This document shows positions 1-64,000 of a stretch of DNA of 64,000 bases, one piece after another (position 1 is the first letter of the stretch; each line of letters opens with the position of its first letter). The notes beneath the pieces were generated by a model. The model saw only the letters and a program-made list of their open reading frames with translations. It was not told the DNA's origin and made no database searches. Both the position numbers and the translations under genes were made by a program. Origin of the DNA: Desulfobotulus pelophilus. GTDB lineage: Bacteria; Desulfobacterota; Desulfobacteria; Desulfobacterales; ASO4-4. The stretch lies in assembly GCF_026155325.1 (NCBI RefSeq), contig NZ_JAPFPW010000010.1, positions 62,001 to 126,000 on the forward strand. The letters are read 5' to 3'.

Positions 1-192
1 CAAAAGTTCCAGCCGCATGGCAGATCCTTCATGCTCCATGGCCACAAAACGACCCTTCCGCCCGGCAAGACCTGTCACCTTTTCCAGAAAAGTCGCATCC
101 AGATCCGAGGTCATCACAGAACGGAAGCCCAGAATCTCAAAAAATGTCAGTGACCTTTCCAGATCCGTCACAACAATATTGAGGTGATCCAT
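1..192 (-). CDS. VOC/glyoxalase-family protein, 3' part cut by the window edge
   Basis: The minus strand opens at position 192 with MDHLNIVVTDLERSLTFFE and stays open to the window edge, so about 64 N-terminal residues are visible. The pattern of a metal-ligand-like His at residue 3, a V/TDLERS turn and an amphipathic helix ending in GF is the first beta-alpha-beta unit of the vicinal oxygen chelate fold (glyoxalase I and dioxygenase relatives). These proteins bind a divalent metal, but the substrate cannot be told from this fragment. An in-frame ATG at 204 would add four residues and nearly touch the stop of the SOD gene upstream (207), so the two genes are probably co-transcribed. Family call fairly good, function unknown. 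Confidence 0.6.
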   Translation of the reverse strand, partial: MDHLNIVVTDLERSLTFFEILGFRSVMTSDLDATFLEKVTGLAGRKGRFVAMEHEGSAMRLELL

Positions 193-206
193 ACATGAAA
201 TCATGG

Positions 207-902
207 CTATGCCTTATTCCGGATTCGCTCCAGTCGTTCTGCCACCTCCGGCCAGTTCACCACATGCCAGAACGCATCAATATAATGTCCCCTTCCGCTC
301 TGATACTGGAGATAATAGGCATGCTCCCACACGTCCAGCCCCAGAATGGGTGTCCCTCTTTTTTTCACCGTATCCATCAGGGGATTATCCTGATTCGGTG
401 TTGAAGTGACAAAAAGGGATCCATTGGCATCCACACACAACCAGGCCCATCCGCTGCCAAAACGGGAAAGGGCAGCCCCATTGAAAGCCTGCTGCATTCT
501 TTCAAAAGAACCGAAGTCCTGATCAATCCGTTCCGCAAGCCTGCCCTGAGGCACCCCCCCACCATCCGGAGACATACTCTTCCAGAAAAAAGCATGGTTG
601 TAATGTCCACCCGCATTATTCCGTAAAGCATCGGGCAGCTTGCCTGCCTGAGCCAGAAGGGTTTCCAGGGAACGGTTAGCAAAGGCCGTTCCCTTCACGG
701 CTTCTTTCATTCTGTCGAAATATGCCCTGTGATGCTGTTCATAGTGAATTTTCATGGTTTCCGCATCAATGTGGGGCTCCAGGGCATCCAAGGCATAGGG
801 CAAGGCTTCAAACTTCAGGCCCGACACACCATCACTACCGCCGGAACAGGACACCATAAGCAGAAAAACCGCACAGATACAACCAGACCAGATACGCATC
901 AT
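207..902 (-). CDS. Superoxide dismutase, Fe/Mn family, predicted lipoprotein
   Basis: 231 residues. The mature part is a complete Fe/Mn SOD that dismutates superoxide to oxygen and peroxide. Predicted metal ligands are His53 (KIHYEQHH), His103 (YNHAFFW), Asp190 and His194 (DVWEHAYYL). GGHYNH and the NQDNP motif with Gln171 resemble the manganese type more than the iron type, but metal choice is inference. Unlike cytosolic SODs, it begins with a hydrophobic leader ending in MVSC at Cys19, a lipobox, so it should sit lipid-anchored on the envelope and handle extracytoplasmic superoxide. A strong ribosome site (AAAGGAGGAAT) precedes two consecutive ATGs. The stop lies just upstream of the VOC gene on the same strand. 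Tryptophan-rich family motifs are intact, with no sign of decay. Confidence 0.9.
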
Positions 903-988
903 TCCTCCTTTATCGCACCCCGGAACCCTGTCCCGGAAATGCTGTTTTGTTTACGGGCAAAGCCCTGAAATACTGCCTGATTATTCTG

Positions 989-2446
<1,458 letters not shown>

Positions 2447-2823
2447 GGTAACCTTTCGGGCCGACAGAGCCCCCAAACATTTTCCGGCATCCGGTACAAC
2501 AATCCTGCCTTTTTTCCTGCACTGGCATTCTCCAGTTTCAGATCCGGCCACAAAAGGAGCTTCCGTATAAAAAAAGACTATAGCAGGGGCTGTGGCCGGA
2601 AAAAAGTATAAACCCCAACAAAAAACGACACGCTTCCGGGCACCGGCCGCCATATACGGAGCTTCTTCTTGCTATGGCAAAAAAAGCATATTATTATCAT
2701 CCATTATCATTTCTCTTTCTTCCCTGCTTCCACCTTATCTGCCCCATGCCATTATGTTTCATGCGGCTTCATCAGTTCCATGGGCCAGAAACCGCCTGAC
2801 CGCCATCCGAAAGGACAGCCTGT
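2447..2823. other. Divergent intergenic region between selO and a PAS/mini-MCP gene
   Basis: 377 bases separate two divergently transcribed genes. A good sigma-70-like promoter for the rightward gene is visible (listed separately). No RNA gene, repeat or convincing small ORF was seen. The upstream extension of the selO frame (to 2653) lacks a ribosome site and family similarity. Confidence 0.5.
2669..2697 (+). promoter_or_regulatory. Predicted sigma-70 promoter of the PAS/mini-MCP gene
   Basis: TTGCTA at 2669-2674 and TATTAT at 2692-2697 are separated by exactly 17 bases. Transcription would start near 2704, leaving a leader of about 120 bases before the ATG at 2824. Confidence 0.45.
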
Positions 2824-3534
2824 ATGCACACAGAAAACACGGCCATTCCGGAAAAAGATATGATCCGAACCTTTGAAAGTGTTGCCAGCCGCATGAATGG
2901 CTTTCTGTACCGCTGCATGAACGATCCGAACTATACCATGCTCTTTATCAGCGGCATGGTAAGAAAAACCACAGGATACAACCCGGCCGATCTGCTGCAC
3001 AACAGGGTGGCCTCCTATGTGTCCCTTATCCACGCCGATGATCTCGCAAAGGTGGATCAGGCCATAGAGCAGGCTCTGGCAAAACATGAAAACTGGGATA
3101 TGGATTATCGCATTCACTGTGCCGATGGCAGCATACGATGGGTCAATGAACACGGAGGACCCGTCTTCAGTGACAATGGTGACATGCTGTTTCTGGAAGG
3201 GGTGATCACCGATATCAGCCAACGCAAAGAAGAGGAAACCAAACGCCGTGAACAGATGGCTGCCATCGGCATGGCCAGCCAGCAGATCATTGCCCAGACC
3301 CAGAACATCCTTGAAGTTCTGGATACCCTGAAAATGCTCAGTCTCAATGCAAGAATCGAGGCTGCCAGAGCCGGTGATGCCGGTAAAGGCTTTGCCGTCA
3401 TTGCCGATGAGGTAAAAAACCTTGCCGATGAAACCGGAAAATCGGCCAAAGCCATCACGGATCTTGTCCAGACACTGGATCAGCTGCTGAACAGTGGAAA
3501 AAAAGTGGCACGGCACAGGACAGGCAAAAAATAA
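2824..3534 (+). CDS. Soluble PAS domain protein with truncated chemoreceptor (MCP) tip
   Basis: 236 residues with no membrane segment. Residues about 15-130 form a PAS fold of the PAS_3 type, with FISGMVRKTTGY, a DIHxDD-like HADD and the closing VITDISQRK. Residues about 150-220 carry only the hairpin-tip part of the chemoreceptor signalling domain (LSLNARIEAARAG, GKGFAVIADEVKNLADET). The long coiled-coil arms and methylation helices of full MCPs are missing. It is therefore a small cytosolic sensor that may still touch CheA/CheW arrays or act by dimerisation. AAAGGA precedes the ATG. It converges on hisF. What the PAS domain senses cannot be read. Alternative: a remnant of a longer receptor, although the ORF is clean and has its own promoter. 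Confidence 0.75.
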   Translation: MHTENTAIPEKDMIRTFESVASRMNGFLYRCMNDPNYTMLFISGMVRKTTGYNPADLLHNRVASYVSLIHADDLAKVDQAIEQALAKHENWDMDYRIHCADGSIRWVNEHGGPVFSDNGDMLFLEGVITDISQRKEEETKRREQMAAIGMASQQIIAQTQNILEVLDTLKMLSLNARIEAARAGDAGKGFAVIADEVKNLADETGKSAKAITDLVQTLDQLLNSGKKVARHRTGKK

Positions 3535-3555
3535 AAAAGCTCTGATCAGGCTGCT

Positions 3556-3583
3556 CCCGTGCGGTGTTGTCCACCGGCACGGG
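3556..3583. terminator. Hairpin between convergent genes
   Basis: CCCGTGCGGTG pairs with CACCGGCACGGG around a TTGT loop with one bulged base. It lies between the convergent 3' ends of the mini-MCP gene (3534) and hisF (3592). No T-run follows on either strand, so it is at best a weak or Rho-assisted bidirectional terminator. Confidence 0.4.
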
Positions 3584-3591
3584 TCCGGCAA

Positions 3592-4353
3592 TCAGGATAC
3601 AGCCACACCCTTTTCTCTGAGGAATGCCTTCAGATCCGGAATGGCAATCAGACCATAGTGAAAAACCGAGGCCGCCAGCAGGATGTCGGCTCCCGCGTCC
3701 ACCGCTTCATGGAAGTGTTCCAGCGTTCCCGCTCCTCCGGATGCCACAATTTCCGCAGAAACGGCCGCTTTCATGGCCCGAATAACGGGCAGGTCATAAC
3801 CGGTTTTGGCTCCGTCACCCGCCTTGCTGGTGGGAAGAATCACCGGCACGCCAAAATCGTCCACCCTTTTGGCCCACTCCACGGCATCCACGCCCGTAGC
3901 CGTACGCCCTCCATTGATGTACACTTCATAACCCGAGGGCATGGAGGCATTCCGATCCACATCAATGGCAAGCGTAATCCGCTCCCTTCCCAGAGCCCTA
4001 ACCAGTTCCGGTATCAGGCCCGGATTCCTGAAAGCCGCACTGCTCAGGGAAACCCTGTCCGCACCGGCCTGCAGAACCGCCTCTGCCGATGCCACATCCG
4101 CAATGCCGCCTCCCACGGTAAAGGGTACAGTGGTTACCTCGGCAACACGACGGACCACATTCAGCATGGTCTGACGTCCTTCCACCGTGGCAGTAATATC
4201 CAGAAGGGCCAGTTCATCCGCACCGCTTTCGCAGTAGGCCCTGGCGCAGGCCACGGGATCACCCGCATCCTGAATATCCACAAAATGGACCCCCTTCACC
4301 ACACGCCCGTTCTGCATATCCAGACAGGGCATAATTCTCACTTGTCCGTTCAT
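3592..4353 (-). CDS. hisF: Imidazole glycerol phosphate synthase cyclase subunit HisF
   Basis: 253 residues, full length for HisF, the (beta/alpha)8 cyclase that uses ammonia from HisH to make IGP and AICAR in histidine synthesis. The general acid/base aspartates are present: Asp12 in PCLDMQNG and Asp180 in SKAGDGAKTGYD. The two phosphate loops (VGGGIAD and ASGGAG) and the AASVFHYG end are standard. The strand-6 region reads FGVPVILPTSKAGDG where most HisF proteins have GAGEILLTSMDRDG, a noticeable but conservative departure. AGGAGA precedes the ATG. No hisH, hisA or hisI is adjacent, so the pathway is scattered. Its leader contains two overlapping hairpins. Confidence 0.9.
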   Translation of the reverse strand: MNGQVRIMPCLDMQNGRVVKGVHFVDIQDAGDPVACARAYCESGADELALLDITATVEGRQTMLNVVRRVAEVTTVPFTVGGGIADVASAEAVLQAGADRVSLSSAAFRNPGLIPELVRALGRERITLAIDVDRNASMPSGYEVYINGGRTATGVDAVEWAKRVDDFGVPVILPTSKAGDGAKTGYDLPVIRAMKAAVSAEIVASGGAGTLEHFHEAVDAGADILLAASVFHYGLIAIPDLKAFLREKGVAVS

Positions 4354-4381
4354 TGAAAAATCTCCTGATTTTTTCCTCGTT

Positions 4382-4414
4382 GCTCATCCCTCTTTACCGG
4401 ATGAGCCTCTCATC
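4382..4414 (-). promoter_or_regulatory. Two mutually exclusive leader hairpins upstream of hisF
   Basis: GCTCATCC (4382-4389) pairs perfectly with GGATGAGC (4399-4406). GATGAG (4400-4405) can instead pair with CTCATC (4409-4414). The shared GATGAG means only one can form at a time. The element lies about 30 bases upstream of the hisF start codon on the transcribed strand. A regulatory role is speculative. Confidence 0.25.
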
Positions 4415-4545
4415 TGCAGATAACAAAAAACTGACTTTCATACCGGCTTCCCAATCCGCAAAGAGGCAGCCCTTCATGAAAACCGGTTCAGCAGTGGCGG
4501 AACCCTCAGCCTATTTACGGGCTTTACGGCATTTTTTGTCAGCTC

Positions 4546-5991
4546 TCAAAAACTTCCAAACAGTGTTCCAAGAACAATCAGCACCACAAGGGAAACAAAA
4601 GGAACAACCATGGCCGTCATGGCAAGATCAAAATAGGCCTGGCGATGGGTCAGTCCCGTAATGGCCAGCAGTGTAATCACCGCGCCATTATGGGGAAGGG
4701 TATCCAGACCGCCTGTGGCCACGGCTGTAACGCGGTGGAGAAGATCCGGGCTGATCCCATGGAGTTCCGCCATCTGCATATAGGTATCTCCCAGAGTGGC
4801 AAGGGCAATGCTCATACCTCCCGAAGCCGAACCCGTCATCCCCGCAAGAACATTCACTCCAATGGCAAGGGAAATAAGCGGATTATTCCCCCCCAGCCCC
4901 ACCACGCCATCGCGGATAAGCAGAAAAGCACCCAGCGAGGCGATAACCGCACCAAACCCCACAAGGCTTGCCGTATTAAAAATAGGCAAAAGGGAAGCAT
5001 TCGCTCCGTTATCAAGGGTTTGTTTCAGATGACCCAGCCTGTTTCTGTTGGTCACAATGAGAAGAACAATGGCGATGACAAGGGCAGCGATAACAGACCA
5101 GATACCCCTTACCTTATCGATGCCGGTCTCGCCGTAAAGAGGCTGGGACAGATAAGTCGTGTCCATTCGCGGAATCACCCAAAAGGTAGCGGCAAGGTTC
5201 ACGGCTATCACCAGCACCAGAGGCAGTACGGCCACCAGAACGGATGGCGGATTTTTGGGTTTTTCCTCAACGGGCAGCTCCATCAGATCAAAACCCTCAC
5301 AGGCGGAACGTTCGCGAAGGTCCTTGTCCGGAATAAATTCTGCATCTTTATGATCCCCGTATCCCATGGAACCCAGTTTTTTTGCACGAAACTGCAGCCA
5401 GAGCATGCCGAGGCTGAACATAACCGCGGCCGTAATAATCCCCAGACCGGGCGCGGCAAAGGGAGAGGTCCCGAAATAAGGCATGGGAATGGCATTCTGA
5501 ATGGCAGGCGTTCCGGGCAGGGCTGTCATGGTGAAGGTGAAAGCTCCAAGGGCAATACTGGCGGGTATCAGCATTTTAGGGATGTCGGCACGGCGAAACA
5601 GTGCGGCGGCAATGGGATAAACGGCAAAGGCAACCACAAAAAGGGACACCCCTCCATAGGTCATCACCGCGCAGGAAATCACCACGGCCAGAATGGCCCG
5701 GCCCGTACCGAGCTTTTCAATGATGGCATTGGCAAGAACCTCCGCACTTCCGGAATCCTCCATCAGTTTACCAAAAACCGCTCCCAGCAGAAAAACAGGG
5801 AAGTACAGGGCAATAAAATCCGCTGTGGAACCCATGAAAATCTGGGTATAACTGGCCAGCACTCGTCCTTCCAGGCTGGCCACAACGGCAAAGGTTGCCA
5901 GCACGGGGGCAAGAATCAGCAGGCTGATACCCCGGTAGGCAAGATAAATCAGAAGCCCGAGGGTCAGAAGAATGACAGAAATTCCCAGCAT
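4546..5991 (-). CDS. GntP-family permease (gluconate/organic acid:H+ symporter type)
   Basis: 481 residues, about 12 hydrophobic segments, typical GntP length. Family signs are the N-terminal GISVILLTLGLLIYLAYRG, FPVFLLGAVFGKLMEDSGSA, the conserved MTYGGVSLFVVAFAVYPIA and the late HRVTAVATGGLDTLPHNGAV. GntP carriers move gluconate or related hydroxy- and short-chain carboxylates across the inner membrane with protons. The substrate here is not predictable, and several relatives in anaerobes take up short-chain fatty or hydroxy acids. The gene starts two bases after the patatin stop with GGAAGGG just upstream, so it is the last gene of the operon that begins at 13002. Its place behind lipid-active enzymes suggests a carboxylate released from lipid or acyl-CoA metabolism (inference). 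Confidence 0.85.
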   Translation of the reverse strand: MLGISVILLTLGLLIYLAYRGISLLILAPVLATFAVVASLEGRVLASYTQIFMGSTADFIALYFPVFLLGAVFGKLMEDSGSAEVLANAIIEKLGTGRAILAVVISCAVMTYGGVSLFVVAFAVYPIAAALFRRADIPKMLIPASIALGAFTFTMTALPGTPAIQNAIPMPYFGTSPFAAPGLGIITAAVMFSLGMLWLQFRAKKLGSMGYGDHKDAEFIPDKDLRERSACEGFDLMELPVEEKPKNPPSVLVAVLPLVLVIAVNLAATFWVIPRMDTTYLSQPLYGETGIDKVRGIWSVIAALVIAIVLLIVTNRNRLGHLKQTLDNGANASLLPIFNTASLVGFGAVIASLGAFLLIRDGVVGLGGNNPLISLAIGVNVLAGMTGSASGGMSIALATLGDTYMQMAELHGISPDLLHRVTAVATGGLDTLPHNGAVITLLAITGLTHRQAYFDLAMTAMVVPFVSLVVLIVLGTLFGSF

Positions 5992-5993
5992 GA

Positions 5994-7079
5994 CTATCCC
6001 TTCCCTTTCTTTGCTGCGTCCATGGTTTCGTCCACTTCCGGGGGTTGGAAACTGTCTGTGAAAAGACTTTTCAGATTAAAGGTGGATCGCTGCCCCAGAT
6101 CTTCGAAGTGGTCGGCAAGAAAACGATCCGCCCACTGCCATCCCCTTTTGTTGAGATACTGAAGATAGGACCACTCCGCATTCATTTTACTGGACGCTTC
6201 CAGTCCCTTCAAATCTTCGTGGGCATGGATGATGTGAACGAAAATATCTCTGTATTGCTGGGAATCCAGCTTTGCCGATGCAATAATCTGGTGCAGCAGT
6301 TCAATGGAACGGAGTTCCTTGATAAGGCTGGAGTTAAAGGTAATTTCATTAATCCTGTTAATAATTTCACGGCTGGTCTTCGGCAGTGTGTCCCGGACCA
6401 TCGGGTTGATCTGCACCACAATGAGATCCCGTGTAGCCGTATCCTCCACCAGGGGATAGAGGGCCGGATTTCCGATATAGCCTCCGTCCCAATAGGCTTC
6501 TCCGTCAATCTCAACAGCCTGAAACATAAGGGGCAGACAGGCAGAGGCCATGACCGCATCCACGGAAATCTCCGGCTGGGTAAATGTACGCCCCCTGCCC
6601 GTCCGCACATTGGTTGCGGTCACAAAGACCCGGATATCCGTGCAGTGGTTTACGCAGTCAAAATCCACCATGGATGAAACCAGATCTCTCAGAGGATTGA
6701 TATTCATGGGATTCAGCTCATAGGGCGAAAACTGACGACTCAGCTGTTCAAAAAAAAGATAGCCCGGAGAACGCTCCATTGAATAACTGTCCGTCAGACG
6801 ATCCCAGATACTGCGCTGAATGGGTGAGGTCATGGCCCCATCGCTCACTGCTTTCCAAAAATACTCAAGGGCTTCCCTTGCACCTTTACGGCCGCCACAA
6901 TCCATGCCGGCGGCAACCACCACCGCATTCATGGCTCCTGCACTGGTGCCGCTCAGTGTTGCAATCTCGATTCTGTCATCATCCAGAAGCCGGTCCAGAA
7001 CACCCCAGGTCAGGGCTCCGTGAGAACCACCTCCCTGCAATGCCAGATCCACAACCTTACGCTCTTTTTTTCCGGTCAT
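5994..7079 (-). CDS. Patatin-like phospholipase
   Basis: 361 residues. It is a patatin-fold acyl hydrolase with a Ser-Asp dyad. LALQGGGSHGALTWG forms the oxyanion glycine loop, Ser46 lies in GTSAG and Asp198 in the DGGYIGNP motif. A hydrophilic C-terminal extension of about 140 residues follows. These enzymes release fatty acids from phospholipids or other acyl esters. No signal peptide is visible, so it should be cytosolic or loosely membrane-associated. The frame is open to 7181, but the start at 7079 has an excellent ribosome site (AAAGGAGAAACA) and places the family core at the N terminus. It lies 98 bases downstream of the acyltransferase/hydrolase gene and 2 bases before the GntP permease. 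Confidence 0.88.
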   Translation of the reverse strand: MTGKKERKVVDLALQGGGSHGALTWGVLDRLLDDDRIEIATLSGTSAGAMNAVVVAAGMDCGGRKGAREALEYFWKAVSDGAMTSPIQRSIWDRLTDSYSMERSPGYLFFEQLSRQFSPYELNPMNINPLRDLVSSMVDFDCVNHCTDIRVFVTATNVRTGRGRTFTQPEISVDAVMASACLPLMFQAVEIDGEAYWDGGYIGNPALYPLVEDTATRDLIVVQINPMVRDTLPKTSREIINRINEITFNSSLIKELRSIELLHQIIASAKLDSQQYRDIFVHIIHAHEDLKGLEASSKMNAEWSYLQYLNKRGWQWADRFLADHFEDLGQRSTFNLKSLFTDSFQPPEVDETMDAAKKGKG

Positions 7080-7177
7080 TTGTTTCTCCTTTATGCCATG
7101 TAAACGCTTCAGAGAAAACAGTAGGCCATACCTGCTTTTCACTCTGTCATGCCCTGTGATATTTCCTTTGGATCCTA

Positions 7178-9466
7178 TCATGGAATGGGGATAGTTTCAT
7201 CTTTTGTATTCCCATGAAGAGAAAGGGAGCCCGCCCCCCTTCTGCGAAACGGCGGAAAGGCACCCGGCCCCACAGGTAATACCCTGCCCGACTGATCTGC
7301 CGTCGTTTTTCCCCACTCTACGAAATAATCCACTACCATGGCCTGCACTCTGTCCGAGCCCCTGACTCCCAGAACATCATGGTGTTTCCCATCCACCCGG
7401 TGCAGCTCCTTGCGATCCGTTTTCAGACGCTGAAACGCTGTCGCTGCCGCTTCCCGGGCCACAAGGGGATCTTCCGCAGCCTGCAGTACCATACAGGGCT
7501 GAAGAATCAGGCCAAGCTGATCACCGGCCTTTTCCGTCATCCGTGCCAGTTCCCGGAAGGAGGTTTCCGAATGCTCCGCATATCCCACGATCTCTTCATC
7601 CCGACCGCAGGGCAGGCGCATCCTGTTCTTTTTATTTCCCCGGAAACGGGAAAGAATCCGGTCCCAGAATGCGGCATCTTCATCCGCACACAGACGATAA
7701 TCCTGAATTTTCACAGGCATCCCCGCAAGACAGAGAGCCGTAAGTCCCGGAATCCGGACTGCCAGCAGGCAGGCCAGAAGAGCCCCGAGAGAAATGCCTG
7801 CCACCGCCACATGGCCACAGAGCACATGGAGCAGGGCATAGCCCTCAAAAACGGCCTCTTCCCAGTCATCGGCCACTGTTTTTTCCAGATCTTCCGGCGT
7901 GGTGCCATGACCCGGCAGCCGCAGGGCATAAACCCAGAACCCCTCTTTCTGCAGCTTTTCTCCCAGATGACGCATCTGCTCCGGCACCCCGAGATAACCA
8001 TGTATAAGGAGAATGCCCATCTTTCCCTGCCTGCCTTCAAGGAGAAAGGGCCGCCCTCCCTCCCTGTTCTGCAAAGCCGCATCCGTGCCAAAACGGCTAC
8101 GGCTATCCTCAAAAGAGCGGACACCTTTTTCCAAAAGATGAGATACCAGTCTGCGCCGGATATGGAATGGCGTTTCTCTGGCCAGTCGCTGAATATGGGG
8201 CCTCAAAATGCTTAATGGTTCAATTTCATTAGCCATAACCGCAATAGGATTGGTCACGCGAATATCATGAAAATCATAATCCGCCTGAAATTTTTCTTTG
8301 TGGCGCAGCAGCTTTCCATCCTCTGTCAGGCTGAGGACCCCCCTGTCCTGGGCATAACGAAGAAAATCCGCACACCGGCCGAATCGGTCATCGGTGATAA
8401 GATGGATCTGGCTGCGATCAAGGCTTTTATGGAGATAGAGACGTTTTGCATCCAGCCTCTGGGCGGCAGCCAGGTAGACCCTTCGGCGAAGATCCTCTAT
8501 ATCAATAATGTCGCCGGGCATCTCCCTTACAAGGCTTGCAAACAGATGGTCCGGGTTTACCGTAGTCATGGCATAGATGGCTGCCATGTAATCCTGCATG
8601 AGCTGAAAGGCCGACTGCCGCAGCAGCTGCCTTGAAGCAATGGCATCATCGGGGCCAAAGAATTTCGGGCTGGCAATGTCTGCCGTAATGACAGGATCCT
8701 GAAGATAGGTTCCTACTTCCAGAGGACGCCCCAGCCGTATATCCACATCCACACCATCCAGCAGCATGCTGCCTTCTGTCATCAGCTCCTCGTTGACCCG
8801 CTGGGGCAAAGCATCCACGAGAAAGGCAGCCAGACGGTTCAGGGCATTTTCCCTTACCCGCAGAGGGTAATAGGTTATGTTCACAGGAACAATGCATACC
8901 GGGTGCTCCCCAATCTCTTCCGGATCCATGATATCAAAAATGTCACATATGGCCCCGGCCCTCTGGCTTTCCTTCTTCATAAGACAGCCACGGATACGCT
9001 GCCGGTAGAACTCCGCCCGCAAAGCCAGATTGGCCGCTCCTGTTTTCGGCCGGTTTTTCCCCTCTCCGTTGTCCACAAGAAAGGCATCTTCCGCCACAAC
9101 CTTTTTACTTTTCACCATACTGCCCTCGGGGAATATCACCCAGTGGGCGTCTCCCTTAAGAAGGCTTTTCAGGATCAGGCGATCCCTGTCCGGTGCAGCA
9201 GTGGAAACAGCTCCCCCCTTCTCCAGAAAACCGGCCATGGCACCCGTAAAAAGGGAGTGGTGGGCCAGTGACCAGATGGGGCGACCCGTTATTTCTTCCA
9301 GAAGATAGGGAAGGATAAGGGTTTCGATCCGGGTAAAATGATTCACCGTAAAAATAACAGGGCCAGGAGGGATATGCTCTTTCCCGCTGATATGGGTTCT
9401 GGCATTGGAAAGATGATACAGGCGCTTCAGCGCAAAGGTTGTGGAAAGGAAAGCGAATCGGTTCAT
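7178..9466 (-). CDS. Fused PlsC-type acyltransferase and alpha/beta hydrolase
   Basis: 762 residues with two enzymatic domains. Residues about 25-250 are a glycerolphosphate acyltransferase-like (LPLAT) domain with VNHFTRIE, where His43 is followed four residues later by Glu rather than the usual Asp of HX4D, and with FPEGS at 112-116. Residues about 480-735 are a monoacylglycerol-lipase-like alpha/beta hydrolase with LLIHGYLG, nucleophile Ser559 in GISLGA, and a likely catalytic His in KHHDVLG. The roughly 230-residue linker has no motif I recognise. One half would add an acyl chain and the other remove one, suggesting acyl exchange or remodelling, but the substrate is unknown. AAGGAG precedes the ATG. 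It lies 27 bases after the SDR gene in a five-gene leftward operon. Confidence 0.85.
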   Translation of the reverse strand: MNRFAFLSTTFALKRLYHLSNARTHISGKEHIPPGPVIFTVNHFTRIETLILPYLLEEITGRPIWSLAHHSLFTGAMAGFLEKGGAVSTAAPDRDRLILKSLLKGDAHWVIFPEGSMVKSKKVVAEDAFLVDNGEGKNRPKTGAANLALRAEFYRQRIRGCLMKKESQRAGAICDIFDIMDPEEIGEHPVCIVPVNITYYPLRVRENALNRLAAFLVDALPQRVNEELMTEGSMLLDGVDVDIRLGRPLEVGTYLQDPVITADIASPKFFGPDDAIASRQLLRQSAFQLMQDYMAAIYAMTTVNPDHLFASLVREMPGDIIDIEDLRRRVYLAAAQRLDAKRLYLHKSLDRSQIHLITDDRFGRCADFLRYAQDRGVLSLTEDGKLLRHKEKFQADYDFHDIRVTNPIAVMANEIEPLSILRPHIQRLARETPFHIRRRLVSHLLEKGVRSFEDSRSRFGTDAALQNREGGRPFLLEGRQGKMGILLIHGYLGVPEQMRHLGEKLQKEGFWVYALRLPGHGTTPEDLEKTVADDWEEAVFEGYALLHVLCGHVAVAGISLGALLACLLAVRIPGLTALCLAGMPVKIQDYRLCADEDAAFWDRILSRFRGNKKNRMRLPCGRDEEIVGYAEHSETSFRELARMTEKAGDQLGLILQPCMVLQAAEDPLVAREAAATAFQRLKTDRKELHRVDGKHHDVLGVRGSDRVQAMVVDYFVEWGKTTADQSGRVLPVGPGAFPPFRRRGAGSLSLHGNTKDETIPIP

Positions 9467-9493
9467 AGCTCCTTAGTGGACAAAGGTTAACGG

Positions 9494-10402
9494 TCAGGAG
9501 AAAAGGCCCAGAATGAACGCATTCATGTCAGGAAAAGGCCGGGCATCCTTCATATCCAATACATCACCCCACATGCGGGCTATGGCTTCGGGCTGCAGGG
9601 GTGTTGTAGCATCAAAGCGCACACCCCGTCCCGTGACCAGCTGCACCCGGTTCAGGCAGCCAAGTCCCATGTTAACGATGCTGCCGCTTTCCGTGCATGC
9701 GGAAGAGGTCAGCCAGAGCACCAGGGGTGCCACTGTGGCAGGGTCCATGTTTTCCAGTACCTCAGGAGGCAGGAGATCTTCGGTCATGCGGGATGCCGCC
9801 AGCGGTGCAACCACATTGGCCTGAATACCGTTCTTTCTGCCTTCTATGCAAAGAGACTGCATCAGGCCCACCAGTCCCATTTTGGCGGCAGCATAATGGG
9901 TCTGCCCGAAGTTGCCGTACAATCCTGCTGCGGAAGTCGTAAACAGGATACGGCCGTAATTTTGATCTTTCATGATGCGGAAAGCCGGGGCTGTTACACA
10001 AAAAGCCCCCTTCAGGTGCACGTCAAGAATAGCATCCCAGTCTTCGGGTTGCATCCGGGCAAGGCTCACATCCCTGAGATTACCCGCATTGTTCACCAGA
10101 ATATCCAGACGGCCGTACTGCGCCACCGCCGCAGCCACCATGGATTCTCCGCCCACCGGATCCGCCACGGAATCCGTGTTGGCAAAAGCCTCTCCGCCCA
10201 TGGCACGGATTTCCTCCACAACGGAGGCCGCCGGACCATCGGAATGCCCGTCTCCCCTTCTTGTGGCACCAATGTCATTCACCACCACCCGTGCACCCCG
10301 CCGGGCATAGGCCATGGCATAGGCCCGCCCCAGTCCGCCACCGGCCCCGGTGATCAGCACCACCTGATCGTCAAAACGAAGCGAGCCATTCTTTCCTTCC
10401 AT
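9494..10402 (-). CDS. SDR oxidoreductase, multifunctional-enzyme-type 3-hydroxyacyl-CoA dehydrogenase-like
   Basis: 302 residues. A classical short-chain dehydrogenase with the nucleotide loop TGAGGGLG (18-25), the NNAG motif and the catalytic set Ser157, Tyr170 and Lys174 (HYAAAK). The VVNDIGATRRGDGHSDGPA segment after strand 2 and the later NVVAPLAASRMTE closely match the dehydrogenase unit of peroxisomal multifunctional enzyme type 2 and bacterial relatives, which oxidise (R)-3-hydroxyacyl-CoA with NAD. That is a family-based inference and the exact substrate is open. GGAGGG precedes the ATG. The gene starts 14 bases after the diguanylate cyclase stop and sits upstream of lipid-acting genes, consistent with fatty-acyl metabolism. 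Confidence 0.85.
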   Translation of the reverse strand: MEGKNGSLRFDDQVVLITGAGGGLGRAYAMAYARRGARVVVNDIGATRRGDGHSDGPAASVVEEIRAMGGEAFANTDSVADPVGGESMVAAAVAQYGRLDILVNNAGNLRDVSLARMQPEDWDAILDVHLKGAFCVTAPAFRIMKDQNYGRILFTTSAAGLYGNFGQTHYAAAKMGLVGLMQSLCIEGRKNGIQANVVAPLAASRMTEDLLPPEVLENMDPATVAPLVLWLTSSACTESGSIVNMGLGCLNRVQLVTGRGVRFDATTPLQPEAIARMWGDVLDMKDARPFPDMNAFILGLFS

Positions 10403-10416
10403 CCATCCCTCCTTTT

Positions 10417-13002
10417 TCAGTTCGTTTCATAGGATTCCGCACAGTGCTGTTCACCTTCATACAGAAAAACCCGATCCCGCCCCCCTGCTTTGGCACCATA
10501 CATGGCCTGATCCGCACGTTTACACAGCGTAATGAGATCTTCCCCATGATCCGGATAGAGGGCAATGCCGATACTGGCAGAAACATGCAGCTCATGACCC
10601 TCAATGAAAAAAGCTTTTCGGATTTCCCGGCACATAGTTTCGGCTATGCGGATGGCATCCTTTCCTAATACAATCCTGCGCAGAAGAATCACAAACTCAT
10701 CTCCTCCGATGCGGGCCGCCGTGTCCGATGCTCGAATCATTTTTTCCATGCGGCCTGCAAGCTGCTGCAACAGCAGGTCTCCCACCCGGTGTCCCAGCGT
10801 ATCGTTGATGGGTTTAAACCTGTCCAGATCCACAAAAAGAAGGGCAAAGGCAGCATTCTCCCTTTCTCCCTGAATCAGGGCCTGATTCACGCGATCCTCA
10901 AAGAGCGCGCGGTTGGGAAGTCCCGTGAGACTGTCGTACAGTGCCATACGGGTAATGCGCTCCTCCGCATCCTTCCATTCCTGAATATCGGCAAAATACC
11001 CGTACCACAGAATGCCGCCATCCTCCTGCAGCTCCGGCAGAGACTGCCCGGAAAACCACCGAAAATGACCGTCGCCCTTATGGGCACGGAATTCCGCCTT
11101 CCAGGGACTGAGACAAGCCGCCGAATCCAGTATGCTTTCCAAAACATAACCCAGATCATCCGGATGCATGGCATCAAAAACAGGCAGGGCATCTTCCATG
11201 ACATCGTCGGGCTGAAGCCCGAAAACCTCCCCCACCCGTTCACTGATAAAAGGAAAATGGTAGCTGCCGTCGGGACGTATGCGGAACTGATAGATGGTAC
11301 CGGGAATATTGGCGGCAAGCTTATTCAGCATGGACAGAGATGCCTCTCTGGACTGGGCCGCCGACCGTACTTCCGTGATGTCTCTGGCAATTCCCTGAAC
11401 CCCCGCAATCTTTCCCTCACGGTCCATACAGGGAGAGGCATTGGATGTATGCCAGCGCCATCCACCATTTTTGTGCCGTACCCGGTACGTGATCCCTCCC
11501 TGTTTCTGGCCGGTATCATAAATCAGTTTCAGGAACTCATGGCAGACAGGAAGATCGTCCGGGTGAATAAAACGGGTAAAACTCCGTCCCATCACCTCCC
11601 CTACATCATGCCCCAGTATTTCCGTCCAGTTGGGAGAAACATAGGAAAGAATCCCGCTGGTATTCAGGCTGAAAATAATATCATTGGCATTTTCCACCAG
11701 CATCCGGAAGGTTTCCTCCCTTTCCCTCAATTTTTCTTCCAGCTCCTTGCGCTCCGTCACGTCAAAGAGGGTTCCCGTACTGGAGGCTCTGCCACCATAA
11801 AACGTTCTGCCGGCACTGAGCTCAACCCAGCGAATTTCCCCGTCCTTGCGCAGCATTTTCATTTCATAGCGCCGGGGAGCCTCTCTTCCTTCCTGCCGGT
11901 CCATGGCCCGCTGCATGACCATCTCCCTGTGATCCGGATGCACAAACACGGAAACATCCAGAGAAAGAAGTTCCGCCTCCGTGTACCCCAGTATGTGTCC
12001 CATGGCCGCATTCACAAGAACAAAATACCTGTCCTGCAACACATAAATCCCGGAAGCCGCACTGTCCGCAAGGGTCCGGAAACGTGCCTCACTTTCCCTC
12101 AGAGCCTCCGTGCGAACGGACACATCCCTGAGAAGCTTCCGCCGCTGTAGACCCAGAGCCAGCACATAGCTGCTTCCTCCGGCTACGCAGAGAAAAAACA
12201 ACAGACCTCCCAGCAGGGGCAGCAGCCAGTCCGGCAGCACCTCCACCCTTTCACTGCGCAGCCAGCGCTGGCTGATCCGCCGGAGTTCATCATCACTAAA
12301 GGTGGCCAATGCCCCATCAATGGCACCCTGCAGCTCACTGTGACCTGTGGGCATTCCCGCTGCCAGATGCCGAGTATAAAGAAATTGTACGGCATAAAAC
12401 TGCCCCGGCTGCCCATAACGGTCCAGCAGATACATACCCGTTGGATAATCCGCCACAAAAAGCTCCACCTCACCCCGCAGGGCAGCCATCACCATGGCTT
12501 CATTATTCGGAAAGGAGCGCAGCTTCATGTGGGGATATTCACTCTGCATGAATTCCAGCTCATAGCTTCCCAGGGTAATGCCCACTTCGCCCTGTTCAGG
12601 AAGCTCCAGCTTAAAAGGGATGATACCGGAAGCAGCAAAGGCATAGGCATGCACAGGCATGAAATCCGCTGAAAAATCAAAGAACTCTCTTCTTTCCGGT
12701 GAGGGAATCAGACCACCATGTACATGGGCCCTGCCTTCCCGAACCGCAGCCATGCTCTCCGCCCAGTCAGAAAGCACAAAAACCACATGCCGCCCCATAA
12801 GACGGCCCATGTCCTGCCACAGCTCAATGAGCATTCCCTTTGGCCTGCCCCCTTCATCCACAAATGAAAAGGGAGGCCAGGCCTGATCCAAAGAAACCAC
12901 AAGGGGCTCCCTGGCCGATTCCCTGCCGCCATGGGACAGACCAGGAATCCAGAACAGCACTATGAAGAACCAAACAATGTTTATTTTTATATAAAAAGGC
13001 AT
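10417..13002 (-). CDS. Diguanylate cyclase with periplasmic solute-binding sensor and three PAS domains
   Basis: About 861 residues. A short N-terminal hydrophobic segment leads into a periplasmic SBP_bac_3 (amino-acid-binding type) domain of about 230 residues starting LVVSLDQAWPPFSFVDEGG. A membrane helix lies near residue 275 (LLPLLGGLLFFLCVAGG), followed by three PAS domains in series and a GGDEF domain. The active motif GGDEF is intact (766-770), and RASD five residues upstream is a canonical RxxD inhibitory site. It should make c-di-GMP from GTP in response to a bound periplasmic ligand plus PAS inputs. The start at 13002 was chosen because the protein then begins with the signal segment; the frame stays open to 13164. 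No EAL domain is present. It heads a five-gene operon whose other members are lipid-related. Confidence 0.88.
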   Translation of the reverse strand: MPFYIKINIVWFFIVLFWIPGLSHGGRESAREPLVVSLDQAWPPFSFVDEGGRPKGMLIELWQDMGRLMGRHVVFVLSDWAESMAAVREGRAHVHGGLIPSPERREFFDFSADFMPVHAYAFAASGIIPFKLELPEQGEVGITLGSYELEFMQSEYPHMKLRSFPNNEAMVMAALRGEVELFVADYPTGMYLLDRYGQPGQFYAVQFLYTRHLAAGMPTGHSELQGAIDGALATFSDDELRRISQRWLRSERVEVLPDWLLPLLGGLLFFLCVAGGSSYVLALGLQRRKLLRDVSVRTEALRESEARFRTLADSAASGIYVLQDRYFVLVNAAMGHILGYTEAELLSLDVSVFVHPDHREMVMQRAMDRQEGREAPRRYEMKMLRKDGEIRWVELSAGRTFYGGRASSTGTLFDVTERKELEEKLREREETFRMLVENANDIIFSLNTSGILSYVSPNWTEILGHDVGEVMGRSFTRFIHPDDLPVCHEFLKLIYDTGQKQGGITYRVRHKNGGWRWHTSNASPCMDREGKIAGVQGIARDITEVRSAAQSREASLSMLNKLAANIPGTIYQFRIRPDGSYHFPFISERVGEVFGLQPDDVMEDALPVFDAMHPDDLGYVLESILDSAACLSPWKAEFRAHKGDGHFRWFSGQSLPELQEDGGILWYGYFADIQEWKDAEERITRMALYDSLTGLPNRALFEDRVNQALIQGERENAAFALLFVDLDRFKPINDTLGHRVGDLLLQQLAGRMEKMIRASDTAARIGGDEFVILLRRIVLGKDAIRIAETMCREIRKAFFIEGHELHVSASIGIALYPDHGEDLITLCKRADQAMYGAKAGGRDRVFLYEGEQHCAESYETN

Positions 13003-13193
13003 ACAGTCATGTCTTTCTGACAGTGGACACAAGTCGTGCTGTTTGTAGCCGACACACCATTTTTTTGTATGGAAACAAGGTATGAGGAAAGGCCGGACTA
13101 AGGATTGTAAAAACGTTTCCCGGGCAAGGTTCCATTCTACCAGCCAGAAGCGTGGCGACAGCAAGGATCATCATAAATCTGAAATAGTAATAA

Positions 13194-13222
13194 AAAATAC
13201 GGGAACCCTTGCCCCTTGTCAA
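13194..13222 (-). promoter_or_regulatory. Predicted sigma-70 promoter of the diguanylate cyclase operon
   Basis: On the minus strand TTGACA (13222-13217) and TATTTT (13199-13194) are 17 bases apart. Transcription would start near 13187. Confidence 0.55.
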
Positions 13223-13274
13223 GAAAGCGCTGTTTCCCACCCCTTTTGAAAAGCCTTTTTTTACGAAAGCTAAC

Positions 13275-13303
13275 TTGACAAGCCATCCTCATAAGAATAG
13301 TTT
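13275..13303 (+). promoter_or_regulatory. Predicted sigma-70 promoter of the ferredoxin-mnmA-mtaB operon
   Basis: TTGACA (13275-13280) and TAGTTT (13298-13303) are 17 bases apart. The -35 is perfect and the -10 weak. The start of transcription would be near 13310, about 30 bases before the TTG start codon. Confidence 0.45.
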
Positions 13304-13341
13304 TCCATGTTTCAGACCCTGACCTGAAGAAGGAGGTTCCT

Positions 13342-13773
13342 TTGCAATCCAAAATTCTGATTTTACGTTTCCCTGCCGAATCCAGCCAGAAGCCTCTGGT
13401 ATGCAATCTTGCCCGTAACTTTGAACTGACTTTCAACATTCTCCACGCCCAGATTCTTCCCCGCAGGGAGGGACTGATGGTTCTGGAGCTTTCCGGTAAC
13501 AGGGAAAGCTTCCGCCAGGGACTGGCTTACCTTGAGGGAGAAGGAATTGATGTTCAAAATGCCGGTCAGGAAATCACACGGGATGAATCCCGCTGTACCC
13601 ATTGCGGGGCCTGTACGGCCGTCTGCCCCACCGGCGCTCTCCATGTTCTGAGACCCACCATGGAAGTTGCCTTTGATCAGGAAAAATGCAGTATCTGTGA
13701 AATCTGTATTCTCACTTGCCCCACCCGGGCCATGTGCATCAAGGCCACGAAAACGGAAAAGTTTTTTGAATGA
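13342..13773 (+). CDS. NIL domain and 2[4Fe-4S] ferredoxin protein
   Basis: 143 residues. Residues 1-75 resemble the NIL domain (ferredoxin-like fold also found on the methionine importer ATPase MetN). Residues 80-135 carry two clostridial-type cluster motifs, CTHCGACTAVCP and CSICEICILTCP, for two [4Fe-4S] clusters. It starts with TTG, decided by a strong AGGAGG six bases upstream (13331-13336) and the absence of a nearby ATG. Its stop overlaps the ATG of mnmA by four bases (ATGA), so translation is coupled. That points to a role feeding electrons to, or assembling clusters for, the thiouridylase or the radical-SAM methylthiotransferase downstream (inference). A free-standing redox carrier is the alternative. 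Confidence 0.88.
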   Translation: MQSKILILRFPAESSQKPLVCNLARNFELTFNILHAQILPRREGLMVLELSGNRESFRQGLAYLEGEGIDVQNAGQEITRDESRCTHCGACTAVCPTGALHVLRPTMEVAFDQEKCSICEICILTCPTRAMCIKATKTEKFFE

Positions 13774-14813
13774 GTCCCATCCTTGTGGCCGTAAGCGGCG
13801 GTATCGACTCTCTGGTGACAGCCCGCATCTTGCAGGAGCAGGGCCATGAAATACAGGCCGCTCATTTTCTGACAGGGTATCAGAAAACTTCTGTGGATGA
13901 AGATATGCGGATTCTGGGCCAGAGGCTGGGATGCAGGGTCCACGTTCTCGATTTTTCAGAAATCTTCCGGGAAACGGTCATCAAGGATTTTGTGGACGAA
14001 TACAGAACGGGTCGCACACCCAATCCATGCCTTGTATGCAACCCGGTCATCAAGTTCGGTGCCCTTATGGATGCAGCGGAAACCATGGGTTGCAAGGCCG
14101 TTGCCACGGGTCATTATGCCCGCATACTGGATCAGGACAAAGACTTCCCCCGTCTTTTACGCGGAAAGGATCCTCTGAAGGATCAATCCTATTTTCTCTC
14201 TCAGATACCAAAGGAACGCCTTGGCCGCATCCTTTTCCCTCTGGGAGAACTGACCAAAGAAGAAGTCAGAAACCGTGCTGTTCAGGCCGGCCTCCAGGCC
14301 CTTTCACCGGAAGAAAGTCAGGACATCTGTTTTCTGCCGGATGGAAAGTATGGAGATTTTCTGGAAGCATCCGGCATGCTGGAGTCACGGCCCGGCCCCA
14401 TTACCACCCGTAACGGAACTGTCATTGGCACCCATCTTGGCCTGCATCGCTATACCGTAGGCCAGCGCAGAGGGCTTGGCTGTCCCGGTCCGGCACCCTA
14501 CCACGTTCTCAGGCTGGATACGGCCAACAACCGTCTTGTGGTTGGCTTCCGAGAAGAAATGATGGCCGGAGAATGCCGGGTAAGTGCCATCAACTGGCTC
14601 ATCCCGGAACCGGAAGCCCCCCTTTCCCTGACCGTAAAAATCCGCTACCGCCATCAGGATGTTCCGGCCACCCTTTACCCGGAAAACACTCGCACTGCCC
14701 GTATCCGTTTCCATAAACCCCAGGCGGCCGTAAGTCCCGGACAGGGCGCTGTCTTTTATCTGGGAGACCGGGTTCTTGGCGGTGGCTTTATTGATTCAGC
14801 CCATGAAAGGTGA
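13770..14813 (+). CDS. mnmA: tRNA-specific 2-thiouridylase MnmA
   Basis: 347 residues. MnmA activates U34 of Glu, Gln and Lys tRNAs with ATP and inserts sulfur to give 2-thiouridine. Seen are the PP-loop SGGIDS (9-14; most relatives have GGVDSS), the catalytic Cys87 in NPCLVCN and the second Cys187 in SQDICF. Also present are GHYARI, LKDQSYFLSQ, the tRNA-binding YTVGQRRGLG and a C-terminal beta-barrel ending VLGGGFID. The extra Cys90 in CLVC is notable beside a ferredoxin gene, because a CXXC-like set could hold a cluster; this is speculation. It overlaps the ferredoxin stop by four bases and is followed directly by mtaB. Confidence 0.93.
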   Translation: MSPILVAVSGGIDSLVTARILQEQGHEIQAAHFLTGYQKTSVDEDMRILGQRLGCRVHVLDFSEIFRETVIKDFVDEYRTGRTPNPCLVCNPVIKFGALMDAAETMGCKAVATGHYARILDQDKDFPRLLRGKDPLKDQSYFLSQIPKERLGRILFPLGELTKEEVRNRAVQAGLQALSPEESQDICFLPDGKYGDFLEASGMLESRPGPITTRNGTVIGTHLGLHRYTVGQRRGLGCPGPAPYHVLRLDTANNRLVVGFREEMMAGECRVSAINWLIPEPEAPLSLTVKIRYRHQDVPATLYPENTRTARIRFHKPQAAVSPGQGAVFYLGDRVLGGGFIDSAHER

Positions 14814-14838
14814 AGGAAAACCTTCCTTCTGTAATCCC

Positions 14839-16161
14839 ATGCCCCTTTTCTTCATCACCACCCTTGGCTGCAAGGTCAACCAGCAGGAATCCGATGCCAT
14901 AGCTGCCTGCCTTGAGTCCGCAGGCTGGCAGAAAACATCCAAAATCAGGGAAGCATCCATCCTTATCCTGAATACCTGCACGGTTACGGGCAAGGCGGCA
15001 GCCCACTGCAGACAGCAGATCCGCAAAATGGTGCAGCATAATCCCACAGCCCTTTTCATGGTAACCGGGTGCTGCGCCCAAACCGAAGGGGAAGCCCTTG
15101 CCGCCATGGAAGGGGTGGATCACGTTATTCCCCATAAGGATAAACACCGCATACCGGAACTCTTGTACGCCTACAGGGAAGGCCAGCCCCTTGCCTATCC
15201 CTCCTGCCATGATGAAACGGCCTGCGAGGAAACCCTTTTCATGGATATCCCCGCCCCTGCAAGGGACATGGGACGGACCCGTGCCTTTCTGAAAATCCAG
15301 GATGGGTGCAATGCCTTCTGCACCTACTGCATCGTTCCCTATGCCAGAGGCCGCAGCCGCAGTCTCAGCCCGGACAGGGTGGTACAAAAAATAAGGGATC
15401 TGGCAGAAGCAGGCTACAGGGAGGTGGTACTGACGGGTATTCATGTAGGCATGTATGGCTCAGACCTCACTGCCCGCACCAATTTTGAAGAACTGCTCAG
15501 GATAATCCTTGCCGACGGGGAGGGTCCGAGGCTCCGGATGGGCTCTCTGGAACCCAGAGAGGTCACGGACAGCCTCATCGAACTGGCCGCTTCCAACCCC
15601 CGCGTTGCTCCCCACTTTCATATTCCCATGCAGAGCGGATCGGATGCCATTCTCAAAGCCATGGGCAGACCCTATGACAGCGTTTTTTTTGCAGAAAGGG
15701 TTTCCGCGGTTCGAAAGGCCCTGCCCCTGGCTGCCATCGGCACGGATATTCTAACGGGCTTTCCCGGAGAGCAGGAGAATCTTTTTGCCGAAAGCCGTCT
15801 TCTTGTGGAAACACTTCCCCTCACCTACCTCCACGTATTCCCCTACTCTCCCCGACCCGGCACCCCCGCCGCCGGTTTTCCGGATACCGTACCCGTAGAA
15901 ACAGCCAGACAACGCAGTTCCGTACTCCGGAACATTGGCGAAGACAAACACCGTCATTTTGCAAGAAGTCTTCGCGGCCATACCCTGGAACTTATTGTTG
16001 AACGCAGCAGAGACCGGAAAACAGACCGGCTCAAAGGCCTCACCGGTAACTACCAGACCCTTTTTCTGGATGGTCCGGACAGTCTCCTGAGCCGTCAAAT
16101 TTCCGTTCTGGTCACAGATACGGACGTCAATGCCTGCCTTGAAGGCACCCTTATCCCCTGA
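14839..16161 (+). CDS. mtaB: tRNA N6-threonylcarbamoyladenosine methylthiotransferase MtaB
   Basis: About 440 residues. A radical-SAM methylthiotransferase that converts t6A37 to ms2t6A37. The N-terminal MTTase domain opens ITTLGCKVNQQESDA with the first cluster Cys and has CTVTGKA and TGCCAQTEG. The radical-SAM cluster motif is CNAFCTYC, followed by VPYARGRSRS. The C-terminal TRAM domain runs from about HTLELIVERS. LGCKVNQ and TGKAA separate MtaB from MiaB and RimO. I place the start at 14839, where the family begins. An in-frame ATG at 14803 overlaps the mnmA end and is possible, and neither has a clear ribosome site. With mnmA and the ferredoxin this forms a tRNA-sulfuration operon. Confidence 0.92.
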   Translation: MPLFFITTLGCKVNQQESDAIAACLESAGWQKTSKIREASILILNTCTVTGKAAAHCRQQIRKMVQHNPTALFMVTGCCAQTEGEALAAMEGVDHVIPHKDKHRIPELLYAYREGQPLAYPSCHDETACEETLFMDIPAPARDMGRTRAFLKIQDGCNAFCTYCIVPYARGRSRSLSPDRVVQKIRDLAEAGYREVVLTGIHVGMYGSDLTARTNFEELLRIILADGEGPRLRMGSLEPREVTDSLIELAASNPRVAPHFHIPMQSGSDAILKAMGRPYDSVFFAERVSAVRKALPLAAIGTDILTGFPGEQENLFAESRLLVETLPLTYLHVFPYSPRPGTPAAGFPDTVPVETARQRSSVLRNIGEDKHRHFARSLRGHTLELIVERSRDRKTDRLKGLTGNYQTLFLDGPDSLLSRQISVLVTDTDVNACLEGTLIP

Positions 16162-16281
16162 ATCCTCCCACCACAGTCACACAAATCCGAACCAGACGAA
16201 ACATAAGCATTGTACTCTAAGCATCTTAGGATGCACCATTGTGCCAGAGCAGCTGCAATTTCCCCACAACAAAGGAAGTGG

Positions 16282-16310
16282 TTCACTATATTTTTATTGT
16301 GTGCTATGGT
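16282..16310 (+). promoter_or_regulatory. Predicted promoter of the TRAP transporter operon
   Basis: TTCACT (16282-16287), a 17-base spacer and TATGGT (16305-16310) preceded by TGC, an extended -10. A perfect small hairpin, GCAACGA/TCGTTGC (16342-16359), follows in the leader just before the ribosome site at 16366. Confidence 0.4.
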
Positions 16311-16379
16311 TTTTGGTTATGCAAGGGTAGCAACCCCAACCGCAACGATACTTCGTTGCCCACTCAAAGGAGACATTGC

Positions 16380-17429
16380 ATGCAGTTAAAAAAAACATCC
16401 GGTATTCTTATTCTTCTTTTTGCCCTGCTTTTTGCCCTTACCGGCTGCAAAAGCGGCAATGATGCACCGGAATCTGAAACCACAGGATCCACATGGCGTT
16501 ATGCCCACGAAGAGTTCGAAGGGGATGTACAGGACGTATATGCCCACAAATTCAAGGAATACATTGAAGCCAATTCCAATCACAGCATTCAGATTTTCCG
16601 GTTCGGAGAACTCGGCGAATCGGACGATATTATGGAACAGACTCAGGCGGGTATTCTTCAGTTTGTGAACCAGTCTCCCGGATTTACAGGCTCTTTGATT
16701 CCGGAAGCCCAGATTTTCTTCATACCCTACCTCATGCCCGTTGCGGATGAAGACGTTGTCCGTTTTTTCCGTACCAGTGTGGCCATCAATGACATGTTTA
16801 CGGAACTGTATGCGGAACAGGGACTTGAGCTGCTTTCCATGTACCCGGAAGGAGAAATGGTCGTAACGGCGGACACACCTGTCCGCTCACCGGAAGATTT
16901 CCGGGGCAAAAACATCCGCACCATGACCAACCCTCTTCTGGCGGAAACCTACCGGGCCTTTGGAGCCACCCCAACACCCCTTCCCTGGGGAGAAGTCTAC
17001 GGTGCACTTCAGACCAACATCATTCAGGGTCAGGAAAATCCCATATTCTGGATACAGTCAGGTGGCCTTTATGAAGTATCTCCCAACCTCATCTTCACCG
17101 GCCATGGCTGGTTTACAACGGCCATGATGGCCAATCAGTCCTTTTATCAGGGACTGCCCGGAGAAGATCAGCAACTCATCCGGGATGCGGCGGCCCATGC
17201 ATTTAATTATATAACAGAATATATCCCGGGCCTTGGTGATCGCATGCTGGAAAGAATTCTTGAGGCCAAGCCCGATGTCACCGTTACCCGCCTTAGCGAA
17301 GAAGAACAGCAGACCTTCCGTGACAGAGCACCCCAGGTGGAGCAGCGCTTCATTGAGATGACGGGAGAACGTGGTGCCAGACTTCTGGAACAGTTCAAAC
17401 AGGACCTCGATAAGGTCATGCAGGACTAG
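16380..17429 (+). CDS. TRAP transporter solute-binding protein, DctP family, lipoprotein
   Basis: 349 residues. The extracytoplasmic receptor of a tripartite ATP-independent periplasmic transporter, which captures a carboxylate for the DctQ/DctM permease. It has a leader ending LTGC (Cys23), so it is a lipid-anchored binding protein. Family features are WRYAHEEFEGD, IQIFRFGELGE, the PVRSPEDFRGKNIRTM segment with the carboxylate-binding Arg, and PLPWGEVYGALQTNIIQGQENP. AAAGGAG at 16366 fixes the start at 16380; the frame is open further upstream but without a ribosome site. It is followed by two hairpins and then dctQ and dctM. The ligand is probably an organic acid, not resolvable by reading. 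Confidence 0.92.
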   Translation: MQLKKTSGILILLFALLFALTGCKSGNDAPESETTGSTWRYAHEEFEGDVQDVYAHKFKEYIEANSNHSIQIFRFGELGESDDIMEQTQAGILQFVNQSPGFTGSLIPEAQIFFIPYLMPVADEDVVRFFRTSVAINDMFTELYAEQGLELLSMYPEGEMVVTADTPVRSPEDFRGKNIRTMTNPLLAETYRAFGATPTPLPWGEVYGALQTNIIQGQENPIFWIQSGGLYEVSPNLIFTGHGWFTTAMMANQSFYQGLPGEDQQLIRDAAAHAFNYITEYIPGLGDRMLERILEAKPDVTVTRLSEEEQQTFRDRAPQVEQRFIEMTGERGARLLEQFKQDLDKVMQD

Positions 17430-17440
17430 CCTTCTCTCCG

Positions 17441-17473
17441 GTCATTCCGGTTTTTACATAACACCGGAATGAC
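17441..17473 (+). terminator. Perfect 11-bp hairpin after the binding-protein gene
   Basis: GTCATTCCGGT (17441-17451) pairs perfectly with ACCGGAATGAC (17463-17473). No T-run follows. Its place 11 bases after the stop suggests 3'-end stabilisation of the binding-protein message. Confidence 0.5.
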
Positions 17474-17501
17474 AGATTTCACCTGAAACCGTCTATCATC
17501 T

Positions 17502-17547
17502 GTCCCCTTGCGTATCCTTACCCGGCTACGCAGGGGACGGCTTTTTT
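17502..17547 (+). terminator. Rho-independent terminator or attenuator inside the TRAP operon
   Basis: GTCCCCTTGCGTA (17502-17514) pairs with TACGCAGGGGAC (17527-17538) with one bulged base. GG, C and six T residues follow (17542-17547). It has the form of an intrinsic terminator, 40 bases before the dctQ start. Partial read-through would make more binding protein than permease. Confidence 0.7.
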
Positions 17548-17587
17548 CTATCCACTAACCTGGTACGAAAACAGGAGACATTGAAAG

Positions 17588-18145
17588 ATGTCTAAAAAAA
17601 AAGAAAAACCCGGCCTATCCGGTATTCCGGGACGCATTGATCGGTGGATGAATCACATCGAAGCCTTTATTCTCAGCACCAGCGTCCTCCTGATGGTCGT
17701 CAACACCGTTGCCAATGTCATTGGCCGCTTTTTCTTCGGTGAAAGTCTTTTCTTTTCCGAAGAAGTCAACCGCATTCTCATTGTCATGATCACCTTTGCA
17801 GGCATCGGCTATGCAGCCCGCCACGGACGTCATATCCGCATGTCCGCATTCTATGACATACTGCCTGTACGTGCCCGGAGAATACTGATGGTATGCATTG
17901 CGTCCTTCACCTCTCTGATCATGCTCTTTCTGGCATATTTCTCCGTTGGTTATATAGCCAGCGTCTACAACACAGGCCGCGTACTGCCCACCATGGGCTT
18001 CCCTCTCTACTTCATTTACCTCTGGGTTCCCCTGGGCTTCACCATCACTGCCATTCAGTATGCACTCACCGCTCTGAAAAATGCCGTATCCAAAAAAGCC
18101 TATCTGGCCGTCAATGTGGAAGACGGCTACGAGGACATGGAGTAA
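17588..18145 (+). CDS. TRAP transporter small permease subunit, DctQ family
   Basis: 185 residues with four predicted membrane helices (about 25-45, 60-80, 98-120 and 140-160), the DctQ layout. NRILIVMITFAGIGYAARHGRHIRMSAFYD is the conserved segment of the family, including the basic HGRHIRM stretch. DctQ joins the large permease DctM and is needed for Na+-driven uptake of the ligand bound by DctP. CAGGAG lies upstream at a somewhat long spacing. It follows the dctP gene after an intrinsic terminator-like hairpin and precedes dctM by 87 bases, so expression probably depends on read-through. Confidence 0.9.
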   Translation: MSKKKEKPGLSGIPGRIDRWMNHIEAFILSTSVLLMVVNTVANVIGRFFFGESLFFSEEVNRILIVMITFAGIGYAARHGRHIRMSAFYDILPVRARRILMVCIASFTSLIMLFLAYFSVGYIASVYNTGRVLPTMGFPLYFIYLWVPLGFTITAIQYALTALKNAVSKKAYLAVNVEDGYEDME

Positions 18146-18200
18146 AACCGGCTTTCCAACCAACAGTAACAGCCCGCTTTATGCGGCTTATCCATACAGA

Positions 18201-18217
18201 CTGCCCCTCAGGGGCAG
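18201..18217 (+). other. Hairpin abutting the dctM ribosome site
   Basis: CTGCCCC (18201-18207) and GGGGCAG (18211-18217) form a perfect 7-bp stem with a 3-base loop ending right at the GAAAGGAA ribosome site of dctM. It could tune translation initiation; no experimental basis. Confidence 0.35.
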
Positions 18218-18232
18218 AAAGGAACCGTACTC

Positions 18233-19516
18233 ATGGCAACAATTATGCTCACAACCATGATTGTGTTGCTGCTGCTGGGTTTTCCCATGATGATCCCCCT
18301 GATTGTGGGGGCTATTATCGGATTTTACATCACCTTTGACGGTTTTTCCCAGATGAACATTCTGATTCAGCAGCTTATGGGAGGTATACGGCCCACGGCC
18401 CTCATCGCCGTACCCATGTTCATTTTTGCCGCTGAGATCATGACAAGAGGCCACTCCGCAGAGAGGCTTGTCAACATGGTCATGGCTTTCATCGGGCATA
18501 TCAAGGGTGGACTTGCCGTCAGCACGGCCGCTTCCTGCACTCTTTTCGGGGCTGTATCCGGTTCCACTCAGGCAACGGTGGTGGCCGTAGGGTCTCCGCT
18601 ACGCCCCAGGATGCTGGAAGCAGGCTATAAAGACTCCTTTACGCTGGCACTGATCATCAATTCCAGCGATATTGCCTTTCTCATTCCCCCCAGCATCGGC
18701 ATGATTCTCTATGGTATTATTTCCGGTACTTCCATCGGCGAACTGTTCATTGCCGGGATCGGACCCGGCCTGCTGATTCTTCTTCTCTTTTCCATTTACT
18801 GCGTCATCTATGCCATCATCAAGAAAGTTCCTACGGAGCCCAGATCCACATGGAAAGAACGGGCCATCGCCGTCAAGGAAGCCCTCTGGCCCCTGGGCTT
18901 TCCCGTTATCATTGTGGGCGGCATCTATGGCGGCATTTTCAGCCCCACGGAAGCAGCCGCCGTCTGCGTTCTGTACGCCATCATTCTTGAATTTCTCATT
19001 TTCCGGGTTCTTTTCATTCCGGATCTCTTCAAAATAGCCAAATCCACAGGACTGATTACAGCCGTAGTCTTTATCCTGGTGGCTGTTGGCAACGGCTTTT
19101 CGTGGATTCTTTCCTTTGCCCACATTCCCCAGAATCTTCTCGCCACCATCGGCATTAACGAGGCCGGACCCTATACGGTAATGTTTGCCATTGCTGTGGC
19201 CTTTTTCATTGCCTGCATGTTTGTGGATCCCATTGTGGTCATCCTGATACTTACCCCCATCTTTGCCCCTGCCGTGGCCAATGCCGGACTGGATCCCGTA
19301 CTGGTGGGCGTTCTCATTACCCTGATGGTGGCCATCGGTTCGGCAACACCACCCTTTGGCTGTGATATTTTTACGGCCATCGCCATTTTCAAACGACCCT
19401 ACTGGGAGGTGATCAAGGGAACGCCACCGTTTATAGCCATCCTGATTTCAGCCGGTGTTCTCATCACCCTCTTTCCCCAGATCGCCCTTTTTCTGAGAGA
19501 CATGGCTTTCCGGTAA
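18233..19516 (+). CDS. TRAP transporter large permease subunit, DctM family
   Basis: 427 residues, about 12 membrane helices, full length for DctM, the ion-coupled transport subunit. Hallmarks are LLGFPMMIPLIVGAIIG, AVPMFIFAAEIM, TAASCTLFGAVSGSTQATVVAVG, IPPSIGMILYG and the late GSATPPFGCDIF, the family's substrate and sodium site motifs. GAAAGGAA precedes the ATG at a good distance. It completes the DctPQM set in the usual order and is followed by a strong intrinsic terminator. Confidence 0.93.
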   Translation: MATIMLTTMIVLLLLGFPMMIPLIVGAIIGFYITFDGFSQMNILIQQLMGGIRPTALIAVPMFIFAAEIMTRGHSAERLVNMVMAFIGHIKGGLAVSTAASCTLFGAVSGSTQATVVAVGSPLRPRMLEAGYKDSFTLALIINSSDIAFLIPPSIGMILYGIISGTSIGELFIAGIGPGLLILLLFSIYCVIYAIIKKVPTEPRSTWKERAIAVKEALWPLGFPVIIVGGIYGGIFSPTEAAAVCVLYAIILEFLIFRVLFIPDLFKIAKSTGLITAVVFILVAVGNGFSWILSFAHIPQNLLATIGINEAGPYTVMFAIAVAFFIACMFVDPIVVILILTPIFAPAVANAGLDPVLVGVLITLMVAIGSATPPFGCDIFTAIAIFKRPYWEVIKGTPPFIAILISAGVLITLFPQIALFLRDMAFR

Positions 19517-19530
19517 AACCACGCCAACAA

Positions 19531-19571
19531 CAATCCCCCGCTCCGGCAAATCCGGAACGGGGGATTGTTTT
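19531..19571 (+). terminator. Rho-independent terminator after dctM
   Basis: CAATCCCCCG (19531-19540) pairs with CGGGGGATTG (19558-19567), continued by TCCGG/CCGGA around a small loop, and followed by TTTT. It lies between convergent dctM and ilvC. Confidence 0.85.
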
Positions 19572-19620
19572 CACCCTGAAAGACAGACAGAGTGTCTTCG
19601 GGATCCATGCCTGTCAGGCA

Positions 19621-21087
19621 TCAGATGGCCTGCATGTTGGTCATGAAATAACGCAGGGTCCGGCCAATTTCTTCTACAGGATGATTGCGAATGGCATCGT
19701 TGATGGCAATAAGCTTTTTGTTATCCACCGTATTGTCCGTGGAACTCAGGCCTTTGCCGATCACATCCGTATCCACCTTTACCATAAAATCCTTCAGCAG
19801 AGGCACACAGGCCTGAGTGAACAGATAGTTACCGTATTCCGCCGTATCCGAAATCACCACATTCATTTCATAAAGCTTGTTACGGGCAATGGTATTGGCA
19901 ATGAGCGGCGTTTCATGGAGAGACTCATAGTAGGCGGACTCCGGCTTCATACCCGCTTCCGTCATAATTTCAAAAGCAAGCTCAACACCGGCTTTCACCA
20001 TGGCAATCATGAGAATACCGTGATCAAAGTACTCCTGCTCAGGAATATCCTTTTCCTGAATGGGGCACTTCTCAAAGGCGGTTTCACCGGTTTCCGCACG
20101 CCACTTCAGAAGATCGTGGTCATTGTTTGCCCAGTCCTTCATCATGGTTTCGGAAAATGCACCCTCCAGAATATCATCCATGTGCTTCTCATATAACGGG
20201 CGCATAATATCTTTAAGTTCTTCAGCCAGTTCAAAGGCTTTGACCTTGGCTGGATTGGAAAGCCTGTCCATCATGTTGGTAATACCACCATGCTTCAGGG
20301 CTTCCGTGGTAACTTCCCAGCCCTTCTGGACCAGTCTGGCGGCATAGGCACCGTCCACACCCTTTTCCACCATCTTATCAAAACAAAGCAGAGAACCGGA
20401 CTGCAGCATACCGCAGAGAATGGTCTGCTCGCCCATAAGATCGGACTTTACTTCCGCCACAAAGGAAGAAAGCAGAACACCCGCCCGGTCTCCACCCGTA
20501 CCAGCGCAATACGCCTTGGCAATCTCAAGTCCGTCGCCATTGGGGTCATTTTCCTCATGCACGGCAATAAGAGTGGGAACTCCGAAACCACGCACATACT
20601 CCGCACGGACTTCAGAGCCCGGAGATTTGGGAGCTACCATGATAACGGTAATATCTTCACGGATTTTCATGCCCTCTTCCACAATATTGAAACCATGGGA
20701 ATAGGAAAGACAGGCACCTTTTTTCATCAGGGGCATCACGCGGGAAACCACAGGAGTATGGTATTTGTCCGGGGTAAGGTTGAGAACGAGATCGCCTTTG
20801 GGTATGACATCTTCATAGGTGCCATAGGCAAAGCTGTTTTCAGAAGCCAGCTTCCAGGGAAGCAGCTTTTCGCTGATTTCTTCGTCCCGCAGGGCATAGG
20901 TCACATCCAGACCGCTATCCCGAAGGTTCATACCCTGATTAAAGCCCTGGGCACCGCAGCCCACGATAACAATTTTTTTACCTTTCAGCTTCTCCACGCC
21001 GTTGAACTCGGAAGGATCCATAAAACGGCACTGTCCCAGCTGCTTGACCTTGTCACGGAAAGAAAGGGCGGAAAAATAATTTTTCAT
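19621..21087 (-). CDS. ilvC: Ketol-acid reductoisomerase, class II (long form)
   Basis: 488 residues. IlvC isomerises and reduces 2-acetolactate or 2-aceto-2-hydroxybutyrate with NADPH and Mg2+ in branched-chain amino-acid synthesis. The Rossmann motif is [11 protein letters not shown], metal ligands lie in the SDLMGEQT and E(L)AFE helices, and the duplicated C-terminal knotted domain makes it the long class II form known from E. coli rather than the roughly 330-residue class I form. ATG at 21087 has AGGAG eight bases upstream; a TTG at 21090 is in frame but less likely. It is divergent from an IlvY-type regulator, the enterobacterial arrangement. Confidence 0.96.
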
Positions 21088-21234
21088 CAATGGGGCTCCT
21101 GCTTGTTATGGGTTTCAACAAATGGCTTTGTCGTAATATGACAGGTACTATATGGTATTTGCTATATTGCGTAAAGTGAATTAAAAGAAAGCATAAATTG
21201 CGTTGTAAGCAACCACTGTCAAAAAGGCACATCC
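21088..21234. promoter_or_regulatory. ilvY-ilvC: ilvC/ilvY divergent control region with candidate IlvY sites
   Basis: The 147 bases between the divergent starts hold two dyads of the LysR type: TTTGC...GCGTAAA (21158-21175) and TTGC-N7-GCAA (21198-21212). In enterobacteria IlvY binds such tandem sites and activates ilvC when acetolactate is bound. Site assignment here is by analogy. Confidence 0.45.
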
Positions 21235-22113
21235 ATGCATATCGAAGAATTGGAACTGTTTCTGAACCTTGCGCGAACCCGGCATTTCCAAAAAGCAAGT
21301 GCCCAGAGCAACATCAGCCCCTCTGCCCTCTCAAGGACCATACAACGCATGGAAAACCTGCTGGGTGAAAAACTGTTTGAGAGAACCAACCGTAGCGTAT
21401 CCCTCACACCGGCGGGCATTGTCTTCCGCAGCTATGCGGAGCAGATGCTGAAAACCTGGAAGGAAGGAAGGCAGGCTCTTTCACTGGAGAAGGGGGTCAT
21501 TTCCGGAGAACTGGCCATCTACTGCTCCGTAACGGCCGCCTACGGCATTCTGCCCGATATGCTGGACGGCTTCCGCAGGCAGTTTCCACAGGTACACATC
21601 AAACTGCGTACGGGCGATGCGGAAAGCGCACTGGAGCAGCTGCAGAAGGGGGACACGGACATTACCATTGCCGCCCTTCCCGAACAGATGCCAGAACACA
21701 TTCAGTCCATGCATGTGGCCAGCACACCCCTGGTCTGGATCCGCTCCATGAAATATGAAAAAGACCGGGATACCGTCATGAACTGGGACCGCACCCCCCT
21801 CATTCTGCCCAAACAGGGAATTGCCCGGAAACGTTTTGACCGCTGGCGCAGGGAGATGGGCATCCGGCCCACCATCTATGCCCAGGTTACGGGAAATGAA
21901 GCCATCATCGCCATGGTGCATCTGGGATGCGGCGTGGGTCTGGTTCCGGAAATGGTACTGGAGAAAAGCCCGGTGCATCACACCATTGAAACCCTTGATG
22001 TGTCTCCGCCCCTGAAACCCTATGTCATTGGCATCTGTACCCACCGGAGGAATCTCAGCAACGGGGTAACCCTTGCCTTCTGGAATACGGCAGCAGACTA
22101 TGCCGTGAGCTGA
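21235..22113 (+). CDS. ilvY: LysR-family regulator IlvY, activator of ilvC
   Basis: 292 residues. Residues 1-62 form the LysR winged helix (IEELELFLNLARTRHFQKASAQSNISPSALSR in segments), followed by a linker helix and a LysR substrate-binding domain. The HFQKAS...SPSALSRTIQRME pattern and the divergent placement from ilvC identify it as IlvY, which senses the acetohydroxy-acid substrates and switches on ilvC. AAGG lies 9 bases before the ATG. It converges on recD. Confidence in IlvY rests mainly on the gene pair. Confidence 0.88.
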   Translation: MHIEELELFLNLARTRHFQKASAQSNISPSALSRTIQRMENLLGEKLFERTNRSVSLTPAGIVFRSYAEQMLKTWKEGRQALSLEKGVISGELAIYCSVTAAYGILPDMLDGFRRQFPQVHIKLRTGDAESALEQLQKGDTDITIAALPEQMPEHIQSMHVASTPLVWIRSMKYEKDRDTVMNWDRTPLILPKQGIARKRFDRWRREMGIRPTIYAQVTGNEAIIAMVHLGCGVGLVPEMVLEKSPVHHTIETLDVSPPLKPYVIGICTHRRNLSNGVTLAFWNTAADYAVS

Positions 22114-22170
22114 TCCTGATACAGAGAACCCCACAGGTAACAGACCATGGATCCTCCTGATCCCCAACTA

Positions 22171-24048
22171 TCACAGGGCTTTTGATTTCCATATCATATC
22201 TCCCAATCCGGAAGACCGGTTCACACTTCGCCCCATTCCTATGGTCAGAATATTCCGGTCTCCGGCAAGACGGATCTCTTTTCTTGCCCTTGTAACCGCC
22301 GTATAAAGAATCTCACGGGTGAGTACAGGGGTATCCCGTTCCGGCAGTATGAGAAGAACCCGGTCAAATTCCGAACCCTGGCTTTTGTGTACGGTCATGG
22401 CAAAAACCGTTTCCACATCCGGGAGGCGAAGGGGATGAAAAGAACGGAACCCACCGCCCTCCGCAGGAAACACAACCTGCAGATCTCCGCTTTTTTCTTC
22501 CTGCATGGTAAACCCCACATCACCATTATAAAGCCCTGTAGCCGCATCATTTCTGAGCACCATAACAGGCCTTCCCGCATACCAGGGTCCTGCCACCCTG
22601 ACATGACCGGTCCTTTCGAGGATTTTCTCCACCATCCCGTTCATCCCGCCAACACCGGATGGCCCTTCCCGCAGCACACAGAGAATACGGAAGCTCTCCA
22701 GAGCAGCAAAGGCCTGTTCAGGAGTGCGGGCCGCCATAAGACCTGAAAACCCGTCCTGTATCGCATCCATGAGAACAGCTTCCCGATCTCCGGCTCCTGC
22801 AACGGGATACCAGCCACAGGAAGGATCTTCCCCCTCCTCCAGCAGGGAGAGGACATCGGGCGATCGGCCCTCATTCAAGCCACGGGCCAGCCGGCCGATA
22901 CCGCCTGCAGCATCAAATCGCCAGCTGCGGGTGAGTTCCACCACACAATCTGCCATGGCGGGTACTCCACTACGGGAAGTAAAGGGAAGAGCCGTACCGA
23001 AAACTTCTTTGAAATCCTCTATAAAATCAATGGAACGCTCCCATGAGGCCTGCTTGCATATTTCACCCAGAACGGCACCGGGCAGTACACTGGCCAGCTG
23101 ATACCGATCTCCCAGAAGAATCAGACGGGCTCCGGGTTTCAGGGCATCCATGAGCTTTGCCATCAGAAAAAGATCCACCATGGAGACCTCATCCACCACC
23201 ACAACATCCGCAGAAAGGGGATTTTCTTTATGATGACGGGGTCTCCTGCCATGGACCAGACCCAGAAGCCGGTGCAGAGTGGAAGCCGTTTCCGGTATGG
23301 CCCCAGCCATACCGCCATTCACCGATTCCAGAACCCGCTTTCCAGCCAGCATGGATTCACAAAGCCTTCCTGCGGCCTTGCCTGTAGGTGCGGCCAACAC
23401 CACTTCCGGCACCGTGTCTGCCAGAGAACAGAGGCTTGCCAGCAGACGGCAGACCGTGGTGGTTTTTCCCGTTCCCGGCCCCCCCACAATCACCGAAAGA
23501 CTTTTTCGGGCTGCGGCAAAGGCTGCCACCTTCTGCAGGCTGATACGTTCATTTTCTTCTGCCGGGAAATAATGATCCAGAATTTTCTTCAAAAAAGCGG
23601 AATCGGGCACAGCTGCTTTTTCCCCTGCCCTTTTCAGCAGTCCTTCGGCCACAGCCGTCTCCGCCCGGAAATAGCGCCGCAGATAGAGCCGGTTTCCCAT
23701 AAGCATCAGGGGGCGGACCTCATCCCTGCACTGACCCACCAGGGGTGATGCCGCTATTTCCCGGCGCCAGGCATCCAGCCCTCCTTCCACGTCAGCCATA
23801 CGGACCACCTTTGGCCAGATACCGTCCCTGCCCGCCAGATCCAGACATATATGGCCTTCCCGTGTACGTGCGGAAAGGGCTTTCACCGCCAGCTCCAGAA
23901 CGGATGACATCCCCGGATCCATTCGCTGCAGCAGTGCCGTCAGATGATAATCCAGTGGCTGCAGGCCAAGCATGGCTGACAGCTTTGGTTCATCCTGCGT
24001 GGCATGCTCCGATATATCAAACGAAGTGCTCATCCCTGACTGATGCAT
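22171..24048 (-). CDS. recD: Exodeoxyribonuclease V alpha subunit RecD
   Basis: 625 residues. RecD is the 5'-3' helicase motor of RecBCD. Walker A is GGPGTGKTT (189-197), the DEVSMVD Walker B follows around residue 300, and the C-terminal helicase motif V/VI region has FAMTVHKSQGSEF and LYTAVTRARKEI. It lies last in the recC-recB-phosphatase-recD series, with 48 bases between it and the phosphatase gene. GGGAG precedes the ATG at 24048; a second in-frame Met is five residues in. It converges with ilvY. Together with RecB and RecC it repairs double-strand breaks and degrades linear foreign DNA. Confidence 0.94.
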   Translation of the reverse strand: MHQSGMSTSFDISEHATQDEPKLSAMLGLQPLDYHLTALLQRMDPGMSSVLELAVKALSARTREGHICLDLAGRDGIWPKVVRMADVEGGLDAWRREIAASPLVGQCRDEVRPLMLMGNRLYLRRYFRAETAVAEGLLKRAGEKAAVPDSAFLKKILDHYFPAEENERISLQKVAAFAAARKSLSVIVGGPGTGKTTTVCRLLASLCSLADTVPEVVLAAPTGKAAGRLCESMLAGKRVLESVNGGMAGAIPETASTLHRLLGLVHGRRPRHHKENPLSADVVVVDEVSMVDLFLMAKLMDALKPGARLILLGDRYQLASVLPGAVLGEICKQASWERSIDFIEDFKEVFGTALPFTSRSGVPAMADCVVELTRSWRFDAAGGIGRLARGLNEGRSPDVLSLLEEGEDPSCGWYPVAGAGDREAVLMDAIQDGFSGLMAARTPEQAFAALESFRILCVLREGPSGVGGMNGMVEKILERTGHVRVAGPWYAGRPVMVLRNDAATGLYNGDVGFTMQEEKSGDLQVVFPAEGGGFRSFHPLRLPDVETVFAMTVHKSQGSEFDRVLLILPERDTPVLTREILYTAVTRARKEIRLAGDRNILTIGMGRSVNRSSGLGDMIWKSKAL

Positions 24049-24096
24049 AGAGTCTCCCGTCGCCTGCCCCTGCCCCGATGAAGATAGCGTTAAGCA

Positions 24097-24753
24097 TCAG
24101 AAAAACAGCCTGTTAAGATCCGCCAGACTGGCTGCAAAATAATCCGCTCCGGCCTTTTCCAGCTCATCCCTGCTGCCGTAACCAAAGCCTACTCCTAAAG
24201 AAGCGATGCCATTTTCTCGGGCTCCGATCACATCATGTTCCCTGTCACCGATCATGAGGGTTTTTTCCCGAGAAATATCATGATGATCAAAAAGATACCG
24301 GATCACGGAAGCTTTTTCACATCTTGTACCATCCAGCTCACTGCCCGCCACCTCCCAAAAATAAGGAGAAAGACCAAAGGTATCCGTTATGATTCTTGCA
24401 AACACCGTTGGTTTGGATGTGGCCACAAAGAGCTTTTTTTTCTCCTGAACCAGACGGCTCAGAAAACTGTCCATACCATCCAAACAACGGTTTTCAAAAA
24501 TACCCCTGTCCGCAAAATACTCCCTGTACCAGTCAATGGCTTCCATGGCCTGCTCTTGGCTAAAACCATAGTGAGTCATAAAGGAATGTTTCAGCGGAGG
24601 CCCGATAAAATGAACCAGACGTTCCAGATTTTTTTCAAGAATACCCATTTTCTTCAGGGCATACTGCACGGATTTTGTGATGCCCTCTTTGGGATCGGTG
24701 AGAGTACCGTCCAGATCAAAAAGAAAAACGTCAAACTTTTCACATAAAAACAT
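24097..24753 (-). CDS. HAD-superfamily phosphatase, phosphoglycolate phosphatase-like
   Basis: About 218 residues. HAD motif I is FDLDGTLTD, with nucleophile Asp13 and general acid Asp15. Motif II is the Thr in VATSKPT. The motif III Lys lies in CEKAS and the motif IV acids in MIGDREHDVIGA. The helical cap after motif I (VQYALKKMG) places it near Gph and PpaX-type enzymes, which hydrolyse small phosphomonoesters such as 2-phosphoglycolate, a by-product of 3'-end DNA damage repair. Start is uncertain: ATGs at 24753, 24759 and 24768 are all in frame, and the frame is open to 24897. It is embedded between recB and recD, an unusual place that would fit cleaning up repair products, but this is inference. 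Confidence 0.82.
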   Translation of the reverse strand: MFLCEKFDVFLFDLDGTLTDPKEGITKSVQYALKKMGILEKNLERLVHFIGPPLKHSFMTHYGFSQEQAMEAIDWYREYFADRGIFENRCLDGMDSFLSRLVQEKKKLFVATSKPTVFARIITDTFGLSPYFWEVAGSELDGTRCEKASVIRYLFDHHDISREKTLMIGDREHDVIGARENGIASLGVGFGYGSRDELEKAGADYFAASLADLNRLFF

Positions 24754-24931
24754 GATCATTCCATCCATAAAAAAATGTAACGGCAGAACAGGGGCCAGAA
24801 CCATGCCATCTGCAGCAGGTAATGGGAGCAGATCTCCTGCCAAAAAGGTCTTCCCCATCAGCTCGTACGGGGTCTCCCCACGAGAACATGCCGCCAACCT
24901 GTTCCATCAGCCGACCGAATAAGCTTGCCGG

Positions 24932-27900
24932 TCAATCCGGGCTGCTGTTCAACAATCCTTCTGCCATCATCCAGCCGGCCATCTCACGGATTCTGTCCAC
25001 AGGAGGTTTTTCAAAAAAAAGCCCGCATCCCGGAGCTTTTTCAGAATCAACACCGCGCAGAAACACATAGGCTACCCCACCAAAATCCCGCTCATAATCA
25101 TAGTTTTCAAGACGAAGGCGCAAGTAGCGGTCCAGGGCCAGCACATACAGATGATACTGCAGGGTATAGAGATGAACGGCCATTTCCTTTTTCAGATTTT
25201 CCGGAGTGTACGCTATGTAATCCGGCCCCAGATCATTGGATTTCCAGTCCAGCAGGTAATAGCGGCCCTTGTGGCGGAACACAAGATCCATAACACCCCT
25301 TACATATCCGGCACTGCGGGAAAAATGCAATCTTTCCAGCTGCGGGGGCAGATACTCACAGGCGCCCAGAGTGATCTTCTGTACCCATTGTGAAATAAAA
25401 CCGGACTCCAGGGTGTTCAGGGGAAAATAGAAATCAAGCTCCCGCAGCTGATCCGCAAGCTCCACATCCTTCAACCTGAATCCCTCTTCCCCAAAGGGCA
25501 TGGCCAGCACCCTTTCCACCATTTCCAGAATGGCGGGCAGCCATGCTTCATCATATCCGAAAAGATAAAGACTCTTGCGGACCGCAGGTTCAAACTGAAA
25601 CCTTTCATGCGTAAAATCAATGTTCTCAAAAACATGATGCAGAAAGCTGCCGGGTCTTGTCCCGGCGGGGAAAGAGAAAATATCTCCTGCCGGATCTTCA
25701 CTTTTGGCCGTCAGCTTTGCGATACCGTCCCTGTCCGCCGGGTTCTCCCTGTATTTTCCAGCCACAAGGGAGGAAAAGCTTGTAATACGGAAAGGATCGG
25801 CAGGAAGATGCCCCGGTGTACAACAAACCGGAATATCTGCCGTTTCCGCCAAATGTGGCAGTTTCTGACACCGGTCTTCGGGAAGAGGATGGCAGGCAAG
25901 CACACCGTCCATGGCCAGTGCGTTCATATCCTTTTGCACCTGATCCGCAGCAGGAATGACATCCGCCTCATTGTGCAATACCCAGTTGCAGGCCCTGCCT
26001 CTGGTGTTGTTGATGGAGCCCCAGACCGCATACACCCTGTGACGGGCGCGGGTAAGGGCCACATAAAGAAGGCGGGCCTGTTCCGCCATGGATTCCTTCC
26101 GAGTGAGGGACTCTTCCCGGCTTCTGTCCACCCTGCCTCCCAAATCCACGCAAAGCCGGTTTCCCTGTTCCGGATCGTGATAGACAAGAATCTTTTCGGG
26201 ATTGGTTGCAGGGCCCAGTACATCCGTTGCACTGTACAGAAAGGGGCAGAAAATAATGGGATACTCAAGTCCTTTGGAGCGATGCACCGTAATCACCCGC
26301 ACCCGCTGCCCATCACTTTCAAGGCGCAAGGGGGCTTCCATACGACGGGAAAAGGCCGGATTTCCCTGCCGTTCCAGCCATCGTAAAAGTACCTCCGGCC
26401 CCCTCTTCTCCTCTACTTCGGCTCCATGGAGAATTTCTGCCAGATGAAGGAGGTTGGTCACCTGCCGCTCTCCATCACCTGAACCCGCCGCCCGCACCAG
26501 CAGTCCGCCTTTTTCATACAGATAGGAAAGCATGGGGAAAACCCCCCTTTCCTGCCAAAGATTCCGGCATTCCATGAAAAAAGTACTCTCACGGTTGAAA
26601 GCCCGTTCATTGCGGTTCAGGAAATCAATGGTCTTCATGGAAAAGCCCATGATCTTTGTGCCCAGAGCCCGCCTGAGTTTGCCGCCGTTCCATGGATGAT
26701 GAATGGCTGCCAGTACAGATAACAGCTCTTTGGCCTCTGAACTGTCCAGTACATTGCCGTCCGCATGGATAACCGCAGGAACACCCCGATCCGCAAGGAA
26801 ATTTCGAGCCTGAAGGGCTTCTTTATTGCTGCGGACCAGAACGGCCATATCACCGGGTTCAACCCCCCTGTCTCCTATGCGGATATCTCCCCTTCTGCCG
26901 CCACCAAGAAGCCGTACAATTTCATCGGATACGGCTCCAAGAGCCCTCGGCAGAAGCTGTTTCACAGATATGGGCTTTTGATCTTCAGACTCAGCAAGCC
27001 AGAAGGTAAATGGCAGCACATTTGCCGGATCAGTCAGTACTTCCCTTGTTCTGGGTGCGGCCTTAACTGGCTGGAACTCCATCCCCTCCAGTACAAAGGC
27101 CCGGGGATTCTTTTCAAAAATACGGTTAACCGCTTCAATGAGTTCAGGATCGGAACGCCAGTTATAATCCAGAGTATAGCGTTTTCTGCTTTTTTTGGCC
27201 GCATCCAGATAGGCAAACACATCCGCCCCGCGGAAGGCGTATATGGCCTGTTTGGGATCACCAATGAGAAGAAGGGGCAGGCCCGCACGGGCAAACACCG
27301 CATCAAACACCGCATACTGCACAGGATCCGTGTCCTGAAACTCATCAATGAGGGCGGCTCCGAAAAGCTCCCGGATACGCCGGCACATACCGCCCTGATC
27401 ATCTTCCAGTACGGCATTCCTCAGTGTGAGAAGAAGATCATCAAAGGTAAGAAAACCCTCTTTTTCTTTCAGGGACGCTTCTCTTTTGCGTACGGCCTGA
27501 AGGAGATCCTTCAGAAAAACGGATCGGGCCATATCAGAAACCGAGGCAAGCTCTGCCCTGGCCTTCAGCAAAGCTTCACAGGCATGGTAAAAGGGATGCT
27601 CCGGCGCAGGGGCATTTTTTTTTCTGGCCTTTTCCATATTCTCCGGTGTCAGTTTCCATAAAAACTCCGGGGAAAAAGCCTGTTTACCCGCCACCCAGTC
27701 AGCCAGCTCTCCAAGGCCCTTTTCTACGGTAGCCGTTTTCAGGATGTTCCGTTTCAGGTTTTCCGAACCTTGAAGAAAGGCGGTCAGGTTTTCACCATCA
27801 TACCGCCAGATTTCCTTCACCCTTTCCTCTGCCTGCCGCACTGTTTCCTGAAAAGGCATGATATCCGGCATGGCCCCATCGGGTAAGATCAGCTGATCCG

Positions 27901-28477
27901 GCCCTCCATAGCGGGAGGCCAGTTGCATCAGATCTTCAGGGCTGCGTTTATCCGTCAGAATTTCCGCCATTGCAAGGTCAAGGGAAGCCACATGCCTGCG
28001 CCAGACATCATCCGCCGCATTCTGCCGCAAAAGCCCGGTATCCATTAGCAGCTCGGCATCAGACCGCAGCCCTGATTCAAAACGGTTTTCGCGGAGCATG
28101 CGGTAACAAAACGAATGAATGGTGCCGATGGCCGCCCGGTCAAAATTCCGCATGGCCCCGATGATTCGGCGCCTTGCCTCCCGGCTGCTGCCATGCCGTC
28201 TGGCCATTTCATCGGAAAAAGATTCTGAAAAGGGCCTTCCTTCCAGAGCCGCAAGGGTATCACCCAGCCTGGCATAAATCCGCTCCTTCAACTCTCCGCT
28301 GGCGGCTTCCGTGAAGGTAACCACAAGGATGCGCTCCACAGGCAGGGCATGTTCCATGACAAGGCGCACAAAAAGACTGGCAATGGTGTGAGTTTTTCCC
28401 GTTCCCGCACTGGCCTCCATAAGAAGGGTTCCTTCAAGGGGGGTATTCACGGGATCAAAGGAAGGCATGAATGCCAT
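24932..28477 (-). CDS. recB: Exodeoxyribonuclease V beta subunit RecB
   Basis: 1181 residues. RecB combines a 3'-5' SF1 helicase with a C-terminal nuclease. It opens DPVNTPLEGTLLMEASAGTGKT, the Walker A motif. Helicase motifs include ALIDEFQDTDP, LIGDPKQAIYAFRGAD, YNWRSDPEL, ITVHRSKGLEYP and YVALTRARH. The nuclease has GVMDLVFRHKGRYYLLDWKSN with the catalytic Asp and Lys. Its ATG overlaps the recC stop (TAATG), so translation is coupled. Order recC-recB-HAD-recD, all leftward. Length matches the enterobacterial enzyme. Confidence 0.95.
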   Translation of the reverse strand: MAFMPSFDPVNTPLEGTLLMEASAGTGKTHTIASLFVRLVMEHALPVERILVVTFTEAASGELKERIYARLGDTLAALEGRPFSESFSDEMARRHGSSREARRRIIGAMRNFDRAAIGTIHSFCYRMLRENRFESGLRSDAELLMDTGLLRQNAADDVWRRHVASLDLAMAEILTDKRSPEDLMQLASRYGGPDQLILPDGAMPDIMPFQETVRQAEERVKEIWRYDGENLTAFLQGSENLKRNILKTATVEKGLGELADWVAGKQAFSPEFLWKLTPENMEKARKKNAPAPEHPFYHACEALLKARAELASVSDMARSVFLKDLLQAVRKREASLKEKEGFLTFDDLLLTLRNAVLEDDQGGMCRRIRELFGAALIDEFQDTDPVQYAVFDAVFARAGLPLLLIGDPKQAIYAFRGADVFAYLDAAKKSRKRYTLDYNWRSDPELIEAVNRIFEKNPRAFVLEGMEFQPVKAAPRTREVLTDPANVLPFTFWLAESEDQKPISVKQLLPRALGAVSDEIVRLLGGGRRGDIRIGDRGVEPGDMAVLVRSNKEALQARNFLADRGVPAVIHADGNVLDSSEAKELLSVLAAIHHPWNGGKLRRALGTKIMGFSMKTIDFLNRNERAFNRESTFFMECRNLWQERGVFPMLSYLYEKGGLLVRAAGSGDGERQVTNLLHLAEILHGAEVEEKRGPEVLLRWLERQGNPAFSRRMEAPLRLESDGQRVRVITVHRSKGLEYPIIFCPFLYSATDVLGPATNPEKILVYHDPEQGNRLCVDLGGRVDRSREESLTRKESMAEQARLLYVALTRARHRVYAVWGSINNTRGRACNWVLHNEADVIPAADQVQKDMNALAMDGVLACHPLPEDRCQKLPHLAETADIPVCCTPGHLPADPFRITSFSSLVAGKYRENPADRDGIAKLTAKSEDPAGDIFSFPAGTRPGSFLHHVFENIDFTHERFQFEPAVRKSLYLFGYDEAWLPAILEMVERVLAMPFGEEGFRLKDVELADQLRELDFYFPLNTLESGFISQWVQKITLGACEYLPPQLERLHFSRSAGYVRGVMDLVFRHKGRYYLLDWKSNDLGPDYIAYTPENLKKEMAVHLYTLQYHLYVLALDRYLRLRLENYDYERDFGGVAYVFLRGVDSEKAPGCGLFFEKPPVDRIREMAGWMMAEGLLNSSPD

Positions 28478-31400
28478 TATTGATTCTCCTTCAGCACTTC
28501 CATAATGGGTAGCCAGATGGTTTCGGCCATTTCTGCAAAAGGGTCTTCCAATGGATTCCTACCCCGCCACAGAAGAATATCCGCAGGGCTTGACTCCCTG
28601 AAGTGAAAATCACCTCCCTCCCAGGCAGTGATCAAAACCTCTTCCATCTCCTTGAATGACTTCTTTTTCAGAAAGGCTTCTGCCCATAATTTTGAAATGG
28701 ATGGAAAAAAGGGAACAGGGCGAAGACTTGCCGATTGATACAGCTCCATGAAAGACCCCAGATGGGCAAGAGCCCTGTCCTGAGCAAAGGACCCTGCATA
28801 AAAAGAGCATCGTTGCCCGCCTTTTTTTCCCATGCCCACAAGATGCAGATCCTGCTCCATGCCCAGAGAACGGCGAACCAGAAACCGCAACCACCCTATC
28901 AACAAATCTTTAGCCCGCAGGCTTCCCGGCCGCCACCGTTTCTCACCGTCTCCATGAATGCGGGAAAGGGTGCCTTGCAGGTACCCTCCCCCCACTTGCA
29001 GAACAAAGGGCTCCTGCTCCATACAGATTTCTCCGGCCGTATCGTTAACCAGCCCAGCCAACGCCCGCGCCTCCATCATCAGGGCATCCACATGGTGTTG
29101 TCCCGGTGTACCCATGGGCAGCCGTCCTTCTGCCTCCAGCCTTTCCAGAACCACGGCCCCATCTCTGCCTTCCAGAAAAGCTGTACCCAGGGCTTCCTTA
29201 ATGATGTAAGCATCCAGCCCGTTCAGTGTAAAATTTTCCCGGTCTTCCGGAGCTTCCTCTTCCCTTTCCATGGCAAGGCCAAGGATACGCTTGAGGAAAA
29301 AAGCCGAAGGATCTTCATAAAAACGGATCAGGTCTTCCAGAAGAATGGTCCGGGGCTGTGCGTCCGGTTCCAGCCTTCCATCCTGAAAAACGGCATGTGC
29401 AGGATCTTTTTTAGCATACAAGGCTTCGGCAATATCCCGGAAGGGCGCATGGAAAGAAAAAGGTTTTCCCGGTTTTGCTTCCTTTTCCACAAACAGCTTC
29501 GAAGAAAAAGGCTGCATGGGATGATTTTGCAAAAGTTGGGGCGGAAGCTCTCCCTCATCGCCTTGTACGACATCCAGAAGTTCCTGAACCAGCACGGAAG
29601 GCGGCAAAGGCTGATCATCTTCCGGACGAAAGCCCGTACAGGTAATCCAGAGTTTATCCCGCGCGGAAAGAAGGGTTTCCAGAAAAAGGTAGCGGTCGTC
29701 ATCCCGGCTGGAACGGTCTCCCGGCCTTGGATCCTGCTGCATGATATCAAAGGCGGGCCTTGGCCGTGAACGGGGAAAAGCGCCATCGTTCATGCCGGAA
29801 AGGCAAACCACGGAAAAGGGAATACAGCGCATGGGTACCATGGCACAGAAGGTGATGCCACCGCCCAGCATCAGCCCGCCCTGCCCCGGCTTTTCCAGCC
29901 TCTGGCCCAGTACGGAACGCATCAGAGGAAAAGACAGCTTTTCCTTAAGATTTCCAAGCCGGGTTTCTTCCACAAAGCTATCCAAAAGAACACGCAGTCC
30001 CAGAAATTCTTCCGTGTTCTCCGCATCTTCATGGAAAAGGCCCTGCACCAGATCCCAGAGAAGATCCATCCATTCACGGGGACTGCGCTCCATTTTGGTT
30101 TCCCCGTAAAAAGCCGTCAGCCTGTCCATGAAGCCGAGAAGGCTGTTCAAGGTATCCGCCGCTTCCGGGCCCATGGGGTCATGGGGCAGGATACCACCTT
30201 TTTGCGGCATACCTCCCTCATCTTCCATGGCCATACCCAGCACCATACGGTCCAGCCCGAACCGCCAGGTCTGAGAAGCCAGACCCGGCAGATCCATGGC
30301 TTCCTTAAAGGCCGCATCCAGTCCCCAGCGGATGCGGGTATCCACCAGCCAGCTCCGGATACGATCCAGCCCTTCATCATCAAGGCCGATTTTTTTTGCA
30401 ATGGGCTCTGCTTCCATAAGGTCAAAAACCTCCGAAGCACCAAAACGGGAATCCATGAGCTGCAGTACCCGCATAAGGAGACCGGCCAGACTGTTTTCCA
30501 TGGCAAGAGGGCGCTCCGATATGGAATGGGGAATACGTCTGCCATCGGGTAAAGGCCGGCTGAATACCGCATCAATGTACGGAGCATAGGCACCCACATC
30601 GGGGAACATCACAAGAATATCCCTTGGCTTCGGGGGATTTTCTTGTGAAAAAAGACGTACAATCTGATCCCGCAGCACCTCCATCTCCCGCATGGGACCG
30701 TGGCAGCGATGAATGGCAATGGAGTCATCATTGTAAAGCATTGCTTCTGACAGCGCTTCTCCGGGAAGGAGGTCAAGGGAAAGAATGCGGGACTGCAGAC
30801 GGTGCAGCAGGGTGTCCATACCCGGCTCAGGGGAGTGACGCCGTTCATCCCCTTTCATACCCGCCAGTCTGCGGAAAAAATCCTGCCCCGTGCGCCCCAG
30901 GGATGTCAGCAGGGGATGCCCTTTTTCCGCATGAAGATCTTCAGCAGAAAGACCTGTTTCTTCGGCCCTGATCACACTGTTTTCCCAAAATGACTCACAG
31001 CGCACTTCGCCCCAGTATTCCTGACAGGGATCCAGGAGATACCAGCGGATGTCCACGAACTCCGATAACTGCTCCATAAAATCAAGGTATAATGGAGGCA
31101 GGGCGGAAACCCCGAAAATAGAAATCCTACGGGGAAGTTTTACATTTTTTAAGAATACCGAAGCCTTCTGGAGCAGCATCACCCTGTGGGGAGCTTCCAT
31201 GGCTTTGTGGAGCATGCGCCACAGCCCGGCCTGAAAGTGATCTTCTTCCCCCCTTTCCCAGCCAAGAATTCTGTCCGGCCGGAACATGAGATACTGATCA
31301 AAAAGGTCAGCCAGCATGTCCCCAAGCTGAAAACGCTTCAGAGGGTCATGGCCCATGTAGCGGGACACAGCCCCGCTGTCCGGTGAATCAGGAAGGCGGG

Positions 31401-31692
31401 CAAGGGCCTCAAAACAGGCCCACCGCAGGCTGTCCGGTTTCCAGGGATCTTCTTCGGGGAAAAGGGGTTTCAGGGGCCGCAACAGCCTTGTCATCAGGCT
31501 TGCCGGAAAAAGAAACCGGGCATGGGAAGCAATACCTGTCCATTTTGCCATTTCCATGGACAGCCAGCGTTCCATACCCCGGCTCTGCACCACAATGATT
31601 TCCGGCTCCATGGGGTCCGGCGGATCTTCCATGAGATGGGCGGCAAGGTTGGCCGCCAGTACTTCCATGCGGTTGCTCACAAATCGCTGCAC
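28477..31692 (-). CDS. recC: Exodeoxyribonuclease V gamma subunit RecC
   Basis: 1071 residues. RecC holds the complex together and reads Chi. It begins with a GTG codon (GAGAGGA upstream) and MQRFVSNRMEVLAANLAAHL, the typical RecC start, then IIVVQSRGMERWLSMEMAKWTGIA. The later blocks RDILVMFPDVGAYAPYIDAVF, GGGITFCAMVPMRCIPF and VCLSGMNDGAFPR are the degenerate helicase motifs of the family. The first gene of the recCBD series. The enzyme's Chi sequence in this organism cannot be deduced from the window. Confidence 0.94.
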   Translation of the reverse strand: MQRFVSNRMEVLAANLAAHLMEDPPDPMEPEIIVVQSRGMERWLSMEMAKWTGIASHARFLFPASLMTRLLRPLKPLFPEEDPWKPDSLRWACFEALARLPDSPDSGAVSRYMGHDPLKRFQLGDMLADLFDQYLMFRPDRILGWERGEEDHFQAGLWRMLHKAMEAPHRVMLLQKASVFLKNVKLPRRISIFGVSALPPLYLDFMEQLSEFVDIRWYLLDPCQEYWGEVRCESFWENSVIRAEETGLSAEDLHAEKGHPLLTSLGRTGQDFFRRLAGMKGDERRHSPEPGMDTLLHRLQSRILSLDLLPGEALSEAMLYNDDSIAIHRCHGPMREMEVLRDQIVRLFSQENPPKPRDILVMFPDVGAYAPYIDAVFSRPLPDGRRIPHSISERPLAMENSLAGLLMRVLQLMDSRFGASEVFDLMEAEPIAKKIGLDDEGLDRIRSWLVDTRIRWGLDAAFKEAMDLPGLASQTWRFGLDRMVLGMAMEDEGGMPQKGGILPHDPMGPEAADTLNSLLGFMDRLTAFYGETKMERSPREWMDLLWDLVQGLFHEDAENTEEFLGLRVLLDSFVEETRLGNLKEKLSFPLMRSVLGQRLEKPGQGGLMLGGGITFCAMVPMRCIPFSVVCLSGMNDGAFPRSRPRPAFDIMQQDPRPGDRSSRDDDRYLFLETLLSARDKLWITCTGFRPEDDQPLPPSVLVQELLDVVQGDEGELPPQLLQNHPMQPFSSKLFVEKEAKPGKPFSFHAPFRDIAEALYAKKDPAHAVFQDGRLEPDAQPRTILLEDLIRFYEDPSAFFLKRILGLAMEREEEAPEDRENFTLNGLDAYIIKEALGTAFLEGRDGAVVLERLEAEGRLPMGTPGQHHVDALMMEARALAGLVNDTAGEICMEQEPFVLQVGGGYLQGTLSRIHGDGEKRWRPGSLRAKDLLIGWLRFLVRRSLGMEQDLHLVGMGKKGGQRCSFYAGSFAQDRALAHLGSFMELYQSASLRPVPFFPSISKLWAEAFLKKKSFKEMEEVLITAWEGGDFHFRESSPADILLWRGRNPLEDPFAEMAETIWLPIMEVLKENQ

Positions 31693-32155
31693 TCAGGTCC
31701 TCTCTCTGGTTTTTTCTTTTTTCCGATGCATACTTCTGATACCGCCTTGTGCCGCAAACTTTGTCACATTTTTAAAGGGAATCATGGTAGCTGCCATCTT
31801 CAAAATTGTATAGGCAGAAATACAGAAAAATCAGAACAGACGGGTAATCTGCCGAATCATCCTAAAAACTGCCCGGCAGAAACCTGTGAGCCCTACAATA
31901 TTCATGACTAAAAAAAACATTTGATGGCATACGGAACATCTTGAATAAAATTACCACATTGAATTATGATAGGTTCGCAAAAAGCCTAAACACTGTTAAT
32001 AGCTGCACTGCTTGTTATGTAATTAGATTGACAGCCATACGGCTACTGTAAAACCTGATGGAGCCTCCCGAACTTTGGCAGGTCCATCCCATTATGAGTT
32101 ATATTGTTACCCCTACTATACATACAATTCAGCCGGAAGGGTGTCAGGAAACAAC
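31693..32155. other. Divergent intergenic region between recC and the export operon
   Basis: 463 AT-rich bases. A modest promoter candidate for the export operon is listed separately. An imperfect inverted repeat TCTGCCG...CGGCAGA (31848-31880) is the only other structure. I see no RNA gene or supported small ORF, and the frames here are shadows running out of recC. Confidence 0.4.
31941..31970 (+). promoter_or_regulatory. Candidate promoter of the tripartite export operon
   Basis: TTGAAT (31941-31946), 18 bases, TATGAT (31965-31970). Moderate match and long leader (about 180 bases). Confidence 0.3.
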
Positions 32156-33745
32156 ATGAAACATGCCCGTTTACGGATTGCAGGACTCCTGACTTTACTT
32201 TTTTTCTGTGCATCCCTCCCCCTTTTTTCTTACGGAAATCCCATTACCCCGGAGCCTGAGTTTCCTCCCGTTCTGGAACTCAGCCTTACGGAAGCCATTC
32301 ATCTGGCCCTTCGGCAGAACCGTACCATTGAGAGTGCCTATCTCTCCAGAATACTCCAAAAATTTGAACTGGGTCAGGAGATGACCCGTTTTTCTCCCAA
32401 CCTCGACATCAGTCCTCAGGCCAGCACAAAAACCACAGGCACAGCCAGAGATTATGCCTCCGACGGCCCGGATACCACAAGATCCCGCACAGACAATTCC
32501 GACCTATCCCTTGTCAGTACCGTCTCCCAGAAAATTCCCACGGGCGGTGAAATGATCTTTGCCTGGGAAAACGGCTTTGAAAGCCATTATCACAAAGAAG
32601 ACGCCAGCTCCGGTGAAGCACAGAGAGGTCTTTCCCAATGGTCTGTCGGATTTCGCCAGCCCCTGCTGAAAGACGGGGGGCTTGACTACAACACCGCTCC
32701 CCTCAGGCGTGCGGCCATGCAGGAAGAAAATAATATCCGATCCTTGAGGGATACCCTGATCAGCACCATTTCCGGGGTGATACAGGATTACCGGACCCTG
32801 TTATCCTTTTATCAGGACATGGAAGTACAGGAAGATGCCCTGACCAAGGCAAGGGAACAGCTTGAGGTCACCCGTACCATGATTGAAACGGGAAGGCGTG
32901 CACCCAACGAAATTCTCCAGTCGGAAGCCAACCTTACCCGGCAGGAGCTGGCCTTTGAGGAAGCAAAGGCACAGATGGACGATGCCCATCTGGCTCTTTT
33001 GCAACGTCTTGAAATTAGCGGGAACACCACCCTTATCCCAACGGAAAAAATCATCTACAAACCCATAGAACCCGTTTTTGAAGAATGTCTGGCACTGGCC
33101 CTTGAAAGGGATAATTCCTACCTCTCTGCCCTCACATCTCTGGAGATGGCAAAAATAAGACTTTCCGATGCAAAAAATCAGAGACTTTGGAATCTTGATC
33201 TGGAAGGAGGCTACAAAGATGGCTGGAATCACCGGAAAAACGATCCCTCCTACCGTCAGGAAGAGTGGTGGGTAGGCCTCCGCCTGAAAATTCCCCTGCC
33301 CCTCTACGGAGATCAGAAATACAACAGGGAAATGCCCCTTCTTTCCGCACGGATTCATCTCCGCAATGCCAACATGCAGCTGCTTACGGCCAGAGAATCC
33401 CTTGAAAACAATGTCCGCAATGCCGTTCGCCAGGTGGCCTCCAGCCTCCGGCGGGTGGAACTGGCCTCCAAAACCCGTCAGTTTTCTGAAGAGAACTTCC
33501 TTGTCAGCGAACTGCAATACAAGCTGGGGAGAATTTCCAACGCGGATTTCATCCGGGAACAGGACAAGCTCCGGGATGACAGGCTGGCGGAAATCAGGGC
33601 CATCATGACCTACCAGAACAGTCTCACCCGGCTGGACGCTCTGCTGGCCACCACCCTGGATACCTGGAACATCGCCTTTATCACCGAGCGCGCCGATCTG
33701 GAAGCGGAATATCTGGGCGGAAAAACCTGGATGCTCCACCGCTGA
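32156..33745 (+). CDS. TolC-family outer-membrane efflux protein
   Basis: About 529 residues. It has a signal peptide (LLTLLFFCASLPLFSYG) and then two TolC-type repeats, each of long helices and strands: LSLTEAIHLALRQNRTIESA opens the first and the second begins near CLALALERDNSYLSA. TolC proteins form the outer-membrane tunnel of tripartite exporters. AGGAAAC precedes the ATG at 32156; the frame is open to 32075 without a ribosome site. The gene is followed after 17 bases by the periplasmic adaptor gene and by ABC ATPase and permease genes, giving a complete MacAB-TolC-like exporter in one operon. Confidence 0.87.
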   Translation: MKHARLRIAGLLTLLFFCASLPLFSYGNPITPEPEFPPVLELSLTEAIHLALRQNRTIESAYLSRILQKFELGQEMTRFSPNLDISPQASTKTTGTARDYASDGPDTTRSRTDNSDLSLVSTVSQKIPTGGEMIFAWENGFESHYHKEDASSGEAQRGLSQWSVGFRQPLLKDGGLDYNTAPLRRAAMQEENNIRSLRDTLISTISGVIQDYRTLLSFYQDMEVQEDALTKAREQLEVTRTMIETGRRAPNEILQSEANLTRQELAFEEAKAQMDDAHLALLQRLEISGNTTLIPTEKIIYKPIEPVFEECLALALERDNSYLSALTSLEMAKIRLSDAKNQRLWNLDLEGGYKDGWNHRKNDPSYRQEEWWVGLRLKIPLPLYGDQKYNREMPLLSARIHLRNANMQLLTARESLENNVRNAVRQVASSLRRVELASKTRQFSEENFLVSELQYKLGRISNADFIREQDKLRDDRLAEIRAIMTYQNSLTRLDALLATTLDTWNIAFITERADLEAEYLGGKTWMLHR

Positions 33746-33762
33746 ATCCAAAGGACAGACCA

Positions 33763-35526
33763 ATGAATATAAAAGCTGATATTCAAAAAGATTTCCACCA
33801 GAGTGTTCTGGACAACATGAGAGACGGCGTTATGGCCCTGAACTTTCAGGGCAGCATTACCCTTTTCAACCCTGCGGCTGCAACCATTCTGGGGATGGAT
33901 GCCCGTGTTGTACGGGAGCATACCTTTGCCGAGGTCTTTCTTGCTGCGGAAGAAGAAAACGATGCCTTCAATCAGATGGTTCTGGATGCCGTCACCCGAA
34001 AAAAAGTGGGACAACGGGAAACCGTTGCCTTTATCCGGCCCGACGGCCAAAAAATGACCTTAAGTCTTTCCTCCTCCTGGCTGCACCGTGAAGAAGAAAA
34101 AGAAGCCATGGGTGTGGTGGTGGTTTTTTCTGACATTACGGAGCTGACGGTTCTGCAGGAACAGGAAAGGAACAATTCCAGAAAACTGGCCAAGGCCTAT
34201 GAAGAAATAGAGGCCAGCAACCTCAGGCTGACGGGGCTTCTTAAAAGGGTACAGATGGTGAGAGGGCTTGCCACGGCAGGTATCATCCTTTTTTTTGTGG
34301 GGCTTGGCTATTTTCATTTTCAGGGTTTTTCTAATCTGTCTTCCCCTGCAAAGGAAATAAAATCCGCACGAATGATGGCAGAAGGAACGCAGGGTATCCA
34401 TACCGTAACAACCAGCCCCGTTACCTCCAGCATTTCCCTTTCAGGCCGTCTCCAGCCTCTGGAAGAAATCATGATTACGGCTCCCTTTGACGCAAAAATT
34501 CTTGAACGCCACTTTTCCTTTGGTCAGGTAGTGGACAAGGGCGATATTCTTCTGCTGCTGGATACGACTGAAACAAAAATGAAACTCAGGGAAGCAAGAA
34601 GCAGCTATATCAAAGCTCTGCAGAATTATGAAGAGCTGGCCTCATGGAATGAAAGCACGGAAATGGCAAGGGCCAGACGCAGTCTGCAACGGGCAGAAAG
34701 CAGCCTTGAAAATCATATCCGTCAGCTGGAGGAAGCCACCCTGCTTTTTGACAGGGGTATCATTCCTGCTCAGGAGCTGGACAGGGCAAAGCAGCAGGTG
34801 GAAACCAGCCGCATGGACCTTATCTCCAGCCGGGAAGAAATGACGTCCACCCATAAAAAGGCCAGTCCTGAAAACCTGAGCATTGTTACCATGGAGCTGG
34901 ATAATGCCAGCTTACGGTTAAGTGAGCTGGAATCCCTCCTCGCCCAGGCCGAAGTACGGGCACCTGTGTCCGGCGTGGTGATTCAACCCGTGACAGAAGA
35001 GAGCAAAAAACAGTCTCTGGATCAGGGCGCCAGAGTGCAGGCAGGTACCGCCCTCTTTGCACTGGGAGACCTCAGTGGCCTTAAGGTGTTTTCCCGTGTG
35101 GATGAAGTGGAGATTGGAAGACTCTCTTTGAATCAGACGGTAAGGGCAAGGGGAGATGCCTTCCCCGGTATTATACTGGATGGATATCTTTCCCACATAT
35201 CAGCGCAGGCAACCTCAGAAGGCAGCAGGGAAGCTCCGGGATTTGAGGTACAGGTAACCCTTCCTGAACTGAGCGCAAAAGCCGTTACGTCCATACGGAT
35301 CGGTATGAGCGCAGACCTTGAAATCCTTATATATGATAACCCGAAAGCGTTACTGGTTCCCCTTTATCTGGTGCGGTCCATGGGCAACCATGCCATGGTG
35401 CGGATTATAAGGGATGACGGCAGCATGGAAGAACGGAAGGTGACAACGGGCATCACCACCCCGGTCTCCGTGGAAATCCTTTCAGGGCTTGAAAGCGGAG
35501 AGCGCCTCGGAGGATGGACACCATGA
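33763..35526 (+). CDS. Periplasmic adaptor (HlyD/MacA-type) with N-terminal cytoplasmic PAS domain
   Basis: 587 residues. Residues about 10-125 are a PAS domain (VLDNMRDGVMALNFQGSITLFNPAA, closing VVFSDITE). A short coiled coil (127-160) leads to one membrane helix at about 167-188. The remainder is a membrane fusion protein with a lipoyl half-motif (ITAPFDAKILERHFSFGQVVDKGD), a long alpha-hairpin (about 275-395) and the second lipoyl half (AEVRAPVSGVVIQPV). Ordinary MacA/HlyD adaptors have only a few residues inside the cell. Here a sensor-like domain faces the cytoplasm on the same chain, next to the ATPase. I know of no standard adaptor with this layout. Its stop overlaps the ATPase start by four bases. 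Confidence 0.88.
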   Translation: MNIKADIQKDFHQSVLDNMRDGVMALNFQGSITLFNPAAATILGMDARVVREHTFAEVFLAAEEENDAFNQMVLDAVTRKKVGQRETVAFIRPDGQKMTLSLSSSWLHREEEKEAMGVVVVFSDITELTVLQEQERNNSRKLAKAYEEIEASNLRLTGLLKRVQMVRGLATAGIILFFVGLGYFHFQGFSNLSSPAKEIKSARMMAEGTQGIHTVTTSPVTSSISLSGRLQPLEEIMITAPFDAKILERHFSFGQVVDKGDILLLLDTTETKMKLREARSSYIKALQNYEELASWNESTEMARARRSLQRAESSLENHIRQLEEATLLFDRGIIPAQELDRAKQQVETSRMDLISSREEMTSTHKKASPENLSIVTMELDNASLRLSELESLLAQAEVRAPVSGVVIQPVTEESKKQSLDQGARVQAGTALFALGDLSGLKVFSRVDEVEIGRLSLNQTVRARGDAFPGIILDGYLSHISAQATSEGSREAPGFEVQVTLPELSAKAVTSIRIGMSADLEILIYDNPKALLVPLYLVRSMGNHAMVRIIRDDGSMEERKVTTGITTPVSVEILSGLESGERLGGWTP

Positions 35527-36209
35527 GCCTTCTGAAACTTGAAAACATCAAAAAATCTTTTACCCTGGGGCCTGTTCAGGTACACGTTCTCAAAGGTGTG
35601 AGCTTTGGGGTGGATGCCGGAGAAATGCTTGCCATCATGGGTACTTCTGGAAGCGGTAAATCCACCCTGATGAACATCATCGGTTTTCTTGACCAGCCGG
35701 ATTCGGGCCGTTATCTGCTGGAAGGAAAAGAAACGGCCAAACTGTCCGACAGCGAACTCTCCGGTATACGCAACCAGAAAATCGGTTTTGTTTTCCAGCA
35801 GTTCAACTTACTTGGCAAACTCACGGCCCTTGAAAATGTTTGCCTTCCTCTGGTGTACAGGGGCATTCCTGAAAAAGAACAGAAACCTATGGCCATGGCA
35901 ATACTGGAAAAGGTGGGAATGGGAGACAGGGCCGGGCACAAGCCCATGGAACTTTCAGGGGGACAGCAGCAGCGGGTGGCCATTGCCCGTGCTCTGGTAG
36001 GTACCCCTTCCATTCTGCTGGCAGATGAACCCACAGGTGCCCTTGATACCCGTGTGGGCCAGGAAATAATGAATCTTTTTCTGGAGCTGAACAGCACACA
36101 TAAAATCACCACCCTCATCATCACCCATGATCCCCGCATTGCCGCTCAGTGCCCTGGAATCGTCCGCATGCAGGACGGATATGTTGCCAGTTCGGAGGAA
36201 AGCCGATGA
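35523..36209 (+). CDS. MacB-type ABC transporter ATP-binding protein
   Basis: 228 residues. A LolD/MacB-class ATPase with Walker A GTSGSGKST, Q-loop VFQQFNLL, signature LSGGQQQR, Walker B ILLADEPTGALD and switch ITHDP. It energises a type VII mechanotransmission exporter rather than a classical pore. Start at 35523 was chosen because ATGA overlaps the adaptor stop and GAGGA lies upstream. It overlaps the permease start by four bases as well. In the enterobacterial protein, ATPase and permease are one MacB chain; here they are separate genes. Confidence 0.92.
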   Translation: MSLLKLENIKKSFTLGPVQVHVLKGVSFGVDAGEMLAIMGTSGSGKSTLMNIIGFLDQPDSGRYLLEGKETAKLSDSELSGIRNQKIGFVFQQFNLLGKLTALENVCLPLVYRGIPEKEQKPMAMAILEKVGMGDRAGHKPMELSGGQQQRVAIARALVGTPSILLADEPTGALDTRVGQEIMNLFLELNSTHKITTLIITHDPRIAAQCPGIVRMQDGYVASSEESR

Positions 36210-37390
36210 TCCTCAAAGCCAATCTCAGGGAAGCTGCGCGCTCCCTTATCTCTGCACGCCAGCGTTCCATCCTTGCCCTGCTGGGCATTGTCATCGGCAT
36301 TGCTTCCGTCATCGCCCTGGTTTCCATCGGAACCCTTGCCCAGAGGGAAAGCATGCGCCAGTTTATGGAAATGGGAACGGATATTCTCTCCGTACAGGCG
36401 GAACAGGGTCGTGGCGGAGGCACATCCAAAGGTTTCAGGCTCCAGGATATCCTCATTATACCCGAAGGCCTGTCTTCCATCGCTACCGTAGCCCCCTATG
36501 CCTCCTCCTATGGAGAGCTGAGGAAAGACGGAAAGCGCATGGGCATCCCAGCCCTTGGCGTTACGGAATCCTTTTTTCACATGAACAGGCTCACCATGGC
36601 AGAAGGCCGCTTTATCTCCGATCTCGATGGCATCACAACCCATGCCTGCCTGAGCAGCAATCTTGCTGCAAAGCTGAAGGCTCAGGGCATTTCCACAGAT
36701 CCGGGGAGCGAACTGTATTACGACAACCGTAAAGTTACCGTGGTGGGAACTCTGGAGCCCGTAGCCATGGGCGGCATGAGACCCTATGAAATTCAGGAAG
36801 GACTTCTGATGCCCCTTCCTGCAGTGCTGCGTATGTCTCCCCAGAGTATCATCAACACTTTCATGGCCCGTCTTTCTCCGGACTTCACCACAGGCATGGG
36901 AACAGAAGATCTCAACACTTATTTCTCGGCTCTTCCGGACAGAATGCAATTGCGTATCATGAGTCCGGAACAGATGATCGCCCATATGGAACGCCAGTTC
37001 CGCATGTTCACCCTGCTTCTGGGAGCCATCGGCAGTATCTCCCTCATTGTGGGCGGTGTGGGTGTGATGAATGTCATGCTGGTTTCCGTTACGGAAAGAA
37101 AACGGGAAATAGGTATCCGCCGGGCTTTGGGGGCCAGAAAAAAAGATATTCAGTGGCAGTTTCTCATAGAATCCGTACTCCTTTCCCTGGTGGGGGGCCT
37201 TGTGGGCAGCCTCATCGGTGTGGCAACCTCATGGGGCATTGCCCGGTATTCAGGATGGCAGTTTGAAATTATCCATGGCGCTTTGATCCTTGGTGTCGGC
37301 GTATCCGTAGCCATTGGTATCTTCTTTGGCTATTACCCGGCACGGCAGGCCGCTGCCCTGAATCCCATTCAGGCCCTGCGCACGGACTGA
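36206..37390 (+). CDS. MacB/FtsX-type ABC transporter permease
   Basis: 394 residues. An N-terminal membrane helix (RQRSILALLGIVIGIASVIALVSIG) is followed by a periplasmic MacB_PCD domain of about 210 residues and a C-terminal FtsX domain with three helices (GAIGSISLIVGGVGVMNVMLVSVTERKREIGIRRALGA in segments, ending FGYYPARQAAALNPIQALR). This is the mechanotransmitting half of a MacB exporter. ATG at 36206 overlaps the ATPase stop. It ends the four-gene export operon. Substrate unknown; macrolides, lipopeptides and peptide toxins are family examples. Confidence 0.92.
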   Translation: MILKANLREAARSLISARQRSILALLGIVIGIASVIALVSIGTLAQRESMRQFMEMGTDILSVQAEQGRGGGTSKGFRLQDILIIPEGLSSIATVAPYASSYGELRKDGKRMGIPALGVTESFFHMNRLTMAEGRFISDLDGITTHACLSSNLAAKLKAQGISTDPGSELYYDNRKVTVVGTLEPVAMGGMRPYEIQEGLLMPLPAVLRMSPQSIINTFMARLSPDFTTGMGTEDLNTYFSALPDRMQLRIMSPEQMIAHMERQFRMFTLLLGAIGSISLIVGGVGVMNVMLVSVTERKREIGIRRALGARKKDIQWQFLIESVLLSLVGGLVGSLIGVATSWGIARYSGWQFEIIHGALILGVGVSVAIGIFFGYYPARQAAALNPIQALRTD

Positions 37391-37756
37391 TGTCCGGAAA
37401 AATGCAAGCCTGATACAACTTCTGGCTAGCGGCCATATCTGCCAAACGGGTGCAGAGGTACCCCGTCTATTGGCTCATGACGCACTCTTATGCGTAAAGC
37501 TTCCTGTCTCTGTGCGGAAACGGCAAAAACTCGCCGCCACAGGCAGACTGAACTTTTTGATCACCATAGCAGGCATCCGCAGGCTGCCTTTTTGCCAGCT
37601 CAGACAGAGTAGCGTTTCTTTCGCACAGAGTATTGTGAAACCCGAATCCGAAACGACTGCAACGTCACGGACAAACAGCCAGAGCGCCTTACACAAAAAC
37701 CAGATCGGCAAAACAACAGTGCTGAATAGCAACCGGATAACAATTTGGAAAAAAAC
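37391..37756. other. 366-base intergenic region between export operon and sigma-54 activator, with nested inverted repeats
   Basis: No supported ORF. The central part (37508-37630) is dense in nested complementary segments and is listed separately as a structured-RNA candidate. A small hairpin ACGCA/TGCGT lies at 37480-37495. No clear sigma-70 or sigma-54 promoter was found for the downstream regulator. Confidence 0.4.
37508..37630 (+). ncRNA. Candidate structured RNA or attenuator
   Basis: Three nested pairings are visible: CTCTGTGCG (37508-37516) with CGCACAGAG (37622-37630), GGCAAAAA (37522-37529) with TTTTTGCC (37589-37596), and AGGCAG (37541-37546) with CTGCCT (37584-37589). A competing hairpin AGGCA/TGCCT (37571-37575 with 37585-37589) is followed by TTTT, which has terminator shape. 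The two inner options exclude each other. It could be a leader attenuator of the downstream regulator or a small RNA. Prediction from pairing only. Confidence 0.35.
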
Positions 37757-39076
37757 ATGAGCGATAAAACCCCTTTGCCTCCCGATGTTGAACGCCTTCT
37801 CAAACTGATGGAACAGATCTGCCACGATCTTGTCTGGAACCGCTACGACCGGGTAGCAACCCTTTTTGAGCTTACCCAAAGCACCATCTGCCCCGAGCCC
37901 ATCGCAAGCCTTGCGGAATCCTTCGGCATGATGCTGGTCAAAATCGAAGCACGGGAATTTCAGATGGAAGAAATGCTGAAAAACCTGAAAGAAACCAGTA
38001 AAGCCTTAGAGATTTCCCGCAGACAGCTACTCAAAGAAAACGAAGGCCTCAAAAAGGGTCTTATGGAACGATTTTCCCCCAAGCGCATTGTGGGACAAAG
38101 TCAGGCCATGCGCCAGATTCTGGACCAGACGGAACGCATAGCAGACACATCCGTAAATGTGCTCATCACAGGGGAAACGGGAACGGGAAAAGAACTCATC
38201 GCCAAAGCCCTTCATTATAATTCTACCCGCAAAACCAGACCCTTTATCGCCATCAACTGCTCGGCCATTCCGGAAAGTCTGTTTGAAAGTGAACTTTTCG
38301 GCATTGAGAAAGGGATCGCTACGGGTGTGAATATGAGAAAAGGCCTTGTGGAACAGGCTGGCGGCGGCACCCTCTTTCTCGATGAAATCGGGGATATGCC
38401 CTTACACATCCAGGCCAAAATTCTGCGGGTACTGGAGGAACGGGAAATTACAAGGGTAGGAAGCTCCACTGTCATTCCCGTTGATCTGAGGGTGGTGGCC
38501 GCCACGCACCGCGATCTCAAAACAGAGACAAAGGCCGGACGCTTCCGGGAGGATCTTTTCTTCCGCCTGAATGTCATATCCCTTGCCCTGCCTCCCCTGC
38601 GTGAACGGACCGGAGACATTCCTCTTTTACTCCAGCGTTTTCTGGATCTGCACTGTCGTCAGATGAACCGGCCCCTGCTCAAGATCAGGCCAGAAGCCAT
38701 GGCTTGCCTCCTGTCCCACCACTGGCCGGGCAATGTACGGGAGCTGGAAAACGAGGTGGAGCGTGTTGTGGCTCTCTCCTATTCCGAATTCATCCGGCTG
38801 GAGGACCTGTCTTTGCATATCCGCCAGGAAAGCTCCGTTCCAGACAATCCTGTGCTTTCGGGAAACACAGAAAAAAAAGAGACCCTTGCCCTCTATGACG
38901 ATGGCAGCAAAAATCAACCTTCGGGAAAGCACTTCTCTCTGGAAGAAAACGAAAAGGTACTGATTGAAAGGACACTGGAGGCCACTGGCGGCAACAGAAG
39001 CCAGGCGGCCCGTATGCTGGGGATCAGCCGGGAGGGATTAAGAAAAAAAATGAAAAAGCTTTTTGCCGAAGACTGA
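37757..39076 (+). CDS. Sigma-54-type AAA+ activator with altered GAFTGA loop
   Basis: 439 residues. Residues 1-105 are a helical N-terminal region of no family I recognise, ending in a coiled coil. Residues about 110-335 are the AAA+ domain with Walker A GETGTGKE (139-146), Walker B GTLFLDEI and arginine finger region FREDLFFRLN. A Fis-type HTH lies at the C terminus (NRSQAARMLGISREGLRKKM). The loop that touches sigma-54 reads GIATGV (186-191) instead of GAFTGA, replacing the key Phe-Thr pair with Ala-Thr. It may still work with an altered partner surface, or act without sigma-54. GGAAAA precedes ATG 37757; TTG 37745 is an alternative. Its place behind the export operon suggests control of that operon. 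Confidence 0.87.
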   Translation: MSDKTPLPPDVERLLKLMEQICHDLVWNRYDRVATLFELTQSTICPEPIASLAESFGMMLVKIEAREFQMEEMLKNLKETSKALEISRRQLLKENEGLKKGLMERFSPKRIVGQSQAMRQILDQTERIADTSVNVLITGETGTGKELIAKALHYNSTRKTRPFIAINCSAIPESLFESELFGIEKGIATGVNMRKGLVEQAGGGTLFLDEIGDMPLHIQAKILRVLEEREITRVGSSTVIPVDLRVVAATHRDLKTETKAGRFREDLFFRLNVISLALPPLRERTGDIPLLLQRFLDLHCRQMNRPLLKIRPEAMACLLSHHWPGNVRELENEVERVVALSYSEFIRLEDLSLHIRQESSVPDNPVLSGNTEKKETLALYDDGSKNQPSGKHFSLEENEKVLIERTLEATGGNRSQAARMLGISREGLRKKMKKLFAED

Positions 39077-39150
39077 GCCGAACTATTCAGGTCGGCTCAA
39101 ACGCTTACGCTGCCTGAATGGGTTCGGCAACAGCCTGTTCTGAAACAGGC
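39075..39150. terminator. Compound palindromes between convergent genes
   Basis: GAGCCGA/TCGGCTC (39075-39098) overlaps a longer, competing stem GCCGAACTATTCAGG (39077-39091) with CCTGAATGGGTTCGGC (39113-39128). A third stem GCCTGTT-CTGA-AACAGGC is at 39133-39150. They lie between the sigma-54 regulator stop and the 3' end of the foldase gene and probably serve as bidirectional terminators, although no T-run follows. Confidence 0.4.
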
Positions 39151-39213
39151 AAAAAATCCAGATTGCCGCCCAAAGGGAAAAAGCCCCCCGGGAAAACCCA
39201 TACCACAATCCCT

Positions 39214-40269
39214 TCAGCCCTTATTTTTTTCAGCGGTCTCCATGCGTTCCTTTACATCCGCCTCTATACGCTCCCTTCTTATGATGGTATCCGCATCATC
39301 ACCGAAAAAGCGATTCCGCAGCTCTTCCATCTCTCTTTCTTTTTGAACAGAATCCAGATAGGGGTTCTGTTCCATAGCGGATTTCTGTTGCCGGTACACG
39401 TTTTCTTTTTCCTGCTGTGCCCTTACCTCCTGATCAAGGGCTTCCAGCCCTGCCACCACATCGTCACTGAAACTGGCCTGTCTCAGTTCCCGAATTCGTT
39501 CTCTCTTTTCTTCTTCCGAGGCCATCCGGCCAAAATCCGCCTGATGCACAGCCATAAGCTCCCGGTAACGCTGGTGGGCGTTCCCTTCTGCAGGTGGCGC
39601 TTCATCCCGGTCCAGCCGATAGAGAGAGTCCAGTTCTTCAAGGGCATGGAGCTTTTCACGGGAAATCGTTTCCGGATCCGTAATGATGCTCTTTCTCGTC
39701 ATACGATACTGCGTTCTGGCCATTTCACTGCCAAAAAGCCACTTCGTATACTCCTCGCCAAGATAGGCCATACGAAAATTCCCTATGTCCTCCAGAATAA
39801 CAAGACTGTCTTCCAGCGTACGGGGAAACGGCCGCAGGGCAAGATAAGCAGCCAGCGCCATTTCGCTTTCAATATACGGACGGTAAAAACTCAAAATAAC
39901 TTCCGCACGCTCTTTTCCATGGTTTTCCAGCAGCCAGCCCCGTACAGCCTCCATGTGCTCCGCATAATCCCTGACCTGACCAAAGGACTGGCTCAGCCAC
40001 GCAAACAGGTTCCGGACATCCTCCGGACTCTCTTCCATCATGCAATGCGGAACAGGATCTTTGAACCCTTCTTCTGCCCGAAACAATCCGGCACAGCCCC
40101 CCGCTGCTGCCCCATGTGCTTCCACGAATATGGACTGGGAGTCTGCTTCCAGCAAAAAAGCACCCTCGTTTCCTTCATGCCTGTTTTCCCAATAAAAATA
40201 AAAAACGACAAACAGAAGCAGTACCGGTATTCCGATCCAACGGATAAAATGGAGCATATATCCTTTCAT
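39214..40269 (-). CDS. lifO: Lipase-specific foldase (lipase chaperone, LifO family)
   Basis: 351 residues. One N-terminal membrane anchor (residues about 10-28) is followed by a proline-poor, highly charged helical periplasmic part. The chaperone block ELRQASFSDDVVAGLEALDQE and the C-terminal RNRFFGDDADTIIRRERI match the lipase foldase family, whose members wrap around the lipase in the periplasm before type II secretion. GGAGG precedes the ATG. It is the second gene after the lipase, in the classical lip-lif order, separated by a perfect 17-bp hairpin. Sequence is diverged from pseudomonad Lif, but the gene pair makes the call firm. Confidence 0.85.
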   Translation of the reverse strand: MKGYMLHFIRWIGIPVLLLFVVFYFYWENRHEGNEGAFLLEADSQSIFVEAHGAAAGGCAGLFRAEEGFKDPVPHCMMEESPEDVRNLFAWLSQSFGQVRDYAEHMEAVRGWLLENHGKERAEVILSFYRPYIESEMALAAYLALRPFPRTLEDSLVILEDIGNFRMAYLGEEYTKWLFGSEMARTQYRMTRKSIITDPETISREKLHALEELDSLYRLDRDEAPPAEGNAHQRYRELMAVHQADFGRMASEEEKRERIRELRQASFSDDVVAGLEALDQEVRAQQEKENVYRQQKSAMEQNPYLDSVQKEREMEELRNRFFGDDADTIIRRERIEADVKERMETAEKNKG

Positions 40270-40286
40270 AGCCAGCCTCCGGAATA

Positions 40287-40327
40287 AGCTATCCCTTCAG
40301 ACCACCTGCCGGTCTGAAGGGATAGCT
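40287..40327 (-). other. Perfect 17-bp hairpin between lipase and foldase genes
   Basis: AGCTATCCCTTCAGACC (40287-40303) pairs without mismatch with 40311-40327 around a 7-base loop. On the transcribed strand it starts right after the lipase stop and ends before the foldase ribosome site; only a short TTATT follows. It likely stabilises lipase mRNA or lowers foldase expression. Confidence 0.65.
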
Positions 40328-40328
40328 G

Positions 40329-41204
40329 TCAATAGCCACGGGCTTTCAGGTCGGCGGCTATATTTTTATAAAATTGCGGTGCATGGAAACCCGGAGTGAT
40401 ACCAAGCAGCATTCCCACAATATTCAGATGATCACAACCCGGAGAATACCAGGCACCTTCCTGTACTCCCCTGAACTTACCCCATTTTGCGCTTTCAACA
40501 CTGACCAGTCCATCATTGGCTCCCTCAAGCCCGAGCATAATCAGCCAGGGAACCTGCATGAGAACACTGGGAGCACCCCATTTTGCCTTCGCTGCCCAGC
40601 TCTGATAATACACACCTTCCTTGTCCGGAGTATTGGGATTAAAAACCTGCCGCATATGATGCGTCGTTACGGCCCATCCATTGGCAAGGCTGTCCGGATT
40701 GCTGTCTCCCATGATAAGAGCATAAATCATGTCCAGAGAACCGCCAACAAGGCTATGATATTTTTGAGGAATGCCATTCATGATCATATCTGCCATGGCA
40801 CTGCCCTGATGGGGACCCGCTATGCTGGTGAAACTTGCCGTATAGGGGGCAAGCCCCAGATTGCTGATGGCGTATCGGGAATAGAGAGCGCCATGGGAAT
40901 GACCGATGATATTTACCTTTTCCGCCCCGGATATTACCAGAATCTCCATGACCTGATTTCTGAAATCCAGGGCCTTGGCTTCCGTGGAATCCATTCCATT
41001 GACCGCTGAGATATACACTTCTGCACCCGCACCTTCAAGGGCAGCGGGAATGGCACCCCAGTAATCCATGATCCCCGCAATCCTTGCGGATGCTCCCATG
41101 CCGTGGGCCAGTACCAGAGGATAACGGGTATCATACTTTGCATGGGCAGCGGGCACAGCCATACAGACCAAACAAAAAATGGTTACAAATCCTTTCCCGT
41201 ACAT
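40329..41204 (-). CDS. Secreted triacylglycerol lipase, family I (foldase-dependent)
   Basis: 291 residues with a signal peptide ending AAHA. An alpha/beta hydrolase with oxyanion segment LAHGMG, nucleophile Ser103 in GHSHGA, catalytic Asp231 in GANDGLVSVESAKWG and His259 in CDHLN, the calcium-site neighbourhood of family I.1/I.2 lipases. It hydrolyses long-chain triglycerides outside the cell, after foldase-assisted folding and probably type II secretion. The predicted mature chain has a single Cys (257), so it lacks the disulfide of the best-studied pseudomonad lipases. AAAAGGAG precedes the ATG. A strong promoter lies upstream and the foldase gene follows. Confidence 0.93.
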   Translation of the reverse strand: MYGKGFVTIFCLVCMAVPAAHAKYDTRYPLVLAHGMGASARIAGIMDYWGAIPAALEGAGAEVYISAVNGMDSTEAKALDFRNQVMEILVISGAEKVNIIGHSHGALYSRYAISNLGLAPYTASFTSIAGPHQGSAMADMIMNGIPQKYHSLVGGSLDMIYALIMGDSNPDSLANGWAVTTHHMRQVFNPNTPDKEGVYYQSWAAKAKWGAPSVLMQVPWLIMLGLEGANDGLVSVESAKWGKFRGVQEGAWYSPGCDHLNIVGMLLGITPGFHAPQFYKNIAADLKARGY

Positions 41205-41383
41205 GGCAAACTCCTTTTCAGATCGGTTTCCTGTTACTGCGAGCCAGAGCCGTCCCCTCGCAATGGTCTGCTGCTGCAGGGAAAACGCCTTGCACAGAAA
41301 TTCATACTAACTCAGCACGAAAAAGCCGTCCCTGCAAAATAAACACAACTCTTATTTTGCGAACACTGTTCATGTATGCCCGA

Positions 41384-41412
41384 TAAATATTCCTATACCA
41401 TTGATATGTCAA
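41384..41412 (-). promoter_or_regulatory. Predicted sigma-70 promoter of the lipase-foldase operon
   Basis: On the minus strand TTGACA (41412-41407) and TATTTA (41389-41384) are 17 bases apart. The start would be near 41377, with a leader of about 170 bases. Confidence 0.6.
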
Positions 41413-41494
41413 GTATAAAAAAGTAAACCCATCACCATGCATCCCTTCCGAGCCATTCACAACCCGGGGAAGGTCTTTACAGAGAAAACACCTG

Positions 41495-41554
41495 ATCAAA
41501 AATCCTGAAGCATCCATCGGCTTCTTCGCTAATGGATGCTTCAGGATTTTTGAT
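41495..41554. terminator. 23-bp perfect bidirectional terminator-like hairpin without an obvious gene
   Basis: 41495-41517 pairs perfectly with 41532-41554. The GC-rich core TCCTGAAGCATCCAT is flanked by AAAAA on the left and TTTTT on the right, so it looks like an intrinsic terminator in both directions. It lies upstream of both neighbouring genes, so it may insulate them or end a small RNA. Confidence 0.7.
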
Positions 41555-41677
41555 GCGGAGTGGTCCCACCAGAGCATCAAAAACCGGACACTGTTTTTCC
41601 ACTGGTATTTTTTTATTCCGCCAGATGCCAATAAAATGCAAAAAAAAGACAAAAGCTATGATAAAAAAGAGCATACG

Positions 41678-41905
41678 ATGGAAAACACCGATTCTGAACA
41701 CAGACAGATCATTGTGACACCGGATAACTGGCCATCCTTTTTCAAAAAAGTGCAGAAACAACTGCCTCCTTTTTTCCCCATCGGACAATGGACCCTGCAC
41801 TGTGAGAGCAAAAAGCAAAACCTGATTCCTGCTGAAATGTGGCCGCCCCCCTTCACCCCTTTTCAAAAAAAGGAAGCTCCCCTATGCCTGCCTTCTTTTC
41901 CCTGA
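41678..41905 (+). CDS. Doubtful small ORF upstream of the peptide synthetase gene
   Basis: 75 codons from ATG 41678, rich in Pro, Phe and Lys, beginning MENTDSEHRQIIVTPDNW. A weak AAAGAG precedes it. It overlaps the synthetase start by 22 bases in another frame. No family recognised, no membrane segment. It could be a leader peptide or MbtH-like position holder, but it has no MbtH motif (NPE.Q.SLW absent). Listed because it is the only frame between the terminator and the synthetase. Confidence 0.25.
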   Translation: MENTDSEHRQIIVTPDNWPSFFKKVQKQLPPFFPIGQWTLHCESKKQNLIPAEMWPPPFTPFQKKEAPLCLPSFP

Positions 41906-44900
41906 CCCATGCGGAAAAACGCATCTATCTTACCCAGAAAATGCATCCGGAATCATCCATGTGGAATGTCCCCACCTCCTTCCGGCTGCCTTCCGGAGAC
42001 GGGGATCTTCTGTTTAAAGCCGTGCAGCTTTTTCTGAAAAAGCGAAAGGATCTTCAGGTCCGGTTCAGGGAAAAGGATGGCATTCCGCAGAAGTACTTTT
42101 CAGACAGGGAAGACATTCCCCTTCTCATGCTGGATTTTTCAGAGAGAGATGAAAAAGACTGTATGACGTGGATGGTAAAACAGAGCAGAACCCCCATGCC
42201 CATGCTGGAACATCCCCTCCATGTCTTTGCCATTTTAAAGGGAACAGGCGGCCTTACCTTTCTCTATACCTGCTACCACCACATCGCCATGGACGGAACG
42301 TCCAGTGCCATGGCAGCGGGCCAGATTCTCCATATTTACAAGAGTCTTATGGAAGGCAGAAGCCCGGATCTGCCGGATTGTTATGATACAACCTCCCTTG
42401 TGGAAGCACTGGAGGCAGAACAGCGTTATCTCCATTCAGAAACAGCAAATCAGGACAAGAGCTATTGGCTGCAACGCTTTGACAACCTGCCGGAACCCCT
42501 TGATTTTGGAGGAAAACCACTAAGAGGCCCCCGGCCCTTACAAAAACTTGTCCGGTCCTTCCGTCCTTATACCACACAAAAACTTACGGACTTCTGCGCA
42601 GAGCATAAAACCTCTCCCTTCCGGGTGCTGCTGGCGGCGGCTTCCCTCTATTTTTGCCGGACCCTGAACCGAAAGGATCTGATTCTGGGTTCGGCCACGG
42701 CCAACCGCCACCCGAAATCCCTGAAAAACGCCATGACCATGAGCGTCAGTACCCTTGCCCTCCGCTTTACGGTAAAGGGTGAAGAGAGCTTTCTGAATCT
42801 GCTGGACCAGAGCCGCCGTCTTGTGAAAGAAGCCCTTGCCCATGAACGCTATCCCTATGATCTGCTCATGGCAGACCTTCGGTCTTTGCACGGAGAAAAA
42901 CCGGACCTTATCAGCACCTCCTTTGTGGAATTCCTGAAACCGGATCTGCCCGAAGGCGGTGAAACCTGCTGGCACAATTATGGTGAATCGGAAATGGCCC
43001 TTACGGCCTATTTTTCCTTTCCCGGAAGAAAAAATATCGGAAAGACTGGGGGCCAAAATGCTCCGGCAGAGCTGATTTTCATGTATCAGGAAGAGCGCTT
43101 TGAACCCTGGTTCATGGAACAGATGGCAAGCCATCTGGAAGCCATCCTCCTTCAGGGAATGGAAAACCCCCATCTTCAGGTAAGGGAGCTTTCCTTTCTC
43201 AGTTCAAAGGAAAGGAAAACAATCATCGAGGGCTTCAACCCCAAGGAGGCCATACCCGAAAGCCGCAATACCCTTCCGGCCCATATGGAGGCACAGGCCC
43301 GGCGCAGACCCGGAGCAAGGGCTGTGGTGTGGCGGGAAAAGGTTCTGACCTACGGAGAACTGGACTCTTTATCCAATGCCCTTGCCCGAAAACTGCTGGC
43401 CATGGGAGCAGGCCCGGGAACCGTGGTGGGCCTTCTCATGGACCGTTGTCCGGAACTCATCACTGCCCAGGTGGCCATCCTCAAAACCGGTGCGGCCTTT
43501 ATGCCCATTGATGCAGGGTACCCGGATTCCCGCATCACTTTCATGCTGGAGGATGTGGCGGCTCCCTTCCTCATCACCCAGACCCGCTTTATAGCGGAAA
43601 AGGATTTTCAGCACACCCTCCTTTTGAATATGGATGATCCGGATATTTTTGAAAAAGAAACATCCCCCCTGCCTCCGGCATCCTCTCCGGATGAAGCCTG
43701 TGTGGTGATCTACACGTCCGGCTCCACGGGAAAACCCAAGGGGGTTCTCCTCACCCATCAGGGCATCGCCAACATCATCCTTGCCACCATTCAGGCAGAC
43801 GGCATCACTGCCCGTGACAAAATTGCCAAACATGCAAGTTTTTCCTTTGACGCCAGCCTCATGGAAGTGTTTGTGGCCCTTTTTTCCGGAGCAGAACTCC
43901 ATCTCGTCCCCGAAGAAATCCGGCTTTCCTTAGGTCCGCTCAATACCTTTTATGAACAAAACGGCATCACATGGAGCTTTCTCACCACCCAGCTGGGGGA
44001 ACAGTTCATGGAATTCATGGACAACAGTTCCCTTAGCACCCTGCAGGTGGGTGGCGAAAAACTGCGCACCTTCACCCCCCGATCCTATAAGCTTCGAAAT
44101 CTCTACGGTCCTACGGAATGCTGCATCTATGTTACGGGGCAGCTTATTGAGCACATGGAAGAAAATATTCCCATCGGCCGTCCCATGCCCGGATGCCGCA
44201 TCTATATTCTCGATGCCTTCGGCCATCCCCAGCCGCCGGGAATGGCAGGCGAACTCTGCATCGCAGGACCTTGCGTGGCCCTCGGGTACCACAGAAGAGA
44301 AGAAAAAACCGCCGAATGCTTTGTGGCCGACCCCTTTTACCCCGGCGAACGAATGTACCGCAGCGGTGATCTGGCAAGCTTCCGGCCCGATGGTGTGATT
44401 CTTCATCTCGGCCGCATGGACAGACAGGTGAAGCTCAGGGGCTTTCGCATTGAACTGGGCGAAATTGAAAATGCCATGCTGGAGATGAAAGGCATTCAGC
44501 AGGCGGCGGTGGCGGATTTCAAGGATAGCAGCAACAGGGTTTATCTTTGTGGCTACTATGCAGGCAAAGGCGTTTTGCCAAAGGATCTGAAAAAAGAGCT
44601 TTCAAAACGCCTCCCCGAATATATGGTGCCCCTGCATCTGATCCCTTTAGCTACGCTGCCCCTCAATCCCAGCGGAAAAATTGACCGCATGAAGCTTCCA
44701 AAGCCCGAAGTCCAGTTCACACAAACTCTGGAATATATACCTCCGGCTCCGGGACTTGAAAGCGAACTGACCGCCATCTGGGGCGATGTGCTGAATCAGA
44801 CAAACCTCAGTGCCACCGCCGACTTTTTCCAGTGTGGCGGAGATTCCCTGAGGGCTGTGCGCCTGCAGGTGCAGTTGGCAAAGGTGCTGGGCCATGAGGT

Positions 44901-47900
44901 TTCCCTTTCCGATATTTTTTCCTGCACCAGCCCGAAAAACATGGCCGCATTTCTTGCAAAGCAGGACGGTACAGAACTCCGCAGCATAAAACCTGCGGCC
45001 AAAGCTCCCTGGTATCCGGCCACCACTGCCCAGCAGCAGCTTTTTCTCTTAAGCCGCATGGAAGGCATCGGCTGCACCTACAACATGCCCTTTGCCCTCC
45101 ATCTGGAAGGGCCCTTGGACAGAAAAGCCCTGTCTTCAGCCCTTCAGGCACTGGTGCAGCGCCATGAATCCCTGCGTACCCGTTTTGCCATCAAAGAAGG
45201 CCGCTGTGTCCAGATTCCCGAAGATTCCGCTGCGTTGAAAATGGAGTTTCAGCAGACAGGCAAAGATGATCTGGATGCCTCCATCCGGAACTTCATCCGG
45301 CCCTTTGATCCGGCCAAAGCACCCCTCTTCCGTGTGCGGCTGCTGGCCATTCAGGAATCAGATGAACAGCATCACATTCTGCTTCTGGACATGCACCATC
45401 TGGTGAGCGATGGCGTGTCCGTGGGTATCCTCGTCCGGGAACTGGCAAGCCTCTATGGGGGGCAAACCCTTCCCGAACCCCTTTTGCAGCACAAGGATGT
45501 GACGGTCTGGGAAGCCGGTCGGGAAAAAGCCGCCGCCATGGAGCATGGAGCCTTCTGGATTTCCCTTTTTGCGGATCCTCCGGAAGCCTCCCTGCCTGCG
45601 GATAAACCCAGACCCCCCGGAGCAGACTTTGCCGGTGATGTGCATGTGGAAGTGCTGGAACCGGAACTGAGCGCAGGGCTTCAGGACATGGCCAGAAAAT
45701 CCGGGGCCACCCTGCATCAGGTTCTTCTTTCCGCCCTCTCCGTTCTCGTGGGACGCTGGAGTGATGCGGAAGACCTTGTCATCGGCACCAGCACCGCAGG
45801 CCGGGACCTGCCCGGAGCCGAATCCCTTGTGGGCATGTTCGTGCGCACCCTTCCCACCCGGCACCGGCCCGAAGGACAGAAAAGTTTTGCCGGACTTCTG
45901 GCGGAAACCAGAGATCAGATGCGCCGGATTTACAGCCACAGTGCCTACCCCATTTCCTCCCTTTACGAAAAACTGGGGCTTAACCGGGGACCGGGCCGTC
46001 ATCCCCTCTTTGACCTGAACTTTGTCATGCAGGAAACGGGGCTGGATGATGCGCTTACAAGCGGCAATTTGCGGCTAGCTGTGGAGTCTCTTCCCACCCA
46101 GACGGCCAAATTTGATATCTCCTTTGGAGCCAGACTCAGAAATGGCAGCATCCACCTGAGCGTGGACTACCGCAGCGCACTGTACCAGAAGGAAACCATT
46201 GCACGGATGAGCTCCCATCTCACCCGTATCCTCCGGGCTGTGACGGCGGACATGGAGGCTCCCCTTGCCTCCATAGACATGCTGGGACCGGAAGAGCGGC
46301 ATACCCTGCTCCACCGCTTCAACCCCAGACCCACTCCCGGCCCTTTCTGGCCGACCGTAAGCCATGCCATTGCCCTGCATGCAAAAAATGCCCCCGATAA
46401 AATTGCCATTGTGGCCGGAAATCAGAAGCTTTCCTATGCAGAGCTTGACAAGAGGGCCAATGCGGCGGCAGCAAAACTTTTGGAAAAGGGCCTGCCAGCC
46501 AACAGCATCGTTGCTGTGGCTGCGGACCGATCCGTCTGGGCCGTGGCAGCCATGCTGGCCGCACTCCGGGCCGGAGCCGCCTATGTGGCCATTGATCCGG
46601 CGTATCCTGAAGAAAGAAAAAACTTTATCCTTGAAGATACGGCGGCGGATTTTCTTCTGGGTTCTTCGGAAAGCCTGCAGGCCTTTGGCTTTACGGGTGA
46701 AAGTATGGCCATGGATCAGCCGGATATGGGGAAAGGAGCAAGGGACCCCGGCAGGGCTGCGGGCGGTCATCAGCTGGCCTACCTCATCTTTACCTCCGGT
46801 TCAACGGGTCAACCCAAGGGAGTGGCCATAGAGCACCATTCCATGGTCAATTTCATCCACTGGTATGCCACCCACCACGGCATAGGCAAAGATTCCAGCA
46901 CCGCCGCCTTTGCCGCCTTCAGCTTTGATGTATCCGTGGTGCAGATTTTTGCCCCCCTCACCGCTGGTGGCACCCTGCACATCATCCCGGAACAGCTTCG
47001 CCTTTCTCCGCCGGAACTGGATGCCTACTTCATGGCAGAAAACATCAGCCATGCCCATTTCCCCACCCAGTTTGCGGAACAGTTCATGCGCATGGTTGAG
47101 GGGCGCTCCCTGAAAACCCTTGTGGTGGGCGGCGACCGCCTCAGCCGCTACCGCATTGGTCCCTACAGGCTCACCAATGAATACGGCCCCAGCGAAACCA
47201 CCATGGCCTGCCTCAGCTATGATGTACCCGCCGTCATGGAAAGACCACCCGTGGGCTCACCCGTGGCCAACTACCGGGTGTATATACTGGACAGCCGGGG
47301 CAGACTGGCACCCATCGGCATGCCCGGAGAAATCTGCGTGGCAGGAGCCGGTGTGGCAAGGGGCTACCACAACCGGCCGGAGCTTACGGAAAAAGGCTTT
47401 GTTCCGGACCCCTTTGCAGCGGGAGAACGCATGTACCGCACCGGAGACCGGGGCCGATGGCTCAGCAGTGGTGTGGTGGAATTCATGGACCGGCTGGATT
47501 TTCAGGTAAAAATCCGGGGATTCCGCATTGAGCCTGCCGAAATCGCCCGACGCATGCAGGAGGTGGAAGGACTGCTGGAAAGTGTGGTCATCGCCCGGGA
47601 GGAAGGTTCCGGCAACAAGGTGCTGGTGGCTTATTTCACGGCAAAGGAAAATCTGGCTTCCGAAACGGTGAAAGCCTATCTCCGCTCCGTACTGCCGGAA
47701 TACATGATTCCCGTTCATTTTGTGGGCCTTGACTCCATGCCCCTCAATGTCAACGGCAAGATTGACCGCAAAAAACTGCCTGCTCCGGAACTGGCTGACC
47801 CGTCGTCCACCGCAGGGCCCCTTGAAGCCCGCACGGAAAAGGAGAAAAAAATTCTTGCCTGCTGGGAAGAGGTGCTGGGCCACAGAAACTTCAGCCCCCT

Positions 47901-49719
47901 TGATTCCTTCTTTGAAATCGGCGGAGATTCCCTCAGCGCCATCGCCCTTCTGGCGGGTTTAAGCGAATATTTCGACATTTCCGCATCGGACATCTTTGCC
48001 CATCCGTCCTTTGCAGAACAGACAAAACGTTTCAGGGAAGTCAGCGGTGGCAGGGCCAGCCGTCTGCTGCGCCTTCAGGAGATGATCCGGCCCCTGCCCG
48101 AAGACCCGGCCTTTGCCCCTGAACAGCAGGACTACGCAGAAGCCAGAAGCCGCATCTCCATGCTGGATACCCGTACCGTCCGTTTTCCGGAACATGTGCT
48201 TCTCACAGGGGCCACGGGTACCCTGGGAGTGGATCTTCTCAAAGAACTCCTCTCGGAAACATCCGCCCGCATCACAGCCCTGATAAGGGCCGGATCTCCG
48301 GAAGAGGGAAGAAAACGCCTTGCCTCCATCTATCACCAGCGTTTTCAGGAGGATATCAGCCTTCTTGCCGGAGACAGACTGCGGGTGCTGCCTGCGGATC
48401 TGGGGAAAGGATATTTCGGCATGGACGAAGCCTCCTTTACGGCCCTTGCCATGGACGTGGATGCCATACTGCATTCCGCTGCCCTCACCCGCCATTATGG
48501 TGCATGGGAGGAATTTGCGGAAGCCAATGTGGACAGTGTCCGCCATATCATGGATTTTGCCAAAACAGGCAAAGACAAGGAGCTGCACCATGTCTCCACC
48601 ACTTCCATAGCCGCGGGCAAGGTGGAAGGCCGCAGCCGCATGCTGTTTTCTGAACTGGATCTGGATAAGGGACAAAGGGCCGATAACTTCTATGTAAAAT
48701 CCAAATTTGAGGCGGAAAAACTCCTGCATGGGGCCCGGAAGGAAGGGCTTGCCGTCCGAATTTACAGGGCAGGCAACATTACCTGCGATTCCCTTACCGG
48801 GGCTCTGCAGCGCAATGTGGAAGACAACGCCTTTTACCAGCAGGTGAGGGCCTATGTGAACCTTGGGGCCGCACCGGACATGATGGATACCCGTAACATG
48901 ACCTTTGTGGATCAGGCGGCAAAGGCCATCGTACTTCTCATGGGCAGACCGGGACTTTCCGGCCAGACCTTCCACATCCAGAACCCCCTTCTGCTCCAAC
49001 TCTCCACAGCCCTTGCCGACCCGGCTCTGGAACTTTCCTGTCAGGCCACACCCTTTAGGGATTTCATTTCCTTTGTGGCAGATCATGCGGGACATAAGGG
49101 CTTTGAAGAATACGTGGAACGCCTGCTGCTCCATTCGGGATGGCAGGACTGGCTGCAGAATCCAGCCCAGACTGCCGCAGAAATCCGTGCGGACCGCACC
49201 GCAGACATTCTTTCCCTTCTGGGCTTTACCTGGAAAACACCGGGCCCTGATGATCTCAGGGGCTTTATCCGCCATGCCCTGAAAGACCGCATCCGCATGC
49301 TGCGAGCACTTGCCCCCTTCTCTTCCCTGAAGGAAGAAAGCCTCTTTACACTGGCCTGCCGCATGAAACCGGAATCCTTTGGCGGAGAAGATCGGCTTCA
49401 GACCGAAGGCCAGCCCATAGATGCCCTGCGATTTGTCATGGATGGTATTGTGGAAACCTACCGGCACAACCGCAGCGGCTGGATCGGCACCGTTCGGATA
49501 ACCGGTCCCGGAGCCTGCACAGGGGAAGAGGCCCTGCCACCGGGCAGAAATCCCGGAGCAGGCAGCACGGTGGAAGCCATAGAACCTGTCTTTGCCTTCT
49601 CCGTATCCCTTGCAGACATGCGCAGTCTCATCCGGAAAGACCCGGATCTTGGGTTCATGCTGCTGGAAATAGCCTCAGGAAAAAATGATCAGGCAGAAAG
49701 GCTTTTTGTGGCGGTGTAA
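41884..49719 (+). CDS. Non-ribosomal peptide synthetase C-A-T-C-A-T-reductase with C-terminal cNMP-binding-like domain
   Basis: 2611 residues, two complete modules. C1 has HHIAMDG (132-138). A1 runs about 460-950 (YTSGSTGKPKG from 610, NLYGPTE, YRSGDL, NPSGKIDR). T1 carries Ser988 in GGDSLR. C2 has HHLVSDG (1171-1177). A2 runs about 1480-1970 (FTSGSTGQPKG from 1636, NEYGPSE, YRTGDR). T2 carries Ser2016. The thioester reductase domain has GATGTLG from about 2108 and Tyr2270/Lys2274. NAD(P)H release should give a dipeptide aldehyde or alcohol, and a leading C domain suggests an acylated first residue. From about 2470 to the end lies a cyclic-nucleotide-binding-like beta-roll (LAPFSSLKEESLF, CTGEEAL, RKDPDLGFMLLE). 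AGGA fixes the start. No phosphopantetheinyl transferase, MbtH or exporter gene adjoins. Confidence 0.92.
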   Translation: MPAFFSLTHAEKRIYLTQKMHPESSMWNVPTSFRLPSGDGDLLFKAVQLFLKKRKDLQVRFREKDGIPQKYFSDREDIPLLMLDFSERDEKDCMTWMVKQSRTPMPMLEHPLHVFAILKGTGGLTFLYTCYHHIAMDGTSSAMAAGQILHIYKSLMEGRSPDLPDCYDTTSLVEALEAEQRYLHSETANQDKSYWLQRFDNLPEPLDFGGKPLRGPRPLQKLVRSFRPYTTQKLTDFCAEHKTSPFRVLLAAASLYFCRTLNRKDLILGSATANRHPKSLKNAMTMSVSTLALRFTVKGEESFLNLLDQSRRLVKEALAHERYPYDLLMADLRSLHGEKPDLISTSFVEFLKPDLPEGGETCWHNYGESEMALTAYFSFPGRKNIGKTGGQNAPAELIFMYQEERFEPWFMEQMASHLEAILLQGMENPHLQVRELSFLSSKERKTIIEGFNPKEAIPESRNTLPAHMEAQARRRPGARAVVWREKVLTYGELDSLSNALARKLLAMGAGPGTVVGLLMDRCPELITAQVAILKTGAAFMPIDAGYPDSRITFMLEDVAAPFLITQTRFIAEKDFQHTLLLNMDDPDIFEKETSPLPPASSPDEACVVIYTSGSTGKPKGVLLTHQGIANIILATIQADGITARDKIAKHASFSFDASLMEVFVALFSGAELHLVPEEIRLSLGPLNTFYEQNGITWSFLTTQLGEQFMEFMDNSSLSTLQVGGEKLRTFTPRSYKLRNLYGPTECCIYVTGQLIEHMEENIPIGRPMPGCRIYILDAFGHPQPPGMAGELCIAGPCVALGYHRREEKTAECFVADPFYPGERMYRSGDLASFRPDGVILHLGRMDRQVKLRGFRIELGEIENAMLEMKGIQQAAVADFKDSSNRVYLCGYYAGKGVLPKDLKKELSKRLPEYMVPLHLIPLATLPLNPSGKIDRMKLPKPEVQFTQTLEYIPPAPGLESELTAIWGDVLNQTNLSATADFFQCGGDSLRAVRLQVQLAKVLGHEVSLSDIFSCTSPKNMAAFLAKQDGTELRSIKPAAKAPWYPATTAQQQLFLLSRMEGIGCTYNMPFALHLEGPLDRKALSSALQALVQRHESLRTRFAIKEGRCVQIPEDSAALKMEFQQTGKDDLDASIRNFIRPFDPAKAPLFRVRLLAIQESDEQHHILLLDMHHLVSDGVSVGILVRELASLYGGQTLPEPLLQHKDVTVWEAGREKAAAMEHGAFWISLFADPPEASLPADKPRPPGADFAGDVHVEVLEPELSAGLQDMARKSGATLHQVLLSALSVLVGRWSDAEDLVIGTSTAGRDLPGAESLVGMFVRTLPTRHRPEGQKSFAGLLAETRDQMRRIYSHSAYPISSLYEKLGLNRGPGRHPLFDLNFVMQETGLDDALTSGNLRLAVESLPTQTAKFDISFGARLRNGSIHLSVDYRSALYQKETIARMSSHLTRILRAVTADMEAPLASIDMLGPEERHTLLHRFNPRPTPGPFWPTVSHAIALHAKNAPDKIAIVAGNQKLSYAELDKRANAAAAKLLEKGLPANSIVAVAADRSVWAVAAMLAALRAGAAYVAIDPAYPEERKNFILEDTAADFLLGSSESLQAFGFTGESMAMDQPDMGKGARDPGRAAGGHQLAYLIFTSGSTGQPKGVAIEHHSMVNFIHWYATHHGIGKDSSTAAFAAFSFDVSVVQIFAPLTAGGTLHIIPEQLRLSPPELDAYFMAENISHAHFPTQFAEQFMRMVEGRSLKTLVVGGDRLSRYRIGPYRLTNEYGPSETTMACLSYDVPAVMERPPVGSPVANYRVYILDSRGRLAPIGMPGEICVAGAGVARGYHNRPELTEKGFVPDPFAAGERMYRTGDRGRWLSSGVVEFMDRLDFQVKIRGFRIEPAEIARRMQEVEGLLESVVIAREEGSGNKVLVAYFTAKENLASETVKAYLRSVLPEYMIPVHFVGLDSMPLNVNGKIDRKKLPAPELADPSSTAGPLEARTEKEKKILACWEEVLGHRNFSPLDSFFEIGGDSLSAIALLAGLSEYFDISASDIFAHPSFAEQTKRFREVSGGRASRLLRLQEMIRPLPEDPAFAPEQQDYAEARSRISMLDTRTVRFPEHVLLTGATGTLGVDLLKELLSETSARITALIRAGSPEEGRKRLASIYHQRFQEDISLLAGDRLRVLPADLGKGYFGMDEASFTALAMDVDAILHSAALTRHYGAWEEFAEANVDSVRHIMDFAKTGKDKELHHVSTTSIAAGKVEGRSRMLFSELDLDKGQRADNFYVKSKFEAEKLLHGARKEGLAVRIYRAGNITCDSLTGALQRNVEDNAFYQQVRAYVNLGAAPDMMDTRNMTFVDQAAKAIVLLMGRPGLSGQTFHIQNPLLLQLSTALADPALELSCQATPFRDFISFVADHAGHKGFEEYVERLLLHSGWQDWLQNPAQTAAEIRADRTADILSLLGFTWKTPGPDDLRGFIRHALKDRIRMLRALAPFSSLKEESLFTLACRMKPESFGGEDRLQTEGQPIDALRFVMDGIVETYRHNRSGWIGTVRITGPGACTGEEALPPGRNPGAGSTVEAIEPVFAFSVSLADMRSLIRKDPDLGFMLLEIASGKNDQAERLFVAV

Positions 49720-49924
49720 ACAGTCTGCAGATTTTCAGCTGATTTCATGACGCAGAGAGGAATTCATTCCCCACTCCGCTGAAACAAAAGCAAACGTTCT
49801 TCCGTTTTATAGTGGCTGTGACCTTCATCAGAACAGCGGACATCAATGTTCTTCATAAAAAGAACACTGTCATCCATTTCATTGCGGAGGGCTTGTTTGA
49901 ATAGAAATGGAATCTCAATATTGT

Positions 49925-50350
49925 TTACAGACTCGCACTATCCAGATGCAGAGTCCCGGATACACAGCTCTGGGAAGTCCGCTGCAAGGATGGATTCGGC
50001 GCTTTACCGGCCTGCAGAAATGCCAGCATTATAAATACAACGGCCGGTAATACCCAATACCAGTACCTTACAATCACCAACCCCTTATAGGAAGGGTGGG
50101 GCCGCATTGTATCCTTATCCGGCATTGTAAGACTGCCCTTGATCCAGCCGTATGCAACCATGCCAGCAAAGCCCCCCAGAAGGAACAGACCCACAGCCAG
50201 ACAATACAGCGCCGCACCTTCCAACAGCGTCCCCACCTCCGGATTCCAACGATCAGCAAGGAAGAAAGAATCCTGTCCAAGGAGGTACAGGCCACTGAAG
50301 AACATGGCCAGCGCCAACATAACATTCAAAACAATTCGGAATTTATTCAT
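49925..50350 (-). CDS. Small membrane protein of unknown function with NPSLQRT tail
   Basis: 141 residues with three hydrophobic segments (about 7-25, 46-70 and 95-115) and a charged loop. No family recognised. The last 25 residues after the third segment begin APNPSLQRTSQS. PNPSLQRT tails recur on unrelated proteins, and their coding pattern resembles the left arm of integron attC sites; I found no matching right arm in the next 100 bases, so there is no proof of cassette origin. CAGGAG precedes the ATG. It is leftward, downstream and convergent to the peptide synthetase, and probably monocistronic. Confidence 0.65.
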   Translation of the reverse strand: MNKFRIVLNVMLALAMFFSGLYLLGQDSFFLADRWNPEVGTLLEGAALYCLAVGLFLLGGFAGMVAYGWIKGSLTMPDKDTMRPHPSYKGLVIVRYWYWVLPAVVFIMLAFLQAGKAPNPSLQRTSQSCVSGTLHLDSASL

Positions 50351-50607
50351 AATCTATGCTCCTGATGCCACGAACACACGCCACTTTATAATGGAAGAAA
50401 AGCGGCAACAAACCACCCGTTGCTGTGCTGGCATTATTGGGTTCCTTCCCCACCCGGCAGGCAAGCAGCCTGATTTTTGACCGGGCTTAAAAAGATCCGC
50501 CATGAGAAAGGGGGCGGCATACGATATGCCATTGTCCTGAACCTTCCCATGACTAAAGCCAGGGGCTTGGCGGCGACATTCGGTAAATCGGGTTGAACGA
50601 TGAATAC

Positions 50608-52446
50608 TCAGTCTGTTTTACCCATTTTTCCTTTAAGAAAGGGAACATAAGCCATATCGGTCTGTAAGATGTGGGTATGAAGCCAGTCTTTGAGAAAATC
50701 CATAAGATCCATGGTGACCGTTGCCTTTCCGCTCTCAAAATCCCTCTGAATCCCGGCAACCCTGGCCACAAGATTATTGTGAACCTTTCCGTGGGATCGG
50801 CTTTCCGGGTACCCGTATCTGGCAAAAAGCTCTTCCTCATAGGCAAAATGAGATACGGTGTAGTCCGCAAGCTGCTTAAGGATACTCCCCAGCTCAGCGG
50901 CCCCTTTTTGAAGCCGCATGGCCTTGTGAAGCTGGTTGATCAGTCGTACAAGCTCTCTGTGCTGGGCATCTATGGACTGTATGGATGTGGCAAGGCGTGG
51001 AGTCCACGGCATCAGATCCGGTATATCCGCTGCCTTCAGCCCGGACGCAAGATGTCCGGTCGTCCCCTTATTGGACACCCTGAAAACGGCAATCATTTCC
51101 CTGAGGCTTGAAGCCAGAAGATCCAGATCCTTTGCGCTGATGCTCATATGTCTGGACCGGCCGGACATTTCCGCCGCCACCGTATCCACGGTGGCAATAT
51201 CCCTTGCAATTTCCGATGCCACAAGGGAACTCTGGGCCACGTTTTCATTCACTTCCCGAATACCGATGGAAGCCTGATCAATGTTCGCCGCCACCTCGGA
51301 TGCCGTTGAAGACTGTTCGTCCACGGAAACAACAATCTCATTTACAATCTGGTCCACCTGAGAGATCACATGGGAAATGGTTCCCACTTCCTCTACGGTC
51401 TCACGGGTGGATGACTGAATTCCCCCTATCTTTTCACGGATAATCCGGGTGGCATCCGCCGTCTGCTCTGCCAGTTTCTTGATCTCACCGGCCACAACGG
51501 CAAAACCCTTGCCGTATTCGCCAGCACGCGCCGCCTCGATGGTGGCATTGAGGGCCAGAAGATTGGTCTGCTCCGCAATTTCCGTAATCAGCTCCGTCAC
51601 ATTACCAATTTCCAGAGCTGCCGCACCCAGAGTGCCGACCTTACCGGAAACCACATGTACCTGATTTCTGGCTTTGGTTGAAATGTGAAGAGCCTCCCGG
51701 CAGTTTCCAGCCACTCCTGAAATATTGATCTGCATCTGTGCGGCGGCCTCTGCCACCATGCCGATGTTGGTGGACGCTTCTTCGCTGGCCGCTGCCACCG
51801 TATGCATGCTGGTATTCATCTCTTCGGCTGCGGCAGCAACAGAATTGGAGCGGCGGTACAGATCCGCCGATTCCGCCTCCATCTCAGCAGAAACCATGGA
51901 AACCTCAGAAGATGCCGCCGCTATGCTCTGGGTTTTCCCGCCAACACTCATGATAATGTCATCAAGTGTGGCCACAAACAGATCAAATCCGGCCGCAAGG
52001 CTGCCGATTTCATCCTTTCTCACAAGCCCCATACGAACGGTGAGGTCCCGCTCTTTTCCTTTAATGGCCTTGCGCAGGCTGGCATTCAGTTCTCTGACGG
52101 GAATAAGAAAAATGCGGTTGAACAAAAAGCCCATGGCAAGCATGACAAAGAGCAGGCTGGCTGCTGCGGCCAGCCCCATACGAATCAGCATACCATGGGA
52201 AAGGGTATGGGGCATGGCGCGAACATCTTTATAAATCCCTCCCAGTGCGGCCCTGGCTTCGCCATTCATACCTGCTGTATCCATTGCCTGAATCTGTTCT
52301 GCTATACCGGCAGCAATGCGGGAGCTGTGATCCATCTGCACATGGAGGAAAGCCCACAGCATGAAAATCAGAGCCAGAATCACCACAAGCAGGAGCGACC
52401 CTGCAATTTTAAAATCCAGACTTTTTTTACCAAACGATGCTACCAT
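50608..52446 (-). CDS. Methyl-accepting chemotaxis protein with C-terminal hemerythrin domain
   Basis: About 612 residues. Two membrane helices (about 15-36 and 88-112) flank a very short periplasmic loop of some 50 residues. They are followed by HAMP, a full signalling domain with tip [40 protein letters not shown] in segments, and a bacteriohemerythrin domain from about 475. The seven diiron-ligand pattern is visible: His in IDAQH, His and Glu in HFAYEE, His-His in HGKVHNN, His and Asp in HTHILQTD. Like DcrH of Desulfovibrio, it should bind O2 and steer aerotaxis. ATG 52446 was preferred (GAGGCAGG upstream) over TTG 52461. Confidence 0.93.
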
Positions 52447-52694
52447 GGGTACCTGCCTCAACCACTAAAGTCCATACAAAAGCAGAGCGCCACCAGCTGG
52501 GCCTGCTGAAAAGCCATTGAAGCAGAATATATAAAAAACGGCCTGTCCCGCTCCATCCCGAAAACGGCTATTGATACTCCCGGCCTTTCAAAAATTCAAA
52601 CCTAAAATGACAGATCCGCGCGATTCTGTCAGCAAAGCCAAAGTCTCTATACCAGACTCCGGCTCCAGACACCCAACGATTCCTGGACAGAATA

Positions 52695-53729
52695 TCACAA
52701 GGTTCCGTCAGAAGACGGGGTGATCCTCACCAGTTCCACACGTCGGTTTTTTGCCCGTCCTTCCGGAATCTCATTAGTGGCAACGGGAGCCAGCGGCCCA
52801 ACCCCCTTCGGAATCATACGGCCCGCCTCTATGCCGGATCTGACCAACTCATCCACAACAGCTTTCGCCCGGTTTTCAGATAAACGGATATTGAAATCCA
52901 GTTTGCCCACACCATCCGTGTGACCCACAACATAAAAACGCTCACTACTGTTTTGCTTCAGATAACGGGCTATCTTACCAATCGTTTCAGAAGATTCAGC
53001 CTTGACCCGGAATTTTCCCGAATCAAAGAGAATACCATAAAAAGCACTGAAGCCCTTTTCTTTCAACTCCGACTCAAATCCGCCTGTAGCCTCTCCCACC
53101 ACAACCTCAAAGCCTGTTTCCTCCACCACATCCACCCGAAATCCCGGCTGGGGCCAGCCAACGGCTCCTCCCTGAGTGATCATCACACTCACATAAACAG
53201 TTCCCTGCTCTGTTTCTTTCTTAGCTGTAATATAATGATGAAAACGGGCACCGGTTATGGGACCGGAATTACGAAAACCATAATCACTTTCAAAGGGATT
53301 TTTACCATACCACTGATTGACAAAGCGCGACCCGGCATTTTCCGGAGAACAGGAAAAAATTTCCGTAAACCCGGCCTGCTCCAACCAGATACGATAGTAC
53401 CGGTATACCTGATAAGGGGAGTTCCCCTCACCTCCCCTGTAAAGGGTTTGGGAAATACGTCCCTCCACTTCCATGATATCCTGAATTTCTGCAATCCGAT
53501 TACCGGCTTTGTCTGTGTGGCTGTGTACGGGGCCGGCAACCAGATCATACCGGCCAAACTCTGCCACTTCCTGATGATGAACCTCAGCACCACTCATAAC
53601 CGGCGGCATATAGCCCTTCCATTTTTCAGAAGCATGGGCAGAAAACACAGCCGTAATGGAAAAAAAAAGAACCATGATCATAAGGGTGTACTTCCCTAAT
53701 GCGGCACCCAAGGACCGAACAAGCAGCAT
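52695..53729 (-). CDS. OmpA-family protein with DUF4892-like N-terminal domain
   Basis: 344 residues with a signal peptide ending SAHAS. Residues about 40-215 resemble the DUF4892 domain found ahead of OmpA domains (RYDLVAGPV, LEGRIS-like EVEGRISQTLYR, YRIWLEQAGFTEIFSC). The C-terminal part (about 235-335) is an OmpA peptidoglycan-binding domain with FYVVGHTDGVGKLDFNIRLSENRAKAV and GVGPLAPVATN. It should tie the outer membrane to the cell wall. AGGAGG five bases upstream decides the start at 53729; the frame is open to 53918. Monocistronic, behind a terminator of the next gene. Confidence 0.87.
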   Translation of the reverse strand: MLLVRSLGAALGKYTLMIMVLFFSITAVFSAHASEKWKGYMPPVMSGAEVHHQEVAEFGRYDLVAGPVHSHTDKAGNRIAEIQDIMEVEGRISQTLYRGGEGNSPYQVYRYYRIWLEQAGFTEIFSCSPENAGSRFVNQWYGKNPFESDYGFRNSGPITGARFHHYITAKKETEQGTVYVSVMITQGGAVGWPQPGFRVDVVEETGFEVVVGEATGGFESELKEKGFSAFYGILFDSGKFRVKAESSETIGKIARYLKQNSSERFYVVGHTDGVGKLDFNIRLSENRAKAVVDELVRSGIEAGRMIPKGVGPLAPVATNEIPEGRAKNRRVELVRITPSSDGTL

Positions 53730-53920
53730 AATCGCCTCCTGGTATAAAGATATGATCAAGCCTGGATTGCATGCTCTTCCACCTGACACAGGGAACATGA
53801 CCATAGCATATTTCCTGCATGGCAGCATCCCTGCCTCCATCTTGAGATGATCATTGTGCCCTTTCTGCCCAACTGCGTGAGCGCGGGCATCCCCAGGTGA
53901 AAACCCGCTTCTCAACAAAA

Positions 53921-53954
53921 AAAATCCGCAGCAGCCAAAGCTGCTGCGGATTTT
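53921..53954 (-). terminator. Rho-independent terminator of the OxlT-like gene
   Basis: AAAATCCGCAGCAGC (53921-53935) pairs with GCTGCTGCGGATTTT (53940-53954). On the minus strand the stem is followed by eight T residues, 30 bases after the stop of the MFS gene. Confidence 0.85.
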
Positions 53955-53985
53955 CCATCTAATGCATCATCCCTGTTCTAGCATA

Positions 53986-55257
53986 TTATGAAGAAGCACC
54001 GGAGACACGTGGAGTCAGGCCTTCCTGAGGCGTGCCCCCGGGGATCCTGCCCGGAGCTCTTGCAAATATGGCCACCAGCACACCAACAGAACAGGCAATA
54101 CCCGCCACAAGGAAAGCATTTTCAAAACCAATGGCTATGGAAAGCCTTGGCGCCGTAAGGGCGGCAACACCATAAAAAAGGAAAATGGCCCCATAATTAT
54201 TACCCACATTAGCAAGGCCAAACCATTCTGCCGTAAGCGTTGGCAGCATGGCGGCAAGCCCACCGAAACAAAAACCCACCACACAGGTCGCCACCAGGAA
54301 ACCTGCATAGGTCATAGGTATCAATGCCATGTAAAACATAGCCAGGCTCAGCAGCACAAAATTAGCAAGTATGGAAGGCTTTCTTCCATACTTGTCCGAT
54401 ATCCATCCCCACCCAAGACGACCACAGGCATTGAACAAAGCGATGGTCACAACAGCATTCCCTGCGGCAGCAAGACTTAATCCAAGCATGCTCATGCCGA
54501 TATTGGCAGCAACGCTGATGATCATCAAAGCAGCGGCACTGCCAAAAAACATCCAGACAACCAGCATATAAAACTGAGGAGTCCGCATAGCCTGAGCCGT
54601 TGAAAAACGACGGCTCCCAGCGGGGGCTGCCCCTCCCTTAACAACAGGAGGCGTCCAGCCGGGAGGCCTGTAACCTGCTGGAGGTACAGACAGAGCCATG
54701 GCACCCGTAACAATCAGAACGCCATAAATACACCCCAGATACAGGAAGGACTGGGACACCCCAAAGTTTTCTATAAAAATCAGAATAACAGGTTTGAATA
54801 CCATACCCCCCACCCCCAGAGCAGCCAGTATAAGCCCTGTTATCAAACCTCTTTTTTCCGGGAACCATTTCACGCAGGTAGCAAGGGGAGTAACATAGGC
54901 CGCACCAATTCCGATACCTGCAATCACACCATAGGTAAGGTACAGAAAATAAATATTGGTGGCAAAGCTGGCCAGCCCCACCCCAAGCCCCGTGAGAACA
55001 CCGCCGATAACGGCCACCTTACGTGGTCCAATCCTGTCCTGTATCCGACCAGCTATGATAACAGCCAGTGAAAAGCATGCCAGCGTAATCGAAAAAGTAA
55101 ACACTGTGTCCCCCGGCGTCCACCCATAGGCTTCCACCAGAGGTCTGTTGAAAAGGCTCCATGTGTAGATGGCACCGAGACTGAGCTGCATGAGGAGAGA
55201 GCCTCCCACCACAAGCCATCGGTTGACAACTTTTGTTTCCTGAGCGTTTGCTTCCAT
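53986..55257 (-). CDS. MFS transporter, oxalate/formate antiporter (OxlT) family
   Basis: 423 residues with 12 predicted helices. Family signs are NRWLVVGGSLLMQLSLGAIYTWSLFN, RIQDRIGPRKV, TPLATCVKWFPEKRGLITG, WGWISDKYGRKP and LPTLTAEWFGLANVGNNYG. OxlT-group carriers exchange or import small carboxylates (oxalate/formate, pyruvate or monocarboxylates). AAAGGGGGC lies upstream of the ATG. It follows the CoA-transferase gene on the same strand but is separated from it by two hairpins, so it may be transcribed partly by read-through. Import of the acid activated by that CoA-transferase is a fair inference. Confidence 0.88.
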   Translation of the reverse strand: MEANAQETKVVNRWLVVGGSLLMQLSLGAIYTWSLFNRPLVEAYGWTPGDTVFTFSITLACFSLAVIIAGRIQDRIGPRKVAVIGGVLTGLGVGLASFATNIYFLYLTYGVIAGIGIGAAYVTPLATCVKWFPEKRGLITGLILAALGVGGMVFKPVILIFIENFGVSQSFLYLGCIYGVLIVTGAMALSVPPAGYRPPGWTPPVVKGGAAPAGSRRFSTAQAMRTPQFYMLVVWMFFGSAAALMIISVAANIGMSMLGLSLAAAGNAVVTIALFNACGRLGWGWISDKYGRKPSILANFVLLSLAMFYMALIPMTYAGFLVATCVVGFCFGGLAAMLPTLTAEWFGLANVGNNYGAIFLFYGVAALTAPRLSIAIGFENAFLVAGIACSVGVLVAIFARAPGRIPGGTPQEGLTPRVSGASS

Positions 55258-55333
55258 GAATGCCCCCTTTGACAGGTTGGTTTAAATAATGATCCTTTTG
55301 ATAAACATCGTTTAGCAGGATAGTGCAAAATAA

Positions 55334-55383
55334 CCGGAAATCCTCCCTCAGAGGAGAGATGGGGGGGGAGGAAGGATTTCCGG
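55334..55383 (-). terminator. Inverted repeat upstream of the OxlT-like gene
   Basis: CCGGAAATCC (55334-55343) pairs with GGATTTCCGG (55374-55383), with partial pairing further in. On the minus strand TTATTTT follows. Confidence 0.5.
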
Positions 55384-55393
55384 CAGGGGAGAG

Positions 55394-55419
55394 AAAGGGC
55401 CAACCCTATAAAGCCCTTT
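55394..55419 (-). terminator. Hairpin after the CoA-transferase gene
   Basis: AAAGGGC (55394-55400) pairs with GCCCTTT (55413-55419), four bases beyond the stop of the CoA-transferase gene. Confidence 0.5.
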
Positions 55420-55423
55420 TATC

Positions 55424-56794
55424 TCATACAGCCATGCGGATATCACGGGTCAAAACAGAAGGATGCAGCTTCCGCTTCCATATATTCATGCGTGACGCTT
55501 CCTGCATCAGTTCTTCCCTGTAATCGGGATGGGCAATGGCGATCAGCGCTTCCGCCCTCTCCCAGGTGCTCTTACCCTTGAGATTGGCCATACCGTGCTC
55601 CGTTACAACCCAGTGAGTCACCGTTCGGGGCAAAGTAACAATGGTACCGGGTTCCAGCGTAGGACGGATCCGACTCTTACGGTTTCCATTTTTATCCGTT
55701 GTTGTGGAACGCAGGCAGATAAAACTTTGCCCTCCTTCAGAATGATAACAGCCAAAGGCGAAATCAAACTGACCGCCCGTACCTGAAATCTGGCGAATAC
55801 CCGAAGATTCACTGGAAATCTGACCGTACAGATCCACTTCCACCGCATTATTGATGGAGACCGCCCTGGGGTTGGATGCAATACGGGCAGGTGCATTCAC
55901 ATAGTCCACTGGGAAACTGGCACAAAGGGAATTATGATGAATGAAATCATAAAGCCTTTGGGTTCCGAGGGCAAAGGTATAGGTCATTTTGCCCGGAAGA
56001 TCCCGCTTGAAACGCCCGGAGATACGACCGGCTTCATACATGTCAATATAGCTGTCCACAAGCATTTCCGTATGCACACCCAGATCCCGGATACCGGAAT
56101 CGGCGATGAGGCGGCCGATGGCATTGGGAAGCCCGCCAATTCCCAGTTGCAGGCAGGCTCCGTCGGGTATACGGGCCACGACATGTTCTGCTATTTTCAT
56201 GTCTTCTGCCGATACCGCCGGCTCCTTGAGACAAAACAGGGGAGAATTGTCCGATTCCACCACATAATCCACCTCGGAAATATGCAATGCTTCATCATAT
56301 CCACCCTGACATACCGGTATACTGGTATTGACCTCGACAATGACCGTACGGGCACTTTCCGCCTGAGCTCGCTGTATGGAGTTGGCGACTCCATAGTTGA
56401 AGAACCCATTTTTGTCCATGGGAGCACAGCGAACCATAAAAACGTCCGTTTCAATATCCCGCTCATAGTAACGGGGGCCTTCATGATAAAGAACGGGAAT
56501 GTAACTGCACAAACCCTTATCGTGAAGAATGCGGTCGCCACCCGTAAAATGCCAGTTATTATAGATAAAATGTTCACCGCCGGGGTCTGCCGTAGCCACG
56601 GCTGCAAGACCGGGGAAACCCACAGCCCGAACTTTCACCTCTTCCAGCTCCTCCGCCCTTCTCGCAAGGGCCGCATCCAGTGTCAGCGGAGCACATAAAA
56701 AATTTCCATAATCCACCCACTGGCCCGAACGAATCAGGGATACGGCTTTCTCAACGGAGACTTTTTTGGCATGATAAAGGGCCTGCACGTCCAT
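55424..56794 (-). CDS. Acetyl-CoA hydrolase/transferase family CoA-transferase
   Basis: 456 residues, full length. The family moves CoA between acetate (or acetyl-CoA) and C4-type acids, as in butyryl- or 4-hydroxybutyrate-CoA:acetate transferases. Seen are WVDYGNFLCAPLTLDAALA, the N-terminal domain GLAAVA and FIYNNWHF, the probable glutamyl-CoA-forming Glu in GVHTEMLVD, then GTGGQFDFAFG and VTEHGMANLKGKSTWERAEALIAIAHPDYR. The start at 56794 has AAAGGAGG upstream. A sigma-54 promoter and activator gene are adjacent, so it is an inducible catabolic gene. Acid specificity is not readable. A paralogue starts at 63340. Confidence 0.92.
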   Translation of the reverse strand: MDVQALYHAKKVSVEKAVSLIRSGQWVDYGNFLCAPLTLDAALARRAEELEEVKVRAVGFPGLAAVATADPGGEHFIYNNWHFTGGDRILHDKGLCSYIPVLYHEGPRYYERDIETDVFMVRCAPMDKNGFFNYGVANSIQRAQAESARTVIVEVNTSIPVCQGGYDEALHISEVDYVVESDNSPLFCLKEPAVSAEDMKIAEHVVARIPDGACLQLGIGGLPNAIGRLIADSGIRDLGVHTEMLVDSYIDMYEAGRISGRFKRDLPGKMTYTFALGTQRLYDFIHHNSLCASFPVDYVNAPARIASNPRAVSINNAVEVDLYGQISSESSGIRQISGTGGQFDFAFGCYHSEGGQSFICLRSTTTDKNGNRKSRIRPTLEPGTIVTLPRTVTHWVVTEHGMANLKGKSTWERAEALIAIAHPDYREELMQEASRMNIWKRKLHPSVLTRDIRMAV

Positions 56795-56850
56795 GATGAC
56801 CTCCTTTGGTTGGTGGTGCCCAAGCGGCATTCGACTATATGCCAACCATA

Positions 56851-56867
56851 TGCAAAACAGAGGCCAA
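56851..56867 (-). promoter_or_regulatory. Predicted sigma-54 (-24/-12) promoter of the CoA-transferase gene
   Basis: The minus strand reads TTGGCCTCTGTTTTGCA, a TGG...GC pair with the exact 10-base spacing and TTGCA at -12. The start would be near 56839, about 45 bases before the ATG. Confidence 0.75.
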
Positions 56868-56930
56868 AAACATAAAGCACCGAAATAATAAGACTTGTCG
56901 AAACACGCAAGATGCTTTGCAGCATAAACA

Positions 56931-56966
56931 GCAAAACCATACGACAAAAGTGCCGCATGGTTTTGC
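56931..56966. repeat. 16-bp-arm inverted repeat upstream of the sigma-54 promoter
   Basis: GCAAAACCATACGACA (56931-56946) and TGCCGCATGGTTTTGC (56951-56966) are complementary at 14 of 16 positions around AAAG. It contains operator copy 1 and lies about 92-127 bases upstream of the predicted start, the usual activator position. Confidence 0.65.
56940..56957. promoter_or_regulatory. Activator operator copy 1
   Basis: TACGACA-AAAG-TGCCGCA, an 18-bp imperfect dyad repeated at 57021 and 57042. Confidence 0.6.
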
Positions 56967-57020
56967 AAAAAATAAACACTGTTTACAAGCGCGCCCTGTG
57001 ATTGCGGCCGAGTTTGACGT

Positions 57021-57038
57021 TACGACATTAATGCCGTA
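57021..57038. promoter_or_regulatory. Activator operator copy 2
   Basis: TACGACA-TTAA-TGCCGTA, same half-sites and spacer length as copy 1; 21 bp from copy 3. Confidence 0.6.
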
Positions 57039-57041
57039 TGG

Positions 57042-57059
57042 TACGACACATACGCCGCA
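57042..57059. promoter_or_regulatory. Activator operator copy 3
   Basis: TACGACA-CATA-CGCCGCA, one base different in the second half-site. It ends directly at the stop codon of the activator gene. Confidence 0.5.
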
Positions 57060-58829
57060 CTATTCACCCCGCAGGTCATACCGCGCCATTTTACGCTCCA
57101 AAGTTCTTCGGTCAATTCCCAGCATTTCTGCCGTATGTCCCCGATGCCCCTTACAGCGCCTCAGAGTTTCCATAAGAATCTCCCGTTCACGCATAAACAG
57201 ACGCTCCTTGAGATTCTGTATCTCTCCAGGCCGCATTTCTCCATTTACATCCCCTTCTTCCATAAGGGGCAGATCCAGGCTTCCCAAAGTCACATAACGC
57301 TGGAGAACATTCTGAAGTTCACGCACATTCCCGGGCCACGTATATTTTGAAAAAGCTTCCATTATTCTGGCATCCAGTTTTGGCAACCCACCATCATGTT
57401 CCATGGCCGAAAGAAAATGCTCCACAAGAAGGGGAATGTCAGACGTTCTTTTTCGCAACGCTGGCAGATGAATGGGAATGATATGAAGCCGGTAGAAAAA
57501 ATCCTGACGCATCCGGCCTTCCGCAACCATACCCTCCATATTCCGGTGGGTTGCCGCGATGATACGGATATCCGTTCTGACATGTTCCCTTCCGCCCAGA
57601 GGTCTGAAACCATTTCCTTCCAAGGCCCTCAATAATTTTACCTGCATGGACAGAGGAATCTCGCCCACCTCATCCAGAAACAGTGTACCGCCGCCTGCCA
57701 TCTCGAGAAGCCCTTTTTTGTCTTCCGCAGCCCCGGTAAACGCGCCTTTTTTATAGCCAAAAAATTCACTTTCCATAAGGGTTTCCGGAATAGCACCGCA
57801 ATTTACAGGAACAAAAGGCTTATCCGCTCGCGGACTCAGGCCGTGGATAGCCTGCGCCACCAGCTCCTTTCCCGTACCCGACTCTCCGCGAATCACCACA
57901 GCCGCACCACTCCCCGCGGCCTGCAGAATACGATCGTAAACACACTGCATTTCAGGGCTTTTCCCTACAATACCGTGAAAGCGGTAACGATCCTTCATGC
58001 TGGATTTGAGTCGTTCATTCTCTTCCATCAGCAAGGCAGCCCGGGAACGCATGCGCTCCTCAGCCATCTTTCTTTCCGTAATATCCACCATAACGGTCTG
58101 GCGAAGCAGTACGGACCCGTCTTCACCACCAATCGGAGTAGTAACAATGCTGTACCAGCGTTCATCCAGAGGGTCAAGCCGCTCCACTTCCAGGGTTTTC
58201 CCTGAAAACACCTCATCATTTTCACACCAGAGGCAGGGCTCCGTCCGACCATACACCACCTCATAACAAGGTCCGGAGTTCGCATCCTTTCCCGTCCGCT
58301 CCCCAAGCGGCCCGTTGATATAGGCCAGACGATAGTCCCTGTGGCAGGTATAGAGAAAACCGGTAAAATGCTCCACAATGGCACGGAATTCGGCTTCCCG
58401 CTGGCGCAGGGTTTTCACAACTTCCTTTTCGGCAGTCACATTCACAAGGGTTGCCACGCTGGTCGTGGTGCCCCGTATCATATCCAGCTTAATCAGAATA
58501 TCATGGATCTGGCCATCCCTGTTCATAAGGCGACACTCATACTCACCGGGAGCTGCAGCAGGATCATTCCGGCGCAGATGGTGATAGCGCATCATCCTTT
58601 CAAGGTCCTCTTTCACGGCAAACCGAAGCCAGTCGATCTTACCTTCTATCTCTTCCTTCGAGTAACCAAGAAGCTCCTCGACCCTCTCATTGATACGGCT
58701 GATCGTATAATCTGCCTCTATGACAATGGTCGGTGCCGTCGATTTCTCAAAAATCATCCGATAAAAGCGGGCATCTTCTTCCGCTTTTTCCGCCCGTTCC
58801 TGCCAGACAACATTCTGACTGTCCTTCAT
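57060..58829 (-). CDS. Sigma-54-dependent activator with two PAS domains
   Basis: 589 residues. PAS 1 (about 20-130) opens FYRMIFEKSTAPTIVIEADYTI. PAS 2 (about 145-255) contains several Cys (CYEVVYGRTEPCLWC), which could sense redox or bind metal. The AAA+ domain (about 285-510) has GESGTGKE, an intact GAFTGA loop (YKKGAFTGAAEDKKG) and GTLFLDEVGEIP. The Fis-type HTH is GHRGHTAEMLGIDRRTLERKM. It should hydrolyse ATP to open the sigma-54 promoter at 56851, probably by binding the three dyads that follow its own stop. GAGGGGAG precedes the ATG. yqaA lies 107 bases upstream on the same strand. Confidence 0.92.
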   Translation of the reverse strand: MKDSQNVVWQERAEKAEEDARFYRMIFEKSTAPTIVIEADYTISRINERVEELLGYSKEEIEGKIDWLRFAVKEDLERMMRYHHLRRNDPAAAPGEYECRLMNRDGQIHDILIKLDMIRGTTTSVATLVNVTAEKEVVKTLRQREAEFRAIVEHFTGFLYTCHRDYRLAYINGPLGERTGKDANSGPCYEVVYGRTEPCLWCENDEVFSGKTLEVERLDPLDERWYSIVTTPIGGEDGSVLLRQTVMVDITERKMAEERMRSRAALLMEENERLKSSMKDRYRFHGIVGKSPEMQCVYDRILQAAGSGAAVVIRGESGTGKELVAQAIHGLSPRADKPFVPVNCGAIPETLMESEFFGYKKGAFTGAAEDKKGLLEMAGGGTLFLDEVGEIPLSMQVKLLRALEGNGFRPLGGREHVRTDIRIIAATHRNMEGMVAEGRMRQDFFYRLHIIPIHLPALRKRTSDIPLLVEHFLSAMEHDGGLPKLDARIMEAFSKYTWPGNVRELQNVLQRYVTLGSLDLPLMEEGDVNGEMRPGEIQNLKERLFMREREILMETLRRCKGHRGHTAEMLGIDRRTLERKMARYDLRGE

Positions 58830-58936
58830 AATGTGCTCCCCTCTTCCGGATCCTGCCAGACCCTTTCCCTCACGGTATCAGCCCTGTTCCCACACCCATC
58901 TGCAGGACTCATCAGAAGACCTTCCCATCCAGACAA

Positions 58937-59398
58937 TCACAGCCACAGGTATTCCGCGCCAAGGGTCAGCCAGGCCACCAGAAGATACCGTCCCGCCTTT
59001 CCCATTGTCATAAAGATCAGAAAACGGGTGGTTTTCATTCCCAGCATTCCCGCAGCCAGCACAAGGGGATCACCGATCACCGGTACCCATGAAAAAATCA
59101 GAACCCAGGATCCATACCGGGAAATCCATTCCCCTGAACGCTGTCTCTTTTCATCGGAAATACCCAGATAACGACCCGCGTTTCCTCCAACCCAGAGACC
59201 GATGTAAAAGGTAGTGACAGCGCCCAGAACATTACCCAGAGTCGCCGCAAATACCGAAGTCACAGGATCTTTACCATTCAGAAGGGCTGCGATAAGCAGC
59301 ACCTCCGAAGCACCCGGCAACAGGGTAGCGGCAATAAAGGCAGACAGAAAAAGCCCCGCCAGCCAAAGCTCATCGGAAAAAGAAAACAGTGTATTCAA
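58937..59398 (-). CDS. yqaA: YqaA-family membrane protein (DedA/VTT-like)
   Basis: 153 residues, about four hydrophobic segments. Family signs are FLSAFIAATLLPGASEVLL, the GN.LG motif in TLGNVLGAVTTFYIGLWVG and the late FSWVPVIGDPLVLAAGMLGM, which is the VTT-fold signature (F..R..P..GD in many). Relatives of DedA/YqaA are implicated in envelope lipid handling. It is the first gene leftward of the divergent point with mscS and is followed by the sigma-54 activator gene, with which it may share a transcript. Confidence 0.85.
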   Translation of the reverse strand: MNTLFSFSDELWLAGLFLSAFIAATLLPGASEVLLIAALLNGKDPVTSVFAATLGNVLGAVTTFYIGLWVGGNAGRYLGISDEKRQRSGEWISRYGSWVLIFSWVPVIGDPLVLAAGMLGMKTTRFLIFMTMGKAGRYLLVAWLTLGAEYLWL

Positions 59399-59582
59399 AA
59401 TGATTACCGCTTTAAAGTATAAAAGTTCAGATCACCCGTCACACGGACAGGCGTACACCTTACCATACAGGACAAAAGGGCCTGCATCCCTGATGCAGTA
59501 CAGCGGCGGGGGAATGGAAAAACTCTTTTTTTACTGTAATTCGGAAGAGGGAATTGGCTTTCAGCCTATTCTTTGCCCTTTC

Positions 59583-59611
59583 TTGACGCTGAGCATCTTC
59601 CCCCGTATACT
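59583..59611 (+). promoter_or_regulatory. Predicted sigma-70 promoter of the mscS-activator operon
   Basis: TTGACG (59583-59588), 17 bases, TATACT (59606-59611). Start near 59618, about 40 bases before the mscS ATG. Confidence 0.6.
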
Positions 59612-59659
59612 TTCTGCCGTATTCTTTTGTCCCCTCAGGCCAACAAACACGGAGGTTCT

Positions 59660-60808
59660 ATGGAGTCCCTGGAAGAGTTTATAGCAACAACCATTGATGT
59701 ATGGAACAATGGATTCATGGGTATTCCCATAGCGCGGTATCTTGCAGCGGCCAGCATCCTGCTCTTTTTTCTCATGCTCAGACGTACGGTGGTTCAGTGG
59801 TCCCTCAATTATCTGAAAAAATTAAGCGGCAAAACATCTACCCGACTTGACGATGAAATTGTTGCTTCCCTTGAGCCTCCCATAAGGCTGCTCCCTATCA
59901 TCCTTGGCATATTTTTGGGACTGCGCTTTCTTCAACTGGAGGGATCAGCCGCCCTCTTTTCTGAAAAATTCGTACGATCCATGATTGCCTTCATGATTTT
60001 CTGGGCACTTCTCTCCGCCGTCCCTCCCATTTTCAGACTGATGGACCATGTCAAAGCCCATGTGGGAGCCGCCCTTCTTGACTGGGCTCACAAAGCCGTA
60101 AAAGTCGCCATCGTTGTCATAGGAGCGGCTACCATACTGGATATGTGGGGCATTAAAGTCGGCCCCATTCTGGCGGGCTTTGGTCTTTTTGGCATTGCCG
60201 TTGCCCTGGGAGCTCAGGATCTGTTTAAAAACCTCATATCAGGCATTCTCATTCTGACCGAACGCCGCTTCGGTATAGGCGACTGGGTACATGTGGAGGG
60301 TGTAGTGGAAGGAACGGTGGAAGAAATCGGCTTCCGGTCAACCCGGATCCGTCGTTTCGACAAAGCACCGGTCTTTGTCCCCAATGCAAGACTTTCCGAT
60401 AATACACTCACCAATTATTCATCCATGACCCACCGGAGAATTTTCTGGACCATCGGTCTTGAATACCGCACCACCCTTGAAAGCCTTCGCAGAATACGGG
60501 ATCGGATCGAAGCCCATCTTCTTGAGAATAAAGCCTTTGTCAATCCACCGGAAGTTCCTCTTTTTGTCCGCATAGACCGTTTTTCCGATTCTTCCATCGA
60601 CATTATGATCTACTGTTTTACCCGCACAACCTTGTGGGGTGAATGGCTGGTCGCCAAAGAGTCTCTTGCCCTTGAAATTAAAGCCATTGTGGAACAGGAG
60701 GGAGCCTCATTTGCCTTCCCGAGCCGGTCTCTTTACTTCGAAAACATGCCGGATACGGAACAGGCACAGGTCTTTATTCCACCCGCTTACCAGGAAAAAA
60801 CCCTATGA
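59660..60808 (+). CDS. MscS-family mechanosensitive ion channel
   Basis: 382 residues. Several N-terminal helices precede the pore helix and beta domain. The conserved MscS stretch is LAGFGLFGIAVALGAQDLFKNLISGILILTERRFGIGDWV in segments, followed by GTVEEIGFRSTRIRRFD and VPNARLSDNTLTNYS. Such channels open under membrane tension and release small solutes. GGAGG just upstream fixes the start at 59660, although the frame is open earlier. The stop overlaps the start of the next sigma-54 activator by four bases, so channel and regulator are translationally coupled. Confidence 0.9.
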   Translation: MESLEEFIATTIDVWNNGFMGIPIARYLAAASILLFFLMLRRTVVQWSLNYLKKLSGKTSTRLDDEIVASLEPPIRLLPIILGIFLGLRFLQLEGSAALFSEKFVRSMIAFMIFWALLSAVPPIFRLMDHVKAHVGAALLDWAHKAVKVAIVVIGAATILDMWGIKVGPILAGFGLFGIAVALGAQDLFKNLISGILILTERRFGIGDWVHVEGVVEGTVEEIGFRSTRIRRFDKAPVFVPNARLSDNTLTNYSSMTHRRIFWTIGLEYRTTLESLRRIRDRIEAHLLENKAFVNPPEVPLFVRIDRFSDSSIDIMIYCFTRTTLWGEWLVAKESLALEIKAIVEQEGASFAFPSRSLYFENMPDTEQAQVFIPPAYQEKTL

Positions 60809-62865
60809 TGCCACTCTGTCATCAGCTTCTTCAGCTGGCCGAAAGGGCAAGACAACTCCATGGTTTTCTTTCTGCCTCAGAACAATGCATAGGAGGGAAC
60901 CTTGATCTTGATTATGTGATGATCAGACCATCCGTCCCGTTGGCCGAAAAAGTTTCTGTCAATGAATCCAGACCCACGGCCCGCTTTCCCATGGCGCACA
61001 CCCAGACTGTTCCGGAAGGCCCCCTTTTCATGGATGTACCCGGTGATAACGGGATCGCTCCAGAGATACTGCAGCAGATCGCCGATATGACCGGACGTAT
61101 TGCTCAGGTTCTGCACAGAAATATTTCCACCTATGAACACCTTCGCATGTATAAAACCGTTTTTGAAACAACGGGGACGGGTACTATCATCATTGAACAG
61201 GACATGACCATCACCTGTGCCAATGCAAGATTCCAGGAAATGACAGGATACACCCGGGAAGAAATCCATGGAAAAAAACGATGGTCTGAGTTCATTGTTC
61301 CCGAAGACCGGGACCGCATGCAACAATACCATTACGGACGACGAAAACCGGGGAATAAGGTTCCTACGGAATATGAATGTCGAATTACAGACCGTCATGG
61401 TCGCATCATGGACATTTACATGAAAGTAGGGGTTATTCCCGAAACCCAGAGAAGCATTGCCTCCTTTCTGGATATCACCACACGGAAACAGGCAGAGAAC
61501 TCCCTGCGCCAGCGGGAATCCCAGCTGAACGCCATCATCGAAAACTTTGAGGGCTTTATTTTTATCTATACCCGGGATCTGCGGGTACGGTACATGAACC
61601 GGCTCCTGACCGAACGTATAGGCATGGATGCAACGGGAGCTCTCTGTGAAGACGCCCTGCCGGGCCTGGAGAGTCTGTTTACCTTACCCGTAAGGGAAAG
61701 GGTCTTCAGCGGAGAGACCCTTCGCATGGAAATTGAATGCACCCCCACCAGCCAGTGGTTTTATGCGGTCAGCTCCCCTATTTTTGACAGCAGCGGATTC
61801 GTGGATCGCATTCAGGTCATGCTGATTGATGTCACCCTCAGCAAAATGGCAGAAGCCGCCCTGAAAGAAAGGGAAGCAACGCTTCAAAAGGAGAACAAGC
61901 TCTTACGCTCCGGCCTGAGGGACAGGTACAAGTTCGGCAACATCATAGGCAAAAGCCCGAAAATGCAAGATGTTTATGACCTTATACTAAAAGCTGCCGC
62001 CTCCAGCGCCAATGTCATCATTCTTGGAGAATCCGGTACGGGTAAAGAACTGGTGGCACAGGCCATTCATCAGCTCAGTTCAAGAAAGGACAAGGCCTTT
62101 GTGGTTGTCAATTGCGGAGCCATTCCCGAAAATCTCATGGAAAGTGAATTTTTCGGCCATGTCAGGGGCGCATTTACCGGCGCTGTGACAGATAAAAAAG
62201 GCTACATGGATATGGCGGACGGAGGCACTCTTTTTCTGGATGAAATCGGCGAACTACCCCTTTCTTTACAGGTAAAGCTTCTCCGCGCCCTGGAAGGAGG
62301 CGGCTATACACCCGTTGGCATGTCCACCCGTAAAGATAGCGATGTACGCATACTGGCCGCTACCAACAGGGATCTGAGGGATCATGTTCGCAAAAATCTG
62401 ATGCGGGAAGATTTTTTTTATCGCATTCACATCATCCCCATCCTTCTCCCCCCCCTGCGTAAAAGACTGGAAGATATTCCTCTTCTCATTGATCATTTTG
62501 TTAAAGAATTCGACACCCAAACTCCGCCCCCCCCTATTTCCGCACGGCTCATGGAAGCTTTTTCCAACTATAGCTGGCCAGGTAATGTCCGCGAACTTCA
62601 AAACACACTCCATCGCTATCTCACCCTTGGTAAAATCGACTTTCCAGGAACGGACCAAACCGGCTCAACCTCTGGTGCCGACCAGGATATGTCCGAAAAA
62701 AACGAAAATAACCAAGACCTTAAAGAGGCAATGGATAATTTTGAACGCGCCCTTCTTCTGCAAACTCTCAAAGAACAGCACTGGCACAAAGGACGTACGG
62801 CAGAAGTGCTGGGTATCCACAGAAAAACACTTTTCACCAAACTTCGCCAACATGGCATCGGCTAA
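60805..62865 (+). CDS. Sigma-54-dependent activator with two PAS domains and an extra N-terminal region
   Basis: 686 residues, about 100 longer at the N terminus than its paralogue at 57060. Residues 1-105 show no family I recognise (two Cys early, then a Pro-rich stretch and a helix ending RNISTYEHL). PAS 1 is about 110-220, PAS 2 about 230-350. The AAA+ domain has GESGTGKE, intact GAFTGA (VRGAFTGAVTDKKG) and GTLFLDEIGELP. The Fis-type HTH is HKGRTAEVLGIHRKTLFTKL. Recognition-helix residues differ from the paralogue, so its operator should differ. ATGATG overlaps the mscS stop; either ATG (60805 or 60808) may start. It presumably drives the sigma-54 promoter at 63227. Confidence 0.9.
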   Translation: MMPLCHQLLQLAERARQLHGFLSASEQCIGGNLDLDYVMIRPSVPLAEKVSVNESRPTARFPMAHTQTVPEGPLFMDVPGDNGIAPEILQQIADMTGRIAQVLHRNISTYEHLRMYKTVFETTGTGTIIIEQDMTITCANARFQEMTGYTREEIHGKKRWSEFIVPEDRDRMQQYHYGRRKPGNKVPTEYECRITDRHGRIMDIYMKVGVIPETQRSIASFLDITTRKQAENSLRQRESQLNAIIENFEGFIFIYTRDLRVRYMNRLLTERIGMDATGALCEDALPGLESLFTLPVRERVFSGETLRMEIECTPTSQWFYAVSSPIFDSSGFVDRIQVMLIDVTLSKMAEAALKEREATLQKENKLLRSGLRDRYKFGNIIGKSPKMQDVYDLILKAAASSANVIILGESGTGKELVAQAIHQLSSRKDKAFVVVNCGAIPENLMESEFFGHVRGAFTGAVTDKKGYMDMADGGTLFLDEIGELPLSLQVKLLRALEGGGYTPVGMSTRKDSDVRILAATNRDLRDHVRKNLMREDFFYRIHIIPILLPPLRKRLEDIPLLIDHFVKEFDTQTPPPPISARLMEAFSNYSWPGNVRELQNTLHRYLTLGKIDFPGTDQTGSTSGADQDMSEKNENNQDLKEAMDNFERALLLQTLKEQHWHKGRTAEVLGIHRKTLFTKLRQHGIG

Positions 62866-62997
62866 AAAGGTGAGGAGCCTGCCCGATTTGGGGCGTTAAG
62901 ACCCCAACACTTCATGGAACACTGTTTTTACATGTTTTATCTCGTTCCCTTCGCCAAACATGTGGTAGAAACACCTCAATATTTTCACCCTTCCAAC

Positions 62998-63037
62998 TCC
63001 CCGGCTACCTTTTCCCCCTCCTATTCCGGGGATTTTT
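62998..63037 (+). terminator. Rho-independent terminator after the second sigma-54 activator
   Basis: TCCCCGG (62998-63004) pairs with CCGGGGA (63026-63032), followed by TTTTT. The loop of 21 bases is long. Confidence 0.5.
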
Positions 63038-63226
63038 CATTCTTCAGAGCAGGATCAGAAAACAGTTCCTGCCCCCCCACATGAAAAAGAAGCAAAAACC
63101 AATACAAACACATGTAATTCAAAGAAAAACATCCATACAAAAACGATAAAAAGCCAGCCAGCACCCTAAGAATCCGGTTCCATAACAACGACAAAAAACA
63201 GCTTTTTTCCTCCTCTACCAAAAACA

Positions 63227-63242
63227 TGGCACAATTTTAGCA
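63227..63242 (+). promoter_or_regulatory. Predicted sigma-54 (-24/-12) promoter of the second CoA-transferase gene
   Basis: TGGCACAATTTTAGCA has a consensus -24 element TGGCAC and a GC at exactly 10 bases (TAGC for TTGC). The start would be near 63254, about 85 bases before the ATG. Confidence 0.7.
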
Positions 63243-63339
63243 TCCTATCATACACATACCTGCGCAACTTATGAACAAAGTGCGCAAAGCCCGGTAGCCG
63301 GAAAACCAGCCCCCTTCCCCAGACCATCAAGGAGGATAC

Positions 63340-64000
63340 ATGAGCTCTTATCAGGAAGCTTACAGCAAAAAAATGCGCCGCCCGGAAGAGGCTGTGCGAC
63401 ACATTCAGTCCGGAGACTGGGTTGATTACGGTAACTTTGCCTGTGCCCCCCTGACGCTGGATGCCGCTCTGGCCGAGCGTGTCGGTGAGCTGGAGAATGT
63501 CAAGGTAAGAGCCATGACATTCCCCGGTCTTGCCGCCGTTGCCAAAGCCGATCCCACGGCTACCCGATTCATTTACAACAACTGGCATTTTTCCGGTGGT
63601 GACCGTAAACTCCATGATGCCGGCAACTGCTTTTATGTCCCCTTCCTTTTTCATGAAGGTCCGGGCTACTATGACATCATTGATTCCGATGTTTTCTGCG
63701 TTGCCGTTGCTCCCATGGATTCCAGGGGATATTTCAATTTCGGCTCCTCCAACTCCATACAGATGGCCGTGGCGCGGAGAGCCAAAAAAGTTATTGTGGA
63801 AATCAACCGCAGCATCCCCCACTGTTACGGTGGATTCAACGAGGGTATCCATATTGATCAGGTAGACATGATAGTGGAATCCGATCACAGACCCCTTTTC
63901 CAGCTGCCCTCCACCAATCCGTCAGAGATTGACACCCGCATAGCAGGGCTGATCATGGAAGATATTCAGGATGGCTCCTGCATTCAGCTGGGTATTGGGG
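63340..64000 (+). CDS. Acetyl-CoA hydrolase/transferase family CoA-transferase, N-terminal part (cut by window edge)
   Basis: 220 residues are visible, and the frame runs off the window edge. Start at 63340 has AAGGAGG five bases upstream. WVDYGNFACAPLTLDAALAE, FIYNNWHFSGGDRKLHDAG and VIVEINRSIPHCYGGFNEGIHIDQVDMIVESD align without gaps to the enzyme at 55424, so the two are clear paralogues with many substitutions. The catalytic Glu lies beyond the edge. Behind a sigma-54 promoter and downstream of its own activator. Role as for the paralogue; a different acid substrate is likely (inference). Confidence 0.9.
   Translation, partial: MSSYQEAYSKKMRRPEEAVRHIQSGDWVDYGNFACAPLTLDAALAERVGELENVKVRAMTFPGLAAVAKADPTATRFIYNNWHFSGGDRKLHDAGNCFYVPFLFHEGPGYYDIIDSDVFCVAVAPMDSRGYFNFGSSNSIQMAVARRAKKVIVEINRSIPHCYGGFNEGIHIDQVDMIVESDHRPLFQLPSTNPSEIDTRIAGLIMEDIQDGSCIQLGIG

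Follow-up and report, generated by a model that had tools for sequence, protein, structure and literature searches.

Which protein acts on the three short dyads that lie between a sigma-54 activator gene and the promoter of a CoA-transferase gene in Desulfobotulus pelophilus? Our analysis suggests that the dyads very probably form the upstream activating sequence (UAS, or enhancer) of the adjoining activator, which would act through them on the CoA-transferase promoter.

The window, i.e., the whole stretch of 64,000 nucleotides that was analysed, contains the activator gene at 57060–58829 on the minus strand (stop codon at 57060–57062), transcribed toward the promoter. The encoded protein of 589 amino acids combines PAS, AAA+ and Fis-type helix-turn-helix (HTH) domains. 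Its AAA+ domain belongs to the sigma-54 interaction family PF00158 (223.8 bits), with the motif GAFTGA in the translation, and its C-terminal Fis-type HTH (HTH_8, residues 547–584) belongs to PF02954 (48.5 bits). The HTH_8 match and an alignment with Fis locate the recognition-helix stretch RRTLERK at residues 574–580 (57090–57110, minus strand). The −24/−12 promoter that had been predicted downstream of the dyads was found at 56851–56866 on the minus strand as a GG-N10-GC element, TGGCCTCTGTTTTGCA, with an equivalent element in each ortholog. Transcription would be expected to start near 56840.

The presumed target, at 55424–56794 on the minus strand, encodes an acyl-CoA/acetate-type CoA-transferase of 456 amino acids. 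It can be assigned to the domain families PF02550/PF13336 only, as its score against the butyryl-CoA:acetate CoA-transferase model TIGR03948 (534.1 bits) falls below the equivalog cut-off of 674.8. The next gene downstream, at 53986–55257 on the minus strand, encodes an MFS monocarboxylate (lactate-type) transporter (NF049980, 430 bits against a cut-off of 320), and this gene order is kept in both congeners. An inverted repeat between these two genes, CCGGAAATCC...GGATTTCCGG at 55336–55385, is probably a terminator or attenuator. In the congener loci L017 and L018, the 5′ untranslated region of the CoA-transferase gene contains a small hairpin directly before the ribosome-binding site (CCGCC-AGAA-GGCGG; in L017 CCGTC-AGAA-GGCGG), a form that is not kept in the window.

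All three dyads are 18-bp quasi-palindromes between the activator stop codon and the −24/−12 element, on the minus strand. Dyad 1, nearest to the promoter, spans 56940–56957 (TACGACAAAAGTGCCGCA) and reads TGCGGCA-CTTT-TGTCGTA on the operon strand (TGCGGCACTTTTGTCGTA, 56957–56940). Dyad 2 spans 57021–57038 (TACGACATTAATGCCGTA; operon strand TACGGCA-TTAA-TGTCGTA, TACGGCATTAATGTCGTA, 57038–57021). Dyad 3, at 57042–57059 (TACGACACATACGCCGCA; operon strand TGCGGCG-TATG-TGTCGTA, TGCGGCGTATGTGTCGTA, 57059–57042), abuts the activator stop codon. In line with the original prediction, the copies start at 56940, 57021 and 57042, the left half-site is identical in them, the spacer is 4 bp in all three, and a distance of 21 bp separates copy 2 from copy 3. 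The predicted right half-site, TGCCGYA, does not hold for copy 3, which has one mismatch (CGCCGCA). The pattern TRCGRCA-N4-TGYCGYA fits the site more closely than the earlier TACGACA-N4-TGCCGYA. The dyad centres lie 84, 165 and 186 bp upstream of the GG of the −24/−12 element. This is the arrangement of a UAS, with repeated dyads ~80–200 bp upstream of a −24/−12 promoter, and it is kept in six loci. A search by eye for the IHF consensus between the dyads gave no convincing match. The palindrome GTAAACAGTGTTTAT, at 56972–56986 between dyads 1 and 2, is kept in both congeners and has one other exact copy in the genome (G000:C22:46747-46761); perhaps it is a site for a second regulator.

Short and imperfect repeats such as these might in principle be chance repeats or leftovers of duplication, and matches to the relaxed pattern TACGRCAN4YGYCGYA indeed abound genome-wide once two mismatches are allowed. 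Yet the triple-dyad score of 36 out of 42 at the window locus was reached in none of 200 dinucleotide shuffles (maximum 33), and none of 200 shuffles matched the observed score in any of the six orthologous loci. A genome-wide scan, which had been proposed as a check on the prediction, found exact matches to the relaxed pattern at these three places only in the whole 3.66-Mb genome, rather than scattered across it. Given also that place, spacing and letters are conserved across families, which already contradicts a chance origin, we consider this explanation as good as negligible.

The same scan bears on the reach of the regulator. A wider regulon was considered and rejected: the genome holds no other exact site, and the 1-mismatch matches elsewhere lie within long open frames. 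Exact matches are likewise confined to the activator locus in the congeners G001 and G002 and in G146, while G184 has one exact dyad off the activator locus (TGCGGCATGGATGCCGCA, G184:C25:569355-569372). The activator therefore appears to be a local regulator with one target. Autoregulation was rejected too, as a scan of the window found no dyad upstream of the activator gene itself.

Conservation supports the proposed link between the dyads and the activator at 57060. We compared six orthologous loci, from the window, the congeners G001 (Desulfobotulus alkaliphilus) and G002, and three genomes from two other families (G022; G146 and G184). G001 was identified by a named contig, which matches it at 100% and the window's genome at 91%. 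In the five loci other than that of the window, an orthologous activator gene, likewise encoding the stretch RRTLERK, immediately precedes this CoA-transferase gene, and in all six loci three dyads and a sigma-54 element occupy the same places between the two genes. The outer pair of dyads is exactly 21 bp apart in six of six loci, and the third dyad follows 40 to 84 bp beyond it. Relative to the stop codon, the outer pair starts at +3/+24 in the window, and the other five pairs start at −7/+14, −7/+14, +5/+26, −6/+15 and −6/+15. Both congeners have an outermost dyad that overlaps the activator stop codon. Across the three Desulfobotulus sequences, 80% of the columns in the dyad arms are invariant, compared to 25% in the dyad spacers and 47% in the rest. 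A more distant ortholog with the recognition stretch RKTLERRM (G011) retains right half-sites, TGTCGYA, only.

Further support comes from covariation: among 82 related activators, the letters of the half-site vary with the recognition helix. Approximately 120 related activator loci were gathered, mostly from the same order, of which 82 were scored. Motif finding assumed a dyad of constant 7-4-7 layout downstream of the activator stop codon and a local background, which repaired the AT-rich artefacts that a flat background produced in AT-rich loci. It yielded one half-site per recognition-helix class: T[GA]CG[AG]CA (TRCGRCA) for RRTLERK, [TC][GA]CGCCA (YRCGCCA) for LRTLQRK, TGTGGCG for RKTLFTK, TGGG[AG]NC for RRTLFKK, TG[GA]GAAC for RRTLYKK and TGAGT[CT]A for RKTLYLK. 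In a leave-one-out assignment, for which the held-out locus had contributed to the starting motifs but not to the refined ones, the motif class equalled the locus' own helix class in 70 of 82 loci, compared to at most 30 after shuffling of labels (n = 5000). Among loci with strong sites, 60 of 62 were assigned to their own class. Eight of the 29 RKTLFTK loci were misassigned and showed no sites of their own class.

Base 3 of the half-site tracks the residue before the final lysine: an R there is paired with C in 62 of 74 half-sites, a T with T in 68 of 76, a K with G in 47 of 62 and an L with A in 32 of 48. The first residue of the recognition stretch aligns with Arg85 of Fis, which has a homologous HTH; Arg85, with which the Fis recognition helix begins, contacts an outer G and prefers a T beside it (PMC4784862). 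The T-G start of the half-site, common to all classes, is in keeping with such a contact. Fis differs in that it reads mainly DNA shape over a 15-bp core (PMC4784862), whereas most half-site letters are specific here. The idea that each helix class arose independently was rejected: in an AAA+ domain tree the classes are largely clades, with 17 changes in all, and hence few independent changes underlie the covariation. Because of this clade structure and the eight misassigned RKTLFTK loci, we put forward the residue-to-base rule for half-site letters as a hypothesis. The prediction that the dyads are recognised by the activator encoded next to them has good support.

Could another regulator bind the dyads instead? 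One candidate is the paralogous activator encoded at 60805–62865, which has the same architecture and also adjoins a CoA-transferase gene. However, its recognition stretch RKTLFTK belongs to a class paired with TGTGGC sites, and it has candidate dyads of its own at 62889 and 62961, with the same offsets in D. alkaliphilus. TRCGRCA dyads, moreover, accompany RRTLERK activators in other families. Binding by the paralogue or another such regulator thus seems highly improbable. In the paralogue region (60805–64000), the candidate dyads at 62889–62906 and 62961–62978 are followed by a sigma-54 element at 63227–63242 and a second CoA-transferase gene with its ATG at 63340, and the dyad and promoter offsets recur in D. 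alkaliphilus (L033).

Dyad 1 differs from the other two in its surroundings. It sits at the apex of a 16-bp hairpin, made by the inverted repeat GCAAAACCA-[dyad 1]-TGGTTTTGC at 56931–56966 on the minus strand, which is probably the terminator of the activator gene. The hairpin has the stability of an intrinsic terminator in all three species: the RNA folds at −24.7 kcal/mol in the window (z −6.6), and the congener hairpins, which also contain dyad 1, are of equal or greater stability (−35.0, z −9.3; −25.2, z −6.4). A T-run behind it is clear in the two congeners and weak in the window, where TGTTTATG follows the full stem. With a manually chosen flank register that starts at the dyad and runs outward, and allowing one unpaired A in G002, all nine flank pairs are kept between each two of the three species, six of them through changes on both sides. 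Unlike the flanks, the dyad core has no both-sided changes. Among 69 dyad-bearing activators, 13 terminator-like hairpins were found behind the gene, of which 10 contain a dyad, and the combination also occurs in the separate RKTLFTK class. In four RKTLFTK activator loci of another family (L131, L132, L139 and L164), the second TGTGGC dyad also lies within a terminator-like hairpin.

These hairpins raise the possibility that the dyads are RNA elements, i.e., terminators or attenuators behind the activator gene, rather than protein-binding sites. The stable hairpin topped by dyad 1 and the T-runs behind it in the congeners would fit, as would the mismatches within the dyads, most of which read as G-U pairs in the operon strand. 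But dyads 2 and 3 lack such flanks, and the letters of the dyads stay constant between species and between families and track the recognition helix of the protein, while the hairpin flanks change with pairing kept. The fixed core letters amid covarying flanks indicate that the core is constrained by sequence and the flanks by pairing, which led us to reject a pure RNA element; we regard it as very unlikely. Our preferred reading remains that of an enhancer, in which the proximal site would serve a second time, as the core of the terminator of the activator gene.

Repeated dyads of this kind are well known from other sigma-54 systems. The UAS motifs described for Desulfovibrio vulgaris (PMC4641369) and for the Clostridiales (PMC6615313) are inverted repeats that lie close to the activator gene and precede sigma-54 promoters, with small regulons, as at our locus. 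Many of these motifs are of the form TGT-N10-12-ACA, and TGT-N12-ACA has the same 18-bp length as the dyads studied here; length alone fits, as the outer letters of the dyads are TRC and GYA. The target also differs, being a CoA-transferase gene in Desulfobacterales. According to the passages compared, motif similarity does not always track the DNA-binding domain in Desulfovibrio (PMC4641369) and is consistent with it in Clostridiales (PMC6615313); these passages give no residue-level rule. The enhancer sites of NtrC (TGCACC(A/T)4TGGTGCA) are likewise palindromes starting with TGC that are bound by a Fis-type HTH dimer, in pairs upstream of a sigma-54 promoter (PMC4987338). However, they have the half-site TGCACC and a length of 17 bp instead of TRCGRCA and 18 bp, and NtrC is a response regulator whereas the activator here has a PAS sensor (PMC4987338). 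The hairpin around dyad 1 is comparable in principle with DNA-uptake-signal terminators, where a protein-recognised DNA word also occurs within the stem of an intrinsic terminator (PMC1852404). Those words are genome-wide repeats for DNA uptake (PMC1852404), whereas here a single enhancer site is involved.

From established knowledge of sigma-54 activators we infer binding, looping and a signal, as follows. Dimers of the Fis-type domain would bind the TRCGRCA-N4-TGYCGYA sites. The 21-bp pair, two helical turns apart on one face of the DNA, and the third site ~80 bp nearer to the promoter would gather the activator and favour assembly of the AAA+ oligomer. Through looping of the DNA, the AAA+ ring could then reach the sigma-54 polymerase at 56851–56866 and, upon a signal sensed by the PAS domains, open the promoter of the CoA-transferase gene. 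The hairpin with the proximal site at its top probably ends the activator transcript, which would shield the operon from read-through.

Tentatively, our results may be joined in a wider reading, which we consider possible rather than probable. PAS-type sigma-54 activators of Desulfobacterales would share a fixed 18-bp (7-4-7) site, the half-site letters of which are set nearly one-to-one by the stretch xxTLxxK (R-C, T-T, K-G and L-A at base 3), and the enhancer would lie right behind the activator's own gene, in several lineages inside its terminator hairpin.

The arrangement of the predicted enhancer dyads is ordinary (PMC4641369, PMC6615313), with its own letters and target being new. The tidy helix-to-site correspondence and the overlap of enhancer and terminator are less usual features, and in a limited literature search we found no paper stating either of them. 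Our analysis assigns a confidently predicted site and target to an uncharacterised activator, which probably controls how a sulfate reducer activates carboxylic acids. From the wider comparison comes a possible rule, open to experimental test, for the choice of sites by the Fis-type domains of sigma-54 activators. If true, the overlap of enhancer and terminator would combine insulation and activation compactly, within ~200 bp.
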